Part shown: positions 1 through 64,000 of the stretch, one piece after another
How positions within the stretch are numbered: the first letter of the stretch is position 1
Layout: every line of letters begins with the position of its first letter
Source of the DNA: Clostridia bacterium
GTDB lineage: Bacteria > Bacillota > Clostridia > UBA1381
DNA: 64,000 bases
NCBI GenBank assembly: GCA_017443895.1
Contig: JAFSXU010000034.1
Location: 62,001-126,000, forward strand
Direction of reading: 5' to 3'
Translations under genes and position numbers: made by a program
Notes under the pieces: model-generated
Seen by the model: the letters and a program-made list of their open reading frames with translations, nothing else
What the model was told of the DNA's origin: nothing
Databases searched by the model: none

Positions 1-1344
1 TGCAAGCATAATAAGTAAATCAGGTCTTATTTTCTGCATTAAAGACATACCCTTCATCTGAAAAGTAACATAATCTTTTGTCTTGTATTTTACATACGCT
101 TTATCTATTGATTCAATACGCCTGCTCATCTCGCTGAACTTTATCTGCATATCATCAATCATCTTATATGCTTTTTTGACAGCCGCATCACTATTCTTTC
201 CTGCCTGAATTTTTGCCAGTATATCACTGTTGGTTTCAATCTTCTTTGCCGTTTCCTGTGCGGTTGCAAGGAAATTATCCGCCTGCGATGCCATGTAGTC
301 CATACCCGTCTTTGTCTTTGACATATAGTAATTTTGTTTTTCACGGTCAATGGTAGGAATCATAACAATGCTTATCATTGCCTCGTTATACAGTGAAATT
401 CCGTCATAACGAACAGTATATGATGCTATATCCTTATCGTATTTAATTTTGTTTGTTAGATTTAAATAATCAAGAACCCCTGTATAATGCGCTTTGTTAT
501 GTGCAATACCTGTCTGCAATACATATGAGCGGTAGCTCTCAATATCATAGTTTCTAAAATCCTCAACAGCCTCGGCAAGAGATTTGAATGTATCGTCAGA
601 GCTACCGTCTGTAAAGGTCTTGCTCTGCTTAACACGGGTATTTAAATATTTGCTCTGCTGCTGGGCTTTTAGCTCCAATAAATCTGCTACCAGCAAAAAC
701 TCCTTATCATCAAATTCCTCAACATCAAAATCAAGTATTGATCTGTTATCGGCATAACGGCTATAGAAAATATCGGTATACGCCTTACACAAAAATGCAA
801 GCAAATCATCGGCATTTGCCTCCTTTATATCGGCAGGCTTTTTAATTGATACCTTGTATGATGTTGCAATGTAATAGTTGTCCGGAGAAAATCCCTTTGA
901 ATTGGTCGGGGAAATTGATATAGAATTTATAAGATTATCCATATCAACCGTTTCGGGATCAATTCCGCAATAATAAAGCATTTTCTCGACAACTTCGGGA
1001 GATTTCAACTCATAGGTATTAAACCTTGTAGAGTTTGGATTTAACCCCTTTGCACTTTCCTCATAGTTTAAGCTCATCTGTGCAGACGCCTCACTGTCGT
1101 TTTGCATTACAAAAAAGCAAGCCGCACAAATCATTACAAGCACCACCGACAGACATATGGCTATTCTCAACCTGAACAAGCCTATCAATGTCATTTTTAT
1201 CGCCGAATGGTCATTATAATTAGACTCAATATCATTTAAAAGCTTTGATAACGGCCCTGTTATTTTATGTATTAAATCTGTAAGGATTCTAAAAAGTCTG
1301 CTTGACCGGACAAAATGCAAAAACCGGCTCTTTTTAAACTCCAT
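1..1344 (-). CDS. Wzz/GumC-like polysaccharide co-polymerase, C-terminal part beyond window edge
   Basis: An open frame of 448 codons runs from ATG at 1344 to the window edge without a stop, so the 3' end is missing. A strong ribosome binding site (GGAAGGTGG) lies just upstream. The protein has a short basic N-terminus (MEFKKSRFLHF), one hydrophobic segment at about residues 64-84 (IAICLSVVLVMICAACFFVM) and a long charged, probably extracytoplasmic region rich in helix-forming residues. This layout, in last place of a polymerase/glycosyltransferase operon, suggests a chain-length regulator of surface polysaccharide. The family call rests on topology and context; no diagnostic motif was seen because the second membrane segment would lie outside the window. 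Confidence 0.6.
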   Translation of the reverse strand, partial: MEFKKSRFLHFVRSSRLFRILTDLIHKITGPLSKLLNDIESNYNDHSAIKMTLIGLFRLRIAICLSVVLVMICAACFFVMQNDSEASAQMSLNYEESAKGLNPNSTRFNTYELKSPEVVEKMLYYCGIDPETVDMDNLINSISISPTNSKGFSPDNYYIATSYKVSIKKPADIKEANADDLLAFLCKAYTDIFYSRYADNRSILDFDVEEFDDKEFLLVADLLELKAQQQSKYLNTRVKQSKTFTDGSSDDTFKSLAEAVEDFRNYDIESYRSYVLQTGIAHNKAHYTGVLDYLNLTNKIKYDKDIASYTVRYDGISLYNEAMISIVMIPTIDREKQNYYMSKTKTGMDYMASQADNFLATAQETAKKIETNSDILAKIQAGKNSDAAVKKAYKMIDDMQIKFSEMSRRIESIDKAYVKYKTKDYVTFQMKGMSLMQKIRPDLLIMLA

Positions 1345-1380
1345 TTTTTCTTTCCACCTTCCATATAAACGGCATCTTAA

Positions 1381-2433
1381 TCAATGCCAGCAAATATCCA
1401 CTACAACAAGCTCGGGCTGATTGTTAATTCTCGGCCAGATGCTCGATGTTCCAAGACCGCGGCTTACCACAACCTGAGTACCGTCTTCAATTTCATATAC
1501 TCCCGCTGTGAATTTAGGAAAAAATCCCTCGCCCGTACTGTAAATACCGCCAATCTTTGGAATACGCACCAAACCACCATGCGCGTGGCCTGTGAATGCA
1601 ATATCTATATCTTTATTTTGCAGTTTTTCCAAGAACAGCTCGGGATAATGCGTAAGGCATATTCTGCAATCGTTTGTAGGCTCTAATTTATCAACAAACT
1701 TCTTTGCATTGTTTGTTGAAACATCAAACTGTTCCAAGCCCTCTGTTACCGCAATAAACTGAAGTTTTGTTCTGCCAACAACCACTTCCTTTGCCTCGTT
1801 GCTGAGCAAATTTACATTATGACTTTTAAACTTTTCTTTAAAGCTCTTATCCTCAAACAGGTATTGATCAAGCTCATGGTTACCAAAGCACGCATAAATC
1901 GGCGCTATTTTTGATAATTTATCGGATAAATCAAAAAGCACCGAATAATCACTGTTTTTATAGTTCATCATATCACCGGCAAAAATTATTAAATCCGGAT
2001 GTAAAAGCTTTATTTTATTTATAAGCTCACTGTTTTTCTTTCCAAACTCGTTATTATGTAAATCCGCAAGCTCAACCACCCGTATATTGTCCGAAACCTT
2101 ATCCGAGCGTATCTGATAAAAGGAAACAGTGAATTTTTGATTTACTGCGATGTTAAAGCATACAACTGCCACCAACATAACCGCCACAATCACCGCAAGA
2201 GTTCTTAAAAATCTGCCTTTAAAATGCTTTCTGTACACCTTAACGGCATACGAGAAAGCACTCTCGTTTCCGAGATTTTCAAGTACTTTTGTTACCTTTT
2301 CTGTCTTATCCACAGTATCGGAATTTTCTTCAGTAAGCGTTTTTTCGCCATCGCCCCGCATAACCTCTATAACGAGTTCTTCATCATTATTGGCAAGCGC
2401 ATCGAGCGCCTCGTCATGATTTGATTTATTCAT
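1381..2433 (-). CDS. membrane-anchored metallophosphoesterase
   Basis: 350 aa from ATG at 2433, chosen over an upstream in-frame start because AAAGGGG sits at the right distance before it. The first ~70 residues are acidic and probably cytoplasmic. One transmembrane segment (about 77-97) follows, then a calcineurin-like metallophosphoesterase domain. Metal-binding motifs are visible in order: ADLHN (about 123-127), GD (153-154), GNHE (184-187), a His in LTHYPE and GHAHGG near the C-terminus. The type resembles YkuE-like phosphodiesterases, some of which act on isoprenoid or UDP-lipid phosphates at the membrane. It lies in the polysaccharide operon, 14 nt after the acetyltransferase, so a role in lipid-linked glycan intermediates is plausible but inferred. 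Confidence 0.85.
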   Translation of the reverse strand: MNKSNHDEALDALANNDEELVIEVMRGDGEKTLTEENSDTVDKTEKVTKVLENLGNESAFSYAVKVYRKHFKGRFLRTLAVIVAVMLVAVVCFNIAVNQKFTVSFYQIRSDKVSDNIRVVELADLHNNEFGKKNSELINKIKLLHPDLIIFAGDMMNYKNSDYSVLFDLSDKLSKIAPIYACFGNHELDQYLFEDKSFKEKFKSHNVNLLSNEAKEVVVGRTKLQFIAVTEGLEQFDVSTNNAKKFVDKLEPTNDCRICLTHYPELFLEKLQNKDIDIAFTGHAHGGLVRIPKIGGIYSTGEGFFPKFTAGVYEIEDGTQVVVSRGLGTSSIWPRINNQPELVVVDICWH

Positions 2434-2446
2434 TACTTCGTCCCCT

Positions 2447-3025
2447 TTATGTAAAAACAAGCTCTTTTGCAAGGTTTGAATGTGAGTTATTATCACTTAT
2501 TTTCTTTGCCGGATTACCTGCAATTGTAATCCCACTGTCGGTAAAGCTCTTTGTTACCACGCTGTTTGCACCTATTGCAATATCGTCTGCAATCGTAATC
2601 TGACCGATTATTGAAGAACACGGTCCAATAAACACATTATCACCTATTATAGCAGCCTGATGCTGTCCGTTTGTGGCTCCTATCGTCACACACTGATGAA
2701 TACGGCAATTCTTTCCTATTCTTGCAGTAGGATGAACCACTATCGGTCCCCAATGCGCTATAGACAGCCCTTCTCTGAAGGTGTTTGGCGGAATATGAAA
2801 TCCGCAAAGCCGTCTGCCGAGCTTTCTTAGCCTGTAATGATACCAAACAGCAATGAGTTTGCCGAATATGCTTTTTTTACAGTTTATAAAATATTCTGTT
2901 TTTCTTAGCAGTATTTCATATTTCCAAATTTCATCGCCTGCCGGCCTTGGTCGCTTTGTATGCCGGTAGAGCGCTATTCTGTCCTGCTCAAGATAATATT
3001 TCAAATCCGCTTTGCTTTTTATCAT
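2447..3025 (-). CDS. serine acetyltransferase-like hexapeptide acetyltransferase
   Basis: 192 aa with ribosome binding site GGGGAGATAAGG before ATG at 3025. The N-terminal half is helical and the C-terminal half is a left-handed beta-helix of hexapeptide repeats (HPTARIG, VTIGATNG, IGDNVFIGPCSSIIGQITIADDI is the repeat stretch, read here in parts). The overall pattern is that of CysE/serine acetyltransferase relatives that are common in capsule and exopolysaccharide clusters, where they O-acetylate sugars. The start overlaps the end of the pyruvyl transferase gene by 38 nt, so translation is probably coupled. A true cysteine-biosynthesis role is less likely in this context. Confidence 0.8.
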   Translation of the reverse strand: MIKSKADLKYYLEQDRIALYRHTKRPRPAGDEIWKYEILLRKTEYFINCKKSIFGKLIAVWYHYRLRKLGRRLCGFHIPPNTFREGLSIAHWGPIVVHPTARIGKNCRIHQCVTIGATNGQHQAAIIGDNVFIGPCSSIIGQITIADDIAIGANSVVTKSFTDSGITIAGNPAKKISDNNSHSNLAKELVFT

Positions 3026-4106
3026 CAGCCTTATCTCCCCTTATCCGCTCACCGTTTATTGCCCTTAGCAAATAGTCCTCACTGTCTTTTATAAGGGTGT
3101 TGATGTTACGGTATACGCTGTCATAATCTATTAAATCGTTCTCTATCCCTTCCCGAAGAACATCCCTGTTCCCTATACCGAATTGTGTAAGAAGTGCAGA
3201 TATTTTCTTGACTCTGCTCTCAATTGAGGCATACACGGCAAAATTCTTTCGGTTAAGAATTGAAAATACCACGCCGTGAAATGTCCCTGTATACACATAT
3301 TCTGCTCTTCTAAACAACTCCACCCACTCAAACGGGTCAAGCCTTATTGACATATCCGAATACAGTTTATCATATTCTCCGCCGCCAAGCACATTATAGC
3401 CTTTTTTATGCGCCGTGGAAATTATTTTTTCTTTAAGCTCGGCAGGAATACCGTTACAGTAATAAAAAAGTATATACGGCTTCTTTGTAAGCCTCCTTAT
3501 TTTTTCATTGTCAATAACAGGTGTCGGAGTTAAGAATGTCGGGTCGCAAACAAGCATTGGCTCTATCCCCAACAAATTCCTGCAAACAGCCCGTGTATTC
3601 AAATCCCTTGCCGAAATTGCGCTAAAGCCCCTGATTGCACGCTTTACCTCATTGGGTACATCTGTACCTGTTGACTTACCAACGCTCGGCGCATATGCAA
3701 CAACCCTTTTTGCATTGAGTCCTTTACTGAATTTGACAAGCGAATAACTTTTTTTATCAAGGTAATTCCATACCTCATCACTGCCTATAACTATACAGTC
3801 CATCCCCAAAGCATTTATCTGCTCTGCATTATAGACCGGCTTTGTTAAGTTATAATACTTTTTTCTGGTTTTTGAAAAAATGGCAGGCTGTGTAATCTTA
3901 TTAAGCCAAGATATGGGTGTTTCACTTTTTGGATAGTACCTGAAAAATCCGCCTATATTTATTATATTTTGCTTGGGTATTATATAATTTATCATATATA
4001 CCTCGTCATTAGGAAACAGCGCTTTTATTTTTTCCTGTAGAGCCCACCCCTGCAAAAATGCGCCGTAATTATTTATACAATGGTGCGTTATAATTCCTAT
4101 TTTCAT
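2988..4106 (-). CDS. polysaccharide pyruvyl transferase family protein
   Basis: 372 aa. It begins MKIGIITHHCINNYGAFLQG, the typical N-terminus of the polysaccharide pyruvyl transferase family, which transfers pyruvate from PEP to sugar hydroxyls. Other family features are the central VIGSDEVWNY, the YAPSVGKS segment and TGTFHGVVFSILN near residue 280-295. The gene lies between a glycosyltransferase and an acetyltransferase on the same strand, consistent with decoration of a repeat unit. The family also includes members with unproven activity, so the exact acceptor is unknown. Confidence 0.88.
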   Translation of the reverse strand: MKIGIITHHCINNYGAFLQGWALQEKIKALFPNDEVYMINYIIPKQNIINIGGFFRYYPKSETPISWLNKITQPAIFSKTRKKYYNLTKPVYNAEQINALGMDCIVIGSDEVWNYLDKKSYSLVKFSKGLNAKRVVAYAPSVGKSTGTDVPNEVKRAIRGFSAISARDLNTRAVCRNLLGIEPMLVCDPTFLTPTPVIDNEKIRRLTKKPYILFYYCNGIPAELKEKIISTAHKKGYNVLGGGEYDKLYSDMSIRLDPFEWVELFRRAEYVYTGTFHGVVFSILNRKNFAVYASIESRVKKISALLTQFGIGNRDVLREGIENDLIDYDSVYRNINTLIKDSEDYLLRAINGERIRGDKADDKKQSGFEILS

Positions 4107-4135
4107 AAATTAACTCCCAATATGTAACCTTATTA

Positions 4136-5239
4136 TTACTTGTTCTTCTCATACAAATCCAAATATAGCTTCTGCATACGCATAGCTTCCGTTTTTATAT
4201 CATAGCCTGCTTTTTTCAGGTCCTCAAACCGACTTACCCTTTGCTTGCCTCGGGATTTTAAAATTTCCCTTGCCCATGCTTCATCATCGTCGTTTAGTCC
4301 CATAAAGCTGACTCTGTCGGTAACTTTTACCTCAGGCGTTATAGTATCTGTAAACACACAAGGTAAATCCGCCGCCTGCGCCTCAACGCCTACAACGGGC
4401 AAGCCCTCGTACCACGAGGACAATACAAATGTATCAAACACGCTGTACCATTCATTAACATTTGTCTGCATACCCGTAAAGGTCACCGATTTGCTTATTC
4501 CAAGCTCAGATACCTGCTTTTTCAACTTCCCCTCAAGCTCGCCCGTACCAACAATAACAAGCTGTGCATTTGGCTCTGTTCTATGGAGTTTTGAAAATAT
4601 ATCTATGAGCTTTTTCTGATTTTTCTGCCATGTAAGTCTGCCTACATGACCTACGACAAATTTATCTCCCAGTCCGTATTCCCTGCGTATTCGCTCTCTT
4701 GCAGACTCGTTAAATGTAAATTTATCGGTATCTATTGCGTTATGTATCAGTTCATTTGCCTTATTCCAGCGTTTTTTTGTAAAGTAAAATTCACCCGCTG
4801 CATTTGAACAACCCCAATAATCGGTTGCAACATACTTTATAAGCGGTTTCATACACATCTTTATACCGTTTTTAAAGTCAAACGGTATAGCAGTCGCATG
4901 CGCGTGAGCAATCCGTACGGGTATATTGTTTACTTTTGCGGATATAAGCGCATAGAGCATAAGCGAACCGTTATGTGTATGCACTATCCGGTATTCGGGA
5001 TACTGCCCAAACAGCCCTGTCATAAAATCAAGGTACTTTTTAAAGTCCTTGTACCCGGGAGATACAAAAACCCGTCCGCCCATACTGCGTATTTCATCAT
5101 CATAATCGCCCGGCTTTGGCTTGTTTGCCAAAAAATCAAACTGTATCCTGTCATGATCCATATGACGGTAGAAATTCATAAGCATGGTTTCAATACCGGC
5201 ACGGTCCATATTGCTAACAGACTGTAAAATCCTTATCAT
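4136..5239 (-). CDS. glycosyltransferase family 1/4 (GT-B)
   Basis: 367 aa from ATG at 5239, 16 nt after the polymerase gene; an upstream extension would overlap that gene and lacks a ribosome binding site. The N-terminal domain starts MIRILQSVSNMDRAGIETML. The C-terminal Rossmann domain carries GHVGRLTWQKNQKKLIDIF and the E-x7-E region SSWYEGLPVVGVEAQAADLP that binds the nucleotide sugar. These are hallmarks of retaining GT-B enzymes of the EpsF type. It presumably adds one sugar to the lipid-linked repeat unit on the cytoplasmic face. Donor and acceptor cannot be told from sequence. Confidence 0.9.
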   Translation of the reverse strand: MIRILQSVSNMDRAGIETMLMNFYRHMDHDRIQFDFLANKPKPGDYDDEIRSMGGRVFVSPGYKDFKKYLDFMTGLFGQYPEYRIVHTHNGSLMLYALISAKVNNIPVRIAHAHATAIPFDFKNGIKMCMKPLIKYVATDYWGCSNAAGEFYFTKKRWNKANELIHNAIDTDKFTFNESARERIRREYGLGDKFVVGHVGRLTWQKNQKKLIDIFSKLHRTEPNAQLVIVGTGELEGKLKKQVSELGISKSVTFTGMQTNVNEWYSVFDTFVLSSWYEGLPVVGVEAQAADLPCVFTDTITPEVKVTDRVSFMGLNDDDEAWAREILKSRGKQRVSRFEDLKKAGYDIKTEAMRMQKLYLDLYEKNK

Positions 5240-5255
5240 TTTTAAACCCCCCGTA

Positions 5256-6617
5256 TCAATAATAATTAAGCCATGCCTCACGCTGCTGTTCTTTTGCAAT
5301 CTCGCGCTTTTTATACAGCTTCCGTTCAAACTTTGTCATTTCGTCCTTATCCTTGATTTTAAGCTGCATCTGCTTTATCGGGTCAAAGAAAAATGCCAGC
5401 GGAATTACTCTTATCGACATACTCGACCAATAATAGAACATATTATTGTCGGTCATATATGAGATAAGCATATAAAGGTTAATAGTCATAAAGCATACGG
5501 CTACTTTTTCTCCGCATCGGGTAACAAACCAATGCGTCTGATACACATAATAACCTATTACCCACATCAAAAATCCCCAAAAACCCAGCTCAACATACAT
5601 TTTGAGTATATCATTATGTACTGCGGTTATATTAACCACCTGATCTTTTGTGCCTTTCATATCCTTTAACAGCTGTACGCAAAACTCATAGCCTTTTCCG
5701 CGGTATGATGGAGACAGAGTATAAAAATTGGATATGAAATCATATATCTTTTCACGGCCCATAAGCTCAATCTCATGTTCCTCCAAAAAAGCGGTAAATG
5801 CCCCTGAGTGTATAATACTTATATAAAAATAACAAAATACCACAACCGCAAACGAAACAAGAGTAACCAACCTTACCTGCCCTTTAGGATTAAGACAAGC
5901 CGCAAAGCAGGCAAATACTATAGCCATAAGCATTCCCATAAACGCTATTCGCTTAAGTCCTGCCATAAACAAAAACAGCGCTATCGCCGCATATATATAT
6001 CTGTGCTTTTCTCCGTGACAATAGAACAAAAAATATATTACATAAACACCCATAACAAATGTTATATCGTGTATTTCTATCGCTCTTATAAATTGCGAGT
6101 TTTCAATAACATCACTGGCGCCGAAATGTATAATATTCATTATCAGATCATTGATTGCTCCGCCAATGCCCGTCATTAAAGCACCCAGGATTATAATAAC
6201 AAAATTTCCCAACGCCAATCCGAAAAATGTATATTTTGCAGCCTTTTCCTCAAACATATAACCTGCGGAAATGACAACGAGAATATCCAAAAACTGAAAC
6301 GACATCTTAGATGTTCCTTTTAAGATAAATCCTATTGTCTGAAAATCAATTATCCACAATATTATCGACCAAAGAATAATCCCTGCGATAATTGATACAT
6401 ACATCACAAAAAAGTGGAACAAGGTCTTTGCATTTTTGAAATTCCCCGACCACAATAAATATACAACCGCAAGTCCAACCGCACCAGCCGAGAGAACTTT
6501 AGGTAATCCTCCCAAGGCTTCGTTTATTACTTTCCAGTCTCCCATTGCAGCACAAAAGATAAAAAAAATGTATAATCCGATATATATTTTTGAGTCCTTT
6601 GTGTACAGCCTGTCCAT
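5256..6617 (-). CDS. O-antigen ligase/polymerase-like membrane protein
   Basis: 453 aa, strongly hydrophobic, with roughly 10-12 membrane segments and a larger extracytoplasmic loop (about 270-340) before the last segments. The C-terminal tail is basic and charged (KQMQLKIKDKDEMTKFERKL). Topology and position fit the Wzy/O-antigen ligase superfamily, which polymerises lipid-linked repeat units outside the membrane. The loop holds YRGKGYEF and AVHNDILKMYVELGFWG, similar to the H-N-x-(F/Y/L) stretch of Wzy_C proteins. It is the first gene of the minus-strand operon that reaches the left edge, with a consensus promoter just upstream. Confidence 0.8.
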   Translation of the reverse strand: MDRLYTKDSKIYIGLYIFFIFCAAMGDWKVINEALGGLPKVLSAGAVGLAVVYLLWSGNFKNAKTLFHFFVMYVSIIAGIILWSIILWIIDFQTIGFILKGTSKMSFQFLDILVVISAGYMFEEKAAKYTFFGLALGNFVIIILGALMTGIGGAINDLIMNIIHFGASDVIENSQFIRAIEIHDITFVMGVYVIYFLFYCHGEKHRYIYAAIALFLFMAGLKRIAFMGMLMAIVFACFAACLNPKGQVRLVTLVSFAVVVFCYFYISIIHSGAFTAFLEEHEIELMGREKIYDFISNFYTLSPSYRGKGYEFCVQLLKDMKGTKDQVVNITAVHNDILKMYVELGFWGFLMWVIGYYVYQTHWFVTRCGEKVAVCFMTINLYMLISYMTDNNMFYYWSSMSIRVIPLAFFFDPIKQMQLKIKDKDEMTKFERKLYKKREIAKEQQREAWLNYY

Positions 6618-6657
6618 ATATCACATTCCTTGCGCCACTTTATTATATATACCCAAT

Positions 6658-6686
6658 ATTATACATCAAACAACTACATTCGTCAA
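6658..6686 (-). promoter_or_regulatory. sigma-A promoter for the minus-strand polysaccharide operon
   Basis: On the minus strand TTGACG (6681-6686) and TATAAT (6658-6663) are separated by exactly 17 bp, about 40 bp before the polymerase start. It is back to back with the plus-strand promoter at 6742-6770. Confidence 0.75.
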
Positions 6687-6741
6687 GAGTTTTGAAAGTC
6701 TTTTATGAGCTCTTAAAACAACATACAAAAAAGAGCAAACC

Positions 6742-6770
6742 TTGACATAATATGCCGTTTACTATATAAT
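6742..6770 (+). promoter_or_regulatory. sigma-A promoter for the plus-strand polysaccharide unit
   Basis: A perfect TTGACA (6742-6747), 17-bp spacer and perfect TATAAT (6765-6770), 34 bp before the ATG at 6805. Confidence 0.85.
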
Positions 6771-6804
6771 GAAAATATATTAAACACGATGTAGAGGTGT
6801 AAGT

Positions 6805-7974
6805 ATGTACAAGCTGAAGAGATTATTTGAATATTTCCGTTTTTTCGGTATTTTAATCATTGCAAAGATTGTGTCGGTATTTGTAAAATCAAGTCCTATG
6901 TATGCCAATCTTTGGATAGTATCGGAAAGAGGTATCGACGCCCGTGACAACGGATACCATTTTTTTAAGTACATAACCAAAGAGCATCCCGAAATCAACT
7001 CTGCATATATCATCTCAAAAGACTCACCCGACTACAAAAAGGTTGCAGAGCTCGGAAGAATAATCACATACGGCAGTTTTTGCCATTATCTTAGCTTCCT
7101 CCTTGCAAAAGTAAGGGTAAGCTCGCACATTGACGGCTATGCGCCCGATATTCTTTTCTTTAACAAATTCAGATTTCTTGTACCGGATAAGGCTAAAAAC
7201 ATCTTCCTTCAGCACGGCATCATAAAAGACGACATCAATTTCTGTCATGCGGATAAGACAAATATAGATATGTTTGTATGCTCTGCGGTTCCCGAATATG
7301 ACTATGTTGACAAAACCTACGGCTACAAAAAGGGTGTTTTACAGCTTACGGGACTTTGCAGGTATGATAACTTGCGAAAAAACGATGCACCAACCCATAA
7401 AATCCTTTTTATGCCAACATGGCGCTCAACCTTGCGTACCTGTAGCCGTCAAACATTTTTAAAGAGCGATTATTATAAAAAATACAACAGCTTATTAAAC
7501 AGCACCAAGCTTATATCAATACTTGAAAAATACGATTATGAGCTTATTTTCTACCCTCATTATGAGGTACAGCGTTTTCTTGACTGTTTTACAACCGGTA
7601 ACAGCAGAATAAAAATTGCCGATTTTAAAAATAACGATGTTCAGCAATTACTTATTAACAGCGATATTCTTCTTACCGATTACTCCAGCGTATATTTTGA
7701 CTACGGCTATATGAGAAAGCCTATGGTTTACTATCAGTACGATGAGGAGGCTTTTAGAAAAGAGCAGTACGGCGAAGGTTATTTTGATTACAGGCGCGAC
7801 GGATTTGGCAAGGTTGCAGAAACTGAAAACGAAGTCCTTGACGAGTTAGAATGTATATTAAAAAACAACCTTTTGCCGGATGCAAAGTATTTGCAAAGAA
7901 TGAACTCGTTTTATGCATTTAATGACACAAAAAACTGTGAGCGGAATTTTAAGGCAATATGCAGTATTCTGTAA
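6805..7974 (+). CDS. CDP-glycerol glycerophosphotransferase family protein
   Basis: 389 aa, ribosome binding site AGAGGTG. Motifs of the TagB/TagF-type glycerophosphotransferase domain are clear: LQHGIIKDD (about 132-140), FMPTWRSTLR (about 205) and LLTDYSSVYFDYGYMRKP (about 290-307) followed by YYQYDEEAF. Enzymes of this family transfer glycerol phosphate or related alditol phosphates from a CDP carrier to teichoic-acid-like or capsule glycans at the inner membrane face. It lacks the N-terminal glycosyltransferase domain seen in bifunctional relatives. It heads a three-gene plus-strand unit driven by a consensus promoter. Confidence 0.9.
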   Translation: MYKLKRLFEYFRFFGILIIAKIVSVFVKSSPMYANLWIVSERGIDARDNGYHFFKYITKEHPEINSAYIISKDSPDYKKVAELGRIITYGSFCHYLSFLLAKVRVSSHIDGYAPDILFFNKFRFLVPDKAKNIFLQHGIIKDDINFCHADKTNIDMFVCSAVPEYDYVDKTYGYKKGVLQLTGLCRYDNLRKNDAPTHKILFMPTWRSTLRTCSRQTFLKSDYYKKYNSLLNSTKLISILEKYDYELIFYPHYEVQRFLDCFTTGNSRIKIADFKNNDVQQLLINSDILLTDYSSVYFDYGYMRKPMVYYQYDEEAFRKEQYGEGYFDYRRDGFGKVAETENEVLDELECILKNNLLPDAKYLQRMNSFYAFNDTKNCERNFKAICSIL

Positions 7975-8010
7975 AAGAAAACTTTTAATATAAAAGGAAT
8001 GATTATAACA

Positions 8011-9210
8011 ATGAAAGATTGCATTAAGATTGAAAATCCTAAGGAGTGTTGCGGCTGCGGTGCGTGTAAAAACATTTGCCCCAAAAACGCAATAACAATG
8101 GAAGAAAATGAAATGGGATTTTTTTATCCCGTTGTTGATGAGGAATTATGTATAAACTGCGGTCTGTGCAAGACTGTATGCGTATTTTCCGATAAACACA
8201 CAGGCGAAAACAAAGAGGCGTCAGTATATGCGGCGGCATCAAAAAATACCGATACCCTTATGAACTCATCATCGGGAGGATTGTTTACAGAGCTTGCAAG
8301 CGCTGTAATAGACAAAGGCGGTGCAGTATTCGGTGCAGCTTGGAGTGAGGATTTTTCTCTTCACCATATTGCCGTAACGAAGAAAAGCGATTTGAATATG
8401 CTCCGTGGCTCTAAATATGTTCAAAGCTCAACGGATGATACATACAGTCAGGCAAAAAAAATGCTTGATAACGGAATGTATGTATGCTATTGTGGTACCC
8501 CCTGCCAAATTGCAGGACTAAAAGCATTTTTAAAAAAGGACTATGAAAAACTTCTCACTCTTGATTTAATATGTCACGGTGTACCGAGCGTTAAAATGCT
8601 TCAACAGGATTTGGAGTATGTGTCAAAAAAGAAAAAAATAAACATTACCGATATAAAGTTCCGTGACAAAGGCTACGGCTGGGGCGTTACAGGCTCATTA
8701 TCAAACGGCACATCAAAAGTAAAATATGATTCGGGAGTATCTCCTTATTATTTCTATTTTTTGAACGGAGAAATTTACCGTGAGAGCTGTTATAACTGCC
8801 GTTTCCCCTCTGAAGGGCGTCAGGGAGACATAACCTTAGGCGATTATTGGGGCATAAATCAGGAATTGGTTAAGCAGATGGGCGATGTGGATTTGGACAA
8901 AGGAATTTCGTGCATTCTTGTAAATTCCGAAAAAGGCAGGCAATGGATAAACCAAATAAAAGGCAGTCTGTTTATCACTTCATCAGACAGAAAAAGCGCC
9001 GAAAAACGAAACAAACAGCTTACTCACGCAAGTGTGCCAACACCCGAGCATAACGCATTGTCCGCTATGTACAAAGAAAAAGAATACGAGGCGTTTGTGT
9101 ATTGGTATAAAAAGAATTACAAAAAGCATATTGTCCGTTTCGTAAAAGGTCTTATACCACGAAAAACACGACGGAGACTTATGCAGGTATACAGTAAAAT
9201 AAAAGGCTGA
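8011..9210 (+). CDS. F420 hydrogenase/dehydrogenase beta-subunit family protein with two 4Fe-4S motifs
   Basis: 399 aa from ATG at 8011, placed by the AAAGGA site 12-18 nt upstream; the nearer upstream ATG directly abuts that site. The N-terminus has two ferredoxin-type clusters, CCGCGACKNICP (about 12-23) and CINCGLCKTVC (about 46-56). The body matches the FrhB/FdhB N and C domains: SSSGGLFTELA, RGSKYVQS, CYCGTPCQIAGLK, DLICHGVPS and the CRFPSEGRQGDITLGDYWG region. Despite the name, such proteins are common in polysaccharide loci of Firmicutes that lack F420, often near pyruvyl transferases, and probably carry out a redox step on a sugar or lipid-linked precursor. The true substrate is unknown. 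Confidence 0.87.
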   Translation: MKDCIKIENPKECCGCGACKNICPKNAITMEENEMGFFYPVVDEELCINCGLCKTVCVFSDKHTGENKEASVYAAASKNTDTLMNSSSGGLFTELASAVIDKGGAVFGAAWSEDFSLHHIAVTKKSDLNMLRGSKYVQSSTDDTYSQAKKMLDNGMYVCYCGTPCQIAGLKAFLKKDYEKLLTLDLICHGVPSVKMLQQDLEYVSKKKKINITDIKFRDKGYGWGVTGSLSNGTSKVKYDSGVSPYYFYFLNGEIYRESCYNCRFPSEGRQGDITLGDYWGINQELVKQMGDVDLDKGISCILVNSEKGRQWINQIKGSLFITSSDRKSAEKRNKQLTHASVPTPEHNALSAMYKEKEYEAFVYWYKKNYKKHIVRFVKGLIPRKTRRRLMQVYSKIKG

Positions 9211-9248
9211 TTTTGAGCCTGAATATATAATGAAGGGAACTTGAATAT

Positions 9249-10346
9249 ATGTCTGTTAAATTAAGCATAGGAAGTGCTGTATATAATGTAAAAGAGCCAT
9301 TTTTACGCTGGCATATCGAGAGTATATTAAAAGAACTCACAAATGAAACAGAGCTTCTGCTCATTGATGACTGTTCAACCGATAATTCCGGTGAAATATG
9401 CAAGGAATACGCAAAAAATCACCAAAATGTGAAATATGTAAAAATGGAGAAAAACGGAGGCCTTAGCAGTGTGCGAAACCGTACAATAAGCGAAGCTAAA
9501 GGTACATGGATAGCTTTTGTTGACGGTGACGACATTCTTTCAGATCATTTTGTCGAAACTGCACTGTCCTTCTATAATGAAAAATACGATATAATCATAC
9601 ATAACAGACAGATATTCCATGCAAACAAGCCCGATTTTGAAGACGCTTGCCATGTTAAAGCTCTTACCGAGCTACCCGAAGGTGCAGGGCGGAATATAAG
9701 CATATCCTGCCTTTGTATGCGACCTCTTGACGGTGACAGATACGGTATGGACAAAGAAGCATATTACCATGCGGCATGGGGTGCACTTTACAGACGGGAT
9801 TTCCTTTTGAAAAACAATTTACTCTTCCCTGTCGGTCAAAAAAAAGCTCAGGATAGCGTATTTAACACCTATACATATTCCTGTGCAAAAAAGATTGCAT
9901 ATCTTCCATATGTTATGTACTATTACAGAAAGGATATGCAAGGCATAACCGAGCGTTACAACCCAGATTTTACACAAACCTCAATGTCACTTATAAAGCA
10001 TCATTATACTTGTATGGACAAGCTGTATCCAAACGATAAAGATGTGAAAGACAAATACAAATCACACAGGCTTATTTCGCTTACCGTAGACAGCATGAAG
10101 CTGAATATTTTTCACAAGAACAATCCAAAGTCAAAATCGGAAAGGAAAAGCGATTTTCTTGATTTTATAAACACCGAGCCTTTTAAGAGTGCAATAAACG
10201 ATTATAACCCTGTCAATGCCTGGTGGGGTTGGACTGTTCCTGTTGAGCTTGCAAAGAAAAAGCGTTTTACTACACTTGACTTTTTATATAAGCATTGGAG
10301 TTTGTTTAAGCTGTATGGCAAGTTATACAGTGTGCTTACAAAATAA
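9249..10346 (+). CDS. glycosyltransferase family 2
   Basis: 365 aa, ribosome binding site AAGGGAA. The GT-A fold is shown by the N-terminal strand SIGSAVYNVK, the nucleotide-binding LLIDDCSTDNSGEIC (about 37-51), GGLSSVRNRTISEA and the metal-binding AFVDGDDIL (about 94-102). A C-terminal region of about 150 residues follows, rich in aromatic and basic residues. Such enzymes are inverting transferases that act on lipid-linked sugar acceptors in the cytoplasm. Last gene of the plus-strand unit; it is followed by the hairpin-rich region at 10407. Confidence 0.92.
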   Translation: MSVKLSIGSAVYNVKEPFLRWHIESILKELTNETELLLIDDCSTDNSGEICKEYAKNHQNVKYVKMEKNGGLSSVRNRTISEAKGTWIAFVDGDDILSDHFVETALSFYNEKYDIIIHNRQIFHANKPDFEDACHVKALTELPEGAGRNISISCLCMRPLDGDRYGMDKEAYYHAAWGALYRRDFLLKNNLLFPVGQKKAQDSVFNTYTYSCAKKIAYLPYVMYYYRKDMQGITERYNPDFTQTSMSLIKHHYTCMDKLYPNDKDVKDKYKSHRLISLTVDSMKLNIFHKNNPKSKSERKSDFLDFINTEPFKSAINDYNPVNAWWGWTVPVELAKKKRFTTLDFLYKHWSLFKLYGKLYSVLTK

Positions 10347-10406
10347 TATAAAGCGGTCACTTTAATACTCTACTTTGCGGAGTTAAAAGAATATGTGTGA
10401 ACCAAA

Positions 10407-10691
10407 AAAATTCACCGTCAAGGTGAATTTTCAGACTGTTGAAAAACTGCCCAGACCGCACAAAACTTAAATAATATGGCTTGCATCCATATATAACTTA
10501 TTATCATAAATAATACTGCCGTTATTTTCCAAAAAAACGGCAGTATTATGTGCTTTTTGTTCAAATAAACCCTACCGTACCACCGTACTGCTACGGGTTC
10601 ATTTTCACAAAATCTGGTTTGTTGTTCAATGTCTGCCAGCGTGTCGATAACTTTATCGACACGCTGAAAATTCACCGTCAAGGTGAATTTT
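10407..10691. mobile_element. structured MITE-like element, copy 1, with 25-bp direct flanking repeats
   Basis: A 235-bp interior (10432-10666) begins CAGACTG and ends CGACACGCTG. It is bracketed by two identical 25-bp direct copies (10407-10431 and 10667-10691) of a terminator-like hairpin with stem AAAATTCACC/GGTGAATTTT and loop GTCAA. Interior hairpins are ATATGG/CCATAT (10474-10492), a 14-bp stem at 10510-10549, stem CCC/GGG around CTACCGTACC (10570-10597) and a perfect 14-bp stem at 10637-10666. Four boxes (TGAAAAACT, TGCTTTTTG, CTACCGTACC, ACAAAAT) recur at 61789-62066 with nearly constant spacing. It fills the convergent gap between the GT2 and GT4 genes. No credible coding capacity was seen. 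Confidence 0.7.
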
Positions 10692-10694
10692 TTT
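10671..10694. terminator. bidirectional terminator-like hairpin between convergent genes
   Basis: TTCACC/GGTGAA stem with loop GTCAA, followed by a T-run on the plus strand and an A-run on the other side, just past the end of the GT4 gene. It is also the right-hand flanking repeat of the element at 10407-10691. Confidence 0.6.
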
Positions 10695-10699
10695 GTTAT

Positions 10700-11824
10700 T
10701 TATTGAACAGTTTTATACAAATCCAAGGTCTGATTTGTTATATTATCCCAGTTATATTTCTCCATCAGTTCTGCTCTTTTTTCTCTAATTTCAGAAGCCG
10801 TTACATTTTCCTTAAAGTCGCAATCACGAAGCTCCTTGTGGTCAAGGCACCATTGCAGTAATTTACGCAGCGACTCAACATTTCCCTGCTCAAATGAATT
10901 TCCATACCCTTCCATACAATCAACATTTTCGGGAATATCGCTTACAATCACTCTTGTGCCATATCCTACAGCCTCTAACAAACTCATAGGCATTCCCTCA
11001 ATATCGCTGGGCAGGACATAAACATAAGAGTTTGAAAAAAGCTCGGCAAGCTTCTGTCCGCTTACAAATCCCGTAAAAATTATATTTTCACAACCCTCTG
11101 CCTTTTTCCTAACCGATGCTATATACTCCGTTTGAGGCTCAATACCGCCTGCTATAACAAGTTTTTTATCGGTATTTAGCTTTTTATACGCATCAATGAG
11201 ATAGTCAAGTCCCTTTTCAGGTGTTATTCTTGCAAGGAACAGAATATAATCTCCGCCGTTTAAACCGTACTCGGTTTTTATAATGTTTGGCTTTATCGCC
11301 TCTACCCTTTCAATTCCGTTCGGTATTAAAACTGCATCACAATTGTATGTATCCTTAAAATATTTTTGCACATTTTTTGACAGAACTATCACTTTATCGG
11401 CGTGCTTTGCCGCCATTTTCTCACCGAATTTCAAGTATTTGGTCGCAAAGCCTCCCCATTTGCTCCTTTGCCAGTCAAGCCCATGAATCGTTGCAACAGT
11501 TTTCTTTCCGAAGAGCTTTGCAAGCGGTATCATCACACACGGTCCCTCGGCATGGTAATGCACTACATCATACTTAGTAAACAAGCTCCTTATAGTAGCC
11601 AGAAGAGATGAGAGAATTGCGTGTATTGCCGGCACATTGTATGTGGGTATTTCAATAACCCTTACACCTTTATATTCCTTTATCTTATCTTCTCCGCTGT
11701 GGCGGTTATAGGCATGAACCTCATGCCCGAGCTTTGCCATTCTTGTTGAGAGCTCTTCCACAACAACCTCTATTCCGCCACTCCTTGACGGAATTCGCTT
11801 ATGACCTATCATTGCTATTTTCAT
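10700..11824 (-). CDS. glycosyltransferase family 4 (GT-B)
   Basis: 374 aa. It starts MKIAMIGHKRIPSRSGGIEV, typical of GT4 rhamnosyl/galactosyltransferase-like proteins. VVHYHAEGPC and TIHGLDWQRSKWGG occur in the acceptor domain. ARITPEKGLDYLIDAY (about 198-213) and SDIEGMPMSLLEAVGYG (about 275-291) form the donor-binding E-x7-E region. It probably adds one hexose to the undecaprenyl-linked repeat unit. It is the last gene of the unit that starts with the initiating sugar transferase. Confidence 0.9.
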   Translation of the reverse strand: MKIAMIGHKRIPSRSGGIEVVVEELSTRMAKLGHEVHAYNRHSGEDKIKEYKGVRVIEIPTYNVPAIHAILSSLLATIRSLFTKYDVVHYHAEGPCVMIPLAKLFGKKTVATIHGLDWQRSKWGGFATKYLKFGEKMAAKHADKVIVLSKNVQKYFKDTYNCDAVLIPNGIERVEAIKPNIIKTEYGLNGGDYILFLARITPEKGLDYLIDAYKKLNTDKKLVIAGGIEPQTEYIASVRKKAEGCENIIFTGFVSGQKLAELFSNSYVYVLPSDIEGMPMSLLEAVGYGTRVIVSDIPENVDCMEGYGNSFEQGNVESLRKLLQWCLDHKELRDCDFKENVTASEIREKRAELMEKYNWDNITNQTLDLYKTVQ

Positions 11825-11898
11825 TTCGGAATAACCTCATTTCCCAAAATAGTTTATAATTTTTATACACAAACCGCACTTTTTTATGCTGTTTAAGG

Positions 11899-12033
11899 TT
11901 ATTTTTTCAAACAGCGACAGACAGTGTTGTGCAGTCTGTTAAAAATTCTTTTCATTCGCCATGTATAATATGGGCTTATATAGTTTAAGAGCATTACAAT
12001 ACGCTGTGTTAACGACAGCTTTTCCCTACTCAA
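11899..12033 (-). CDS. possible small basic protein, 44 aa, TTG start
   Basis: Between the flippase and GT4 genes on the minus strand lies an open frame starting TTG at 12033, with an AGGTGG site eight bases upstream. A GTG at 12045 in the same frame would give 48 aa but has no spacing to a ribosome binding site. The product begins MSREKLSLTQRIVMLLNYIS and ends RLHNTVCRCLKK. It has a short hydrophobic stretch and a net positive charge. It starts 17 nt after the flippase stop, so it sits like an operon member. No family is recognised; it could equally be the remnant of a longer gene. Confidence 0.35.
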   Translation of the reverse strand: MSREKLSLTQRIVMLLNYISPYYTWRMKRIFNRLHNTVCRCLKK

Positions 12034-12050
12034 CGATTTATCCACCTCAC

Positions 12051-13568
12051 TTATTTTATCGCTCGCTTGAGAAATCCGATAGCAGGCTTAAATTCCGGCA
12101 AAAAGCTGCTGCCTGCTACAAAAACAACATTCAAAACAACAGTTGCAACCGCTAAATTTACAACAATGGCAATAATACCGTCAAAATTCAGCCACAAGCA
12201 CACATAATAGCATATCACTCCCGAAACAGTAGTCAATACTGCAAAAAACAATAATTTCAGTATAAATACCGACATTTTGGCATGAGTGAAGTAATACTTA
12301 AACAAGGTTCTGCTTCCCCATACACAATCTATGAAAATAATGCAAAACAGGGTTGAAAACATAACGCCTGTCATACCTATTATTTTTACAAGAACTATAT
12401 TCAAAACGAAATTCGTTATCGTTTCGGCAACAGGTCTGAATCTGTCTTGCCACCAGAGTCCGGCCGCCTGACGGTATATATAGCATATGCTATTAAGATT
12501 TCTTGAGAAGAAATAAATACAGAAAATCACCATTATTCCGTCACCAAACAGCATTTCCTCGCCAACCCACAGCTTAACAAAGGGCTGATAACAGCAAAGC
12601 AGACACATAGTACACCATGCCGTAAGCCACATATATAAAACCTGGAGCTTATTAAAATCCGCATAGTTTTTCTCTTGGGATTCAAGGACTATTGAATTTC
12701 CCACGCTTGCCGTCAAGCTTGTAGACACAAGCGACAGTATACCTACAACCGCGTTTAATACATAGTAATAGTTATTGTATTTTGCAAGAACCGTGAGTCC
12801 CAGAAAAGCCGACAGGACTATACTGTCAAGCGAATTACTGAATACATGGCTCAGTCGGTATAAAAACATTCCCGCAACTCGCTTCTTGATATTGTCTATT
12901 TCTTCCTTCGGCACAGTACCCTCGCACTGGTATTGAGGATACATTCTGTTTGATATTATGTATATTACATAATTTTTCAAAATTTCCGTCAGCGGAAGCA
13001 CTAATGTGTAATAATAGTAATTACGGAACACTATAACCGCTACGGACTGCGCAACTGCCGAACCGATTTTAAAATATGTAAAAATATTGTTATTTACAGA
13101 AAAATGCTGTGTCGCAGTAAATAACGAGCCTCTGTATGCAAACAACAAATAGCTTAGTACCGTACTTGAAAGATTTATCAGATAGAGTATGTAGAGATTC
13201 ATCCCTTCGGGCATCTCGCTCTTTACTATGATAGGTAAAAACGGTACAATTGCCAGACCGATAACTGTCATTGCAACAGCTATCCATCTATAAATCGTAC
13301 GATACAGCTTCAGTAACGCACACACTGCCGGCGTATCGTTTTCGGCAATAGGTTTATACATACTAAATACCATTGCCGAACCAACGCCAAGCTCAGCAAG
13401 AGAAAGTATTGACAACAGCGACACAAACAAGCTGTCAAGACCTAAATATACACTGCCAAGATAGCGAATAATCACCGTGCGCATTATAAATGTGGCAAGC
13501 ATTGACACCAGCTTGTTTATTACCGATGTTATAATATTCCGCTTAGCATGCTGCGTTCTTGTAACCAT
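12051..13568 (-). CDS. oligosaccharide flippase (Wzx/MATE-like)
   Basis: 505 aa with about 12-14 membrane segments. The N-terminus (MVTRTQHAKRNIITSVINKL) and the following SMLATFIMRTVIIRYLG fit polysaccharide transporters of the MOP superfamily, which flip undecaprenyl-linked repeat units across the membrane. It is 29 nt downstream of the initiating sugar transferase and completes a Wzx/Wzy-type set together with the polymerase-like gene at 5256-6617 and the Wzz-like gene at 1-1344. Confidence 0.88.
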   Translation of the reverse strand: MVTRTQHAKRNIITSVINKLVSMLATFIMRTVIIRYLGSVYLGLDSLFVSLLSILSLAELGVGSAMVFSMYKPIAENDTPAVCALLKLYRTIYRWIAVAMTVIGLAIVPFLPIIVKSEMPEGMNLYILYLINLSSTVLSYLLFAYRGSLFTATQHFSVNNNIFTYFKIGSAVAQSVAVIVFRNYYYYTLVLPLTEILKNYVIYIISNRMYPQYQCEGTVPKEEIDNIKKRVAGMFLYRLSHVFSNSLDSIVLSAFLGLTVLAKYNNYYYVLNAVVGILSLVSTSLTASVGNSIVLESQEKNYADFNKLQVLYMWLTAWCTMCLLCCYQPFVKLWVGEEMLFGDGIMVIFCIYFFSRNLNSICYIYRQAAGLWWQDRFRPVAETITNFVLNIVLVKIIGMTGVMFSTLFCIIFIDCVWGSRTLFKYYFTHAKMSVFILKLLFFAVLTTVSGVICYYVCLWLNFDGIIAIVVNLAVATVVLNVVFVAGSSFLPEFKPAIGFLKRAIK

Positions 13569-13597
13569 TCTTTAACTCCTTGCATTTAATTATTGAT

Positions 13598-15028
13598 TTA
13601 TTTTGCGCCCGCACCGCGGAACTGATCCTTGACAGTTTTTGCAATAAGCTTTATGTCAAACCATATATCCATATTTTTTATGTATTCCATATCCAGCCTT
13701 ATAACCTCTTCAAAATCGGTTATATCACTTCTTCCGCTTGTCTGCCACATTCCTGTAATTCCCGGCCGTATTGCCATACGCGCTCTGTGTGACGAACCAT
13801 ATTTCTCCCACTCGTCAAGCGTCGGCGGTCTTGTGCCTACCAAAGACATATCTCCCATAAGCACCTGGAAAAACTGTGGGAACTCGTCAATTGAGAATTT
13901 ACGGATAAACCAGCCTATGCCCTTTCTCGTTCCGTCAGGACCGCTGCCCAAAATTCTCGGATCATTGTCCATCTTAAACATCATACCGTCAGATACCGTA
14001 TTATGCTTCATAAGCTCTGCCTTGCGAGCCTCTGCATCCTTATACATTGACCTGAACTTAACCATATTAAAGACTCTGCCGCCCTTGCCGATACGCTTTT
14101 GTTTAAAGAATATAGGGCCCGGGTCGGTTATGAATATAAGCGGACCTATGAAAATTGTAAGAACAATTGTTATCAACGATCCGACCAATCCGCCCGCAAT
14201 ATCCATTGCACGCTTTGCAAAGAAGCTGGTAGATTGCATTATTCTTACGCTCTCCGTAAGACAGGTATAGCCTGCAAATATCTCAACCATCTTATTATTG
14301 TCCTCTTGCATACTGAAATCGATAATACGATGCGTTGTTATTCCCATCTCAGTAAGCTTTGCTATTACATCACGAGGCGCTCTTCTGCTTGGAAGATTCA
14401 TCAATACCTCGTCTATCCATTGTTTCAAGAGATAATCAGGCAAGTCGTCTATCTTGCAAATAAACTCGTAGCCCATTATAGTATCTCCGACCTTGTATTT
14501 CTCACTTTCTATAAGAACAATTCCCGTAATTTCTATCTGACCGAAAGAATACCGCTCTATATGCTTTACAAAGTCTATAATATTATCGTCAGTTCCGATA
14601 AGAATCATCTTGCGTTTGTTGTTATACAGGCTAAGACCTTTTTTGACGAGCTCTTTATATACTATCTTTGCGATGTAATCAAGACCTGCGCTTGAAAGAA
14701 AGAAATACCACGCAAGTTCTGTCGTTGTATACCACTTTGCAACATATGTCATATATAACAGCACTACGCCACTGCCAAATCCCATATTTATTACCGACAA
14801 TGCAAATTCCTTTAACACACCCCTGTACATGACATCAATATTGATGTCCGCCATAATGTCAAACAACAGCTCAAATAATACCAATACAACTGCACTGCTT
14901 ATAAGCTGTGCCAAAGAAAATGTTGAGTGCTTTACGATGATTACAAAAAACATTGAAAGAAGCACAAAAACATCGAGTAGCTTAAAGTCAAAATGTTCTA
15001 CCCAACCTGTTTTTCTCTTTTTATACAT
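13598..15028 (-). CDS. undecaprenyl-phosphate sugar-phosphate transferase (initiating enzyme)
   Basis: 476 aa. About four membrane segments and a cytoplasmic Rossmann-like domain (KRKMILIGTDDNIIDFV, about 139-155) precede a C-terminal bacterial sugar transferase domain. Visible motifs are KRAMDIAGGLVGS, MVKFRSMYKDA, RKFSIDEFPQFFQVLMGDMS, LVGTRPP and RPGITGMWQTSGRS. This is the PHPT architecture of WbaP/CpsE-like enzymes, which load the first sugar phosphate on undecaprenyl phosphate. It is the first gene of its unit, with a consensus promoter upstream. Confidence 0.93.
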   Translation of the reverse strand: MYKKRKTGWVEHFDFKLLDVFVLLSMFFVIIVKHSTFSLAQLISSAVVLVLFELLFDIMADINIDVMYRGVLKEFALSVINMGFGSGVVLLYMTYVAKWYTTTELAWYFFLSSAGLDYIAKIVYKELVKKGLSLYNNKRKMILIGTDDNIIDFVKHIERYSFGQIEITGIVLIESEKYKVGDTIMGYEFICKIDDLPDYLLKQWIDEVLMNLPSRRAPRDVIAKLTEMGITTHRIIDFSMQEDNNKMVEIFAGYTCLTESVRIMQSTSFFAKRAMDIAGGLVGSLITIVLTIFIGPLIFITDPGPIFFKQKRIGKGGRVFNMVKFRSMYKDAEARKAELMKHNTVSDGMMFKMDNDPRILGSGPDGTRKGIGWFIRKFSIDEFPQFFQVLMGDMSLVGTRPPTLDEWEKYGSSHRARMAIRPGITGMWQTSGRSDITDFEEVIRLDMEYIKNMDIWFDIKLIAKTVKDQFRGAGAK

Positions 15029-15075
15029 ACAAGTATTCCTTCCCTTTCCGAATAATTATACCATAACTTATTCTG

Positions 15076-15104
15076 ATTATAACCCAAAAACAGGTCAAAG
15101 TCAA
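15076..15104 (-). promoter_or_regulatory. sigma-A promoter for the sugar transferase unit
   Basis: On the minus strand TTGACT (15099-15104), 17-bp spacer, TATAAT (15076-15081), about 48 bp before the start at 15028. The stretch 15105-15300 holds nothing else recognisable beyond AT-rich sequence. Confidence 0.8.
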
Positions 15105-15303
15105 TAATTTACAGACATAATTCTCCAATATAATTGTTTAAAATGCTGTGCATTTGTTTATCCTTCATAAAATCGTCATTTCATTAACATTTATATCAGA
15201 TTTTATTTCCACTTACATTTCAGCAGATTATCAAGATTTTTATAATACTTCAGCAAAAACAATTTGTAATAAAATTGTAATATCACTGGTGCGGATTTTA
15301 TGC

Positions 15304-15309
15304 TATAAT
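15304..15309 (+). promoter_or_regulatory. extended -10 element for tRNA-Pro
   Basis: TGCTATAAT (15301-15309) is an extended -10 box 10 bp before the tRNA. No good -35 hexamer sits at 17 bp. Confidence 0.5.
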
Positions 15310-15319
15310 ACTGGTGTTT

Positions 15320-15395
15320 CGGGGTGTAGCGCAGGTGGTAGCGCACTTGACTGGGGGTCAAGGGGCCGCAGGTTCAAGTCCTGTCACTCCGACCA
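15320..15395 (+). tRNA. tRNA-Pro (anticodon GGG)
   Basis: A 76-nt cloverleaf. The acceptor arms CGGGGTG and CACTCCG pair with one G-T wobble. The D arm is GCGC...GCGC, the anticodon stem CTTGA/TCAAG holds loop CTGGGGG with anticodon GGG, and the T arm is CAGGTTCAAGTCCTG. ACCA at the 3' end is encoded. A terminator follows directly. Confidence 0.95.
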
Positions 15396-15397
15396 TG

Positions 15398-15425
15398 AAA
15401 AAAGCACGCTTCGGCGTGCTTTTTT
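15398..15425 (+). terminator. terminator after tRNA-Pro
   Basis: Stem GCACGC/GCGTGC with TTCG tetraloop, flanked by an A-run and a T-run, directly after the tRNA. Confidence 0.92.
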
Positions 15426-15429
15426 CAAC

Positions 15430-15600
15430 GAAATACGCCTTGCGGCGTGTGAAATATTGCTCCGCAATGTGAAATAGCAACGCTATGAAATATTTGCTTT
15501 GCAAATGTTAAAGGCGTATTTCATTTCACTAAAAGCGTATGCTTTCTATTTCACAATTTACGCTGTAAATTATTTCACATCAACGAAGTTTATATTTCAC
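15430..15600. repeat. array of mini-hairpins spaced by GTGAAAT / ATTTCAC
   Basis: Short palindromes alternate with a constant heptamer: ACGCC/GGCGT, ATTGC-TCC-GCAAT, ATAGC-AAC-GCTAT and ATTTGC-TTT-GCAAAT are joined by (GT)GAAAT. Then AAAGC-GTAT-GCTTT, AATTTAC-GCT-GTAAATT and AAC-GAA-GTT are joined by ATTTCAC, the reverse complement. GAAATACGCCTT (15430-15441) and AAGGCGTATTTC form a 12-bp inverted repeat around the first four, so the whole can fold as one branched structure. It lies between the tRNA terminator and the secD promoter; the rest of that gap is AT-rich without features. Confidence 0.65.
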
Positions 15601-15726
15601 TTTGCACTTTCAGGGTAAAATTTTGCTAATTCTACTCCTGTTTATCCCATTAAACTCTACAATATTTACCTTATTATTATAAAACTCTTTAAAAATTACT
15701 GTTTTGTTTCAATTTATAAAAAAGTA

Positions 15727-15755
15727 TTGACTATATCTTGTGTAGGGTGTAAAAT
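15727..15755 (+). promoter_or_regulatory. sigma-A promoter of secDF
   Basis: TTGACT (15727-15732), 17-bp spacer, TAAAAT (15750-15755), about 80 bp before secD. Confidence 0.7.
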
Positions 15756-15836
15756 ACCTATGCTATTTATATTGGGTTGCTATGGACAAGCGCAAAAATA
15801 TCAGTTTATAGCAACAAGAAAGGAAGGAATATAGCA

Positions 15837-17141
15837 ATGAAGAAAAAAAGCATTATTACTCTTTGCTTTGTTGTCCTTATTGCATTAGTATTGAATGTTG
15901 TTGCCTTCTACGGCTTAAACATTGCCGGTATCAAATACGGTGGTATGTTTAACACTGATGCTAATGTATTTGGCGGCATCAAAAAGGGTATCGACTTAGC
16001 AGGCGGTTCTGTTCTTACATTCCAGGCCAACACTGCTAATCCATCGGATGAGGACATGAACACGGTTGAAACTATCTTTGAAACCCGTCTTAATGCCGCA
16101 GGTTATACCGAGGCAAGGATTTCCAAGGGCGAGGGTGGAAAGATTACCGTTGAAATCCCTGAGGTTACAGACACTGACGAGGCAAAGAACCTCTTAGGCT
16201 CAGTTGCAAAGCTCACATTTACAGATGCCGACGGAAATGTCGTTTTAGAGGGTTCGGACATTAAAGACGCTGATTATCAGTACGGTCAGGTAAACTCAGC
16301 ATCAGCCGCAGAGCCTTATGTATCAGTTCAGTTTAACGCAGACGCTAAGCAGAAGTTTGCAGATGCAACAGCCGCTGCCGCATCAGCAGGCGATGGTAAA
16401 AACTACATCTCAATCATGCTTGATGACCAGGTAGTTTCAAGCCCGAGAGTATCAGAGAAGATTGATTCAGATTCATGCGTTATTTCAGGTAGCTTTACTG
16501 TAGAGTCTGCAAAAATGCTTGCAAACCAGATTAAATCAGGTCAGTTACCTTTTGAGCTTACAGTTATCTCAACTCAGACAGTTGGCGCAGAGCTTGGCGA
16601 TAAGGCTTTAGATAACAGTATCTTAGCAGCTGCAATCGGCATTTTGCTCGTTATGCTCTTTATGATAATCATGTACAGAGTTCCCGGCCTTATTGCTGAT
16701 ATCTCATTACTTATATATGTAGGCTTAATCGGTCTTGCAATGGGATTGTTCAGAATTAACTTATCACTCCCGGGTATTGCAGGTATCGTACTCTCCATTG
16801 GTATGGCGGTCGATGCGGACTGTATTATATTTGAGCGTGTCAAAGAAGAAATGCGTGCAGGAAAAACTATTAAGGCATCTGTTGATGCAGGCTTTAACAA
16901 GGCGTTTAGCGCAATCCTTGATGCCAATGTTACAACAATTATATCATGCGTTGTACTCTACATTTCAGGTATCGGTACAGTTATCGGATTTGCAACAACT
17001 CTTGGTATAGGCGTTATTTTATCAATGTTCACAGCTATCGTTGTTACTAAGTTCTTATTAAAACAGCTTGTTGGCATCGGTATCAAGAACAGATCACTCT
17101 TCTGCTCACAGAAGAAAGCAGTAGAAGGAGGTGCCAACTAA
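15837..17141 (+). CDS. secD: protein translocase subunit SecD
   Basis: 434 aa from ATG at 15837, preceded by AAGGAAGG; longer in-frame starts lack a ribosome binding site. After an N-terminal membrane segment come the SecD signature GIDLAGGSVLTFQ (about 57-69) and the P1 region with RLNAAGYTEARI. The second half has five membrane segments, including GIAGIVLSIGMAVDADCIIFERVKEE. With SecF it forms the membrane complex that uses the proton or sodium gradient to drive late protein export. Shorter than the E. coli protein, as usual in Clostridia with separate SecD and SecF. Confidence 0.97.
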   Translation: MKKKSIITLCFVVLIALVLNVVAFYGLNIAGIKYGGMFNTDANVFGGIKKGIDLAGGSVLTFQANTANPSDEDMNTVETIFETRLNAAGYTEARISKGEGGKITVEIPEVTDTDEAKNLLGSVAKLTFTDADGNVVLEGSDIKDADYQYGQVNSASAAEPYVSVQFNADAKQKFADATAAAASAGDGKNYISIMLDDQVVSSPRVSEKIDSDSCVISGSFTVESAKMLANQIKSGQLPFELTVISTQTVGAELGDKALDNSILAAAIGILLVMLFMIIMYRVPGLIADISLLIYVGLIGLAMGLFRINLSLPGIAGIVLSIGMAVDADCIIFERVKEEMRAGKTIKASVDAGFNKAFSAILDANVTTIISCVVLYISGIGTVIGFATTLGIGVILSMFTAIVVTKFLLKQLVGIGIKNRSLFCSQKKAVEGGAN

Positions 17142-18094
17142 TGAATAAGTTTGCAATCACACAAAACAGATGGAAATTTGTTCTTCTCCCTGCAATTATC
17201 ATAGTATTGGGTATCGTAATGTATTTTGTACGCGGTGGCTTTAACTTCGATGTTGAGTTTATGGGCGGTTCAAGATTACAGGTACAGTTACCACAAGGTA
17301 CTGACAAGGCAGAGGTTGAAGAGTATTTAAGCGAAACCTTAGGCGTTAATGTAACAGTTCAGAGCGGTGAAAAGGCAGACACTGTTGTTATTAAAACTCC
17401 TCCTATCGAGGGTGAGCTTGATGTCGTTGAAGACGGCGATGAAAATGCTCAGGAGAGCCCTGTATTTAAAGCACTGCAGGACAAGTATTCACTTGAGGAT
17501 TCAGCGCTTATCGACAACACAACCGCATCTGCAAGCTTTGGTGTCGAGGTTCAGAGAAAGGCACTTCTCTATACTCTCCTTGCAATTCTTTGTATCTTAA
17601 TATACATTGCAATCAGATTTGAGTGGAGATCGGCTATTATGGCTGTTATTGCACTTGCAATAAATGTTTTGGTAATGCTTGCTGTTTATGCAATCACAAA
17701 CATCTCTTTAAATACAACTTTCATAGCCGCAATGCTTACGGTTGTAGGTTATTCTATCAATAATACAATCGTTATCTTTGACAGAATAAGAGAGAATATG
17801 AAAGGTAAGAAAAAGACTGAAAGCGTATCACAGCTTGCAGACAGAAGTGTTTGGGAGACAATGGGAAGAACTATCAATTCTACCATTACAACACTTATCA
17901 CAATCGTTCTTATCTATATCTTAGGTGTTTCAACAATTAAAAACTTTGCATTACCTTTGATTGTGGGTATCGTAATCGGTGCATATACATCAATCTTTAT
18001 TGCATCATCTTTCTGGGCTGCATGGAGAGAATCAGAAATGCAGGCAAGAGCTGAGGCTGCTCAGTCAAGAAAGAACTCTAAAAAGAATAAATAA
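17141..18094 (+). CDS. secF: protein translocase subunit SecF
   Basis: 317 aa; its ATG overlaps the secD TAA by one base (TAATG), so translation is coupled, with GGAGGTG upstream. The SecF N-terminal hallmark is FNFDVEFMGGSRLQVQLP (about 30-47). Later come ASFGVEVQRKAL, VGYSINNTIVIFDRIREN and the final membrane helices, then a short basic tail (QSRKNSKKNK). There is an acidic insertion (ELDVVEDGDENAQESP) in the periplasm-side loop. A strong terminator follows. Confidence 0.97.
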   Translation: MNKFAITQNRWKFVLLPAIIIVLGIVMYFVRGGFNFDVEFMGGSRLQVQLPQGTDKAEVEEYLSETLGVNVTVQSGEKADTVVIKTPPIEGELDVVEDGDENAQESPVFKALQDKYSLEDSALIDNTTASASFGVEVQRKALLYTLLAILCILIYIAIRFEWRSAIMAVIALAINVLVMLAVYAITNISLNTTFIAAMLTVVGYSINNTIVIFDRIRENMKGKKKTESVSQLADRSVWETMGRTINSTITTLITIVLIYILGVSTIKNFALPLIVGIVIGAYTSIFIASSFWAAWRESEMQARAEAAQSRKNSKKNK

Positions 18095-18106
18095 GCTTAC
18101 AAAAAG

Positions 18107-18142
18107 ACAGAGTTGCTAAAAATTTAGTAACTCTGTTTTTTT
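18107..18142 (+). terminator. terminator after secF
   Basis: ACAGAGTT...AACTCTGT stem with inner CTAAA/TTTAG, then seven T residues. Confidence 0.88.
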
Positions 18143-18189
18143 GTGGTCGGATAAATAAATTTGGGTTTATGTGGGGTAATTTTGATTAA

Positions 18190-18231
18190 ATGAATAATGA
18201 ATGATGAATAATGAATGATGAATAATGAATA
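18190..18231. repeat. three tandem copies of a 14-bp repeat
   Basis: The unit ATGAATAATGAATG is repeated three times, with a single change in the last base of the third copy. It is a low-complexity tandem repeat in the non-coding gap after secF, and a possible slippage tract. Confidence 0.8.
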
Positions 18232-18368
18232 ATTATGGTGGAAAAATCTCCGATTTTTCTATAATATGGCGGTTGGGGGTAAATTTTGATTTAGCATACC
18301 AATTAAAAAATCGTAAATTGGTATGGTCGTAGGGTTGGGGCTCTATCAACGGCGTTGTTGCCTTTTTG

Positions 18369-18500
18369 GCATTGCTCCGCAATGCAAGTCGCTGATGCGA
18401 CTTTGAAAAACAGCAACACGCCTATAAATCGCTTTGCGATTTATAAAGGCTCCAACCGCATCCCCGATACCGCATACAACGGCAGGAGCAAGCCCCTGCC
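18369..18500. repeat. intergenic hairpin cluster
   Basis: Four perfect short hairpins lie in the gap between secF and spoVAE: GCATTGC-TCC-GCAATGC (18369-18385), AAGTCGC-TGAT-GCGACTT (18386-18403), a 10-bp stem with TTT loop (18423-18445) and GGCAGG/CCTGCC (18481-18500). The first has the same core ATTGCTCCGCAAT as a unit of the array at 15456-15468. No coding sequence fits here; the rest of 18143-18551 shows nothing else. Confidence 0.6.
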
Positions 18501-18551
18501 CTACAACAACAATACCCATTTACACACATAAACCAAAATTTAATATATAGT

Positions 18552-18920
18552 TTAACTTTTCGGCTTGGACTTAAATATTGACGCCGCCAAAAATCCAAAC
18601 ACTATTGCGGCGGTTATTCCACCTGCACCGGCAGTTAAACCGCCTGTAAAAATCCCAATTACTCCCTGCTCTGCCACAGCTTTATATACTCCCTTTGACA
18701 TTGTATATCCAAAGCCTGTAAGCGGAACAGTCGCACCTGCACCTGCAAAATTTACAAGCGGTTCATAGATATTTAAAACGCCTAAAAACACGCCTGCAAC
18801 AACAAATGTCACCAAAATTCGTGCAGGAGTCAGTTTTGTAAGGTCAATCAGCACTTGACCGATTACGCATATCAAGCCACCCACAACAAATGCTTTTAAT
18901 AAATCAATAAATATTTCCAT
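18552..18920 (-). CDS. spoVAE: stage V sporulation protein AE
   Basis: 122 aa with four hydrophobic segments. It carries the SpoVAE/AEB pattern: IDLLKAFVVGGLICVIGQ at the start, PLTGFGYTMSKGVYKA in the middle and GGLTAGAGGITAAI near the end. SpoVA proteins form the inner spore membrane channel that moves calcium dipicolinate during sporulation and germination. It follows spoVAD by 21 nt. No spoVAC gene is present beside them, although the usual order is spoVAC-spoVAD-spoVAE. Confidence 0.92.
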   Translation of the reverse strand: MEIFIDLLKAFVVGGLICVIGQVLIDLTKLTPARILVTFVVAGVFLGVLNIYEPLVNFAGAGATVPLTGFGYTMSKGVYKAVAEQGVIGIFTGGLTAGAGGITAAIVFGFLAASIFKSKPKS

Positions 18921-18941
18921 TCTAATTCTCCATTCCCATTT

Positions 18942-19949
18942 TTATGCTCTTATTGCTATTGCGTGAGCAATTCCCGGTATTGTTTCACCCGAATTTATAA
19001 TCTGCGGATTCATCAGGGCGCCCGTTGCCATAACAAGCACATTATCATATTCCTTTTCTTTTAATTTCTGATAAACATATCCGCAAAACACACTTCCGCA
19101 GCAGCCGCAGCCCGAACCGCCTGCATGAACATCCTGCTTTTCTATATCAAATATCATTTTACCGCAATCGTTATGAAGCTCGGCTATGTCATATCCCTCG
19201 CCCATCATAAGCTCTACTAAAATATCCGAGCCTACAACCCCCAAATCTCCTGTTAATATAAGGTCATAGTCCTCGGGTCTTAATCCCGTATCCTTAAAAT
19301 GTGCGCACAGCGTATCAGCCGCCGCAGGCGCCATTGCCGCACCCATATTATTTAAGTCCGATATTCCCATATCAATTATTTTACCCGTTGTTATATGGGT
19401 AATCTTAGGCCCTACACCATTTTTTGAAATAACGGCGCTTCCTGAGCCTGTAACAGTCCATTGTGAGGTCGGGGTTCGCTGTCCTCCGTATTCTAACGGG
19501 AGTCTGAACTGTTTTTCAGCCGCGCAGTAATGGCTTGATGTTGTGCAAACAACATTTTCCGCACAGTTCCCCGATACTATCATTGCGCCTATTGACATAC
19601 TTTCAACCATGGTCGAACAGGCGCCGTAGAGTCCGAAAAACGGAATCCCCAAATCCCTCATTCCGTAATGCGCACCTATACACTGGTTTAGCAAATCCCC
19701 TGCCAATATATAGTTAATGTCATACGGGGTGAGCTTTGCCTTTTTTATCGCCGTTTGCGCCGTTTCTTTCTGAAGTTTACTTTCCGCTTTTTCCCATGTT
19801 TCCTCACCCCATTTATCGTCATCTAAAACATAGTCAAAATACTCCGATAACGGACCTTTTCCCTCTTTTGCTCCCACAATTGAGGATGTTCCCCTGATTA
19901 TTGGCGGTTTTTCAAATATAACCGTCTGTTTTCCTATATGTTCATTCAT
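18942..19949 (-). CDS. spoVAD: stage V sporulation protein AD
   Basis: 335 aa from ATG at 19949 (MNEHIGKQTVIFEKPPIIRG); an ATG four codons upstream touches the AAAGGA site. It has a thiolase-like fold with the GLYGACSTMVESM segment (about 111-123) and a Gly/Cys-rich HAGGSGCGCCGSVFCGY near residue 280. SpoVAD binds dipicolinic acid on the SpoVA complex. It is upstream of spoVAE, with no spoVAC next to it. Expression is presumably in the forespore under sigma-G; no clear promoter was identified in 19962-20120, which holds two short hairpins (20007-20025 and 20064-20082). Confidence 0.95.
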   Translation of the reverse strand: MNEHIGKQTVIFEKPPIIRGTSSIVGAKEGKGPLSEYFDYVLDDDKWGEETWEKAESKLQKETAQTAIKKAKLTPYDINYILAGDLLNQCIGAHYGMRDLGIPFFGLYGACSTMVESMSIGAMIVSGNCAENVVCTTSSHYCAAEKQFRLPLEYGGQRTPTSQWTVTGSGSAVISKNGVGPKITHITTGKIIDMGISDLNNMGAAMAPAAADTLCAHFKDTGLRPEDYDLILTGDLGVVGSDILVELMMGEGYDIAELHNDCGKMIFDIEKQDVHAGGSGCGCCGSVFCGYVYQKLKEKEYDNVLVMATGALMNPQIINSGETIPGIAHAIAIRA

Positions 19950-20121
19950 TTTTATAACCATTCCTTTCGTCTTCCTTTAAGGCACAAAATGGCATGAATG
20001 ATTTTTCAAAATGCGAAGCATTTTGTACCTTACTTATTCACTATTCACTATTACTTTTTACCTGTCTGAATTTTATTCAGACTTGTTCACCTCTTGCTAT
20101 ATTATACTTATATTTTGACAC

Positions 20122-20165
20122 AAAAAAATAAGGGATATACATATAAATAATGTACATCCCTTATT
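20122..20165 (-). terminator. terminator after the SASP gene
   Basis: Minus strand: a long stem AATAAGGGAT.TACA / TGTACATCCCTTATT with one mismatch, then a run of T (A-run at 20122-20128 on the plus strand). It ends transcription of the spore protein gene before spoVAD. Confidence 0.8.
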
Positions 20166-20242
20166 CTGGTCCGCTGTATTTAATAAAATAAATTACACCA
20201 AATACATCAGTACCTATGACTGTACATAAACACAGTCAATGC

Positions 20243-20428
20243 TTATTTGTTAGATGTCTTATTCTCGTAAGACTCTACCATCTTCTTAACCATCTGGCCA
20301 CCGATTGAACCTGCTTCCTTAGCAGTTAAATCACCGTTATAACCCTTGTTAAGTGTTACACCTACTTCGTTTGCTGCTTCCATCTTGAACTGCTCAAGTC
20401 CTGCTTTCTTACTTCTGTTCTTACTCAT
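20243..20428 (-). CDS. alpha/beta-type small acid-soluble spore protein
   Basis: 61 aa. It contains the family core FKMEAANEVGV (about 14-24), the NGDLTAKEAGSIGGQMVKKM block and a short hydrophilic tail. The E-V pair between Glu and Val-Gly corresponds to the germination protease cleavage region (the family cuts after Glu in a sequence similar to FEIASE/EANEVG). SASPs coat and protect spore DNA. AAGGAG lies before ATG at 20428, and a single-gene unit with its own terminator is likely. Confidence 0.95.
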   Translation of the reverse strand: MSKNRSKKAGLEQFKMEAANEVGVTLNKGYNGDLTAKEAGSIGGQMVKKMVESYENKTSNK

Positions 20429-20483
20429 TGTTTTATTCTCCTTTTCTGATTAACTTAAAGGTCTTTGACAACCTTTATGATAA

Positions 20484-20512
20484 TAATTTGCTCAAAAGAC
20501 AAAATAAAATAC
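20484..20512 (-). promoter_or_regulatory. candidate sigma-G promoter of the SASP gene
   Basis: Minus strand: GTATT (20508-20512), 17-bp spacer, CAAATTA (20484-20490), about 55 bp before the start. This is 4/5 and 6/7 against the Bacillus sigma-G consensus (GHATR, CATNHTA). Confidence 0.55.
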
Positions 20513-20525
20513 AATGCAAAATATG

Positions 20526-22562
20526 TCAATTCATAACTATGTTATCGGTTAAAATCTTATCTATTCTTTTTAATAAAGGAGAAAACTCTTTCTTTTTTAA
20601 ATATCCACCCTCGATTATCTCTTTTGACGCAGTTTGAACTTCTTTTAAAATATCGCTGTCGGAGAATAAATTTGCAATATGCATTTGCGGTAAACCGTGC
20701 TGACGCGTTCCGAAAAAGTCGCCCGGTCCTCTTAATTTCAAATCCTGCTCACTTATATAAAAACCGTCATTTGAAATACACATCGTTTCCATTCTCTTTT
20801 TGGTAACCTCGTTATTGCCATGCGCAAACATTATACAATACGCCTGCTCATTGCCTCGTCCTACTCTTCCCCTCAACTGATGAAGCTGTGACAAGCCAAA
20901 GCGTTCCGCATTTTCAATTACCATTATATTTGCATTGGGAACATTGACGCCGACCTCGATAACGGTAGTTGATACCAAAATATCAATATTGCCCTTGCTA
21001 AACTCGCTCATTACCTCTTCTTTTTCTTTCGCTTTCATTTTGCCGTGCATAAGCCCTATAGAAAACTTTGGAAATCGGAGTTTTAATTTTTCGCACAAAT
21101 CAACGGCGTTTTCCAAATCACTTTTTTCCGTATCCTCGACCAGCGGGCAAACTATATATGCCTGCATATGCGCTAAAACGCTTTTTTCCAAAAACGCATA
21201 TATCCTTTGCCTCATATTTTCGCCTACAGCGTATGTTTTTACCTCTTTCCTGCCCGGCGGCAGCTCATCTATTATTGATATATCCAAATCGCCGTACAGA
21301 ATAAGTGCAAGAGTTCTTGGAATAGGAGTTGCACTCATAATAAGCATATGCGGATTATTTCCCTTTGATAAAAGTGTCGCCCTTTGTTCAACTCCAAATC
21401 TGTGCTGTTCATCGGTTACAACAAATGCCAAATCGTCAAATTGCAATTCGTCCTGAATAAGAGCGTGCGTGCCGATTACAACATCAACCACACCGCTTTT
21501 TATAAGCTCATACACCTCTTTTTTATCACTTTGCCTCATACCGCCTGTCAACAGCACCGTTTTTATGCCCATACCTTCAAAAAAGCCATCAAGCGTTTCC
21601 TTATGCTGTTTTGCAAGGATTTCGGTCGGCGCCATCATTGCCGCCTGATGTCCGTTTTTGACGGCTGTATATATTGCCGCCGCCGCAACGGCAGTCTTAC
21701 CCGAACCGACATCGCCTTGTACAAGCCTGTTCATTACCTTGCCGTTATTGCAATCATACAATATTTCATCAAGCGTACGCCTCTGTGCATTTGTAAGCGA
21801 AAACGGTAACTCCGCTATAAAATCATTAACGCATTTTATATCCTCAAACACGATACCGCTATTTTCGTTTGTTATATCCTTTCTTGAAAGCAGTGCAAGC
21901 TGTAGTATTAAAAGCTCCTCAAATACAAATCTGCGTCTTGCGATATTATAGCTGTTTGCATCATCGGGAAAATGAATATTTTTCATTGCATAGTTAATCT
22001 CTGCAATGCTGTATTTTTGACGGATAAAATCAGGGATATATTCATCAATCCTGCCCGCTTCCTTAATGGCTGTTTCCATAACAGACTGCACAACCTTTTG
22101 TGTAAGGTTTCCGCTTAACGGATATATCGGCACAATTTTACCTGTAAACTGTTCCTTGCCCTCATGTTCAAGGATTGGGTTTACCATTTGACGCTTTCCG
22201 TATTTATCGCGTACTACCTTACCGTATATAACATATTTCTCGCCCGTATGATACTGTCCTTTTACAAACCTGTTATTATACCATACAATCTGCAACATTC
22301 CGCTGTCGTCTGTAACAGTCATTTGCGATATTGTCATATTTTTTCGCACACGAAACATACTTACAGGTGTGTATACCTCAGCACATATGCAGACCTCCTC
22401 ATTCTCGGCGCAGTCTGCAATACTCTTAAACTGTGTTCTGTCTTCATGGGTACGGGGAAAAAAATAGAGCAGTTCCGAAAGAGTGTTTATGCCTCTCTTT
22501 CGGAATAACTCTGCCCGTTTTTGACCAATACCGTGAAGCTCTATAATATTTTTATCTTCCAT
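20526..22562 (-). CDS. recG: ATP-dependent DNA helicase RecG
   Basis: 678 aa, the usual length. An N-terminal wedge/OB domain (ELHGIGQKRAELF, LSELLYFFPRTHEDRT) precedes superfamily 2 helicase motifs: VQGDVGSGKTAVAA (Walker A, about 282), MAPTEILAKQH, the DEQHRFG box (about 383-389), MSATPIPRTLAL, HGKMKAKEKEEVM, STTVIEVGVNVP and QLRGRVGRG. RecG remodels stalled replication forks and Holliday junctions. It follows the YloV-like gene by 11 nt, the same order as yloU-yloV-recG regions in other Firmicutes. Confidence 0.97.
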   Translation of the reverse strand: MEDKNIIELHGIGQKRAELFRKRGINTLSELLYFFPRTHEDRTQFKSIADCAENEEVCICAEVYTPVSMFRVRKNMTISQMTVTDDSGMLQIVWYNNRFVKGQYHTGEKYVIYGKVVRDKYGKRQMVNPILEHEGKEQFTGKIVPIYPLSGNLTQKVVQSVMETAIKEAGRIDEYIPDFIRQKYSIAEINYAMKNIHFPDDANSYNIARRRFVFEELLILQLALLSRKDITNENSGIVFEDIKCVNDFIAELPFSLTNAQRRTLDEILYDCNNGKVMNRLVQGDVGSGKTAVAAAAIYTAVKNGHQAAMMAPTEILAKQHKETLDGFFEGMGIKTVLLTGGMRQSDKKEVYELIKSGVVDVVIGTHALIQDELQFDDLAFVVTDEQHRFGVEQRATLLSKGNNPHMLIMSATPIPRTLALILYGDLDISIIDELPPGRKEVKTYAVGENMRQRIYAFLEKSVLAHMQAYIVCPLVEDTEKSDLENAVDLCEKLKLRFPKFSIGLMHGKMKAKEKEEVMSEFSKGNIDILVSTTVIEVGVNVPNANIMVIENAERFGLSQLHQLRGRVGRGNEQAYCIMFAHGNNEVTKKRMETMCISNDGFYISEQDLKLRGPGDFFGTRQHGLPQMHIANLFSDSDILKEVQTASKEIIEGGYLKKKEFSPLLKRIDKILTDNIVMN

Positions 22563-22573
22563 GGTTTAAATTT

Positions 22574-24346
22574 TTACTCTACCGAAATTATATAATAATA
22601 CAGTGGTTGTCCGCCACGCTTAAAAGATACCTCTATCTCATCATCGGCGTATTTATCGCTTAACAGCTTTTCCATTCTCTGAACAGTCTGACGCTTTACA
22701 TCCTTACCGTAATATACCGTTACATATTCAGTATCTTCATCAACACTGTCTGCAATCATTTCTACAAGCACATCGTCAAGGTCACGGCTTATATATTCGA
22801 TATCCGAGCCAAACAAGCCCAGAATATCACCTTTTTTAATAGCCTTGCCGTCTATCTCTGTATTTCGTACAGCATATGTTATCTGTCCTGCCTTTACCTT
22901 GGCAAGCGCCTTTGTCATTCTCTTTTCGTTATATTCTGTGTCCTTATTCGGGTTAAAGTCCATTAGTGCTCTTATACACTGCGGAATATTGACGCTCGGA
23001 ATTACTATTACCTTTTTATTGCCTATAAGGTCAATAGCCTGGTTTGCAGCCATAATTATATTTTTATTATTCGGGAACACAAAAACGGTTTTTGCCTTAA
23101 CTCTCGTTATCGCCTTTACAATATCATGTGTGCTTGGGTTCATAGACTGTCCGCCCTCGACAACCTTATCAACGCCGAGATTTGTTAAAATATCAGCCAT
23201 TCCCCTGCCTGCACATACCGAAACAAAGCCAAATTCCTTTAGTTCTTCCTTCTTTGAAAGCCTTTTCTTCGGTTCTTCTTTCTTTACAGCCTCTTTTTTT
23301 ACTGCCGTTTTTTTCTCTTTTACTGTCACCTGTGGCTGGGGCTCGTCTTCTTTTTTATCCTTATTGATAAGCGAATGATGCTGGCGCTTCATATTATCAA
23401 CTTTTAAATTGATAATCTCGCCAAGCTTTATCGCTTCTTCAAGCACAAAGCCAGGATGATTTGTATGTATATGCACCTTTACAACATCATCATCGTCAAT
23501 TACAAGCATACAGTTGCCCTTTGGCTTTATGGCTTCGCGGAAATTGTCAACCTTTGTACCCTTTCTCTTTTTCTCAATTATAAACTCGGTACAATACTTG
23601 AACTTGATATTCCCCGTAACCTTTGCCTGTGCGTTTTCAACCTGCTTTTTGGGTGGCTGTACCTTTGGTGCCTTGCTCTTTATCACCTTACCTGTTTTTA
23701 AAAATGACAGAGCGCCCTCCAACACAAACATCCAGCCCTGACCGCCTGCATCAACTACGCCTGCCTCCTGCAAGGCAGGAAGCATCTGGGTTGTTTTTAA
23801 AAGCGCCTCATTGCCTCGTGTAACACACTCAAGCATAGCAGTTTCAAGCTCACCTGATTTTGCACCCTCTATTGCGCCTAAAGCCGCCTCTCTTGAAACG
23901 GTAAGAATTGTTCCCTCCGTGGGCTTCATTACCGCCTTATATGCCGCTTTTGAGCCTTCCTCCAGTGCATCGGCAAACTCGGCAGGAGTTACGCTTTCCT
24001 TGCCTTTTAAGTTTTTGGAAATGCCTCTAAAGAACTGGGACAATATTACGCCCGAATTTCCTCTTGCACCTCTTAGTGTTGCATATGCCATAATATCTGC
24101 CGCTTTTGAAATTGACTTTATATCTGCGCTCTTTAAACCATCAACCATTGCCATAGCGGTTAATGACATATTTGTTCCCGTATCACCGTCAGGAACGGGA
24201 AAAACATTCAAATCATCAACAGTTTGCTTATTGTTATACAGATTATTAGCACCGCTTATAATCATCTTTGCAAACTTATTTCCATCTAATTTTTTAATGA
24301 CTAACACCCCTTTTTTATCTGCTAAACAGAGTTTTGCCTTTAGCAT
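22574..24346 (-). CDS. DAK2-domain protein (YloV / fatty acid kinase FakA-like)
   Basis: Up to 590 aa. The region from LDGNKFAKMIISGANNLY with NVFPVPDGDTGTNM (about 44-57) is the DAK2 nucleotide-binding domain; GARGNSGVILSQFFRG follows. A Lys/Glu-rich linker (about 327-366) joins it to a C-terminal domain with GGQSMNPSTHDI and FPNNKNIIMAANQA. FakA/YloV proteins phosphorylate fatty acids bound by a FakB (DegV) partner; no FakB gene is in the window. The start is uncertain: ATG at 24346 lacks a clear ribosome binding site, while homology would begin near residue 14-17, where only GTG (24307) or ATT (24298, eight bases after AAGGGG) is available. Confidence 0.88.
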   Translation of the reverse strand: MLKAKLCLADKKGVLVIKKLDGNKFAKMIISGANNLYNNKQTVDDLNVFPVPDGDTGTNMSLTAMAMVDGLKSADIKSISKAADIMAYATLRGARGNSGVILSQFFRGISKNLKGKESVTPAEFADALEEGSKAAYKAVMKPTEGTILTVSREAALGAIEGAKSGELETAMLECVTRGNEALLKTTQMLPALQEAGVVDAGGQGWMFVLEGALSFLKTGKVIKSKAPKVQPPKKQVENAQAKVTGNIKFKYCTEFIIEKKRKGTKVDNFREAIKPKGNCMLVIDDDDVVKVHIHTNHPGFVLEEAIKLGEIINLKVDNMKRQHHSLINKDKKEDEPQPQVTVKEKKTAVKKEAVKKEEPKKRLSKKEELKEFGFVSVCAGRGMADILTNLGVDKVVEGGQSMNPSTHDIVKAITRVKAKTVFVFPNNKNIIMAANQAIDLIGNKKVIVIPSVNIPQCIRALMDFNPNKDTEYNEKRMTKALAKVKAGQITYAVRNTEIDGKAIKKGDILGLFGSDIEYISRDLDDVLVEMIADSVDEDTEYVTVYYGKDVKRQTVQRMEKLLSDKYADDEIEVSFKRGGQPLYYYIISVE

Positions 24347-24350
24347 TTGG

Positions 24351-24707
24351 CTATTCGCTTACTCTTATTCCTTCAACCTTAACATTAACACGGTTTACCT
24401 TTAAACCGACATTTTTCTCAACTGTGTAGCGCACACGGTTTACAACGCTTCTGCATACGGAATTTATATTCATTCCGTACTCGATTATTACATGCATATC
24501 AATAACTATTCCGTCATCATCGACCGTTACGCCTATGCCTTTTGTGACAGCCTCAGGACGAACAAGGCTTACCAATCCGTCTTTTTTATTCCTGGTCGCC
24601 ATTCCGACAACTCCGTAGCACCTTGATGCAACCGCACCTGCAACCTCTGCAATAACGGCATTTGAAATATATATTTCGCCCATTTTGCCGTTCGTTTTTA
24701 AGACCAT
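24351..24707 (-). CDS. Asp23/Gls24 family protein (YloU-like)
   Basis: 118 aa. It has the family pattern: GEIYISNAVIAEVAGAVASRC at the start, the central VDDDGIVIDMHVIIEYG and the end VGLKVNRVNVKVEGIRV. In Firmicutes such small envelope-associated proteins sit directly before the YloV/FakA gene, as here with only 4 nt between them. The function is not well defined; links to alkaline or envelope stress are known for relatives. Confidence 0.92.
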   Translation of the reverse strand: MVLKTNGKMGEIYISNAVIAEVAGAVASRCYGVVGMATRNKKDGLVSLVRPEAVTKGIGVTVDDDGIVIDMHVIIEYGMNINSVCRSVVNRVRYTVEKNVGLKVNRVNVKVEGIRVSE

Positions 24708-24813
24708 TTTTTACATCCTTTCCGATTATTCTAATCTGAATATACTTATGTATTTATTTTACTATAAATTTTGTTTTTCGTCTATACATATTTAAAAATT
24801 TTTTTATTTTCTA

Positions 24814-24842
24814 TTGAAAAAAATACACAAAAAAAGTATAAT
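24814..24842 (+). promoter_or_regulatory. sigma-A promoter of the recombinase gene
   Basis: TTGAAA (24814-24819), 17-bp spacer, TATAAT (24837-24842), 34 bp before the ATG at 24876. Confidence 0.8.
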
Positions 24843-24875
24843 AGTTTACATAATATTATACTTTCGAGGTGGAAA

Positions 24876-25928
24876 ATGAGCAAGCAGACAAATTTAAGGA
24901 AATTTTTAAGCCATATGCCTGATTTTGTTTATGAATATATAGAGGTTGCCTACCGTGGCGACAGCATCAATACACAGATTGGATACAGCATTGATATTAA
25001 GACTTTTTTTGATTATTTAAGGCTTGAAAAGTTTCCCAATCTTAAGTCTAACGAGGAATTTAGCGCAGAACATATGGATAAGATTACACTGCTTGACCTT
25101 AACAAGTTTCAGTCATACTTAAAAGAATACACCGTTGAGCGTACAAGTCTTGCAGGCAAGAAATACAATATTACCGTGACAAATGATGCATCGGGCATAA
25201 ACCGCAAGCTATCGGGTATAAGAGGTCTTTTCCAATACCTTTACAAAAACGACTTGATATCCCAGAATGTAACGGACAAGCTGGATTTTAAAAAACTGCA
25301 TCAGAAGATGAAGCGTCCGCTTACCACATTTGAAACGGCACAGCTTTTAGATATTATATATGAGGGAGAAAAGTATTTTACAGGCAGGGATCTTGCCGAA
25401 TACGAGAACAAAAAGCTCCGTGATATAGCCCTTTTTATTACATATCTTGGCACAGGCTGCCGAGTTTCCGAGCTTGTAAATCTTGACATTGACGATGTTG
25501 ACTTTGAAACATCATCGTTTATTGTAACCCGAAAGGGCGGAGATCAGCAGGAAATTTTTATGCCTGTTCAAGTTGAAAATGAGCTGTTCCAATATATGCA
25601 GGAGCGCCTCAAAAACGAGAACGCAAAAGATAAAAAGGCGCTGTTTCTAAACAGGAGTGGCACAAGACTGTCACCGCAGGGAGTTGAGCTGACATTAAAG
25701 AAATACTGCGCAACAATCGGGATAAACGATCCCGACAAATGCAAGCCCCATGCTCTTAGACGAACCTTTGCCTGCAATATGATTGCAGACGGAGTTGATA
25801 TTAAAATGGTTGCAGAGCTTATGGGACACAAAAATATAGAAGTAACACATAAGTACTATACACAATATGCAGTCCAAAAGCGCCGTGAGATTATGCGGAG
25901 CTTTGATGTTCGCGGTGCGCACCAATAA
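24876..25928 (+). CDS. tyrosine recombinase/integrase, XerC/XerD-like
   Basis: 350 aa from ATG at 24876 with GAGGTGG upstream; an upstream in-frame ATG lies before the promoter and is not used. The N-terminal SAM-like core-binding domain includes GYSIDIKTFFDYL. The catalytic domain has the first Arg in GTGCRVSELVNLDIDD, HALRR (H-x-x-R), MGHKN and the nucleophile Tyr in VTHKYYTQY. All active-site residues are present. It is not next to phage genes or attachment-site repeats, so a chromosomal housekeeping or XerDC-type role seems likelier than a prophage integrase. Its stop is one base from the stop of the convergent GerM-like gene. Confidence 0.9.
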   Translation: MSKQTNLRKFLSHMPDFVYEYIEVAYRGDSINTQIGYSIDIKTFFDYLRLEKFPNLKSNEEFSAEHMDKITLLDLNKFQSYLKEYTVERTSLAGKKYNITVTNDASGINRKLSGIRGLFQYLYKNDLISQNVTDKLDFKKLHQKMKRPLTTFETAQLLDIIYEGEKYFTGRDLAEYENKKLRDIALFITYLGTGCRVSELVNLDIDDVDFETSSFIVTRKGGDQQEIFMPVQVENELFQYMQERLKNENAKDKKALFLNRSGTRLSPQGVELTLKKYCATIGINDPDKCKPHALRRTFACNMIADGVDIKMVAELMGHKNIEVTHKYYTQYAVQKRREIMRSFDVRGAHQ

Positions 25929-25929
25929 G

Positions 25930-26418
25930 CTACATCAGCGTGTTTTTTCTAAATACCTGCTTCATATCCATATAACCCATAAATTTCTTGGTTACCTCAC
26001 CGTTTACGGTAAATCTTACGCAGTCTATTCCCTCAACCTCGGTTAAAGTGTTGACTATGGAATAGACTGTTAGTTTTTCCAAGCTCCTGCCGTCGGGGTG
26101 GTTTTCAAGCATTTTATTTTTTATATCCACTACCGCACACCTGTCAACCACCTCTACGCTCATACAATTTGGAATATCGGGAATAAGGCGCCGTATTTTC
26201 GGATTTTCGTCAAATCCCTTTATAAGCACCTTTATAAGCCGTTTTGCCTTTTCCTCGCCATCGCATTTGGGAATATATGTACTTACAGGTATTAACTGCA
26301 TCATCTGCGCATCGACAACATATACCTTTACACACTCTGTTTCCGTCCTGTTCTGACAGCCTATTATAAATACAACAGTGCTTGCTATAAGCATAAGCAA
26401 AAACATAATCTTCCGCAT
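25930..26418 (-). CDS. GerM-like sporulation/germination lipoprotein
   Basis: 162 aa from ATG at 26418 with TTTGGAGG eight bases upstream. It has a lipoprotein signal MRKIMFLLMLIASTVVFIIG followed by the lipobox Cys (IIGC). The rest resembles a single GerMN domain: KVYVVDAQMMQLIPVS, AKRLIKVLIKG, VEVVDRCAVVDIKNKML, LEKLTVYSIVNTLTEVEG and VRFTVNGE. GerM proteins are needed for sporulation and germination in Bacillus and usually have two such domains; this one is shorter. It is anchored to the outer face of the membrane. Confidence 0.75.
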   Translation of the reverse strand: MRKIMFLLMLIASTVVFIIGCQNRTETECVKVYVVDAQMMQLIPVSTYIPKCDGEEKAKRLIKVLIKGFDENPKIRRLIPDIPNCMSVEVVDRCAVVDIKNKMLENHPDGRSLEKLTVYSIVNTLTEVEGIDCVRFTVNGEVTKKFMGYMDMKQVFRKNTLM

Positions 26419-26479
26419 ACAAAAAGCCTCCAAATACTATTACTAAAGTATATGAAGGCTTGTACAATTTTATTACCGC

Positions 26480-26731
26480 TTAATTTTGTTTGCTCTGTTC
26501 CAATGCTATTGCAAGCTGGTCGGGGCATGATGTGCCTCTGCCACGGCAGTCAATACCGCGAAGTCTTTTTATAGCCTCGTCACGGTCCATTCCCTCTATC
26601 AATGCGCCGATTCCCTGAGTATTGCCGTTACATCCGCCTATGTACTCTACATTGTGGACTGTATTGTTATCAACCTCAAATAAAATCTGACTTGAGCAAA
26701 CGCCTGTCGGCTTGTATGAATATTTTGACAT
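26480..26731 (-). CDS. TSCPD domain protein (TIGR03905 type)
   Basis: 83 aa. The full family pattern is visible: KPTGVCSSQILFEV, VEYIGGCNGNTQGI, LIEGMDRDEAIKRLRGI and the TSCPDQLA motif (about 68-75), with four conserved cysteines that could bind a metal. The domain also occurs at the C-terminus of B12-dependent ribonucleotide reductase and as small stand-alone proteins in Clostridia. The exact role is unknown. A multi-stem RNA-like fold precedes it (26772-26875). Confidence 0.92.
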   Translation of the reverse strand: MSKYSYKPTGVCSSQILFEVDNNTVHNVEYIGGCNGNTQGIGALIEGMDRDEAIKRLRGIDCRGRGTSCPDQLAIALEQSKQN

Positions 26732-26771
26732 AATATTATCTCCTTTCCTTTTGTATTAAATGTTAATCTAA

Positions 26772-26875
26772 TACTGAAAAAGAACCAAGCAGGTCGCAGA
26801 CTTAAGCGAGCGGTGCTGTATATAGATACCGCCCCGAGCGCACAGTCTGTGAGATGCGACGGTTATTGTTCAGTA
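26772..26875 (-). ncRNA. candidate structured RNA between the DHHW and TSCPD genes
   Basis: Successive complementary pairs nest around a central loop: TACTGAA/TTCAGTA (outer, 7 bp), AACC/GGTT, GTCGCA/TGCGAC (6 bp), GACT/AGTC and GCGGT/ACCGC (5 bp, loop of 13). It includes the TGA stop of the upstream gene. On the minus strand the last stem is followed by TTCTTTTTC, so it could be an elaborate terminator, or a leader of the TSCPD gene, whose start lies about 40 nt on. Confidence 0.5.
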
Positions 26876-27973
26876 TAACATATTTATATCGGTTGTTTCT
26901 GCCATTGTACTAAGTCCGTAAATAAATATTATCTTATCATAATTTTCCTTTTTATCAAGCTCTGATACTATATCGGTATAATACCTTAAATCAACCATAT
27001 CAAGGGTATTATAATGCCGTATCAAAAACGGAGCAAGCGAGTTTGCATATGAGTCCTTGACAATTAAAATTTTCCCGTTTTCCACATCATTATTTACAAT
27101 CCTTGTATATGCATGGTTACCGTCAAGGAATACGGGATATTTATCAAGGCTTTTAAGATGCTCAAAAAAGAAAATATCGCTACAGTTTTTCTCATCCGTA
27201 CCGTCACAGATTTTTACATCTGCACTTTTAGGATAATCAAAGATTTCTATATTATCGCTCTTTTCATGCCACAGCGCACTTTTTGAATATGTAGTTCCGT
27301 AAAATCCGCCATAGCTTTTTACATCAAAATCCGAAATTTGATACGGATTTTGCACAAGCTCTTTATACGCCGTATATGCGCCGTATGAGGTCCAATGGTG
27401 GTCGGTTTTATAATAAACCTGCTCAGTTTCCCCTTTGAATTTATCACGAATATCAACTGTCTTAATCCCATATTCCTCCGCCTCGCTATATGCTTTATCA
27501 ATGAGGCTGTTATCGGGATATTCCATATGATTTTTGGGGAGCTTGTCCTCTAAAATACTGCCTGCGGTCGGGACTATCATTAAAACCGTATCGGCGCGTG
27601 TTTGTTTTGCAAAGTCCTCTATTGCCATTATATTTGCGGTAAAATATTTGTCCGATACAGGAGTGTTAATCAAATATCCGTCCTTACCTTTATATACGCC
27701 GTTTACACCGTTTCTTCCTGTGTATAAATCAAAATACGAGCTTATTGCAACAAATGTATCACGAAACGGAAAATGATCTGTTAAATACTTATCCGTATCG
27801 CCCTCAAAGCTACCGTCAAAAATGCTGCTTATACTTAAAACAGGCGGTTTTTGAAGGTTGCGCTTTTCATTATATGAAACCTCTGATTTTGGGAGCAATA
27901 CAAACATAAGAAGCATCGAAAATATAAATGCTGTAAATATTATTGCAAGCACTATATCGCGAGCTTTATTCAT
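26870..27973 (-). CDS. DHHW/AlgX-like protein of an O-acylation system
   Basis: 367 aa. An N-terminal membrane anchor (about 8-28) is followed by an SGNH-like extracytoplasmic domain. Family-typical parts are the NEKRNLQKPP motif near residue 36, FDGSFEGDTDKYLTDHFPFRD written here in two parts (FDGSFEGD, KYLTDHFPFRD), YYKTDHHWTSYGAYTAY (Asp-His-His-Trp, about 190) and IVKDSYANSLAPFL. Such proteins work with the adjacent MBOAT protein to transfer acyl (usually acetyl) groups to extracellular glycans, as AlgJ/AlgX do for alginate. It follows the MBOAT gene by 18 nt. Confidence 0.88.
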   Translation of the reverse strand: MNKARDIVLAIIFTAFIFSMLLMFVLLPKSEVSYNEKRNLQKPPVLSISSIFDGSFEGDTDKYLTDHFPFRDTFVAISSYFDLYTGRNGVNGVYKGKDGYLINTPVSDKYFTANIMAIEDFAKQTRADTVLMIVPTAGSILEDKLPKNHMEYPDNSLIDKAYSEAEEYGIKTVDIRDKFKGETEQVYYKTDHHWTSYGAYTAYKELVQNPYQISDFDVKSYGGFYGTTYSKSALWHEKSDNIEIFDYPKSADVKICDGTDEKNCSDIFFFEHLKSLDKYPVFLDGNHAYTRIVNNDVENGKILIVKDSYANSLAPFLIRHYNTLDMVDLRYYTDIVSELDKKENYDKIIFIYGLSTMAETTDINMLY

Positions 27974-27991
27974 AATATCTCCCTCCTACAT

Positions 27992-29383
27992 TTAAAATCT
28001 GAAATACAAAAACGGATTATAGCTTTGTGTTACAAGCTGTGCGGTGCAAAGCACAAGACCTAAAACTACAAGCACCGCTTGGACTGTTGCAAGCAGTCTT
28101 TTATTCGATACCCTATCCCACATATTCTTTGCAAGCGGAGTACAGCCAATAACCGTAACTGCTATCATAGGTAAATACGACAGGATAATGCTTGCACAGT
28201 TTTTGGTTATTATTCCGCCGTCCAATGTAAACATCAAACTTACATAGTCAAGCATTTGCCCCATATCCTCAAAATAGAATATTGTCCAGCCAAGGATAAT
28301 AAACAAAAGTGCATATATATGCTGTATTGCGCTTGGCAATTTTTCAAGGTATCTGCCAAATACATATTTTTCAAGCACCAGCAACACAAAATAGTATATT
28401 CCCCACACTATAAAGTTAAGGCTTGCACCGTGCCAAAAGCCCGTAAACACCCATACAACAAACATATTGAATATTACACAGGGCAGTTTACATCTGTTTC
28501 CGCCAAGCGGTATATATACATAATCCCGAAACCATGTGCTAAGCGATATATGCCACCTGCGCCAAAACTCGGTTATGCTCTTTGAGATATACGGATAATT
28601 AAAGTTTTTCATAAACTCAAACCCGAACATCTTACCCAAACCGCACGCCATATCCGAATAACCTGAGAAGTCAAAGTAAATCTGGAAGGTATAGGCTATC
28701 ATGCCTATCCATGAGCCTAAAAGCCCCGACTCCATTCCACGCACGCTATCCCATAACATTCCCATATTATTTGCGATAAGCACCTTTTTTGACAGCCCTA
28801 TCGTAAACAGCCTTACGCCGTCTGCAAATTGGTGTATATTCTCACGGCGGTTATCAAGCATATCGGCAATATCTACATACCTTACAATCGGTCCTGCAAT
28901 AAGCTGTGGAAAAAAGGATATATATGTACCGAATTTTATAATACTTTTCTGCGCCTTTGCCTCGCCACGGTATATATCTATGATATACGATACCGCCTGG
29001 AAGGTATAAAACGATATACCTATGGGCAGAGCAATATCAATTTTTGGCATTGCCGAAAATATCGGTATACCTCTTAAAATATCACTAAAAAATCCCGCGT
29101 ATTTAAACACTGCCAACAGCCCGAAGCTGATAATCAATGAAAAAATCACAAATACCCGCATACGGGATTTGTTACCGCGGTATTTTTCTATAAGTAGTCC
29201 GAATATGTAATTGCTAAGAACACTGATTGCCATAATTATTACAAAAACAGGTTCGCCCCAGCCATAAAAGACAAGGTTTGCAATCAATAAAAAGGCGTTT
29301 CTGTACCGTTTTGGAATTATATAGTATATTCCCATAACTATCGGCAGATACAGAAACATAAATATAAGACTTGAAAAATTCAA
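27992..29383 (-). CDS. MBOAT family O-acyltransferase (AlgI/DltB/PatA-like)
   Basis: 463 aa starting with TTG at 29383 (MNFSSLIF, matching the usual N-terminus of the family) after an AGGGGAA site. It has about 11 membrane segments. Motifs include PIGISFYTFQAVSYIIDIYRG written as PIGISFYTFQAVSY, FPQLIAGPIVR, FDFSGYSDMACG and FWRRWHISLSTWFRDYVYIP in two parts, with the key His in VVWVFTGFWHGASLNF. It passes acyl groups across the membrane to the DHHW partner. Together with the GDSL and DUF4358 genes it forms a minus-strand operon. Confidence 0.95.
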   Translation of the reverse strand: MNFSSLIFMFLYLPIVMGIYYIIPKRYRNAFLLIANLVFYGWGEPVFVIIMAISVLSNYIFGLLIEKYRGNKSRMRVFVIFSLIISFGLLAVFKYAGFFSDILRGIPIFSAMPKIDIALPIGISFYTFQAVSYIIDIYRGEAKAQKSIIKFGTYISFFPQLIAGPIVRYVDIADMLDNRRENIHQFADGVRLFTIGLSKKVLIANNMGMLWDSVRGMESGLLGSWIGMIAYTFQIYFDFSGYSDMACGLGKMFGFEFMKNFNYPYISKSITEFWRRWHISLSTWFRDYVYIPLGGNRCKLPCVIFNMFVVWVFTGFWHGASLNFIVWGIYYFVLLVLEKYVFGRYLEKLPSAIQHIYALLFIILGWTIFYFEDMGQMLDYVSLMFTLDGGIITKNCASIILSYLPMIAVTVIGCTPLAKNMWDRVSNKRLLATVQAVLVVLGLVLCTAQLVTQSYNPFLYFRF

Positions 29384-29488
29384 AACCTATTCCCCTTATC
29401 TTGCTGATGTTGTTACAGCGTATGTTTTAGCTGACTTTGATATCACCGTTTGCAGTGTCTTACAAGCTATTGACTCTTGTGACATTTT

Positions 29489-29947
29489 TTATTTTGCCAG
29501 CTCTGCAATTTTTGATATAACCTTGCCTGCATCGTCATTTGACACGCACACAACCACACAATCACCTATTACCGACACAACCGCATCGTCAAGCTTTGGC
29601 ACCTCATTGGGCGCATAGGATGTATAGTTGGTTGTTTGTGAATCGAGGTGCGCCTGCACCTGCTCCTCCACCTTTTTGGTATCATCACTCTTAAAGACAG
29701 CTATCTCATCAACAACCGCTCTTGTTCCGCTATAGCCGTATGCCTCGGACACATCGTCCTCTGTAAGTCCGTACCGTCTTAAAAGCGCAGTGTTTGAAAT
29801 ATTTGTCAGTTCCTCTGAAAATGCAACCTCATTCTTTAACCCGTCCGCAAGCGCTTTTATATCAATATTTACATTATCCGCATTCTTTGTACAAGCGCAC
29901 AACAAAATTGATGACATTAAAGCCAAAACCAATATAATCTTTTTCAT
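29489..29947 (-). CDS. DUF4358 lipoprotein
   Basis: 152 aa with signal MKKIILVLALMSSILLCAC and lipobox LCAC at residues 16-19. The mature part has the DUF4358 pattern: LADGLKNEVAF, LRRYGLTEDDV and EIAVFKSDD, with a late VIGDCVVVCVSND. DUF4358 lipoproteins occur frequently beside MBOAT/DHHW genes in Clostridia. Function is unknown; a helper role for glycan acylation at the cell surface is an inference from neighbourhood only. The 105-bp gap to the MBOAT gene holds no convincing feature. Confidence 0.85.
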   Translation of the reverse strand: MKKIILVLALMSSILLCACTKNADNVNIDIKALADGLKNEVAFSEELTNISNTALLRRYGLTEDDVSEAYGYSGTRAVVDEIAVFKSDDTKKVEEQVQAHLDSQTTNYTSYAPNEVPKLDDAVVSVIGDCVVVCVSNDDAGKVISKIAELAK

Positions 29948-29962
29948 TTTATGTATCTCTCC

Positions 29963-30796
29963 CTATTCGCAGTTTTTCTGTATAAATTTCAAGCATCTGA
30001 TATAATAGTCCTCGCCAAAATGCACGCCGTCGGTTGCAACCTCGGCAGGTAAATATCCGTCCTTGCCGACAGTAGCTTTAAAGATATTTGCATACCCGAC
30101 ATTCATTTTCTTTGCAAGCGCCTTTATATCCTTGTTATACTCTTTAACAGCTTCAATATTCAAATTATCAATATCCTGATTTGATATATTTTTTGAAATG
30201 GCAGTTATCGCAAGAAGATACAGCTTGGCATTTGGCTGATATGAGCGTACTTTTTCTATAAGCTCCTCATATGCTTCAATAAATGAATTGCCTACCCAGC
30301 CGACCTCATTCTCACCAAACATAAGGAATATTTTGTTATATTCCTTGCCGTTATCAAGCTCATCAACAACAGGAATGTCACTCATATCCATAGAATCTGT
30401 CATCGCCTGCGAAACACTCAAGCCTACCTTTGAAAAATAATCCGCATCATCAATAAGTCCGTAAACTGCCAATCCGTCTATAAACGAATTACCTAAAAAT
30501 GCACAATTACTGTAATATGTCTGATTTATTCCGTTATCGTCGATAACAGGCTCGGGTGTTGGCGTGGGCGTTGCATTTGCTTCAAGCTCCGCTTTTATTT
30601 GAGCCTCTCTTTGCGCTCTGTGCTCTGCGACTTTGCCTGCACAGCTTTTTATTCCCAAAACCAAAGCAACCAGTATCAATAAAGCCAAAAGACAGAGCAA
30701 AACCCTTCTTAATATGAATATTCTTCTTTTATTTTGACGCTCCCGTTCTCTTTTTCTTTTCTGTATTTCTTCAATTCTATGTTTTTCTATAGCCAT
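29963..30796 (-). CDS. membrane-anchored SGNH/GDSL hydrolase-like protein
   Basis: 277 aa from ATG at 30796 with GAGGAT upstream; a GTG six codons earlier overlaps that site. A very basic N-terminus (about 1-25, many Lys/Arg) precedes one membrane helix (RRVLLCLLALLILVALVLGI). After a Thr-Pro-rich linker (ATPTPTPEPVID) comes the catalytic module: CAFLGNSFIDGLAVYG (Ser block I), FLMFGENEVGW (block III) and DGVHFGEDYY (Asp-x-x-His, block V). All catalytic positions appear present. It is first gene of the operon with MBOAT/DHHW and probably removes or transfers O-acetyl groups. Confidence 0.85.
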   Translation of the reverse strand: MAIEKHRIEEIQKRKRERERQNKRRIFILRRVLLCLLALLILVALVLGIKSCAGKVAEHRAQREAQIKAELEANATPTPTPEPVIDDNGINQTYYSNCAFLGNSFIDGLAVYGLIDDADYFSKVGLSVSQAMTDSMDMSDIPVVDELDNGKEYNKIFLMFGENEVGWVGNSFIEAYEELIEKVRSYQPNAKLYLLAITAISKNISNQDIDNLNIEAVKEYNKDIKALAKKMNVGYANIFKATVGKDGYLPAEVATDGVHFGEDYYIRCLKFIQKNCE

Positions 30797-30838
30797 ATTT
30801 ATCCTCTTTTTCACTACTCAAAACAACACATATACAAA

Positions 30839-30867
30839 ATAATATCACACTTAAATATCATCGTCAA
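30839..30867 (-). promoter_or_regulatory. sigma-A promoter of the O-acylation operon
   Basis: Minus strand: TTGACG (30862-30867), 17-bp spacer, TATTAT (30839-30844), about 42 bp before the start at 30796. Confidence 0.7.
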
Positions 30868-30994
30868 GCGGTTTATTATATCCGTTTTAATTTTTGACAT
30901 TTTATACTGTTATTTTTATTTTTGTTCCTGCTTTTTATACAAATTTATTTTGGGGAATTATAAAAAAGATTGAAAACCATCAACCCCCTAACCC

Positions 30995-31061
30995 CCAATC
31001 TTGGGGGCAAAAAGGAAATCTTTTTTTGAATAAGCAAAATTGCTCACCTTGCGAGCAATTT
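30995..31061. repeat. two intergenic hairpins
   Basis: CCCCCAATCTTGGGGG (about 30995-31010) and AAATTGCTC-ACCTTGC-GAGCAATTT (about 31037-31061) lie between the promoter of the O-acylation operon and the aminotransferase terminator. The rest of this 300-bp gap holds only the promoter and terminator listed. Confidence 0.5.
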
Positions 31062-31071
31062 ACTATATTAT

Positions 31072-31106
31072 AAAAAAAAGACCGATACGAAAAAAGCATA
31101 TCGGTC
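31072..31106 (-). terminator. terminator after the aminotransferase gene
   Basis: GACCGATA/TATCGGTC stem (31080-31106) with a T-run of eight on the minus strand, 11 nt after the gene end. Confidence 0.9.
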
Positions 31107-31117
31107 AATAAATTTAT

Positions 31118-32404
31118 TTAGTTTTCAAGTAATTTTTCCACCGACGCCAGTTTTAAGCACAGTACAAACACCTTGCAAGCCTCTTTTAGCTCGGCAGGTG
31201 ATGGGAATGTAGGCGCAATTCTTATATTTGAGTCGTGCGGATCGTTTCCGTACGGGTATGTCGCACCTGCGTCGGTCATTTTAACGCCTGCATTTGCGCA
31301 AAGGCTTACAACCCTTTTTGCACAGCCGTCCATGGTATCAAGCGAGATAAAATATCCGCCCTTGGGATTTGACCACTTTGCAATGTCAAGCGGCGCAATC
31401 TCTTTATCCAGCATATCAAGCACAGTCTTAAACTTCGGTCTTAAAATGGCAGCGTGCTTTTTCATATGCTCTACCATACCGTCAAAATCGCCAAAGAACT
31501 TTATATGTCTTAACTGATTTAACTTATCATGGCCGATAGTCTGAACGGTCATTTGATTTTTTATAAACTCAATATTCTTGGGCGACGATGCGATTGCCGC
31601 AATACCGCTGCCGGGGAAAGTTACCTTCGAGGTTGAACAGAATTTAAAGACAATATCGGGATTACCCGCTTTTTGACATTCCTCCAAAATTTCCGGAATA
31701 TAATCCTGATTTTCAGGTTCGTCAAAAAGATGATGTATACAATAGGCATTATCCCAATAAATTCTGAAATCCTCCGCCGCAGGCTTTAAATTTGCAAATC
31801 TTTGGACTACCTCAGTTGAATATGTTATGCCTCCCGGATTTGAATACTTTGGCACACACCAAATACCCTTTACCATCGGATCACTTGATACATATTCCTC
31901 AACCATATCCATATCGGGACCGTTATCATCCATAGGAACAGGTATCATTTCAATACCGAAGAACTCTGTTATGGCAAAATGCCTGTCATAGCCCGGTACA
32001 GGGCATAAAAACTTCACTTTACCGTCAAGCTTTGCCCATGGCGTTGAACCGCAAACACCGTGCGTCATTGACCTTGAAACGGTATCATACATAACATTTA
32101 AGCTTGAGTTTCCATATATTATAATATCCTCAATCGGACATTCTATCATTGCGCTTAACAGTCTTTTTGCCTCGATTATACCGTCAAGCACACCGTAGTT
32201 TCTGCAATCAATATTCTGCTCGTTTACAAGATCGTCTGATGAGAGAGCATCAATCATTCCCATAGAAAGATCAAGCTGTGCTTTATCAGGCTTACCCCTT
32301 GACATATCAAGATTTAAGCTGAGTCCGCATATCTGTTTATATTCTCTTTTTAATCTTGTAAGTTCAGATTCTAATTCTTCCTTTGATAAAGTCCTGTATG
32401 ACAT
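31118..32404 (-). CDS. PLP-dependent aminotransferase (aspartate aminotransferase subfamily Ic-like)
   Basis: 428 aa. It starts MSYRTLSKEELESELTRLKR and carries LDMSRGKPDKAQLDLS (about 32-47), characteristic of the PF12897-type group within fold type I. The PLP-binding lysine lies in FKFCSTSKVTFPGSGIA (about 250-266), and IWCVPKYSNPGG matches the substrate/cofactor loop. The ending IRIAPTFPSP contains the carboxylate-binding Arg. Members characterised elsewhere use aspartate and 2-oxoglutarate. It is a monocistronic unit with promoter and terminator. Confidence 0.88.
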   Translation of the reverse strand: MSYRTLSKEELESELTRLKREYKQICGLSLNLDMSRGKPDKAQLDLSMGMIDALSSDDLVNEQNIDCRNYGVLDGIIEAKRLLSAMIECPIEDIIIYGNSSLNVMYDTVSRSMTHGVCGSTPWAKLDGKVKFLCPVPGYDRHFAITEFFGIEMIPVPMDDNGPDMDMVEEYVSSDPMVKGIWCVPKYSNPGGITYSTEVVQRFANLKPAAEDFRIYWDNAYCIHHLFDEPENQDYIPEILEECQKAGNPDIVFKFCSTSKVTFPGSGIAAIASSPKNIEFIKNQMTVQTIGHDKLNQLRHIKFFGDFDGMVEHMKKHAAILRPKFKTVLDMLDKEIAPLDIAKWSNPKGGYFISLDTMDGCAKRVVSLCANAGVKMTDAGATYPYGNDPHDSNIRIAPTFPSPAELKEACKVFVLCLKLASVEKLLEN

Positions 32405-32448
32405 ATCCTATTTCCTCCCCTGTCCTCATTATCTTCAGACACTTTGAA

Positions 32449-32477
32449 AGTATATCATACATTGGCTTTTGAGTCAA
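32449..32477 (-). promoter_or_regulatory. sigma-A promoter of the aminotransferase gene
   Basis: Minus strand: TTGACT (32472-32477), 17-bp spacer, TATACT (32449-32454). Confidence 0.75.
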
Positions 32478-32530
32478 GATTTTTAGCCCTGACAAACTCT
32501 ACAAAACACTCACTCATTTGCGCGTTTATG

Positions 32531-33301
32531 CTATACAAATTTTCTTAACTGTTTTAAAGCTCCCTTCTCAAGTCTTGAAACCTGCGCCTGGGAAATTCCA
32601 ATCTCGTCTGCTACCTCCATTTGCGTTTTGCCCTGAAAAAATCTAAGGCTTAAAATATACTTCTCCCTATCCTCAAGATGTTTCATAGCCTCATTTAATG
32701 CAATATTTTCAAGCCATGCCTCATCACTGTTTTTTGTATCCTTTACCTGGTCCATTACAAAGATTGCCTCGCCTCCGTCATGATACACAGGCTCAAAGAG
32801 CGATACCGGATCTGCTATTGCATCAAGCGCAAAAACGACATCCTCCTTAGGTAGGTCAAGCTCCTTTGCGACCTCGCTTATAGTCGGCTCCTTTAAATTT
32901 ACGGCTGTCATTTTTTCCTTTACCTTAAGCGCCTTATATGCAATATCCTTTAAAGACCTGCTTACACGGATTGAATTATTATCCCTTAAATACCGTCTTA
33001 TCTCGCCTATTATCATAGGTACGGCGTAGGTTGAAAACTGAACATTTTGAGTTAAATCAAAATTATCTATCGCCTTTATAAGACCTATACAGCCAACCTG
33101 AAATAAATCGTCTACATTCTCGCCCCTATTATTAAATCTTTGTATGACGCTTAGGACCAAGCGTAAATTTCCATATATAAACTTTTCACGAGCGTTTATA
33201 TCCCCCTCTTTTATCCTTTTGAAAAGTTCGTCCTTTTCCTTTTTGGATAAAACAGGGAGCTTTGCTGTGTTTACTCCACATATTTCTACCTTGTTTATCA
33301 T
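32531..33301 (-). CDS. sigG: RNA polymerase sporulation sigma factor SigG
   Basis: 256 aa from ATG at 33301 with AAGGAGG upstream; the longer frame would run into the sigE-sigG gap. It starts MINKVEICGVNTAKLPVL, the near-invariant SigG N-terminus. Region 2 is LRLVLSVIQRFNNRGENVDD...GCIGLIKAIDNFD..., followed by STYAVPMIIGEIRRYLRDNN. The region 4 helix-turn-helix is GKTQMEVADEIGISQAQVSR. SigG directs late forespore transcription, including SASP and spoVA genes such as those at 18.5-20.4 kb. It follows sigE, the classical gene order, with a small palindrome (GCCGTAAA/TTTACGGC) in the gap. Confidence 0.97.
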   Translation of the reverse strand: MINKVEICGVNTAKLPVLSKKEKDELFKRIKEGDINAREKFIYGNLRLVLSVIQRFNNRGENVDDLFQVGCIGLIKAIDNFDLTQNVQFSTYAVPMIIGEIRRYLRDNNSIRVSRSLKDIAYKALKVKEKMTAVNLKEPTISEVAKELDLPKEDVVFALDAIADPVSLFEPVYHDGGEAIFVMDQVKDTKNSDEAWLENIALNEAMKHLEDREKYILSLRFFQGKTQMEVADEIGISQAQVSRLEKGALKQLRKFV

Positions 33302-33383
33302 GCTGTTTCCTCCTTGTGTTTTGCCGTAAATTTTTACGGCTATGTAAGTAAAGAAATTCACGAAAACAGCATCCTTTATATTA

Positions 33384-34097
33384 TCAGCTCATTTTTACTA
33401 TCTCTTTTTTAAGTCTTTTTATTATCCGTTTTTCAAGTCTTGATATATACGACTGCGATATGCCCATGGTATCGGCTACCTCCTTTTGGGTTTGCTCACG
33501 CTTTCCAGACAAGCCGAACCTAAGCTCCATAATTTTTCGCTCTCGTTGGTTTAATTTGGTAAGCGCCGTCTTTAAGAGGCTTTTATCAACCTCGTTTTCA
33601 ATATTTTTGTATATTATATCATTGTCCGTCCCCAAAACATCCGATAATAAAAGCTCGTTACCGTCCCAATCAATATTTAACGGTTCGTCAATTGACACCT
33701 CGCTTTTCATATTTGAATTTTTCCTAAGATACATCAAAATTTCATTTTCTATACAGCGCGATGCATATGTTGCAAGCTTAATATTTTTATCGGGTTTGAA
33801 TGTGTTTATTGCTTTTATGAGTCCTATCGTACCGATTGATATTAAATCCTCGACATATATGCCTGTATTTTCAAACTTCCTTGCAATATACACAACAAGC
33901 CTCAGATTATGCTCAATAAGAATTTCTTTGACGGACATATCTCCGTTTCTTAATCTTTCAATTACCCTTTCCTCCTCTTCCTTTGTAAGCGGCGCAGGCA
34001 GTGTATCGCTTCCGCCTATGTAAAACAGCTCTCCGTTTTTGTATACATTGTTACCCCAGACTATAAACCGGTGTTCAAGTCTTTGCAATAGTTTCAT
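33384..34097 (-). CDS. sigE: RNA polymerase sporulation sigma factor SigE (pro-form)
   Basis: 237 aa from ATG at 34097. AGGAGG lies 13 bases upstream, slightly far, but the start matches other SigE proteins. The N-terminal pro-sequence (about 1-27, [15 protein letters not shown]...) is removed by Spo[17 protein letters not shown] marks the cleavage neighbourhood. Core motifs include [67 protein letters not shown] and the C-terminal [23 protein letters not shown]. It controls early mother-cell genes. It lies directly downstream of spoIIGA. Confidence 0.97.
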
Positions 34098-34116
34098 TTT
34101 ATTCCATAATCCTCCT

Positions 34117-34923
34117 TTAAATTGTTGCCCCGATAAGTGCGCTATATTTATTTTCATCCGAAAGTTTATTGGTGGTTATGCCTATATATGCACCGCCAAT
34201 TACCCGATTTTCATCCACAAGTCCGATACTGTCGGCAAAAAAGGCACACATTATTCTTTTACCGCCGCCAACCGTTTTATACGGAACAAGCCTAATCCTG
34301 AATTCTACCACATTTTCTCTAAAATCATTAAACTCCATATTATCAAACAGGCTCATAACCCTGCTCCACTCGCATACTATAACAGGCAGTCCCGAAACAG
34401 GCTCACGGAGCAAATTTCCGCTGTCAACCAGCGCTTTTATGGTTACGGATTTGTCGCCAACCATAATTTTCACTTTTTTGTATTTTTGACCTTTATATTT
34501 TTCAAAAAAATACATACCTGCAACAATAACAGCATAGGTTATTGCAAACACCGCAATAAACCTTATAATCGGAATATTAAAATATATTATACCGTTATTT
34601 ACATAGACCTCGCTAAACTGCGAAAAAGTGTCAATCGCCATAAAAACTGCCGACATTATTGCAGACATTATTGAAAATATAATAATTTCGGCTCGCTTTA
34701 TGCCAAAGGCAAATATGGGAATTACAACAAATCCGCATATCCGTATAATAAACCCGATATCGTAAAAGCAAATTACCATAACCGCTATAGCACCGCCGAT
34801 AATCGAGGCTATAATTTTCCGCTTCATTACGATTTTGCATTTCCTTATGCGTGAGGTTAAATCCAGTAATATAAATGTGCTTATGGCATTTACAAAAAAC
34901 AGAATATCTGCATACATTTCCAC
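34117..34923 (-). CDS. spoIIGA: sigma-E processing peptidase SpoIIGA
   Basis: 268 aa starting with GTG at 34923 ([15 protein letters not shown]), preceded by GAGGTGAT. Five hydrophobic segments occupy about residues 5-150. A cytoplasmic aspartic-protease-like domain follows with the catalytic [12 protein letters not shown] (Asp-Ser-Gly, about 163-174) and [15 protein letters not shown]. SpoIIGA sits in the septum and activates pro-SigE after a signal from the forespore (SpoIIR). It forms an operon with sigE (19-nt gap). Confidence 0.95.
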
Positions 34924-35073
34924 TTACATCACCTCTTTTTTAACACAATGTTGTCAAGCTAAGTGAATAAGACTCGTCAGCCACCACAATCGGTGTCAGC
35001 TAAGTTTCGTAAACATATAATTAACTTGACGGCATTGCTTTTTAACACTTACTTTTTTTGTTTCCTTAACAAT

Positions 35074-35079
35074 TATACT
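35074..35079 (-). promoter_or_regulatory. candidate -10 of the spoIIGA promoter
   Basis: Minus strand TATAAT at 35074-35079 lies between the Spo0A boxes and the gene. A TTGA-like -35 (35101-35104) is about 19-21 bp upstream, longer than the usual 17, as in the Spo0A-dependent Bacillus spoIIG promoter. Confidence 0.4.
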
Positions 35080-35110
35080 CCTATACTTACGCAAAACTTG
35101 TCAAATACCG

Positions 35111-35138
35111 TTGTCGAATAAAAAAAACATTTCGACAA
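35111..35138. promoter_or_regulatory. inverted pair of Spo0A boxes upstream of spoIIGA
   Basis: TTGTCGAA at 35111-35118 (plus) and its exact inverse TTCGACAA at 35131-35138 face each other across 12 bp. Both match the 0A-box consensus TTGTCGAA fully. They lie about 190 bp before spoIIGA, an operon known in Bacillus to be activated by phosphorylated Spo0A. The remainder of 34924-35110 shows no other clear element. Confidence 0.7.
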
Positions 35139-35174
35139 AATTATTGCACGGGAAATATTTTTTTAAGCACGAAA

Positions 35175-35208
35175 AAAGTACCCGATAGCCTAAGCTATCA
35201 GGTACTTT
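35175..35208 (-). terminator. terminator after uxaA
   Basis: Minus strand: AAAGTACC.GATAGC stem with loop TTAG, followed by TTTTTT, six bases after the uxaA stop. Confidence 0.92.
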
Positions 35209-35213
35209 ACACA

Positions 35214-36626
35214 TCAGAGTGTTACCCCGTCTTTAAATATTGAAATTTCACGGTAGCCGTGTTTCTCATTATTTGTTTTCTCGCCGTTTGCAACGCTTAT
35301 TACATACTCAACCAAATCGTCTGTTAAATCCTTGCCGTTTATAATCTCGCCTGCATTAAAGTCAATCCAGTGCGGTTTTCTTTGGTATAAATCGGTATTG
35401 GTTGAAATTTTAACCGTCGGTACGGGCGCGCCTACAGGCGTCCCCCTGCCTGTTGAAAACAATATCAGATTACAGCCCGACGCTGTAAGGTTTGTTACGG
35501 CAACAATATCGTTACCCGGTCCCGTTAAAAGATTTAAGCCGTTATTTTTAATATGCTCGCCAATCTTTATAACATCAACCACATCCGCATCGCCCGATTT
35601 TTGCACACAGCCAAGCGACTTATCCTCCAATGTGGTTATTCCGCCTTTTTTGTTGCCCGGCGACGGGTTTTCATATACGACTTGATTATGGCTTGTAAAA
35701 TAATCCTTAAAATCGTTTATAAGATGTACGGTTTTATTAAAGGTTTCCTCGTCCTTGCATCTTGACATAAGTATCGTTTCTGCACCGAACATTTCAGGAA
35801 CCTCGGTTAAAATTGTACTTCCCCCCATGCCGATAAGCCTATCTGAAAATCTGCCGATAAGCGGATTTGCGGTAAGTCCCGAAAATCCGTCCGAACCTCC
35901 GCATTTTAGCCCGACAACCAGCTTTGACATATCGCACGGCGTTCTTTTAAAGGTCTTTGCATATTCAACAAGCTCGCCGATAAGCTCTAATGCGTCCTCG
36001 ACCTCATTATCATGTTCCTGGGTGATTAAAAACTTGACTCTTTTTTCGTTTACCTCACCCAAAACCTCACGAAATACAGGTATATTGTTATTTTCACAGC
36101 CCAAGCCCAACACAAGCACGCCTGCGGCATTTGGGTGGTTTACCATACCCTTTAAAATGCTCTGTGTTGTCTTTTGGTCGTCGCCCAACTGCGAGCATCC
36201 GAACGGATGTACAAAATTAAAAATTCCGTCAACCTCGCCTGCAAATCTGATATTTGCCTCCCTTGCAATAAGCTCGGAGGTCTTATTTACACAGCCGACA
36301 GTGTTTACAATCCATATTTCGTTCCGTATTCCGACACTGCCGTCCTCCCTTACATAGCCCATAAACTCACGCTTTGAAAGAGTGGGAATATCGTTCCTTT
36401 TTGGCGTATATGAATACTCAAGCGTACCGCTCAGATTAGTTTTTATATTATGCGTATGTACATGCTCGCCCGCTTTTATATCCTCGGTTGCATGGCCTAT
36501 GGGATAACCGTATTTTATAATGTTATCCCCTGCTTTTATATCTTTTAGGGCGACCTTATGACCTTTTAAGTCGCCCTCAAGCATTACGCAAACATTATCT
36601 TTTTCATTTATTTTTATTTGTTTCAT
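35214..36626 (-). CDS. uxaA: altronate dehydratase
   Basis: 470 aa. The N-terminal SAF domain (about 1-95: INEKDNVCVML, GHATEDIKAGEHVHTHN) is followed by the UxaA core, with FMGYVREDGSVGIRNEIWIV, FNFVHPFGCSQLGDDQ, VLGLGCENNNIP, LKCGGSDGFSGLTANP and STGRGTPVGAPVPTVKI. The enzyme dehydrates D-altronate to 2-keto-3-deoxygluconate, third step of galacturonate breakdown. Last gene of uxaC-uxaB-uxaA, with a strong terminator. Confidence 0.95.
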   Translation of the reverse strand: MKQIKINEKDNVCVMLEGDLKGHKVALKDIKAGDNIIKYGYPIGHATEDIKAGEHVHTHNIKTNLSGTLEYSYTPKRNDIPTLSKREFMGYVREDGSVGIRNEIWIVNTVGCVNKTSELIAREANIRFAGEVDGIFNFVHPFGCSQLGDDQKTTQSILKGMVNHPNAAGVLVLGLGCENNNIPVFREVLGEVNEKRVKFLITQEHDNEVEDALELIGELVEYAKTFKRTPCDMSKLVVGLKCGGSDGFSGLTANPLIGRFSDRLIGMGGSTILTEVPEMFGAETILMSRCKDEETFNKTVHLINDFKDYFTSHNQVVYENPSPGNKKGGITTLEDKSLGCVQKSGDADVVDVIKIGEHIKNNGLNLLTGPGNDIVAVTNLTASGCNLILFSTGRGTPVGAPVPTVKISTNTDLYQRKPHWIDFNAGEIINGKDLTDDLVEYVISVANGEKTNNEKHGYREISIFKDGVTL

Positions 36627-36639
36627 TTTTATTCACCGT

Positions 36640-38013
36640 TTAGCCTACCACTTTTTTCATAGCCGCCCGTATGCCGTTTGACTCTATATCCTCAACATAC
36701 TTTGTAACCGACTCGCAAAGGAAGGATAAATCCTTATCCCAAAGCTCTGTATTGGCTAAGATTTCGCCCACGCTTGCGGTTTTCATAAATTTCATAACCG
36801 CCTCGTCGTCATTTGCCTCATCGCCACGGTAGAACTCGATAAGTGCAGCCAATGAGAATACAAGACACTCAGGCTCTTTACCGAATTTATCCATATATTC
36901 AAGAAGTGACGGCAGGTCACGAACCTTGAACTTTGATACGGAATTTAGAGCAATGCTAAGCAACAAATGCTTTATGAACGGATTTTTAAAACGCTCGATT
37001 ACATCATTTGCAAACTGAGTAAGCTCATCATGAGGCAGATCAAGAACAGGTATAACCTCATCAAATATACCCTTGTGCATAAATGAATATATCAGCTCAT
37101 CATTCATTGCCTCGCCGACAGATTCCAATCCTGCAAGGCGTGCGGCAAGCACCATCATGGTATGCGCACCGTTTAAAATTCTTACCTTACGCTTTTTATA
37201 CGGCGTTACATCATCAGTCCATAAAACATTAAGACCGATATCTCCAAACGGGATTTCGTCTGCATATTTTTTATCGCCCTCGATTACCCATAAATGGAAT
37301 ATCTCGGCAGTGTCAATTACATTGTCAATGTACCCAAACTTTTGGCACATTTCTTTTGCATTGTCCCTTGGGTAGCCTGTTACAATTCTGTCAACCAAGG
37401 TGTTTGTGAAGTGGTTTTCATTCTCCACCCACTTTATAAACTCATCGCCGTATCCAAAATCAACAGCGTATTTTAATATGCAATTTTTTAATTCATCGCC
37501 GTTACGGTCGATAAGCTCGCATGGAAATAATATAAAGCCGGGTAAGCCCAAATCAAAACGCTTTTTTAAAAACATTGTAAGACGGCCCGGGAATGTGGTA
37601 TCGGCAAATGATGAGCCGTCATCACCTGACTTATACTCAATACCTGCCTCGGTTGTATTTGAAACAATAAACCGCAAATCAGGATTTTTTGCACAATCCA
37701 TAAGCTCGTCAGTTCTTAAAAATGGGTCAATACATCTTGTTACACATTCAACCACTCTTGTTTCCTCAACCCTTTCACCGTTTTGTAAGCCTCTTAAATA
37801 CAGGTCATATAAACCCTGCTGGTCGTTTATGAATTTATCAATCATCGGGCTTGAGAGAGGCTGTACCAATACAACGCCGTAATCTCCGCCGTTTTCTTTG
37901 TTTAAGCGGTCCACCATCCAGTCAACAAAGCCTCTTAAAAAATTACCCTCGCCAAACTGCAAAATCCGTTCTGTGTGCGGTTTCTGATTTTCGTTTCTCT
38001 TTAATAATTCCAT
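36640..38013 (-). CDS. uxaB: tagaturonate reductase (altronate oxidoreductase)
   Basis: 457 aa from ATG at 38013 with AGAGGAG nine bases upstream; a longer frame overlaps uxaC. The fold is that of mannitol dehydrogenase-type polyol reductases: LQFGEGNFLRGFVDWMVD near the N-terminus binds NAD, and VSNTTEAGI, TFPGRLTMFL, LVDRIVTGYP and RILNGAHTMMVLAA are family positions. It reduces D-tagaturonate to D-altronate with NADH. Fructuronate reductase (UxuB) is the closest alternative, but the operon with uxaC and altronate dehydratase favours UxaB. Confidence 0.94.
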   Translation of the reverse strand: MELLKRNENQKPHTERILQFGEGNFLRGFVDWMVDRLNKENGGDYGVVLVQPLSSPMIDKFINDQQGLYDLYLRGLQNGERVEETRVVECVTRCIDPFLRTDELMDCAKNPDLRFIVSNTTEAGIEYKSGDDGSSFADTTFPGRLTMFLKKRFDLGLPGFILFPCELIDRNGDELKNCILKYAVDFGYGDEFIKWVENENHFTNTLVDRIVTGYPRDNAKEMCQKFGYIDNVIDTAEIFHLWVIEGDKKYADEIPFGDIGLNVLWTDDVTPYKKRKVRILNGAHTMMVLAARLAGLESVGEAMNDELIYSFMHKGIFDEVIPVLDLPHDELTQFANDVIERFKNPFIKHLLLSIALNSVSKFKVRDLPSLLEYMDKFGKEPECLVFSLAALIEFYRGDEANDDEAVMKFMKTASVGEILANTELWDKDLSFLCESVTKYVEDIESNGIRAAMKKVVG

Positions 38014-38036
38014 AGCTAAAGCTCCTCTCTTATATC

Positions 38037-39452
38037 TTAACAATCTACTCCAAAATACTCTTTTGCATTGTTAAAGCAAATACCCTTAACAATAGTTTCC
38101 AATGTATCGTAATCGGCAGGGAATTCGCCGTCCTCTACCCATGTACCCAAGATGTTACACATAATCCGTCTGAAATACTCGTGACGGGTGTATGATAAAA
38201 AGCTCCTCGAATCGGTAAGCATACCGACAAACTTATTCAGTGCGCCAAGGTTTGCAAGTGCCCTCATTTGGTCTGTCATTCCGTCACGCTGATCGCAGAA
38301 CCACCAGCCTGAACCGAACTGTATCTTGCCTCCCTTTCCTGCGCCCTGGAAATTACCGAGCATTGTTCCTATTACATAATTATCCTTTGGATTTAATGTA
38401 TATAAAATGGTCTTTGGCAGATTATCCGTTTTTTCCATTGCATTTAATAAATGCGATAAATCCTCGGCTATTGAATAGTCCGCAATTGAGTCAAAGCCTG
38501 TGTCTGCACCTAAGAGCTTGAACATCTTATTGTTATTATTCCTCAATGCACCAATGTGAAGCTGCATTGCCCAATCAAGCTCTTTGTATTTTTTTGCAAG
38601 CTCTATAAGCATCGCCGATTTATATGCTTTTACCTCATTATCTGAAAGACTCTCGCCCGACATTGCCTTGTTAAATACATCCGATGCCGAAATTCCCTCA
38701 TAATACGGTACACCGTCAAGAGCGTGGTCTGAAACCCTACAGCCTACGCTGTTAAAATACTCAATCCTTGAATATATTGCCTTTACAAGGTCTTTATATG
38801 ACTTTATCTCAATACCCGATACCTCTGAGAGCTTTTTAATATAAGGTACGAATGTCGGTTTTTCGATATTTAGCATAAAGTCAGGTCTAAACGACGGTAT
38901 AACCTTTGCATTTATATGTCCCTTTTGGGCAATTTTTTTATGCCACTCCAAACTATCTATAGGATCGTCCGTTGTGCCGATTACTGCAACATTTGAGCTG
39001 TTTATAAGATATGACGGGCTCATATTCTTTTCTTTTATAACAGCGTTTGCCCTATCAAATATTTCTCTTGCCGTGTCCTTACGGCAAACCGTATCGATAC
39101 CGAAATATCTCTGTAGCTCCAAATGCGTCCAGTGATAGAGCGGATTTCCTATTGCATATTGCAGGCTCGAACAAAATGCCTCAAATCTTTCATAATCCGA
39201 CATTTGATTGCCTGTTCTGTGTCCTGTCATATACTTTTCTTCAATGCCCATTGACCGCATATACCGCCACTTGTAATGGTCGCCGTCAAGGAAAATTTGG
39301 GTAATACTTGAAAATGGCTTATCCTCATACATTTCCTGCGGACTCAAATGACAGTGATAGTCAAAAATCGGCATATCCTCTGCATACTCATGGTAGAGCT
39401 TTTTTGCCGTATCATTATGCAACATAAAATCCTTGTCCATAAATGGTTTCAT
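38037..39452 (-). CDS. uxaC: uronate (glucuronate/galacturonate) isomerase
   Basis: 471 aa, ribosome binding site AAAGGGAGAG. Amidohydrolase-like TIM barrel: PIFDYHCHLSPQEM (about 29-42, metal-binding His), VIGTTDDPIDSLEWH, SDHALDG and QFGSGWWFCDQRDGM near residue 380. It converts galacturonate to tagaturonate (and glucuronate to fructuronate). First gene of the uxa operon. No dedicated transporter or regulator gene flanks it. Confidence 0.96.
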   Translation of the reverse strand: MKPFMDKDFMLHNDTAKKLYHEYAEDMPIFDYHCHLSPQEMYEDKPFSSITQIFLDGDHYKWRYMRSMGIEEKYMTGHRTGNQMSDYERFEAFCSSLQYAIGNPLYHWTHLELQRYFGIDTVCRKDTAREIFDRANAVIKEKNMSPSYLINSSNVAVIGTTDDPIDSLEWHKKIAQKGHINAKVIPSFRPDFMLNIEKPTFVPYIKKLSEVSGIEIKSYKDLVKAIYSRIEYFNSVGCRVSDHALDGVPYYEGISASDVFNKAMSGESLSDNEVKAYKSAMLIELAKKYKELDWAMQLHIGALRNNNNKMFKLLGADTGFDSIADYSIAEDLSHLLNAMEKTDNLPKTILYTLNPKDNYVIGTMLGNFQGAGKGGKIQFGSGWWFCDQRDGMTDQMRALANLGALNKFVGMLTDSRSFLSYTRHEYFRRIMCNILGTWVEDGEFPADYDTLETIVKGICFNNAKEYFGVDC

Positions 39453-39484
39453 AGTTTCTTCTCTCCCTTTTAGTTATTGTTTTT

Positions 39485-39513
39485 ATTATATCAATATTTT
39501 TTTGATTTTTCAA
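39485..39513 (-). promoter_or_regulatory. sigma-A promoter of the uxaCBA operon
   Basis: Minus strand: TTGAAA (39508-39513), 17-bp spacer, TATAAT (39485-39490), about 33 bp before uxaC. Confidence 0.8.
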
Positions 39514-39562
39514 TATATTTATAGTCACTTGTTGCATTTATTTGGAAATAATTTGTCGCAGC

Positions 39563-39600
39563 AGCAAAAAAAGACCACTGCAAAACTGCAATGGTCTTTA
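39563..39600 (-). terminator. terminator after ilvC
   Basis: AAAGACCA/TGGTCTTT stem (39570-39599), inner TTGCAG pairing, T-run on the minus strand, 16 nt after the ilvC stop. Confidence 0.88.
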
Positions 39601-39615
39601 ATACACATATGTTAA

Positions 39616-40665
<1,050 letters not shown>

Positions 40666-40697
40666 TTAAATTTAATTTTTAACTGTTTTAAAAAGCT

Positions 40698-41198
40698 TTA
40701 TTTGTCAAGCTTTAATGTGTTTGTGCCTCGCTCAAGTGCTGTCATACCTGTTTTTGCAATTTCCTCGATGCCGTACGGCTCAATCATTTCAAGGAATGCA
40801 TTTAGCTTTCCGTTTCCGCCAGTAAGCTCGATAACAAGCGTACTGGTTGAAATATCAACGATATTTGCGCGGAATACATTGGTTATCTCCATAACCTCGC
40901 TACGGGTTTTCGGAGTTACCTTTACCTTTACCAAAACCAAGCCTCTTTTTACTATTTCAGAGCTTCTTAATGTCTTTATCTTTATAACATCAATCAGCTT
41001 TGACAACTGCTTTGAAATCTGTTCAAGCAACAATTCATCGCCTATAACCTCAATGGTTATTCTTGAAATTCGCTCGTCCTGTGTAGGTCCAACGGACAAG
41101 CTCTCAATATTAAAGCCTCGTCTTGAAAACAAGCCTACAACCCTTGACAAAACACCTGCACGGTTTTCAACAAGAACGGATAATGTGTATCTTTCCAT
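40698..41198 (-). CDS. ilvN: acetolactate synthase small (regulatory) subunit
   Basis: 166 aa from ATG at 41198, two bases after ilvB; a TTG two codons earlier is too close to the GGAGG. The N-terminal ACT domain has SVLVENRAGVLSRVVGLFSRRGFNIESLSVG, read in parts: ENRAGVLSRVVGLFSRRGFN and IESLSVGPTQDE. The C-terminal domain includes RANIVDIS and IELTGGNGKLNAFLEM. It binds valine and gives feedback control to IlvB. Confidence 0.95.
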   Translation of the reverse strand: MERYTLSVLVENRAGVLSRVVGLFSRRGFNIESLSVGPTQDERISRITIEVIGDELLLEQISKQLSKLIDVIKIKTLRSSEIVKRGLVLVKVKVTPKTRSEVMEITNVFRANIVDISTSTLVIELTGGNGKLNAFLEMIEPYGIEEIAKTGMTALERGTNTLKLDK

Positions 41199-41200
41199 AA

Positions 41201-42877
41201 TCAATTATCCTCCTTTACTGTCATTGGCTTTTCATTAAGCGAATCGCCTGTTGTTTCATACGGGTCAACCTCAAGAACGAGAAGATATGACTCGTTATCC
41301 TTCATCATCTCATCAATTGCACCGTCTATCTGACTGTTTTCCTTTATATATGAGTTCTTTATTCCGTATGCGTCGGCAAGCTTATTAAAGTCGGGACTAC
41401 CGTCAAGATATACTGCCTGGTAGTTTGAGTTATAGAGCATAAACTGATGCTCATGCACCATTCCGAGGCGGTTATTCTTAAACACTACCATTTTTACGGG
41501 TATATCCCACTGGCACATTGTTCCCATTTCAGGCAGGTTCATCTGGAATGAGCCATCGCCCATGATTGAAAATACGGGTAGCTTCTTCTGTGCCGTTGAT
41601 GCGCCGATTGCCGCAGGCAGACCGTAACCCATTGTTCCAAATCCGCCCGATGTCAAAAAGTTTCTCGGTGATGTAAAATCATAGTAGTTGGTTGTCCAAA
41701 TCTGGTTTTGTCCAACCTCGGTTGCAATGTACGCATTTGAGCCTACCTTTGCACAAAGCCGTTTTAAGAAATACTTTGGATTTACCGTACCTGTATCCTC
41801 TGTTACAATCTTTTGCGCAAATCTTTCTTTTATCTCCTGCGCCTCTTTATCCCATTCCTCGCTTACCTTATAATCCTGGAGCAATGGCTTTAACTGGGAT
41901 ATTACATCCTTTATATCGCCTACAACAGGGATATACGGCTGGATATTTTTGCCAATCTCGGCAGGGTCAATATCAATATGTATAAGTCTGCACTTATACT
42001 CTAACGCTCTTGATGCATGCGCGGTTGTTCTGTCGCCCAATCTTGAGCCCATAACAACAAGCAAATCTGCCTTGTTAATCAAAGCATTTGCCGCGCGTGA
42101 GCCGTGAGAGCCAAGCATACCGTAATAGTTACGATCTGTTGAGTTCATAACGCCAACGCCCATCATTGTAGACATAACAGGGATATTTGTTATATCGTCA
42201 AATGCACGAAACTCACTAACCGCATCTGAAATTACAACTCCTCCGCCTGCTAAAATCATAGGTCTTTGCGCCGCTTTTATAGCCTCTGCAACCTTCTTTA
42301 TCTGTGGCTCCGACGCCTTACCCAAAAGCTTATAGCCCTTGATGTTTAATTCCTCTTCCGCATCGGGATATTCAAATTCCTGCTTTAATATATCCATCGG
42401 GAAGTCGATAAGCACAGGACCGGGTCTGCCTGTGTTTGCAATATGGAACGCCTCGTTTACAATTCTTGGTATATCAAGTCCGTCCTTTACAAGATAGTTA
42501 TGCTTTGTAAACGGCAAGGTTGCACCTGTAATGTCAACCTCCTGGAAAGCATCCTTACCGACAAGCGGTAAGCCTACCTGACCTGTCAATACTACCATTG
42601 GTACAGAGTCCATATACGCTGTTGCTATACCGGTAATTAAGTTTGTGGCTCCCGGACCTGATGTAGCCGTACAAACTCCCGCTGTTTTGGTAACACGGGC
42701 ATAACCTGATGCCATATGCGCAGCGCCCTGCTCATTGCGGGTCAGAATATGCTTAATTGATGAAAACGACAGCTTGTCTATTATCGGGCAGTTTGCCGCG
42801 CCCGGATAACCAAAGACAACCTTTACACCGTTTTTCTCAAGTGTGCTTACAACCATTTGAGCACCGGTCATTTTCAT
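41201..42877 (-). CDS. ilvB: acetolactate synthase large subunit
   Basis: 558 aa from ATG at 42877 with GGAGGAGG upstream. TPP-dependent enzyme: GAQMVVSTLEKNGVKVVFGYPG at the start (in parts), the catalytic Glu in LTRNEQGAAHMA (about 50-61), TATSGPGATNLITG, FQEVDITG, and the TPP motif MGDGSFQMNLPEMGT with FKNNRLGMV (about 438-475). It condenses pyruvate to acetolactate. A 400-bp leader with hairpins precedes it, but no T-box motif was found. Confidence 0.97.
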   Translation of the reverse strand: MKMTGAQMVVSTLEKNGVKVVFGYPGAANCPIIDKLSFSSIKHILTRNEQGAAHMASGYARVTKTAGVCTATSGPGATNLITGIATAYMDSVPMVVLTGQVGLPLVGKDAFQEVDITGATLPFTKHNYLVKDGLDIPRIVNEAFHIANTGRPGPVLIDFPMDILKQEFEYPDAEEELNIKGYKLLGKASEPQIKKVAEAIKAAQRPMILAGGGVVISDAVSEFRAFDDITNIPVMSTMMGVGVMNSTDRNYYGMLGSHGSRAANALINKADLLVVMGSRLGDRTTAHASRALEYKCRLIHIDIDPAEIGKNIQPYIPVVGDIKDVISQLKPLLQDYKVSEEWDKEAQEIKERFAQKIVTEDTGTVNPKYFLKRLCAKVGSNAYIATEVGQNQIWTTNYYDFTSPRNFLTSGGFGTMGYGLPAAIGASTAQKKLPVFSIMGDGSFQMNLPEMGTMCQWDIPVKMVVFKNNRLGMVHEHQFMLYNSNYQAVYLDGSPDFNKLADAYGIKNSYIKENSQIDGAIDEMMKDNESYLLVLEVDPYETTGDSLNEKPMTVKEDN

Positions 42878-43226
42878 TGTCAATTCCTCCTCCAAATAAT
42901 TAGAATGTATTTGTAAGTGCTCTACTCCGTCATTTATCGGTGTAGATTTTCTATCCTAAAATATTGTAGTATAAAGGATAGACGCACCGCATTTAATTAT
43001 GTTAAAAATGCAATACCTTCCTTACCTGTCATAAGAAAGTACATAGTATCTGTATATTATCATACCGTATTATTTTATCAGCCAAATCGTGTAATGTCAA
43101 CACTTTTAGATACATTATCTGATTTTTAACCATAGAAATTTTTGCGATATTTACACTTTTTTTGTTTATAGTTTACAAGTATTTGGGATTTTTTTGTGTA
43201 CTCTAAAAAAAATTGGTTTTAAAACC
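42878..43226 (-). promoter_or_regulatory. ilvB leader region with hairpins and a possible 13-codon leader ORF
   Basis: The minus strand before ilvB holds two hairpins: TCTAC.CCG/CGG.GTAGA (42921-42946) and CTATCCT/AGGATAG (42951-42981). Further upstream is a 13-codon frame (43022-43063, MIIYRYYVLSYDR) with several Ile, Val, Leu and Tyr codons but no ribosome binding site. An attenuation-type control is possible but not demonstrated. 43064-43226 is AT-rich and otherwise featureless. Confidence 0.3.
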
Positions 43227-43255
43227 TTTACAATACTCAAAAAAAGTGATATTAT
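43227..43255 (+). promoter_or_regulatory. sigma-A promoter of ilvE
   Basis: TTTACA (43227-43232), 17-bp spacer, TATTAT (43250-43255), about 38 bp before the ATG at 43294. Confidence 0.65.
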
Positions 43256-43293
43256 TAAAATGATATAAATTCTACAAAGGAGTGTTTTAGCTA

Positions 43294-44319
43294 ATGGAAA
43301 AGCAGAACATTGACTGGCAAAACCTCGGTTTTGGCTATATAAAAACTGACAAGCGCTTTGTTTCTACATACAAAGACGGAAAATGGGACGAGGGCGCTCT
43401 CATTGACGATGATATGATTACAATGAGCGAATGTGCCTGCGTTTTACAGTATGCACAGACTATTTTTGAAGGCTTAAAGGCTTACACTACAGAAAAGGGC
43501 GAAACAGTAGTCTTCAGACCCGACTTAAACGCAGAGCGTTTTGCAAATTCTGCACGCAGAATGGAAATGCCCGTATATCCTGAAGATAAGTTTGTTGAAG
43601 CAATATTAAAGGTAGTTGAGGCAAATAAATCATTTGTGCCTCCATACGGAAGCGGTGCTACTCTCTATTTAAGACCGTATATGTTCGGAATTAACCCCGT
43701 TATCGGTGTTAAACCGGCAACCGACTATCAGTTCAGAGTTTTTGCAACTCCTGTCGGTCCGTATTTTAAGGGCGGTGCAAAGCCTATAACTATCCGTGTT
43801 TCTGATTTTGACCGTGCCGCTCCTCACGGAACAGGTCATATCAAGGCAGGTCTTAACTATGCAATGAGCTTACATGCTATAGTTTCTGCTCATAATGAGG
43901 GTTATGATGAGAATATGTATCTTGATGCAGGCACAAGAACAAAGGTTGAAGAAACAGGCGGTGCAAACTTCTTGTTCATTACAAAGGACAACAAGGTCGT
44001 AACCCCAAAATCAGACAGTATCCTTCCGTCAATTACAAGACGCTCCTTAATGTATGTAGCAAAGGAATATCTCGGTCTTGAAACAGAGGAAAGAGAAGTT
44101 TATCTTGACGAATTATCAGACTTTGCAGAGTGCGGTCTTTGCGGTACGGCGGCTGTTATATCGCCTGTAGGCAAGATTGTTGACCACGGCAAAGAGATTT
44201 GTCTCCCAAGCGGTATGAACGATATGGGACCTGTAACAAAGAAGTTATATGATACATTAACAGGTATTCAAATGGGCAGACTTGAAGCTCCAAAGGGTTG
44301 GATACAGGTTATAAAATAA
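43294..44319 (+). CDS. ilvE: branched-chain amino acid aminotransferase
   Basis: 341 aa, AAAGGAG upstream. Fold type IV PLP enzyme: QTIFEGLKAYTTEKG (about 52-66), RPYMFGINPVIGVKP, the PLP-binding lysine in GTGHIKAGLNYAMSLHA (about 187-203), EETGGANFLF and GTAAVISPVG. It is the eukaryote-like BCAT type II length. It transfers amino groups to the keto acids of Val, Leu and Ile, completing the pathway of the divergently read ilvBNC. Confidence 0.96.
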   Translation: MEKQNIDWQNLGFGYIKTDKRFVSTYKDGKWDEGALIDDDMITMSECACVLQYAQTIFEGLKAYTTEKGETVVFRPDLNAERFANSARRMEMPVYPEDKFVEAILKVVEANKSFVPPYGSGATLYLRPYMFGINPVIGVKPATDYQFRVFATPVGPYFKGGAKPITIRVSDFDRAAPHGTGHIKAGLNYAMSLHAIVSAHNEGYDENMYLDAGTRTKVEETGGANFLFITKDNKVVTPKSDSILPSITRRSLMYVAKEYLGLETEEREVYLDELSDFAECGLCGTAAVISPVGKIVDHGKEICLPSGMNDMGPVTKKLYDTLTGIQMGRLEAPKGWIQVIK

Positions 44320-44336
44320 TCAAAATTAGTAACATT

Positions 44337-44368
44337 AAAGGCTGTTGCAAAATGCAACAGCCTTTTTT
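44337..44368 (+). terminator. terminator after ilvE
   Basis: AAAGGCTGTTGCA/TGCAACAGCCTTT, 13-bp stem with AAA loop and a run of T. It may also serve the convergent ispG operon. Confidence 0.92.
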
Positions 44369-44387
44369 TACCTAAATTGGGCAGACT

Positions 44388-45434
44388 TTATAGCTTTTCA
44401 ATTTCTTTCATCAGTTCTTCCACTATTTTATCCTGCGGTACTTTTCTTAAAATCTCGCCGTGCGAAAATATAATTCCGACACCGTCGCCCCCGGCAATAC
44501 CAATATCCGCTTCCCTCGCCTCACCGGGGCCGTTTACCGCACAGCCCATTACTGCAACCTTAATCGGCTTTTTTATATTCTGTATGCGTTTTTCTACTTC
44601 GTTTGCAATAGGTATAAGGTCAATCCTTGTCCGTCCGCAGGTCGGACAGGACACAAGGGTTGCACCCTCTTTTCTCATACCCAAAACTTTTTGTATGCTG
44701 TATGCCGCTCTTATTTCCTCAACAGGATCGTCCGTTAATGACACGCGCATTGTATCGCCTATGCCCTGTGCCAAAAGTGCGCCAATGCCTACAGACGATT
44801 TTATCGTGCCCTGCATAAGCGTTCCTGCCTCGGTAACACCGATATGTAGCGGTATATCCGAAATCTCATCAAATTTCTGGTACGCCTTTAGCATTGTCGG
44901 AACATCGGAAACTTTTATAGACACAACGGTATCGTAAAAATCAAGCTCGTTTAAAATACGAACATGACCTAACGCACTCTCAACAAGTGCATCGGCAGTC
45001 GGGGAGCCGTATTTTTGGAGCAGATTTTTTTCCAAAGAACCACCGTTTACACCAATTCGGATAGGTATATGTCTTTCCTTTGCAAGGTCAACCACCTGTT
45101 TTACTCTGTCCCTGTCCCCAATATTGCCCGGGTTTATTCTTACCTTATCAGCGCCTTGCCTCATTGATTCAAGCGCCAAGCGGTAATCAAAATGTATATC
45201 AACAACAAGCGGAATGTGGATTTGCTTTTTTATCTCACCCACCGCCTGCGCCGCCTCCATATCGGGTATGGCAACTCTTATTATTTCACAGCCTGCCTCT
45301 TCCAAGCTTAAAATCTGGTTAACTGTTGATTTAACATCACGGGTATCGGTATTGCACATTGACTGTATTGCAATGGGCTTATCTCCGCCGATCCACACAC
45401 CGCCTATATTTACAAGTCTTTTTTTCTTTCGCAT
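44388..45434 (-). CDS. ispG: 4-hydroxy-3-methylbut-2-enyl diphosphate synthase
   Basis: 348 aa. It carries [19 protein letters not shown] (about 15-33) and [10 protein letters not shown] in the TIM barrel, and the 4Fe-4S domain with [11 protein letters not shown] (about 255-265) and [16 protein letters not shown] (about 295-310), including the catalytic Glu. It makes HMBPP from MEcPP in the MEP isoprenoid pathway. Last gene of the pyrH-to-ispG cluster, 2 nt after rseP. Confidence 0.97.
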
Positions 45435-45436
45435 AT

Positions 45437-46588
45437 CTATCTCCCTATCAGCTTCATTATATCATTAAACGAAATAACTATTATCAGTCCAAAAAGCATT
45501 AGCATACCGATTGCATGAACCATACCCTCTTTTTCGGGCGGTATCGGTTTTTGTCGGATAAGCTCAATTACCATAAAGAACAACCTTCCTCCGTCAAGCG
45601 CAGGAACAGGGAGCAGATTAAACACTCCCAGATTTATCGTAAGCAATGCAACAAGGTTTAGTACATACAGCCAGCTTCTGCTTCCCGAATTTACGGCATT
45701 GTTTACCTCGGATACTATACCCACAGGCCCCGAAACCTGATCCATTCCGACTTTGCCCGTCACCATCTGCCACAACGACTGATATACTATTTTTACAACA
45801 AACTTTGTCTGAAACCACGCCTGCTGCCATACATTAAATACAGTTACAGGCTCGGTATGAGGTCTGAAACCGATAATATACCGTGTAATGCTCTCCTCAG
45901 TGCCGACTTTACTATCGTCCCTTACATTATCTTTTCCGTATTCGTAAAATTCGGTAGTTTTAACTCCGTTTATTGTTTCTTCAACCGTTACGCCGTTTTC
46001 TTCATATTTATAGTTTATAATTTCTTCTGTCGGTTTAAATGTAAGCGTTAATTTTTCGCCGTTTCTGTATACCTTGATTGTTGTGTTGGTATCCTTTGTA
46101 AACATCTCGGTAGCAAGTGAAATATCGTTATAAAAGCTTACTTTTTTATTGTCTATCTCAACAATTTTATCCCCGGGCATAAGACCTGCTGTTTCAACAT
46201 AGCTGTTTTTAACAACACTCTCAACCGTATTTGTTAAAATAGGTGATGTCATAGGAACAATTATCATAAACAGGACAAAGCCTAAAATTATATTTGACAC
46301 TCCGCCTGCTAAAACCACCAAAATCCTTTTCCATACCGCTTGCTTTGAGAACGCTCTATCATCATCACTGTCGCCGTCCTCGCCCTCAAATTTGCAGTAT
46401 CCCCCCACAGGTATTGCTCTTAGAGAATACATCGTTTCTGTACCCTGCTTTTTTAAAAGCTGAGGTCCGAAGCCTATGGCGTATTCAAGAATTTTAAAAC
46501 CCAGCAGTTTACCCACAATAAAATGTCCAAACTCATGCAATGATACCATTACAAGGAACATTATAATTGTTACAACAGCAGTTATCAT
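45437..46588 (-). CDS. rseP: site-2 membrane metalloprotease RseP
   Basis: 383 aa with four membrane segments. The zinc motif HEFGH is at about 18-22 ([16 protein letters not shown]). A PDZ domain lies in the middle ([16 protein letters not shown]), here with an extended, charged insertion around 190-235. The third zinc ligand is in [15 protein letters not shown] (about 325-339). RseP cleaves anti-sigma factors or remnant signal peptides inside the membrane. It sits in the usual dxr-rseP-ispG order. Confidence 0.95.
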
Positions 46589-46592
46589 ATAT

Positions 46593-47750
46593 TTACCTCT
46601 CTATTTTACTTGCTACAAATTCCCTTGCCCATTTATCGGTTTCTAAAATTTCATTAAGCGTAGGATTTACTATGTTTTTATGCTCGCTCATTGCCTTGGC
46701 TATCATATCGCTTATACCAAGATATGACAGCTTGCCTTTCATAAACATTGAAACGGCAACCTCATCGGCACTGTTAAATACCGTAGGCATCGTACCGCCC
46801 ATTGTGCCTGCCTCTTTTGCAAGCCGTAAAGCGAAAAATGTATCCTCGTCAGGCTCGTCAAAGGTAAGCTTTTGATATTTTGTAAAATCAAGAACATTAT
46901 CCGTCATTTTAAGTCTGTCGGGATAGGTAAGCGCATACTGGATAGGTAGCTTCATATCCGGCACGCCAAGCTGTGCAATAACCCCGTTATCATCATATTC
47001 AACCATCGAATGAACTATGCTTTCACGGTGTATTAAAACCTTGATTTTATCCACAGGCACATTAAACAGCCACTTTGCCTCAATCACCTCAAGACCTTTG
47101 TTTACAAGCGTTGACGAGTCAATTGTTACCTTTGCGCCCATATCCCAATTTGGGTGCTTTAGCGCGTCGGCAGGTGTTATATTTAAAAGCTCATCACGCT
47201 TTTTACCGTAGAACGGTCCGCCCGATGCAGTTAATAAAATCCGTTTTACCTGTGAATGTGAAAATCCCTGCAAAGACTGGAATATTGCGCTATGCTCACT
47301 GTCTACAGGCAAAAGCGAAACACCGTATTCACGAGCCAAAGCCGTTACAATATGACCGCCCGTTACAAGCGTTTCCTTATTTGCAAGAGCTATGTTTTTA
47401 CCTGCCTTTATCGCCTCTATTGTAGGTTCTAATCCCGAAATTCCGACAACCGCCGTTACAACAGTCTTTACATCCTTATAGGTTGCGACCTCGACAAGTC
47501 CGTCCTTGCCCGATACCACTTTTATATCGGTATCTGAGAGCTTTATTTTAAGCTCGTTTGCTTTTTCCTCGTTTACCACACAAACAAGCTCGGGCAAAAA
47601 TTCCCTTGCCTGTTTCTCCAACAGCTCAATATTTGAGTTTGCGCTCATTGCCATAACCTTGAAATTCGGGTACGCTCTTACTACCTCCAAGGTCTGCGTA
47701 CCGATTGAGCCTGTTGAGCCTAATATTGATATTTTATGTTCATTTTCCAT
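46593..47750 (-). CDS. dxr: 1-deoxy-D-xylulose 5-phosphate reductoisomerase
   Basis: 385 aa. NADPH-binding ILGSTGSIGTQTLEVV at the N-terminus (about 8-23), ALANKETLVTGG (about 120), LLPVDSEHSAIFQ with the metal ligands (about 148-160), LTASGGPF and WDMGAKVTIDSSTLVNKGLE in two parts. It converts DXP to MEP, the first committed step of isoprenoid synthesis. Between cdsA and rseP, with 4 nt to the latter. Confidence 0.97.
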   Translation of the reverse strand: MENEHKISILGSTGSIGTQTLEVVRAYPNFKVMAMSANSNIELLEKQAREFLPELVCVVNEEKANELKIKLSDTDIKVVSGKDGLVEVATYKDVKTVVTAVVGISGLEPTIEAIKAGKNIALANKETLVTGGHIVTALAREYGVSLLPVDSEHSAIFQSLQGFSHSQVKRILLTASGGPFYGKKRDELLNITPADALKHPNWDMGAKVTIDSSTLVNKGLEVIEAKWLFNVPVDKIKVLIHRESIVHSMVEYDDNGVIAQLGVPDMKLPIQYALTYPDRLKMTDNVLDFTKYQKLTFDEPDEDTFFALRLAKEAGTMGGTMPTVFNSADEVAVSMFMKGKLSYLGISDMIAKAMSEHKNIVNPTLNEILETDKWAREFVASKIER

Positions 47751-47765
47751 TTTATTATTCCTTTT

Positions 47766-48581
47766 TTACATCATAGACAGTAAAAATATGCCGATAAATA
47801 TTATCGGAGATATATATATTACGCTGTCAAATCTGTCCATAAATCCGCCATGACCGGGGAATATCCAACCAAAATCCTTAATATCACCGTCACGCTTGAT
47901 TGCAGACGCACACAAATCGCCAAGCTGTGATAATGCACCGCCAACAGCACCTATAAGCGCGCCTTTTAATATATAATTTTGTATGAGTGTAATATTAAAG
48001 CATTTATCCAGCACCATAAAATAAATTGCAACAAGCACTGCCGCACCAATTACACCGCCTATTGCGCCCTCGACCGTTTTTTTTGGGCTTACATGAGGAA
48101 TAAGCTTATGTTTACCTAATGCTCTGCCTGTAAAATATGCAAGCGTATCAGATCCCCATGCACTTATAAATATTACAAGCATTGCAGGAATACCAAAGCT
48201 CTCCTTTAAAAGCCAGATACAGCCTGTAGAAACCGTTACATACACAGTTAAAAATCCGCTTGATAATACATCTTTATAGTCACGCTTGCCGTGCTTTATA
48301 ACGACCAATGCCATATATAGCAGGATTACAATTATCGGTACTGTCATAACCGCATAGAATTGTACTGATTTTAAAGTGGTGTAATACATACACATAATCA
48401 ATATTGCGGATATAAAGCCTGCTATCCTCATGCCTGTATCTGCCTTGGTAGCGCTGTAGCATTCATAGAGCATCATAAATATAACCGCCGCCAATGCAAC
48501 TGAAAATACATAGCGTGGTAAAAGCAAAATACCTATAAATACCGCAACACCGACAATTCCGGTTAAAATTCTTGTAAGCAT
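47766..48581 (-). CDS. cdsA: phosphatidate cytidylyltransferase
   Basis: 271 aa from ATG at 48581 (MLTRILTGIVGVAVFIG) with TTTGGAGGTG upstream, inside the uppS end. It has about seven membrane segments. The CdsA signature near the C-terminus is SQLGDLCASAIKRDGDIKDFG followed by PGHGGFMDRFDSVI (in parts). It makes CDP-diacylglycerol from phosphatidate for phospholipid synthesis. The uppS stop and cdsA start are separated by one base (TGATATG). Confidence 0.96.
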   Translation of the reverse strand: MLTRILTGIVGVAVFIGILLLPRYVFSVALAAVIFMMLYECYSATKADTGMRIAGFISAILIMCMYYTTLKSVQFYAVMTVPIIVILLYMALVVIKHGKRDYKDVLSSGFLTVYVTVSTGCIWLLKESFGIPAMLVIFISAWGSDTLAYFTGRALGKHKLIPHVSPKKTVEGAIGGVIGAAVLVAIYFMVLDKCFNITLIQNYILKGALIGAVGGALSQLGDLCASAIKRDGDIKDFGWIFPGHGGFMDRFDSVIYISPIIFIGIFLLSMM

Positions 48582-48582
48582 A

Positions 48583-49320
48583 TCAAACACCTCCAAATCT
48601 TCTGCCTCTATGCTGGAAATCGGAAATCGCCCGGTGCAGGTCCTGTTCGTTAAAATCAGGCCATAATTTATCCGTGTACCAAAACTCCGCATAGCTTACC
48701 TGCCAGAGCATAAAATTTGAAAGTCTTTGCTCGCCGCTGGTACGGATAAGCAAATCAACATCGGGCTGTCCTGCGGTGTATAAATGGTTTTCCAAATCCG
48801 CAGGGGTTATATCATCAATAGATTTTTTACCGTTTTCAATATCCTTATACAATTCCTTTGCAGCATGAGTAAGTTCTTCCCTGCCACCGTAGTTTATTGC
48901 AATATTCCAAAGTATTCCCGTATTGTTTTTGGTAAGCTCCTCAACATGCTTTATCTGCTCTTGAATTTCAGGCGACAGCTCTTTTGGCGAGCCGATAAGA
49001 CGAAGGCGCATATTATCCTCATGCATAAGCCGTTCTGCGTCCTTTAGGTAGTTTAAGAGTAAGTCCATAAGCATATCAACCTCTGCTTTTGGGCGTTTCC
49101 AGTTCTCGGTTGAGAATGCGTATGCGGTCATATACTTTATACCCATTCTGTTCGCCTCACGCACGATTTTTTTGATTGTTTCGGCACCTGTTTTGTGTCC
49201 TGCAGTTCTTGGCAAGCCTCTTTTTTTTGCCCAACGCCCGTTTCCGTCCATAATGATACCGATATGCTTGGGCAAATTATTATAATCAATTTCTATTTCT
49301 TTCTTGCTTTTAAAAAACAT
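48583..49320 (-). CDS. uppS: undecaprenyl diphosphate synthase
   Basis: 245 aa from ATG at 49320, where GGAG lies seven bases upstream. IGIIMDGNGRWAKKRGLPR (about 21-39) holds the catalytic Asp; GIKYMTAYAFSTENWKRP and DLLIRTSGEQRLSNFMLWQ are the family signatures. It makes the C55 carrier used for cell wall and for the surface polysaccharide at 1-15 kb. It probably has its own promoter behind the frr terminator. Confidence 0.97.
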   Translation of the reverse strand: MFFKSKKEIEIDYNNLPKHIGIIMDGNGRWAKKRGLPRTAGHKTGAETIKKIVREANRMGIKYMTAYAFSTENWKRPKAEVDMLMDLLLNYLKDAERLMHEDNMRLRLIGSPKELSPEIQEQIKHVEELTKNNTGILWNIAINYGGREELTHAAKELYKDIENGKKSIDDITPADLENHLYTAGQPDVDLLIRTSGEQRLSNFMLWQVSYAEFWYTDKLWPDFNEQDLHRAISDFQHRGRRFGGV

Positions 49321-49366
49321 AATAATCTCCATTCCGACGGAGGCTTAACAGGAAAAGGGCTTTCCC

Positions 49367-49394
49367 ATTATACCTCTTTGTACATAAAGAACAA
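49367..49394 (-). promoter_or_regulatory. candidate promoter for uppS and downstream genes
   Basis: Minus strand: TTGTTC (49389-49394), 16-bp spacer, TATAAT (49367-49372), directly after the frr hairpin. Confidence 0.5.
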
Positions 49395-49421
49395 GGGATT
49401 GTTGCAAAAAGCAACAGTCCC
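49395..49421 (-). terminator. hairpin after frr
   Basis: GGGATTGTTGC/GCAACAGTCCC stem with AAAAA loop; the T-run behind it is interrupted (TTGTTCTTT), so termination is probably partial. Confidence 0.6.
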
Positions 49422-49436
49422 CTTCTCTTTTAGAAT

Positions 49437-49988
49437 TTAAACCTCAGTAATTTCTTTTTCCTTGGCTGCGCCAATGCTGTCAATTTCCTTTGTAAACTTA
49501 TCGGTAAGGTTCTGGATATCCTTTTCCATATCCTTTACATCGTCCTCTGTAATCTCACCGTTCTTTTTCTGCTTCTTTAAATCGTCTATTGCGTCACGGC
49601 GAACATTTCTTACCTGCACCTTTGCTTCTTCTGTATATTTCTTTACAGTCTTTACAAGCTCTTTTCTTCTCTCCTCAGTAAGCGGAGGGAATGCAAGACG
49701 GATACATTTACCGTCGTTTTGAGGTGTGATACCCAAATCGGATTTTGAAATAGCCTTTACCATTTCATTTAATACCGACGGGTCATACGGCTGAATTACA
49801 AGCATTCTCGGCTCAGGTGACGAAATCTGACCAACCTGCTGAATAGGTGTGGGAACGCCGTAATAATCAATTGCAATCTTATCAAGCACAGCCGCTGTTG
49901 CACGGCCTGCTCTGATTGTCTTTAACTCGCTTGCATATGCGTCAACTCTCTTTGACATCTTTGCTTCTACTTCGGGAAACTTTGCCAT
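49437..49988 (-). CDS. frr: ribosome recycling factor
   Basis: 183 aa. The family pattern is complete: [20 protein letters not shown], the hinge region VDYYG-like [40 protein letters not shown] and [21 protein letters not shown]. It separates ribosomal subunits after termination, with EF-G. It follows pyrH by 24 nt, as is usual. Confidence 0.98.
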
Positions 49989-50012
49989 AATTTATATCCT
50001 CCTATGTTTTTA

Positions 50013-50720
50013 TTACTTATGAACTGTTGTGCCGATATTCTCGCCCTCACAGGCACGAACTATATTCTTTGGATCGTCAAGACCGAATACATGAATTGGC
50101 ATATCATTATCCTGACACAATGACGCCGCAGTCGCATCCATTACCTTTAATTCCTTTGCCAAAACCTCTGCAAATGTGAGTGATGTATATTTCTTTGCGT
50201 TCGGGTTTGTTGCAGGATCGCTGTCATAAACAGCATCAACCTTCTTTGCAAGAAGGATAACATCCGCATTTACCTCAACTGCTCTTAATGCCGCGGCAGT
50301 ATCTGTTGACATAAACGGATTACCCGTTCCGCAGCCGAATATTACAACTCTTCCCTTTTGAAGATGTCTTACGGCTCTGCCACGAATATACGGCTCTGCA
50401 ATCGGCTTCATTTCAATAGCAGTCTGGACTCTGTTCTCAACGCCCTGCGCATCAAGCTCCGCACCTAAGGCAAGCGCATTTATCGCAGTTGCAAGCATTC
50501 CCATATGGTCTGCACGAGTCCTGTCCATATTCTCGCTGCTTCTGCCGCGCCAGATATTTCCGCCGCCGACTACTATCGCAACGCCAACCCCCATATCTAC
50601 TACTGTTTTTATGTTCTTACAAATCTCGGCAACCGTTGCCTCATCAAGACCAAAGCCGTTCTTGCCTGCCAACGCCTCACCACTGATTTTCAAGAGTACT
50701 CTTTCGTACTTTGATTTCAT
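50013..50720 (-). CDS. pyrH: UMP kinase
   Basis: 235 aa from ATG at 50720, nine bases after GGAGG. Amino acid kinase fold: [19 protein letters not shown] (about 8-26), [10 protein letters not shown] (about 53), [20 protein letters not shown] and [15 protein letters not shown]. It phosphorylates UMP for pyrimidine nucleotide synthesis. The rpsB-tsf genes that often precede pyrH are absent here; an esterase and aspS lie upstream. Confidence 0.97.
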
Positions 50721-50780
50721 AACCAATATCCTCCATAATGCAAATCATCTAAACGATAAACTCTATTGTTTCTTTTTTAA

Positions 50781-50809
50781 ATTATACCAAACTATGCAGA
50801 AAAAAGCAA
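50781..50809 (-). promoter_or_regulatory. sigma-A promoter of the pyrH operon
   Basis: Minus strand: TTGCTT (50804-50809), 17-bp spacer, TATAAT (50781-50786), between the esterase stop and pyrH. Confidence 0.65.
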
Positions 50810-50819
50810 TACAATTTTC

Positions 50820-51593
50820 TTATTTCCACTCGTTTAGTATAAGCCAGTTTTTCAACGACTTTGACCACTGTGCAACATGCTCTAATTCAGGCGCAAGACC
50901 TAAACCGTGGTGTCCCAAAGGATAGATATGCATTTCAAACGGAATATTACAAGCGCTCAAAGCATTTGCATAAAGCAATGAGTTCTCTACCGGTACTGCC
51001 TGGTCTGTTGATGTGTGCCACAAAAATGCGGTAGGCGTATCGGGTGTAACCTGCTTATATAATGACATAAATTCCTTTTCAGACTGCATAGGCGTAGGAC
51101 CTAACAAATTCTGCCTTGAACCGTCGTGTCTAAACTCAAGCATATCAATAACCGAATAGCATAGAATTGATGCATCGGGTCTTGCAGATACATTATCTAT
51201 CTCATCAGTGGGTGTGTAGAACTCTTTATCATAATGTACCGATACCGAGCCTGCAAGATGACCGCCTGCTGAAAAGCCCATAACGGCTATTTTATCTGGA
51301 TTTACACCGTATTTTTGAGCGTTATATCTTACCCACCGAACTGCTCGTTGAGCATCTGAGACCTCGGCCGGGTGCTTATAAGGTGAAACCCTGTAATCAA
51401 CATTAAAGCAGGTAATTCCTATTGACTGTAACCACTCGCACATTACGGGACCTTCATGCTCTGCCTTCATTCCGTAGCCACCGCCTGCAAAGACAACGAC
51501 ACAACCGTCAGATTGCGCCTGATACGGTGTTATACTTGGCACAAATGTAAGCTCGTCTGTATTATACGGAATTTCATTTCCCCACAAATTCAT
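50820..51593 (-). CDS. alpha/beta hydrolase (esterase/acetyl xylan esterase-like)
   Basis: 257 aa. Oxyanion region VVVFAGGGYGMKAEHEG (about 32-48), nucleophile elbow GFSAGGHLAG (Ser near residue 114), an Asp in STDQAVPVENS (about 206-216) and His in PLGHHGLGL complete the triad. The type matches small BD-FAE/acetylesterase-like hydrolases, possibly acting on acetylated plant sugars. No signal peptide is visible, so it acts in the cytoplasm. It is 3 nt after aspS but probably has no link to translation. Confidence 0.88.
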   Translation of the reverse strand: MNLWGNEIPYNTDELTFVPSITPYQAQSDGCVVVFAGGGYGMKAEHEGPVMCEWLQSIGITCFNVDYRVSPYKHPAEVSDAQRAVRWVRYNAQKYGVNPDKIAVMGFSAGGHLAGSVSVHYDKEFYTPTDEIDNVSARPDASILCYSVIDMLEFRHDGSRQNLLGPTPMQSEKEFMSLYKQVTPDTPTAFLWHTSTDQAVPVENSLLYANALSACNIPFEMHIYPLGHHGLGLAPELEHVAQWSKSLKNWLILNEWK

Positions 51594-51596
51594 TTT

Positions 51597-53375
51597 TTAG
51601 TCCTCCTTATCGTCTTTAACCACTTTTATTGCAAGCTCCTCAAGCTGTTTTTCATCAACTGTTCCGGGTGCTCCGGACATAAGCTCGGAGGCATTTTGCA
51701 CCTTCGGGAATGCCGTAACATCACGCAATGAATCCGTACCGCACATAAGCATTGCAAGTCTGTCAAGGCCTATTCCCATACCGCCGTGAGGTGCGGCACC
51801 GTATTTATATGCATCAACCAAAAATCCGAATTTTGCCTCTATCTCCTCGTCTGTAAGTCCCAAAGACTCAAACATCTTTTGCTGTAGCTCATAATCGTTA
51901 ATTCTTATTGAGCCTGATGATAACTCCGTACCGTTTAATACAAGGTCATATGCCTTTGCGATTACCTTTTCGGGGTTTGTATCAAGATACTCTATACACT
52001 CGTCCATCGGCATTGTAAACGGATGATGCATTGCATCCCAGTGATTTGTTTCCTCGTTATATTCAAAGAACGGGAACTGTGTTATCCATAAGAAATTCCA
52101 GCCCTCAGGGATTATATCAAGCTGTTTTGCAACTTTAAGTCGAAGTGCGCCAAGCACAGGTAATGTAACGCTGTTCTTATCTGCAACAAACAATACCACA
52201 TCGCCCTTTTTAGCGCCTACACGCTCAATTATTCTTTCAAGCTCGCCCTCACCCAAGAATTTTGCAAATGCACAGGTAGGCTCATCGTCAATCCAACGGA
52301 TAAATGCAAGACCTTTTGCGCCTATTCCGCGCACATACTCGGTTAATTTGTCAATTTCTTTTCTGGTAAGAGTTTTTGCCCCATCATGCGCCACTATTGC
52401 ACGGACACTGCCGCCGCCTTGTACTGCGCCCGAAAATACTCCAAAGCCACAATCAGCCACAAGGTCTGACACATCCTGTATCTCCATACCAAATCTTGTA
52501 TCGGGCTTATCCGAGCCAAACCTCTCCATTGCTTCCTTATATGTGAGTCTTGGTAAAGGTGTTGGAATATCAACACCCAAAACATCTTTAAATATTCTCT
52601 TTATAAAGCCCTCGCCCATTTCCAATACATCTTCCACATCCACAAATGACATTTCAAGGTCAACCTGTGTAAATTCGGGCTGTCTGTCCGCTCTTAAATC
52701 CTCGTCTCTGAAGCACCTTGCAAGCTGAACATATCTGTCAAATCCGGCAATCATCAAAAGCTGTTTATAAATCTGTGGTGACTGCGGAAGCGCATAGAAA
52801 TTACCGTGATGTATTCTCGACGGCACGATATAATCCCTTGCGCCCTCGGGTGTTGATTTCATCATCATAGGTGTTTCAATCTCAACAAATCCGTTCTCGT
52901 AAAAATAATCACGGGCAGATTTTGCAATCTTGCTCCTTGTTATAATATTTTTCTGTAAACTCGGGCGTCTTAAATCAAGATACCTGTATCTTAGCCTTAG
53001 CTCCTCATTTGTATTTAAATCGTCTACTATCTCAAACGGCGTTGTCTGCGCCTTTGCAAGTATTCTCAAATCATTTACCGCAATTTCTATATTTCCTGTT
53101 TTTAAATCAGGGTTTTTGCTCTCTCTTTCCCTTACAATACCCTTTGCCATCAACACATACTCGCTTCTGCATGATGAGGCTTTTTTAAAAATTTCACGGT
53201 CTGTATAATCCCCAAACGCAAGCTGGACAATACCTGTTCTGTCTCTTAAATCAATAAAGATAAGGTTTCCCATATCCCTTATTTTCTGTACATATCCGCC
53301 GACAGTTACCTCTGCACCTATACCGTCAACCTCGCCACAATAATGCGAGCGTTTTAATCCACTCATTGTATCCAT
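51597..53375 (-). CDS. aspS: aspartate--tRNA ligase
   Basis: 592 aa, bacterial type. The N-terminal OB anticodon-binding domain (VGGYVQKIRDMGNLIFIDLRD) leads into class II motif 2, with RCFRDEDLRADRQPEFTQVD (about 218-237). The GAD insert follows (GSDKPDTRFGMEI). Motif 3 lies near the end in GAAPHGGMGIGLDRLAMLM. It charges tRNA-Asp; whether it is discriminating or also acts on tRNA-Asn cannot be judged by eye. AGGAG is 9 bases before the ATG. Confidence 0.97.
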   Translation of the reverse strand: MDTMSGLKRSHYCGEVDGIGAEVTVGGYVQKIRDMGNLIFIDLRDRTGIVQLAFGDYTDREIFKKASSCRSEYVLMAKGIVRERESKNPDLKTGNIEIAVNDLRILAKAQTTPFEIVDDLNTNEELRLRYRYLDLRRPSLQKNIITRSKIAKSARDYFYENGFVEIETPMMMKSTPEGARDYIVPSRIHHGNFYALPQSPQIYKQLLMIAGFDRYVQLARCFRDEDLRADRQPEFTQVDLEMSFVDVEDVLEMGEGFIKRIFKDVLGVDIPTPLPRLTYKEAMERFGSDKPDTRFGMEIQDVSDLVADCGFGVFSGAVQGGGSVRAIVAHDGAKTLTRKEIDKLTEYVRGIGAKGLAFIRWIDDEPTCAFAKFLGEGELERIIERVGAKKGDVVLFVADKNSVTLPVLGALRLKVAKQLDIIPEGWNFLWITQFPFFEYNEETNHWDAMHHPFTMPMDECIEYLDTNPEKVIAKAYDLVLNGTELSSGSIRINDYELQQKMFESLGLTDEEIEAKFGFLVDAYKYGAAPHGGMGIGLDRLAMLMCGTDSLRDVTAFPKVQNASELMSGAPGTVDEKQLEELAIKVVKDDKED

Positions 53376-53418
53376 TTAGTCTATCTCCTCATAAAGTTTA
53401 AAAATTTACATATATTTT

Positions 53419-53448
53419 ATTTTACAACTTTATATATGGGGGTGTCAA
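53419..53448 (-). promoter_or_regulatory. sigma-A promoter of aspS
   Basis: Minus strand: TTGACA (53443-53448), 18-bp spacer, TAAAAT (53419-53424). Confidence 0.6.
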
Positions 53449-53552
53449 GTAAAAAGGCGCATTTGTAAACAAAAATATATATAACATTGTCGGGATATCA
53501 GAGCTAAAACATTACAAAAATTACAGTTTTGATTACTTTTTTGTAAAAACAC

Positions 53553-53581
53553 TTGATTATATGGTGCTTTAGCCTTATAAT
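53553..53581 (+). promoter_or_regulatory. sigma-A promoter of the MOP flippase gene
   Basis: TTGATT (53553-53558), 17-bp spacer, TATAAT (53576-53581), about 42 bp before the ATG at 53623. Confidence 0.75.
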
Positions 53582-53622
53582 ATTACAGATTATATTAACA
53601 TTTACAATAAGAAGGTTTTATT

Positions 53623-55386
53623 ATGGGAAAACAGATAAATGAGCAAAAGACGCAAAGCTTTATGGGCAATGTTGCAATAGTTCTTTTTGCTCAGCTTATG
53701 GTTAAAATACTCGGTATGGTATACCGTATGGTGATAACCAATATAAGCGGATTTGGCGACAGCGGAAACGGCTTCTATACCGCAGGTTTTCAGGTATACA
53801 CCGTTTTACTTGCCGTATCGTCAATCGGTATACCCAACGCAATAGCTAAAATGGTATCGGAGAGAGTTGCCTTGAATGACTATCGGGGCGCACACAGAGT
53901 ATTTCACTCGGCGCTTATTCTATTCTCGGTAATAGGCGCTGTTTTTTCGGGGCTGTTATTCTTTGGCGCTGATGTTATTGCTCAAAGCATTGTCAACATG
54001 GACGGAGTTCAATATGTAATGCGTGCACTTTCGCCGTCGATATTCTTTGTATGCGTTTCGTCTGTAATACGGGGCTATTTCCAAGGTCTTAACGATATGC
54101 GTGCAACAAGTCTTTCACAAATGCTTGAACAGGTATTTAAGTGTGGACTTACCATAGTTCTTGTACTTCTCAGTGCAGGAACAATGCCGGTGTTAATGCA
54201 GTTTGCAACAAAGACCTCCATGCTCTATAGCGGAAGCCTTGCTAAAAACACACCGCCTGAAATTATGGCGGCATGGGCAAATGCGGCAAGCTCCATTGCG
54301 ACGCTTATATCGTTTATTTACCTTATAATATTTTACTACAGACAAAAATCACAGTTGTCCCAAAAATTGCGTCAGTCTGTTGTGTCGGCGGAAAATCCGT
54401 CTACAGCCTCGCTTATGAAAGCAATTTTAATGCTTTCCGTACCCATATCCCTTGCATCAATTATAACGGCAATAAACCGTGTAATTGATACCGCAACCAT
54501 TACAAGGGGTATTGAAATTGCATTTGCAAACGGTATACCGGCGCATGGCAATGTGGGCGCAATTTTGCACCCTACATTAAAGGACTTAAACGAATATGCG
54601 GTGCTATTGGCAGGCAGACTTTCAAAGAGTGATACGCTTATAAATATGCCGTTGGCTTTAAATGTCGCATTTGCTACGGTTTTGGTGCCGTCGGTTTCGG
54701 GAGCTTTGGCAAGGGGCGAGAAAAAAGAGGCAGGAGGTAAAATATCGTATTCGTTCCTTATCTCAACTCTTTTAATTCTGCCCTGCGTTGCAGGATTTAT
54801 AGTTTTGGCAGAGCCGATTTATAAGGTAATATACCCAAACGCCTACTTAGGCTCGGATCTCCTGGCACTTATGGCAATATCCTTAATATTCAGCGCTCTT
54901 TCACAAACCATGTCGGGAGCTTTGCAAGGTCTTGGCAAGGTTTATGTACCTGCAATAGGTCTTGTTATCGGCTGTATAATTAAGGTTATATTAAATGTGC
55001 TCTTGATACGGCAAACGGCTATAAATATATACGGTGCGGCGATAAGCTCAATAATATGCCAGTTTGTTGCATTTTTAATAAGCTTTATAGTGTTACAAAA
55101 ATATTTAACACTTAATATTACAATTAAAAAATATGTGATAAAGCCTGCAATTGCCTGTGTTGTTATGGGCGCTGTGGCATTGGGGGTTTATAAGGTGTTG
55201 GATACCTTGCTCCCTGCAGGATATATTGCAAACGCAGTTGCCACAATTTCAGGAATTGGCATAGGCGCTATAGTATACCTTATAATGATTGCTATACTAA
55301 AGGTGCTTAGTGAAAACGAAATACTTGAACTGCCGTTAGGTCAGAAGATTTTAAATATTTTAAAGAAAATGAAAATCTATAAATAA
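53623..55386 (+). CDS. SpoVB/MurJ-like MOP superfamily flippase
   Basis: 587 aa with about 14 membrane segments, ribosome binding site AAGAAGG. The N-terminal QSFMGNVAIVLFAQLMVKILG and GFGDSGNGFYTAGFQVY match polysaccharide biosynthesis/SpoVB proteins; IGIPNAIAKMVSERVA and PVSLASIITAINRVID-like LSVPISLASIITAINRVID follow. This group flips lipid II-type precursors, either for vegetative wall (MurJ-like) or spore cortex (SpoVB). The sequence alone does not separate the two. It is monocistronic and convergent with the TspO gene. Confidence 0.88.
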   Translation: MGKQINEQKTQSFMGNVAIVLFAQLMVKILGMVYRMVITNISGFGDSGNGFYTAGFQVYTVLLAVSSIGIPNAIAKMVSERVALNDYRGAHRVFHSALILFSVIGAVFSGLLFFGADVIAQSIVNMDGVQYVMRALSPSIFFVCVSSVIRGYFQGLNDMRATSLSQMLEQVFKCGLTIVLVLLSAGTMPVLMQFATKTSMLYSGSLAKNTPPEIMAAWANAASSIATLISFIYLIIFYYRQKSQLSQKLRQSVVSAENPSTASLMKAILMLSVPISLASIITAINRVIDTATITRGIEIAFANGIPAHGNVGAILHPTLKDLNEYAVLLAGRLSKSDTLINMPLALNVAFATVLVPSVSGALARGEKKEAGGKISYSFLISTLLILPCVAGFIVLAEPIYKVIYPNAYLGSDLLALMAISLIFSALSQTMSGALQGLGKVYVPAIGLVIGCIIKVILNVLLIRQTAINIYGAAISSIICQFVAFLISFIVLQKYLTLNITIKKYVIKPAIACVVMGAVALGVYKVLDTLLPAGYIANAVATISGIGIGAIVYLIMIAILKVLSENEILELPLGQKILNILKKMKIYK

Positions 55387-55432
55387 ACACTTAAAAAGAG
55401 TTGCTCAAATGAGTAACTCTTTTTAAGTGTTT
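55385..55432. terminator. long bidirectional terminator that contains both stop codons
   Basis: A 22-bp stem (AAACACTTAAAAAGAG... with its complement, one G-T pair, loop AAAT). The TAA of the flippase gene (55384-55386) lies at its left foot and the TAA of tspO (55423-55425, minus) lies inside its right arm. Confidence 0.85.
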
Positions 55433-55896
55433 AATGTCCATATCATATAGTTTAGGTACAAGGCAAACATAAGCCATAATATATACGGTATTTGCAAAAG
55501 TCCTGCTGTTTTATTGACCTTATAAAACCGATACGCCGTATATATTACCGCAAGTAACAGTACAATCAGCCATATAAATGCAAATAAATAATCCTGCATA
55601 TTAAAAAATATTATTGTCCAGAAGAAATTTATTGCAAGGCTGAATGCGTATATTATAAGCTCTGCTGTTGCTCCGCCTTGCCCCTTGCCTGTTTCATAGA
55701 CCATTGCCGCGCCTATACCCATAAGTGTAAACAATATTGTCCATACTATCGGGAACAGCCACGGTGGCGGAGATAACGGGGGCTGTATGACATTTTGAAA
55801 TTCCTGCATACCGTCCCTTGTTACAAGTGCGGACAATGCGCCCACACCCAAGGCTATTGCTATTGATATTACATACGGTTTTATTTTTTTCCACAT
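55423..55896 (-). CDS. TspO/MBR family membrane protein
   Basis: 157 aa from ATG at 55896 (MWKKIKPYVISIAIALGVGA). It has five membrane segments. The family hallmarks PPLSPPPWLFPIVWTILFTLMGIGAAMVY (in parts: SPPPWLFPIVWTILF, LMGIGAAMVY), FFWTIIFFNMQDY and LLQIPYILWLMFALYLNYM are clear. TspO proteins bind tetrapyrroles or related small molecules; the role in anaerobes is unclear. Its 3' end lies inside the shared terminator. Confidence 0.95.
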   Translation of the reverse strand: MWKKIKPYVISIAIALGVGALSALVTRDGMQEFQNVIQPPLSPPPWLFPIVWTILFTLMGIGAAMVYETGKGQGGATAELIIYAFSLAINFFWTIIFFNMQDYLFAFIWLIVLLLAVIYTAYRFYKVNKTAGLLQIPYILWLMFALYLNYMIWTLNT

Positions 55897-55959
55897 AACT
55901 TTATCACCCAATTTAAGTGTATGCAGAATATGTCCAAACCATACCACAAAAAGCGATAT

Positions 55960-57621
55960 TTAATTTCCGTACTTTTTAAACATTTCTTTTACTGTATCGT
56001 ACGCAAGTTTCGGACGGCGGTATTCATCAACAATGCCCTTATTATTATGGCATCTTGCACGGGTATGAAACCATTCCTCTTCCGTAACCCTGCAATCTGC
56101 AAACTGCCATATAAACACGCCTGATATTCTGGTATCATTCATATACACACTAAGGCTTTCTTTTATAAGGTCGGCTTGAAATTCCTCGCTCCATTTTTCC
56201 CTTGCTCTTGAACGGTAGCCATATATTGCCGCCGCACCAAACTCGGATATAATTATCGGCTTATTACCGCCGTTTGCGGATTTTATCCAGTCTATTTCTT
56301 TATTGTTTCTCTCTTTTATATCGTCATTTTCATACCAGTTTGTATATATGTTATATGATACAATATCCTCTAAATCAAGGCAAATATCACTAAAATGACG
56401 GCAGGTAGCAGAGGTGCACGGTCTGGATAAATCCATACTCCGTATCCTGTCATACTGCGCTTTGTACATTCTTCTTCCGTCATCGGTTTCAGAGGCGCAC
56501 TCGTTTAAAATTCCCCAAATAATGATTGACGGGTGGTTATAATGATTTTCTATCATTTCTCTTATGCAGTCATCACACTGACGCTCAAAGTTGGGATTTT
56601 GCATTTTCGCCAAGTCAAAGCCTCGTGCATGGTTTTCTTCCCATACCAATATACCACGCTCATCACAAAGATCCAGCATTCGCTCATCATTCGGATAATG
56701 GCAGGTGCGCATGGCATTTGCACCCATATCCTGCATTAAATCAAGATCCCCTGCCATAAGCTGTAACGGCACTGCACAGCCAACCGTTGCATAGTCCTCA
56801 TGGCGGTTAAAGCCTTTTAGATACACGGGCTTTCCGTTTAATAAAAGCTTTGTACCGTCTACCTTTACTTCTCTAAATCCTACCCTGTCTATTAAATCAT
56901 CAACAGCGGTGTTATTAACATTCAAGGTTGCATTTAGCATATACAGATTGGGATTTTTATTATCCCATGCCAAGACTTTCGGGAACTCCATATCAAATTC
57001 AACATTGCTAACTGAATTTGGCAATGCTGAAAACTCTTTATTTGATACAGTATCGGCTATATCTATAGATATATTTGCGGTTATTTCAACTTGTTTTAGG
57101 TTCTCAATCTCAACTAAAACCTTTGCTCTCCATTTACCGTTATTCCATGACGGTGTAAAATGCATATTTTTAATATATACATCACCCACATATTCCATCG
57201 AAACAGGTCTTGTTATTCCGCCATAGGTATAGTAATCGTTTGGGATATGCAAAGCGGATTTTTCAGAGAATGTATTATCAACCACAACATCAATTTGATG
57301 TGTACCTTTTTCTACATCTTTTATAACAGCACTAAACGGAGTGAATGCGTTATAATGATGTGCTACCTTTTCGCCGTCAAAGAACACATCTGCCGTATGG
57401 CTTACACCCTTAAATTCAAGGCGGATATTTGTGTCATACTTTACATAAACCGTTTTTGAATATGTGGCAATTCCTCTGTGCTTTAAAAAGTCCGGGTGCT
57501 GTTCAAAACACCCCGGAACGGGCATTGTATATTCCTTATCCACACCCTGCATAATAAATTTCCACATACCGTCAAGCTCTTTTTGTTCACGGATATTGTG
57601 TGTCTCAAACAGTCTGATCAT
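55960..57621 (-). CDS. glycoside hydrolase family 2 (beta-glucuronidase-like)
   Basis: 553 aa, no signal peptide, so probably cytoplasmic. An N-terminal jelly roll (about 1-160) is followed by an immunoglobulin-like domain and the TIM barrel. KPVYLKGFNRHEDYA, TCHYPNDERMLDLCDERGI, the acid/base Glu in WGILNECAS (about 375) and the nucleophile Glu in IISEFGA (about 470) are all present. Length and NRHED pattern fit beta-glucuronidase or beta-galacturonidase types. Its start overlaps the GH28 gene by 4 nt, so both are translated together; the pairing suggests trimming of pectin-derived uronides that feed uxaCBA. Confidence 0.9.
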   Translation of the reverse strand: MIRLFETHNIREQKELDGMWKFIMQGVDKEYTMPVPGCFEQHPDFLKHRGIATYSKTVYVKYDTNIRLEFKGVSHTADVFFDGEKVAHHYNAFTPFSAVIKDVEKGTHQIDVVVDNTFSEKSALHIPNDYYTYGGITRPVSMEYVGDVYIKNMHFTPSWNNGKWRAKVLVEIENLKQVEITANISIDIADTVSNKEFSALPNSVSNVEFDMEFPKVLAWDNKNPNLYMLNATLNVNNTAVDDLIDRVGFREVKVDGTKLLLNGKPVYLKGFNRHEDYATVGCAVPLQLMAGDLDLMQDMGANAMRTCHYPNDERMLDLCDERGILVWEENHARGFDLAKMQNPNFERQCDDCIREMIENHYNHPSIIIWGILNECASETDDGRRMYKAQYDRIRSMDLSRPCTSATCRHFSDICLDLEDIVSYNIYTNWYENDDIKERNNKEIDWIKSANGGNKPIIISEFGAAAIYGYRSRAREKWSEEFQADLIKESLSVYMNDTRISGVFIWQFADCRVTEEEWFHTRARCHNNKGIVDEYRRPKLAYDTVKEMFKKYGN

Positions 57622-58811
57622 TTTTGTACCTCCCTGATATTTACATTATTTAACTTTATACTCTCCACATCGGTGCATAAGAGTGCGGCATTAGCCGCTA
57701 ATGATATATCGCTAAGCTCGATATTTTTTAGCTTCATCTCAGGTAAGCCCTTAATTTGTATGCCCAATTTTGCGCCCTTTCCCCATACATTCTTAATAAC
57801 GACCCCGTCAACCTCTGACGGAGTATCCGTCTTTGGCGTGACGGTAGAAAATTCATAGAACATATTTATCTGTATCGCCTGATCCGTCACATCGTTTATT
57901 TCTATGTTTTCAAAGCGTACATTCTTTATATATCCGCCCCTGCCTCGCATTGACTTTAGCCTGATACCCTGCATAGTGCCGAAAATTTTGCAATCGTGCA
58001 TATAAATATTCTCTACTCCGCCCGAAATTGCGCTTCCTATGACTACCGCGCCATGCCCAAAACGCATTGTGCAGTTTCGCACCTCAATATTTTTACACGG
58101 TCGTGCCACCCTCATTCCGTCCTCATTCATGCCTGAGTTTATTGCAATGCAGTCATCGCCTGTGGAAAAATCGCAATCCTCTATCAATACATTTTCGCAG
58201 GAGTCGGGATTTAATCCGTCCGTGTTATGTCCGTCAGTTCTTACCGTAACGCCCTTTATATGTACATTATCACAATATACGGGGTGTATCGTCCATTGCG
58301 GCCCGTCCACTATGGTAAAATCCGACAGTGTGACATTTTTACAGTTTATGGGCTGGATAAATGACGGTCTTAGCGCCGTCTGTTTCGTCCCGTATACCCG
58401 TTTTGAAACATCAACGCCGTTACTTTCGGCATAGCAAAGCTCATTTGCCGCCTCCTGCTGCAGCAGCTTCCAGCTCCACCACTTTTCCCCCGAGCCGTAT
58501 AATGTGCCCTTGCCTGTAATTTTTATGTTTTCCTTACCATTTGCATATATAAGCGGAGAATAGTTATAACATTCCATTCCCTCCCATCTTGTAAATACAG
58601 CAGGTAAATAATCATCGGGATTGTCGCTGAAAATAATTTCAGCATTATCCTCTAAATGCAGTTCAATATTGCTCTCCAAATGTATCGGCCCACTTTTCCA
58701 TTGCCCGTTTGGTACATTTACCGTCCCTCCGCCATTTTCAAAGCACGACTTTACAGCCTCATTTACAGCGTTTTGACCGTAATTTATATAGTCTGCGACA
58801 TTAACTGTCAT
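57618..58811 (-). CDS. glycoside hydrolase family 28 (polygalacturonase-like)
   Basis: 397 aa from ATG at 58811 with AAGGAG upstream. A right-handed beta-helix with all GH28 motifs: NTDGLNPDSC (about 199), STGDDCIAINSG (about 216), GHGAVVIGS (about 247) and RLKSMRGRGG (about 277). The Asp triad needed for inverting hydrolysis is intact. There is no signal peptide, so it most likely acts inside the cell on imported oligogalacturonides or rhamnogalacturonan fragments, as in exo-type members. First gene of a two-gene unit, divergent from an AraC regulator. Confidence 0.93.
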   Translation of the reverse strand: MTVNVADYINYGQNAVNEAVKSCFENGGGTVNVPNGQWKSGPIHLESNIELHLEDNAEIIFSDNPDDYLPAVFTRWEGMECYNYSPLIYANGKENIKITGKGTLYGSGEKWWSWKLLQQEAANELCYAESNGVDVSKRVYGTKQTALRPSFIQPINCKNVTLSDFTIVDGPQWTIHPVYCDNVHIKGVTVRTDGHNTDGLNPDSCENVLIEDCDFSTGDDCIAINSGMNEDGMRVARPCKNIEVRNCTMRFGHGAVVIGSAISGGVENIYMHDCKIFGTMQGIRLKSMRGRGGYIKNVRFENIEINDVTDQAIQINMFYEFSTVTPKTDTPSEVDGVVIKNVWGKGAKLGIQIKGLPEMKLKNIELSDISLAANAALLCTDVESIKLNNVNIREVQK

Positions 58812-58843
58812 AACCCACACTCCTTACATATTTTGATGGTTTC

Positions 58844-58871
58844 ATTATATCAGCAATTTCACTTAAAACAA
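58844..58871 (-). promoter_or_regulatory. promoter of the GH28-GH2 unit
   Basis: Minus strand: extended -10 TGATATAAT (TATAAT at 58844-58849) and TTGTTT (58866-58871) at 16 bp. A TTGACA lies just upstream at 58872-58877. The 140-bp divergent gap probably also holds the AraC-type binding sites. Confidence 0.6.
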
Positions 58872-58951
58872 TGTCAAAAATACTGATTATTTGTTAAAAA
58901 GTATTGATTTAATTGACAAATAGTGTTAAATTGGTTATGGGGGTGTGTTTT

Positions 58952-59773
58952 ATGTTTGAAGTATTTGATAATTTCAGTGCCGGTATTCATTTTGCGCTTT
59001 TACACAGTCTTTATATAATGCACGATGATAACTGGTATGAGGAAAAGACGAAAATGGAATATGTTATTTGGTGCATCTCAAAAGGAAATGTATATATAAC
59101 GGTTAATAAAAAGCAATTTATCGCAAAAGAGGGCGATGTGGTATTTTTTATGCCCGGAACACGGTATACTGCAAAGTCGGACAATGCAGGCTGTGAATTT
59201 CTCTATCAAAAATACATTATCGAGTTTGGAAACAATATAAATATTTTAAGTGAAACAAATTTATCGGGAGTGCTGTCAAATCCGGATATTTCCGTTTTGC
59301 AGTCAAAATATGTTGACGGAATTTTGAGCCTCAGAAATAAGGTTTATTCGCTAAATGCGTATTCCCTGTTTTTGATGTTTTTTTCAGAATGTATTGAAAA
59401 TATAAAGGGAAACGGCTTGGAGCTGTTTAACAAAAATGTACCAAGCATGGCACACTCGGATATTTGGCGTGTTATGTCATACATGGGCGAATATTACTAT
59501 AACAATCTTGATATAGCAAAATTATCAAACATGGCACATCTTAGTGAAAAACATTTTATACACCAATTTAAAAATACTGTTGGAATATCCCCAAAGCAAT
59601 ATATAATTCAGTGCAGAATGAGAAAAGCATCGGATATGCTGATAAATTCCGATGCTAATATTTCAGAAATTGCACGCATTGTAGGCTATAATGATATTTA
59701 CACCTTTTCAAAAGCGTTTAAGAAATATCATGACATATCGCCTACCGAATACAGGCATAACTTTTTAATGTAA
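58952..59773 (+). CDS. AraC family transcriptional regulator
   Basis: 273 aa from ATG at 58952, after GGGGGTG. An N-terminal cupin-like sensor domain (about 1-165, with NVYITVNKKQFIAKEGDVVFF in the beta-barrel, cited in parts) precedes two helix-turn-helix motifs: LDIAKLSNMAHLSEKHFIHQ and ISEIARIVGYNDIYTFSKAF, ending SPTEYRHNFLM. It is read divergently from the GH28-GH2 genes and most likely activates them in response to a pectin-derived sugar; it might also act on uxaCBA, 20 kb away. Confidence 0.93.
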   Translation: MFEVFDNFSAGIHFALLHSLYIMHDDNWYEEKTKMEYVIWCISKGNVYITVNKKQFIAKEGDVVFFMPGTRYTAKSDNAGCEFLYQKYIIEFGNNINILSETNLSGVLSNPDISVLQSKYVDGILSLRNKVYSLNAYSLFLMFFSECIENIKGNGLELFNKNVPSMAHSDIWRVMSYMGEYYYNNLDIAKLSNMAHLSEKHFIHQFKNTVGISPKQYIIQCRMRKASDMLINSDANISEIARIVGYNDIYTFSKAFKKYHDISPTEYRHNFLM

Positions 59774-59780
59774 ATTGTGT

Positions 59781-61772
<1,992 letters not shown>

Positions 61773-61788
61773 CTACCTTTTACTGCAA

Positions 61789-62066
61789 AGGGTGTTGTAT
61801 ACACAACACCCCCAGAGCACTGACAAACTCGGTCTAACGCAAGCATTTTTATTGTCTTTGAATGAAAATGCTTTTTTATGTAATTGTATGTTGGCGGTGC
61901 GGTTTCAGAGAAAACCGCACCGTTGCTTGCTTTTTGCCCTTTAAACCTCTACCGTACCTTTGTACGCCGACGAGATTTAAAGGACAAAATATACCTTCGT
62001 TTCTCAGCCTCTGCTCAGACTGATGACTTTGTCATCAGTCTGAGGGTGTTGTATACACAACACCCC
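61789..62066. mobile_element. structured MITE-like element, copy 2, with 24-bp direct flanking repeats
   Basis: A 230-bp interior (61813-62042) begins CAGAGCACTGAC and ends GTCATCAGTCTG. It is bracketed by identical 24-bp direct copies of a hairpin with stem GGGTGTTGT/ACAACACCC and loop ATAC (61789-61812 and 62043-62066). Interior hairpins are AAGCATTTT/AAAATGCTT (61841-61873), an 11-bp stem at 61895-61922, the CTC/GAG stem around CTACCGTACC (61947-61974) with outer CCTTTAAA/TTTAAAGG, and a 12-bp stem at 62016-62042. TGACAAACT, TGCTTTTTG, CTACCGTACC and ACAAAAT match copy 1 in order and spacing. It fills the gap between leuS and ligA. Confidence 0.7.
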
Positions 62067-62073
62067 TTGAATT

Positions 62074-64000
62074 TTATTTTACAACTATATTTACCAATCT
62101 TTTCGGTATCGCAATTACCTTGACAACGGTTTTACCCTCAGTTAAGCCTTTAATCCTTTCTGAATTAAGAGCCGTCTGTTCAAGTCCTTCCTTGTCGATA
62201 TTTGCGCTAACCATCATTTTATCCTTTACCTTACCGTTTATCTGGACAACTATCTCAATCTCATCATCAACGGTTTTTGCCTCATCGTACTTTGGCCATT
62301 CGGCAATTGAGAGATAACCGCCGTCGCCGTATGTGAGCCATAATTCCTCCGTCATATGCGGTGCAAATGGGTTTAATAAGGTTATAAAGGTCTTATACTC
62401 ACCCTTTGTAACAGAGCCTTTTTTGCTAAAGTCATTTACAAGCGACATCAAGGTTGCAATGGCGGTATTGAATTTCATTCTCTCAATATCGTCACTGACC
62501 TTTTTAATGGTCTTGTGCATTGCCTTTTCCAAATCAGCGCTATATCCGTCATCATCATTTACAATACTCTGTAAATTCCAGACACGCTCAAGGAATTTAT
62601 AACAGCCTTTTAAGCCCTTTTGCGACCATGGTGTTGTCTGGTCAAATGCACCGATAAACATTTCATATGTTCTGAATGCATCCGCACCAAACTCGTCTAC
62701 AACCTCATCGGGGTTTACCACATTACCCCTTGATTTTGACATCTTCTGATTATCCTCGCCCAAAATCATACCGTGCGAGGTACGCTTCATATACGGCTCC
62801 TTTGTAGGTACTGCGCCAATATCATAAAGCACCTTATGCCAGAACCTTGAATAGAGTAAATGAAGGGTTGTATGCTCCATACCGCCGTTATACCAATCAA
62901 CAGGTGACCAGTATGAAAGTGCCTCCTTTGATGCAAATGCCTCATCGTTATGCGGATCCATATATCTTAAATAGTACCAGCTTGAGCCTGCCCACTGTGG
63001 CATTGTATCGGTTTCACGCTGTGCTCTTCCGCCACAGCACGGGCAGGTAGTTTCTATCCAGTCATATGCCTTTGCAAGCGGAGATTCGCCGTTCTCGCCC
63101 GGCTCAAAGGTTTCAAGCTCGGGTAATTCTAACGGCAATTCACTCTCGGGTATTGCCACCCAACCGCATTTTGGACAGTTTACAAGCGGAATAGGCTCGC
63201 CCCAGTAACGCTGACGGGAGAATACCCAGTCACGCAATTTATAATTTACCTTACGCTTGCCCTTACCCTGTTCTTCAAGCCAGTTAATCATAGTCGGGAT
63301 TGCTTCCTTTACAGGTAAGCCGTTTAAAAATCCCGAATTTACCATTTCGCCCTTATATACATCTGTATATGCGGCCTCTTGCACATTTTCGCCACCCGAT
63401 ACTACCTCAATTATAGGCAAATTAAACTTCTTTGCAAAGTCCCAGTCACGGCTATCGTGTGCAGGTACCGCCATAATCGCACCTGTTCCGTATGTTACAA
63501 GTACATAGTCTGAAATAAATACAGGTAAATCCTCGCCGTTTGCAGGATTTTTAGCGGTTACACCCATAAGTCTTACACCTGTTTTATCCTTTGCAAGCTC
63601 TGTTCTTTCAAACTCGGATTTTCTTGCCGCCTGTGCCTTATATTCGAGTACCTCGTCATAGTTTGTAATTGAGTCCTTCATCTTCTCAACCAACTCATGC
63701 TCGGGCGACAGTACAACATATGTTGCACCGAATAATGTATCGCATCTTGTGGTGTATACAACCATTTCATCGCCTGTTGAGAGTTCAAATGTAACCTCTG
63801 CGCCCTCTGAACGGCCAATCCAGTTTCTTTGCTGGATTTTTACCTTTTCAAGATAATCAACCTCGTCCAAATCGTCAATAAGACGCTGTGCATACTCGGT
63901 TATCTTTAACATCCACTGGCTCTTTCTGCGCTGTACAACCTCGCTTCCGCAACGCTCGCAAACGCCGTTTACAACCTCCTCGTTTGACAAGCCGACCTTA
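62074..64000 (-). CDS. leuS: leucine--tRNA ligase, N-terminal part beyond the window
   Basis: The frame is open to the right edge, so at least 642 codons of the C-terminal side are present and the 5' end is missing. Visible parts are CERCGSEV, WMLKITEYAQRLIDDLD and NWIGRSEGAEVTF of the connective/editing region, TRCDTLFGATYVVLSPEH and GTGAIMAVPAHDSRDWDFA of the editing domain, the class I KMSKSRGNVVNPDEV catalytic loop, and a C-terminal anticodon-binding region ending IPKRLVNIVVK. A TTG codon at 63990 is internal to the protein, not the start. Confidence 0.97.
   Translation of the reverse strand, partial: KVGLSNEEVVNGVCERCGSEVVQRRKSQWMLKITEYAQRLIDDLDEVDYLEKVKIQQRNWIGRSEGAEVTFELSTGDEMVVYTTRCDTLFGATYVVLSPEHELVEKMKDSITNYDEVLEYKAQAARKSEFERTELAKDKTGVRLMGVTAKNPANGEDLPVFISDYVLVTYGTGAIMAVPAHDSRDWDFAKKFNLPIIEVVSGGENVQEAAYTDVYKGEMVNSGFLNGLPVKEAIPTMINWLEEQGKGKRKVNYKLRDWVFSRQRYWGEPIPLVNCPKCGWVAIPESELPLELPELETFEPGENGESPLAKAYDWIETTCPCCGGRAQRETDTMPQWAGSSWYYLRYMDPHNDEAFASKEALSYWSPVDWYNGGMEHTTLHLLYSRFWHKVLYDIGAVPTKEPYMKRTSHGMILGEDNQKMSKSRGNVVNPDEVVDEFGADAFRTYEMFIGAFDQTTPWSQKGLKGCYKFLERVWNLQSIVNDDDGYSADLEKAMHKTIKKVSDDIERMKFNTAIATLMSLVNDFSKKGSVTKGEYKTFITLLNPFAPHMTEELWLTYGDGGYLSIAEWPKYDEAKTVDDEIEIVVQINGKVKDKMMVSANIDKEGLEQTALNSERIKGLTEGKTVVKVIAIPKRLVNIVVK

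Follow-up and report, generated by a model that had tools for sequence, protein, structure and literature searches.

The IS1182 family of transposons includes IS1272 and TnSha1 (PMC4923244, PMC5678879). This family targets inverted repeats, many of which are transcription terminators, without primary sequence preference (PMC4923244, PMC5678879). IS1272 reportedly inserts at terminator hairpins, deletes its target stem-loop, and leaves no duplication (PMC4923244, PMC5678879); a stem-loop on both sides has been drawn solely as a hypothetical pathway (PMC5678879). Small gene-free elements such as RUP, BOX, SPRITE, and QMITE form another comparison group, and some QMITEs give rise to small RNAs (PMC10969869). 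Group IIC introns are known to insert at intrinsic terminators. The bottom strand of the integron attC site is strand-specific folded DNA, and is a possible analogue. Nothing matching a MITE of IS1182 in terminators was found in the literature searched.

The window is the whole stretch of 64,000 nt of DNA that was analysed. It is contained in the home genome of a Clostridia bacterium (G000; 2.72 Mb, 77 contigs), and carries two copies of an element of 230-235 bp. The element has no genes, and its ends are terminal inverted repeats (CAGACTGTCGA.AAA). These repeats are imperfect (CAGACTGTCGAAAAACT vs CAGCGTGTCGATAAAGT), and the ends of copy 2 are a second repeat type (CAGAGCACTGACAAACT vs CAGACTGATGACAAAGT). 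As in the IS1182 family, the target is an inverted repeat or terminator, and the ends are common with NF033551-encoding elements in related genomes. The differences are that the element lacks a transposase gene, and that none of the autonomous copies searched has its conserved interior fold. Unlike IS1272, the element keeps the whole stem-loop on both sides, and the test for replacement of the IS1272 type was not met. RUP, BOX, SPRITE, and QMITE are likewise small, gene-free, and multi-copy, with inverted-repeat ends and stable folds (PMC10969869); the class-wide covarying interior, the strand-specific fold, the insertion at terminator hairpins, and the hairpin on both sides set the present element apart from them. 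Group IIC introns share the insertion at intrinsic terminators; however, the element has transposon ends and long target duplications, and no intron model was matched. It differs from attC in that its flanks are duplicated terminators and its ends are IS1182-like. The element passed the sequence-level tests for a MITE (short, transposase-free, multi-copy, terminal inverted repeats, target-site duplication, and ends common with an autonomous element). Copies 1 and 2 are therefore very likely terminator-targeting MITEs of the IS1182 type and represent a new family, with mobilisation in trans being inferred.

A preliminary description, made from the sequence alone, had claimed two copies of an unrecognised modular element at 10407-10691 and 61789-62066. 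Both copies were found at these positions, and all of the boxes and spacings that it gave were confirmed as written by re-location in the window sequence. The first box is at 10440 in copy 1 (TGAAAAACT) and at 61821 in copy 2 (TGACAAACT), and CGCA follows 17 nt after it in both. TGCTTTTTG lies at 10551 and 61928, respectively. The step from TGCTTTTTG to CTACCGTACC is 21 nt and that from CTACCGTACC to ACAAAAT is 35 nt in both copies; TCTGC follows ACAAAAT at 25 nt in copy 1 and 26 nt in copy 2. TGCTTTTTG-N12-CTACCGTACC had two mismatch-free occurrences, compared with 0.01 expected per shuffled window even when up to 3 mismatches were allowed. The two spans comprise the element and both of its flanking hairpins. 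The element proper is located at 10432-10666 in copy 1 (235 bp, left inverted repeat CAGACTGTTGAAAAACT) and at 61813-62042 in copy 2 (230 bp), with the minus strand as the folded strand in both. The preliminary description had not seen that the flanking palindromes are duplicated terminators, that the ends are inverted repeats, or that the folded strand is the minus strand; and the ends and target identify the family, which it did not recognise, as IS1182 type. It had named further copies and compensating stem changes as support for its reading. Both were found: about 15 copies, including partial ones, are present in the home genome, several of them at contig ends, with many more across the class, and the covariation of the stems is strong against two controls (shuffled and slid). 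The pattern CTACCGTACC-N3-GTAC gave 12 matches in the home genome, and the reversed control gave 0. Thus, its reading of a conserved structure, either a structured RNA or a structured mobile DNA, is supported, and the evidence points to both, with action at the RNA level being inferred and not shown.

The fold consists of a closing helix P1 that coincides with the terminal repeats, together with P2, a variable P3, a P4 helix of 17 bp whose internal-loop tip is conserved, and P5. In copy 1 (P2 to P4 on the minus strand), one arm of P2 (10457-10462) pairs with 10549-10553 as a covarying helix; P3 is a hairpin at 10512-10547 with the inverted repeat AATACTGCCGTT/AACGGCAGTATT; and the P4 arm spans 10554-10612, where 10554-10572 pairs with 10595-10612 and the hyperconserved tip CTACCGTACC lies at 10572. 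The terminal hairpin P5, with the right inverted repeat, is located at 10637-10666 (CAGCGTGTCGATAACTTTATCGACACGCTG), and is built from two inverted-repeat sequences back to back. In copy 2, also on the minus strand, the P2 arm CGCAAGC (61838-61844) pairs with GCTTGC (61925-61930), P3 spans 61893-61922, and the P4 arm with its conserved tip spans 61932-61989 (CTACCGTACC at 61949); P5 lies at 62016-62042. The covariance model R1 matched the minus strand of both copies, at 10544-10636 (E 3.5e-16) and 61921-62014 (E 4.7e-20), respectively. No Rfam family was found in the elements at the gathering score, and none came near it in a permissive search of copy 1. Elsewhere in the window (15320-15496, plus strand), a tRNA gene is followed immediately by a Gut-1 RNA (RF01706).

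Several unusual forms were also observed. In two copies from Oscillospiraceae SIG454 (L167 and L171), an extra insertion lies inside the P4 tip. The right part of the element occurs as a tandem partial repeat in another genome (L055/L067, G013:C15). The P5 hairpin occurs alone in the home genome (L049, G000:C76:42889-42918), where its two inverted-repeat ends adjoin back to back and the hairpins on either side differ; it might be a minimal unit of 30 bp or what is left after a deletion.

The elements align nearly gap-free after removal of one variable stretch. Among 38 diverse sequences read on the minus strand, standard pairs fill 95.5% of the cells in 40 pairs, and 26 of these pairs show changes on both sides. 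The covariation score of these sequences is 0.450, compared with 0.167 +/- 0.008 for shuffled and at most 0.089 for slid alignments. Because the structure was chosen on the same sequences, the share of paired cells is biased upward; neither the comparison of the score with shuffles nor the asymmetry between the strands depends on that choice alone. The structured-RNA criterion of helices backed by compensatory change was met. The plus strand was at first viewed as the folded one, and this view was dropped after the mismatch types were counted. In a set of 23 sequences, the plus-strand reading is 90.7% paired; this value is lower because most non-standard pairs on that strand are C-A, and these read as G-U on the minus strand. 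On the minus strand, G-U occupies 51 cells and C-A only 4, and the folding energy is lower on this strand in all 38 elements. Changes from Watson-Crick pairs reconstructed on the tree gave 38 to G-U vs 11 to C-A on the minus strand (p 1.4e-4); P3 alone showed no significant strand bias. Selection on a folded minus strand is very likely.

A palindromic hairpin of the intrinsic-terminator type, about 20-30 bp long, lies with its foot exactly at each element end. In copy 1, the left hairpin (10407-10431) is repeated as an identical 25-mer at 10667-10691 (AAAATTCACCGTCAAGGTGAATTTT on each side). A7 precedes the left hairpin on the plus strand, so that the minus strand reads the hairpin and then T7; a T-run follows the right hairpin on the plus strand. 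In copy 2, the hairpin at 61790-61812 is repeated as an identical 23-mer at 62044-62066 (GGGTGTTGTATACACAACACCCC on each side), and the right one lies downstream of leuS (62074-63990, minus strand). The orthologous site at the leuS 3' end in congeners has a single terminator and no element. The flanks were further analysed in 45 elements with both flanks, drawn from many genomes. Hairpins with 8 or more pairs directly adjoin 93% of the left and 98% of the right ends, compared with 6% in shuffled sequences. In 41 of the 45 elements, the hairpin on the left matches that on the right, against a cross-pair background of 1.2%. Some of these hairpin pairs have diverged by compensating changes, as expected of old duplications. 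Four elements (L129, L187, L194, and L069) have flanking hairpins whose loops are reverse complements of each other, as though one hairpin had flipped during or after insertion; in three elements, the two hairpins are unrelated. A U-tract (at least 5 T of 8) is found on the far side of 73% of the hairpins and on the element side of 8% (p 1e-13). Two further copies (L192 and L164) retain P1, but the sequence outside it is unrelated, and they lack recognisable flanking hairpins or standard ends; they may be immobile relatives.

Related genomes contain IS1182-family transposons with like ends at like hairpins (G039, G053, G078, G101, and G120). The partner transposase was confirmed as a member of the IS1182 family (NF033551, 464.5 bits, cut-off 270), and the test for an IS1182 target, a palindrome or terminator, was met. 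In G035, all 18 of 18 terminal bases are common to an IS1182 left end (L127), which lies at a contig edge with the start of a transposase, and the MITEs of that genome (L069). In G120, which also carries the element, almost every one of the 24 IS1182 left ends immediately follows a hairpin. Three full-length IS1182 copies (L150, L153, and L207) have different hairpins on the left and right, unlike the MITEs, and this remains unexplained. No close IS1182 transposase was found in the home genome; the copies there may therefore now be stranded, and the argument for mobilisation rests on the relatives. The interior fold was absent from the autonomous IS1182 loci searched, and thus IS1182 transposition as such does not require it. 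The terminal-repeat matches inspected in ten genomes included no full-length autonomous element with the exact MITE interior; these matches were the element, truncated copies, and the one IS1182 end at the contig edge.

The distribution of the element is patchy. Within the family, pattern matches were found in 12 of 70 genomes, with a separate subfamily in each genus; one of these genomes (G015) looks like a chance match. Across the class, a covariance model of P4, its tip, and its neighbours found the element in 35 of 391 genomes from 26 genera, often with at least 10 copies each and with E values down to 5e-21. A draw from the phylum gave matches only in the home genome, plus one weak match outside the class (G822, E 1e-3). 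The GTDB genomes with exact pattern matches were MAGs of Clostridia and Oscillospiraceae, most of them of ruminant gut origin, with five exceptions in Bacteroidetes or Chlorobi records; these five matches are coding-like and were set aside as chance. The unpaired boxes are conserved across many bacterial families. Three viral contigs (L203 607-815, L236, and L237) carry a GC-richer version with P1, the P4 tip, and P2 (GTCAAAATG:CATTTTGAC). One of these lies just upstream of the terminase small-subunit gene terS, and two lie among phage structural genes. No Rfam family was found in the viral relative, and no close relatives were found in phage or plasmid records. A further viral match (L204) was not supported by the covariance model and was rejected.

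Taken together, it is likely that the element is an IS1182-type MITE with a selected minus-strand fold, a statement that does not include any action as RNA. In the proposed mechanism, IS1182-family transposases would move the element in trans. The transposase would attack the target hairpin at its feet, and repair would then duplicate the stem-loop; this step is inferred. As the U-tracts are on the far side only, transcription of both neighbouring genes should extend into the element and end on its other side. Polymerase arriving from either neighbour would pass the near hairpin, which has no U-tract, cross the element, and terminate at the far hairpin. Termination for the host gene would thus be preserved, and the element would become an untranslated tail. 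At convergent sites, transcripts would be made on both strands. The minus-strand tail might be a structured RNA of about 200 nt, probably protein-binding at the P4 tip, for which there are no binding data. Among 55 classified gene contexts, 32 are convergent, 16 plus-plus, 6 minus-minus, and 1 divergent. In tandem contexts, the minus strand is thus more often antisense to its neighbours (16 vs 6), and at plus-plus sites there is no obvious source of transcription for the minus strand, which weakens the RNA reading. No promoter-like sites above chance were found inside copy 1 or copy 2.

The main rival is that the minus strand folds as single-stranded DNA while the element transposes or is replicated, and that the transposase or a host factor recognises it. 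This remains possible by analogy to attC. In DNA, too, G-T is more readily tolerated than C-A, so the strand bias does not exclude it; the gene contexts show no preference for minus-strand transcription; and P1 coincides with the terminal repeats. However, the fold is missing from autonomous IS1182 elements that have the same ends and target, and a fixed 17-bp helix with conserved unpaired tip bases is, by inference, more typical of RNA. Since the autonomous partners do without the fold, and since the unpaired bases of the tip and the helix length are kept, we lean slightly towards the reading in which the fold acts as RNA rather than DNA; transcription, binding, and function are all inferred.

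It is very unlikely that the element is an ordinary degenerate MITE whose stems persist merely as inverted repeats, without selection on a folded strand. Palindromic interiors are common in MITEs (PMC10969869), and copies within one genome are closely related; yet the covariation is strong against both shuffles and slides, the mismatches are asymmetric between the strands, and the unpaired boxes persist across many families. A stand-alone RNA gene family that lies between paired terminators by chance, with no transposon involved, can be almost ruled out. The few copies without recognisable flanking hairpins or standard ends (L192 and L164) would fit such a family; but near-identical copies occur at unrelated loci, the terminal repeats match IS1182, a copy of the hairpin lies on each side in 41 of 45 elements, and the distribution is patchy.

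The preferred reading, an IS1182-type MITE with a selected minus-strand fold acting as RNA, has a bolder form. The element might be a mobile RNA gene, encoding class-wide structured RNAs of about 200 nt in Clostridia and their phages, which would spread via IS1182 transposition and gain both transcription and a 3' end by splitting host terminators. As a whole, this form has somewhat less than an even chance.

MITEs are usually seen as empty transposon shells. Here, a precise strand-specific fold is kept over many bacterial families, and something selects for this fold. The element is also a clean natural case in which insertion results in a complete terminator hairpin at each flank. As an assembly-breaking repeat, it is worth annotation in gut metagenomes. 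The split-terminator idea would offer a simple and testable reason why such insertions may do the host no harm and benefit the element.

Follow-up and report, generated by a model that had tools for sequence, protein, structure and literature searches.

In the 64,000-nt stretch of DNA analyzed here (the window), sequence inspection places an array of seven small hairpins at 15430-15600, between the terminator hairpin of a tRNA-Pro gene and secD, which raises the question of what kind of element this is and whether it acts as DNA or as RNA. The word GAAAT starts at 15430, 15451, 15471, and 15487 and its complement ATTTC at 15518, 15523, 15548, 15572, and 15594, a small palindrome fills each of the seven gaps between these linkers, and a 12-bp inverted repeat (15430-15441 GAAATACGCCTT and 15511-15522 AAGGCGTATTTC) closes the first group of hairpins. 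An earlier note on this DNA had described the seven hairpins, the closing repeat, stems that differ from unit to unit while the linker stays constant, and the placement behind a tRNA terminator, all of which were found again (hp0 of tRNA-Pro at 15396-15427, secD start at 15837). Its naming of GTGAAAT as the joining word stood insofar as a constant linker is used and later reversed, but two linkers deviate, the first reading CGAAAT and the fourth ATGAAAT. The features of the locus are as follows.

15320-15395, plus strand: tRNA-Pro, anticodon GGG, 3' end CCA, host gene beside the element (ARAGORN; Rfam tRNA, 62 bits)
15396-15427, no strand assigned: hp0, perfect 14-bp hairpin TGAAAAAAGCACGC-TTCG-GCGTGCTTTTTTCA, resembling a bidirectional terminator (sequence)
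15426-15496, plus strand: Gut-1 (RF01706) match, the first half of the array (Rfam, 64.4 bits, gathering threshold 50)
15430-15510, plus strand: left half, GAAAT-hp1(15435-15448)-GTGAAAT-hp2(15456-15468)-GTGAAAT-hp3(15476-15484)-ATGAAAT-hp4(15492-15506)-GTTA (sequence)
15511-15522, plus strand: closing arm AAGGCGTATTTC, complement of the first linker and the hp1 left arm (15430-15441; sequence)
15523-15600, minus strand: right half, ATTTCAC-hp5(15530-15547)-ATTTCAC-hp6(15555-15571)-ATTTCAC-hp7(15579-15593)-ATTTCAC, a Gut-1-like module reversed (sequence)
15543-15628, minus strand: sub-threshold Gut-1 match on the opposite strand (37.4 bits, E 7.7e-6, gathering threshold 50)
15837-17141, plus strand: secD, neighbor outside the element (TIGR01129, E 1.2e-103)
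17141-18094, plus strand: secF, neighbor outside the element (TIGR00966, E 7.6e-80)

Within the 64 kb, the array is the sole place where, inside 320 nt, three or more forward occurrences of a 6-mer are followed by three or more of its reverse complement. The stretch 15395-15605, which includes the terminator hairpin, folds 6.5 to 7.5 standard deviations better than its shuffled versions (z of -6.5, -6.8, and -7.5 for RNA and the two DNA strands; none of 200 shuffles folded as well).

The first half of the array is a member of a known family: the gathering threshold of Rfam Gut-1 is exceeded by 15426-15496 only, the second half staying below it. In its original publication, Gut-1 is classed as a likely noncoding RNA, with human-gut sequence as the only source (Weinberg et al. 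2010, PMC2864571). Since the second half matches Gut-1 on the other strand and such paired plus- and minus-strand matches recur in other copies, both in this genome and in related ones, Gut-1 is, judged from sequence, one half of an inverted unit of four plus three hairpins. The general unit reads CGAAAT-hp1-GTGAAAT-hp2-GTGAAAT-hp3-GTGAAAT-hp4-closing arm, followed by ATTTCAC-hp5-ATTTCAC-hp6-ATTTCAC-hp7-ATTTCAC. It was parsed in at least 111 arrays from at least 103 loci, obtained mainly by a pattern scan of public genomes (mostly gut Clostridia; some loci were chance matches in unrelated phyla and were rejected by the parser) and supplemented by this genome and its family; counts on flanks use 98 or 99 arrays of this set, those with short flanks being omitted. 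Among the matches listed, 73/111 arrays have exactly 4+3 hairpins, 90/111 carry CAA or CAG ahead of the first linker, and in 93/111 the closing arm is complementary to the hp1 left arm over 5 nt, with closing-arm sequences that are themselves diverse and unrelated (AAATC, TCGCC, TTGCC, ACGCC, CCACC, and others). The window copy has this layout throughout (hp0, CAA/CAG, four forward-linked and three reverse-linked hairpins), and 12 bp of its closing arm can pair with the first linker and hp1 left arm. Free growth by addition of hairpins, as had been suggested earlier, finds no support in a set in which the 4+3 plan is so common, even though register shifts and one chimeric array exist despite it.

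The array is neither unique nor unconserved, which was the outcome that would have refuted the earlier note. A search of the genome for GAAAT-linked palindromes, as the earlier note had advised, gave 43 array-pattern matches as compared to 2 for a reversed control pattern; BLAST with the window array found 12 places, and 20 Gut-1 half-unit matches (10 above the cut-off) amount to about ten copies, several of them at different tRNAs. Together with recurrence in relatives and in many other Clostridia, these dispersed copies bear out the suspicion of a repeat family. The distribution is patchy: in a family search of draft genomes in many contigs, many of them incomplete, Gut-1 occurred in 11/70 genomes (a single genome had as many as 18 matches), three of the four congeners had no match, and 56/391 genomes of the class and 5/398 of a phylum sample were positive. 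Behind tRNA-Lys, this genome carries an array, but only a simple terminator stands there in three congeners; the tRNA-Pro genes of congeners G002 and G003, read from sequence, are without an array; and a second tRNA-Lys is followed by a remnant with GCTAAAT linkers here and, behind seemingly the same tRNA, by a GTGAAAT array in G002. Because presence differs at orthologous tRNAs and a copy on contig C56 mixes GCTAAAT and GTGAAAT linkers, array copies appear to come, go, and recombine at tRNA sites. The C56 copy (L172, G000:C56, about 51.7-51.9 kb) is a chimeric array behind tRNA-Ser with GCTAAAT linkers and one ATTTCAC-flanked hairpin inside, which we read as evidence for an exchange of hairpin units between linker families. 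A clean empty site corresponding to the window copy was not found, as the nearest congener has secDF and tRNA-Pro on different contigs.

The arrays are placed with a fixed polarity. Among the matches listed, a tRNA lies at most 90 nt upstream of the array start in 47/99 cases and on the other side in 0/106, a hairpin of at least 7 bp stands within 12 nt upstream in 87/98 arrays (on the far side in 27/98), and 80/98 have an upstream T-run. Some other arrays follow apparent tRNA 3' fragments, and one follows tmRNA. Signs of insertion were sought in several ways. Target-site duplications of at least 6 nt occurred in 11/68 copies with 6.0 expected, which is no general excess, and a GCTCACCA repeat flanking the tRNA-Lys copy that looked like such a duplication was unsupported across copies. 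A displaced native terminator behind the array was seen in 8/44 tRNA copies on the plus strand and is uninformative, because the count on the minus strand was likewise 8/44. In two congeners (L266 and L267; G001:C59 and G003:C21), an apparent reversed tyrosine-integrase gene was noticed by eye behind the tRNA-Lys terminator, so that the same flank may draw different mobile elements. BLAST of the window array against phages (50,697 records) and plasmids (72,556 records) gave no match. A pattern scan of viral contigs gave 19 matches, several with arrays; one contig filed as viral (L230, IMGVR_UViG_3300031555_007195) holds an IVP gene (see below) along with two Gut-1 arrays in tandem and is a possible vehicle of horizontal spread.

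A protein gene recurs beside the arrays. When the nearest ORFs of 104 arrays were clustered, the top family among the matches listed had seven members, all downstream (the next had five), and proved to be PF05635/TIGR02436, the 23S-rRNA intervening-sequence (S23) protein (IVP), an Avd-like four-helix bundle. At 14/103 array loci (among the matches listed), the array is followed on its own strand by a PF05635 gene at a distance of 18-101 nt. Gut-1 and the IVP gene adjoin each other in the same order in 12 genomes, with a spacing, read from match coordinates, of 136-173 nt in eleven and of 109 nt in one, whose profile match starts late. Within the family, PF05635 was found in 8/11 Gut-1-positive as compared to 7/59 negative genomes (P = 8e-5); the three positive genomes in which it was not detected are incomplete assemblies. 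No transposase, recombinase, or reverse transcriptase recurred in the clustered flanks. Beside the window copy the PF05635 gene is absent, and secD lies downstream. This genome has two IVPs: one on contig C4, associated with a GATGAAAT array, belongs to the clade holding the GTGAAAT IVPs, beside L297 and L042, and one on contig C55 represents the long-inverted-repeat type; neither is in the main GTGAAAT branch. A called tRNA stands within 500 nt upstream at only 1/42 IVP loci from the family search alone, and for this reason tRNA placement is a trait of the array lineage and not of IVPs in general.

A structural model of the L056 IVP (pLDDT 92, four helices) matches 2RLD and 2GSC and, more weakly, the Avd entries 4DWL and 8UB7 (TM about 0.7-0.8, Foldseek E 0.09-0.2). 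IVP/S23 proteins and Avd probably form pentamers, to judge from the five chains in 2RLD, 2GSC, and 4DWL. A 23S rRNA IVP is also named in a figure legend on CRISPR association (PMC10910872). IVP genes occur in other settings as well: a long inverted repeat of TATTCACT-like words precedes the gene at L315, L318, L320, and L323 (G000:C55, G002:C121, G060:C57, and G055:C75), directly behind an apparent tRNA 3' end at L315 and L320, and related repeats stand gene-less at several places in G002. At L306 (G062:C6), the 5' part of tRNA-Leu is present a second time ahead of the gene, as if the element had split or duplicated this tRNA. An IVP seen by eye to lie apparently within a 23S rRNA gene (L347, G271:C1:2603482-2603799) belongs to a genome with seven IVP matches, which makes a good system for questions of IVS copy number.

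IVP genes without an upstream Gut-1 match often have an array of the same plan built with a different linker word:

GCTAAAT linker: L307, L308, L309, L356
TCGATAT linker: L319, L328
TGAATT linker: L314
ATGAAG linker: L311
GATGAAAT or ATGAAAT linker: L164, L297
GTGATGT linker: L088
GTGATAT linker: L182, L321

Altogether 68 IVPs were gathered, 29 with an array (22 assigned by program, 7 by eye) and 39 without; linker labels were given by eye for L088, L182, L294, L297, L304, L321, and L326, as were the LIR and rRNA labels on the tree. The array of L326 is turned round relative to its IVP gene. A crude de novo test for arrays was positive upstream of 12/51 IVP loci, downstream of 3/51, and in 0/1020 shuffles; two of the twelve upstream positives (L313 and L318) turned out to be other repeats and not hairpin arrays. 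Of 28 IVP-linked arrays, 26 obey the closing-arm rule over 8 nt or more; L042 has 6 nt, and the start of L328 was misplaced by the script.

On the IVP tree, all array-linked proteins fall into one clade (support 97/93) that includes two without a seen array, and the linker classes require 14 changes for 15 groups, which is the minimum. One genome, G061, has three IVPs with three words (L184 GTGAAAT, L308 GCTAAAT, and L328 TCGATAT), each grouping with IVPs of the same word from other genomes. This co-descent of linker and protein shows that array and IVP gene travel as a unit; it is compatible with linkage alone, which could produce it, and is thus no proof of recognition. The protein-binding array suggested in the earlier note is plausible, given a linker word that does not vary within a family and that tracks the tree of the neighboring protein.

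Is the array then a nucleic acid that works as RNA? The published classification of Gut-1 as a likely noncoding RNA (PMC2864571) and its entry as an Rfam family speak for a small RNA, or for a longer structured RNA including the second half, that would be made by tRNA read-through or from a promoter of its own and act in trans, and the strong predicted folding of 15395-15605 points the same way. In some sister families, moreover, the array seemingly lies in the 5' leader of a protein gene (by eye). The stems, however, tell differently. The counts are based on unique hairpin segments, 8-24 nt long and at least 60% Watson-Crick paired, of which 134 left and 200 right segments were kept (129/152 and 195/205 in a similar stem tally). 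Among the matches listed, plus-strand mispairs number GT 24 : AC 20, divided into 3:10 in the left half (converted from the reverse frame) and 21:10 in the right, whereas tRNA stems of the same loci gave GT:AC ratios of 57:4 and 65:6 in acceptor and T stems, 122:10 in total; the contrast has P = 1e-7, with related copies not being independent. Recent amplification would likewise keep stems perfect, a caveat that belongs to this argument. The loops follow a rule as well (GNA in 77/121 triloops and GNNA in 61/88 tetraloops, among the matches listed), the third base of GNNA is not restricted to purines (33 R, 28 Y), and the rule holds on opposite strands in the two halves of the array. Mini-hairpins of the type d(GCGNAGC) are stable. 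Stems without the G-U excess typical of RNA helices, and a loop rule that changes strand between the halves, are a better fit to a palindromic DNA element, read from both strands, than to a single RNA. An RNA acting in trans also sits poorly with the multicopy, patchy distribution, with the position of the window copy behind a terminator hairpin, and with the lack of a consistent promoter in an unsystematic look, and we regard it as unlikely. For the window copy, the same position and stems leave the folded RNA leader proposed in the earlier note unsupported.

In the sister families with GCTAAAT and TGAATT linkers, hp0 is immediately preceded by a TATAAT box and the start codon comes soon after the array (both by eye), which suggests that these arrays may lie in an mRNA leader; in the GTGAAAT family, a TATAAT box is often found downstream of the array (by eye). 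Given these differing positions, the element could work at the DNA level, the RNA level, or both.

If the array is a DNA element, the next question is what moves it. In the REP system, GTAG followed by a palindrome, with cleavage at CT, has been described (PMC8266576), and the array could be a REP/BIME-like element moved by a Y1 HUH transposase (RAYT), with GTGAAAT in the role of the GTAG foot. The constant word 5' of the palindrome, the inverted arrangement, and the extragenic 3' positions all agree with it, GNA loops and near-perfect stems would suit recognition of single-stranded DNA, and CT follows the right end of the array in most copies. Yet PF01797 occurs in 7/11 Gut-1-positive and 27/59 negative genomes (P = 0.34) and is thus uncorrelated with Gut-1, the stems differ between units of one array, and complete copies carry an IVP gene instead. 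Four RAYT-like Y1 transposase genes of Gut-1-positive genomes (L237 and L238 at G000:C68 and G000:C8, L239, and L240) have no GTGAAAT-type array in the surrounding 3-5 kb, which weakens mobilization by a RAYT further and makes it decidedly improbable. Other short repeats, distinct from GTGAAAT arrays, were seen beside L239 via translations.

Alternatively, the array might not be a mobile element at all but a domesticated DNA structure behind strong tRNA genes (a supercoil sink, a site for gyrase or a nucleoid protein, or an insulator), spread by recombination between tRNA loci and with the IVP gene as an incidental neighbor. While the fixed orientation directly behind tRNA terminators (47/99 against 0/106, among the matches listed) and the fixed 4+3 plan (73/111, likewise) would be expected of such a structure, its absence from most related genomes and from the corresponding tRNA loci of near relatives would not, nor would the IVP neighbor at fixed distance and strand or whole families with other linker words ahead of IVP genes, and we give this reading very little credence. 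Least probable of all is that the array is an immobile cis-regulatory site through which the IVP gene controls itself, orphan arrays being decayed copies after gene loss, since, for all that the array lies immediately upstream of the IVP gene in nearly all cases, with about 15-100 nt to the start codon and apparent promoters before or after it (by eye), the gene is present at only 14/103 loci (among the matches listed) with linkers and stems nonetheless intact, and about ten copies stand in different places of one genome, behind several different tRNAs.

The reading that we consider probable is that the window array belongs to a dispersed family of selfish elements, many copies of which, this one included, lack the gene. 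A complete element starts with hp0 and the letters TCA; next come four hairpins, each preceded by the constant linker, the closing arm with its complementarity to the first linker and the hp1 left arm, three hairpins between reverse-complement linkers, and finally the IVP gene. By analogy with Avd, which works with structured RNA, the IVP may recognize the linker word of its own array in single-stranded or cruciform form, and this recognition would promote copying or insertion of the element, the insertion chemistry probably being borrowed from the host or another enzyme. Gene-less arrays such as the window copy would be mobilized in trans, now or formerly.

It is conceivable, although we would sooner expect otherwise, that the array-clade PF05635 proteins are the trans-acting factors of a new class of mobile elements, each reading its own 6-8-nt word at the feet of DNA mini-hairpins and colonizing the ends of stable-RNA genes (tRNA and tmRNA terminators, and 23S rRNA in the case of the intervening sequences, IVS). 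An Avd-like pentamer would then be architectural and rely on a borrowed insertion enzyme, Gut-1 would be the cis half-site, and the IVS would be rRNA-dwelling cousins. What is new here is the link between the hairpin array and a PF05635 gene, for which literature searches found no paper connecting Gut-1 or hairpin arrays to PF05635, whereas the Gut-1 half was already known from Rfam. This link joins two unsolved items, namely Gut-1, an orphan "sRNA" since 2010, and the 23S rRNA IVS, whose function and origin are still called unclear in PMC4990558, where a role of the ORF in mobility is given as one theory. If IVPs have cognate DNA or RNA words arranged in arrays, short oligonucleotides would suffice for a direct test of what this large protein family does. 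More generally, structure-based RNA discovery may pick up DNA palindromes of selfish elements, for which the asymmetry of wobble pairs offers a cheap filter.

Among known systems, Gut-1 is represented in the window array by the first half, a full-length, above-threshold RF01706 member; as defined in PMC2864571, however, Gut-1 is a 77-nt noncoding RNA of three hairpins, whereas the element here is an inverted 4+3 unit, dispersed, placed behind tRNA terminators, and linked to a protein gene. With the 23S rRNA IVS the element family has in common, according to the account in PMC4990558, that a small selfish element carries PF05635 (the S23/IVP ORF) as its sole gene and sits beside or inside a stable-RNA gene. 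Unlike the IVS, the window element lies outside rRNA, intergenically behind tRNA-Pro, and has two inverted blocks of linker-joined hairpins in place of one terminal inverted repeat; on the IVP tree, the array IVPs and the apparent rRNA type (L347) form separate clades.

REP/BIME/REPIN elements with TnpA-REP, as portrayed in PMC8266576, likewise have a short constant word at the foot of a palindrome, inverted copies, and extragenic positions, and are probably read as single-stranded DNA, but in the array the word is GTGAAAT and not GTAG, stems vary within one array, the 4+3 plan is fixed, and the partner is an IVP with no association to Y1 transposases. The array also resembles a CRISPR array in the regular alternation of constant and variable segments; here, however, the variable parts are palindromes, the constant parts are short linkers that invert halfway, and no Cas genes are among the recurrent neighbors. 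The likeness to diversity-generating retroelements (DGRs) concerns the protein: the IVP model superposes on 4DWL and 8UB7, the latter by its title a DGR ribonucleoprotein, and Avd is described as a retroelement accessory protein (PMC10053308), whereas neither a reverse transcriptase nor template and variable repeats recur in the flanks of the arrays, whose recurrent partner is the IVP gene.
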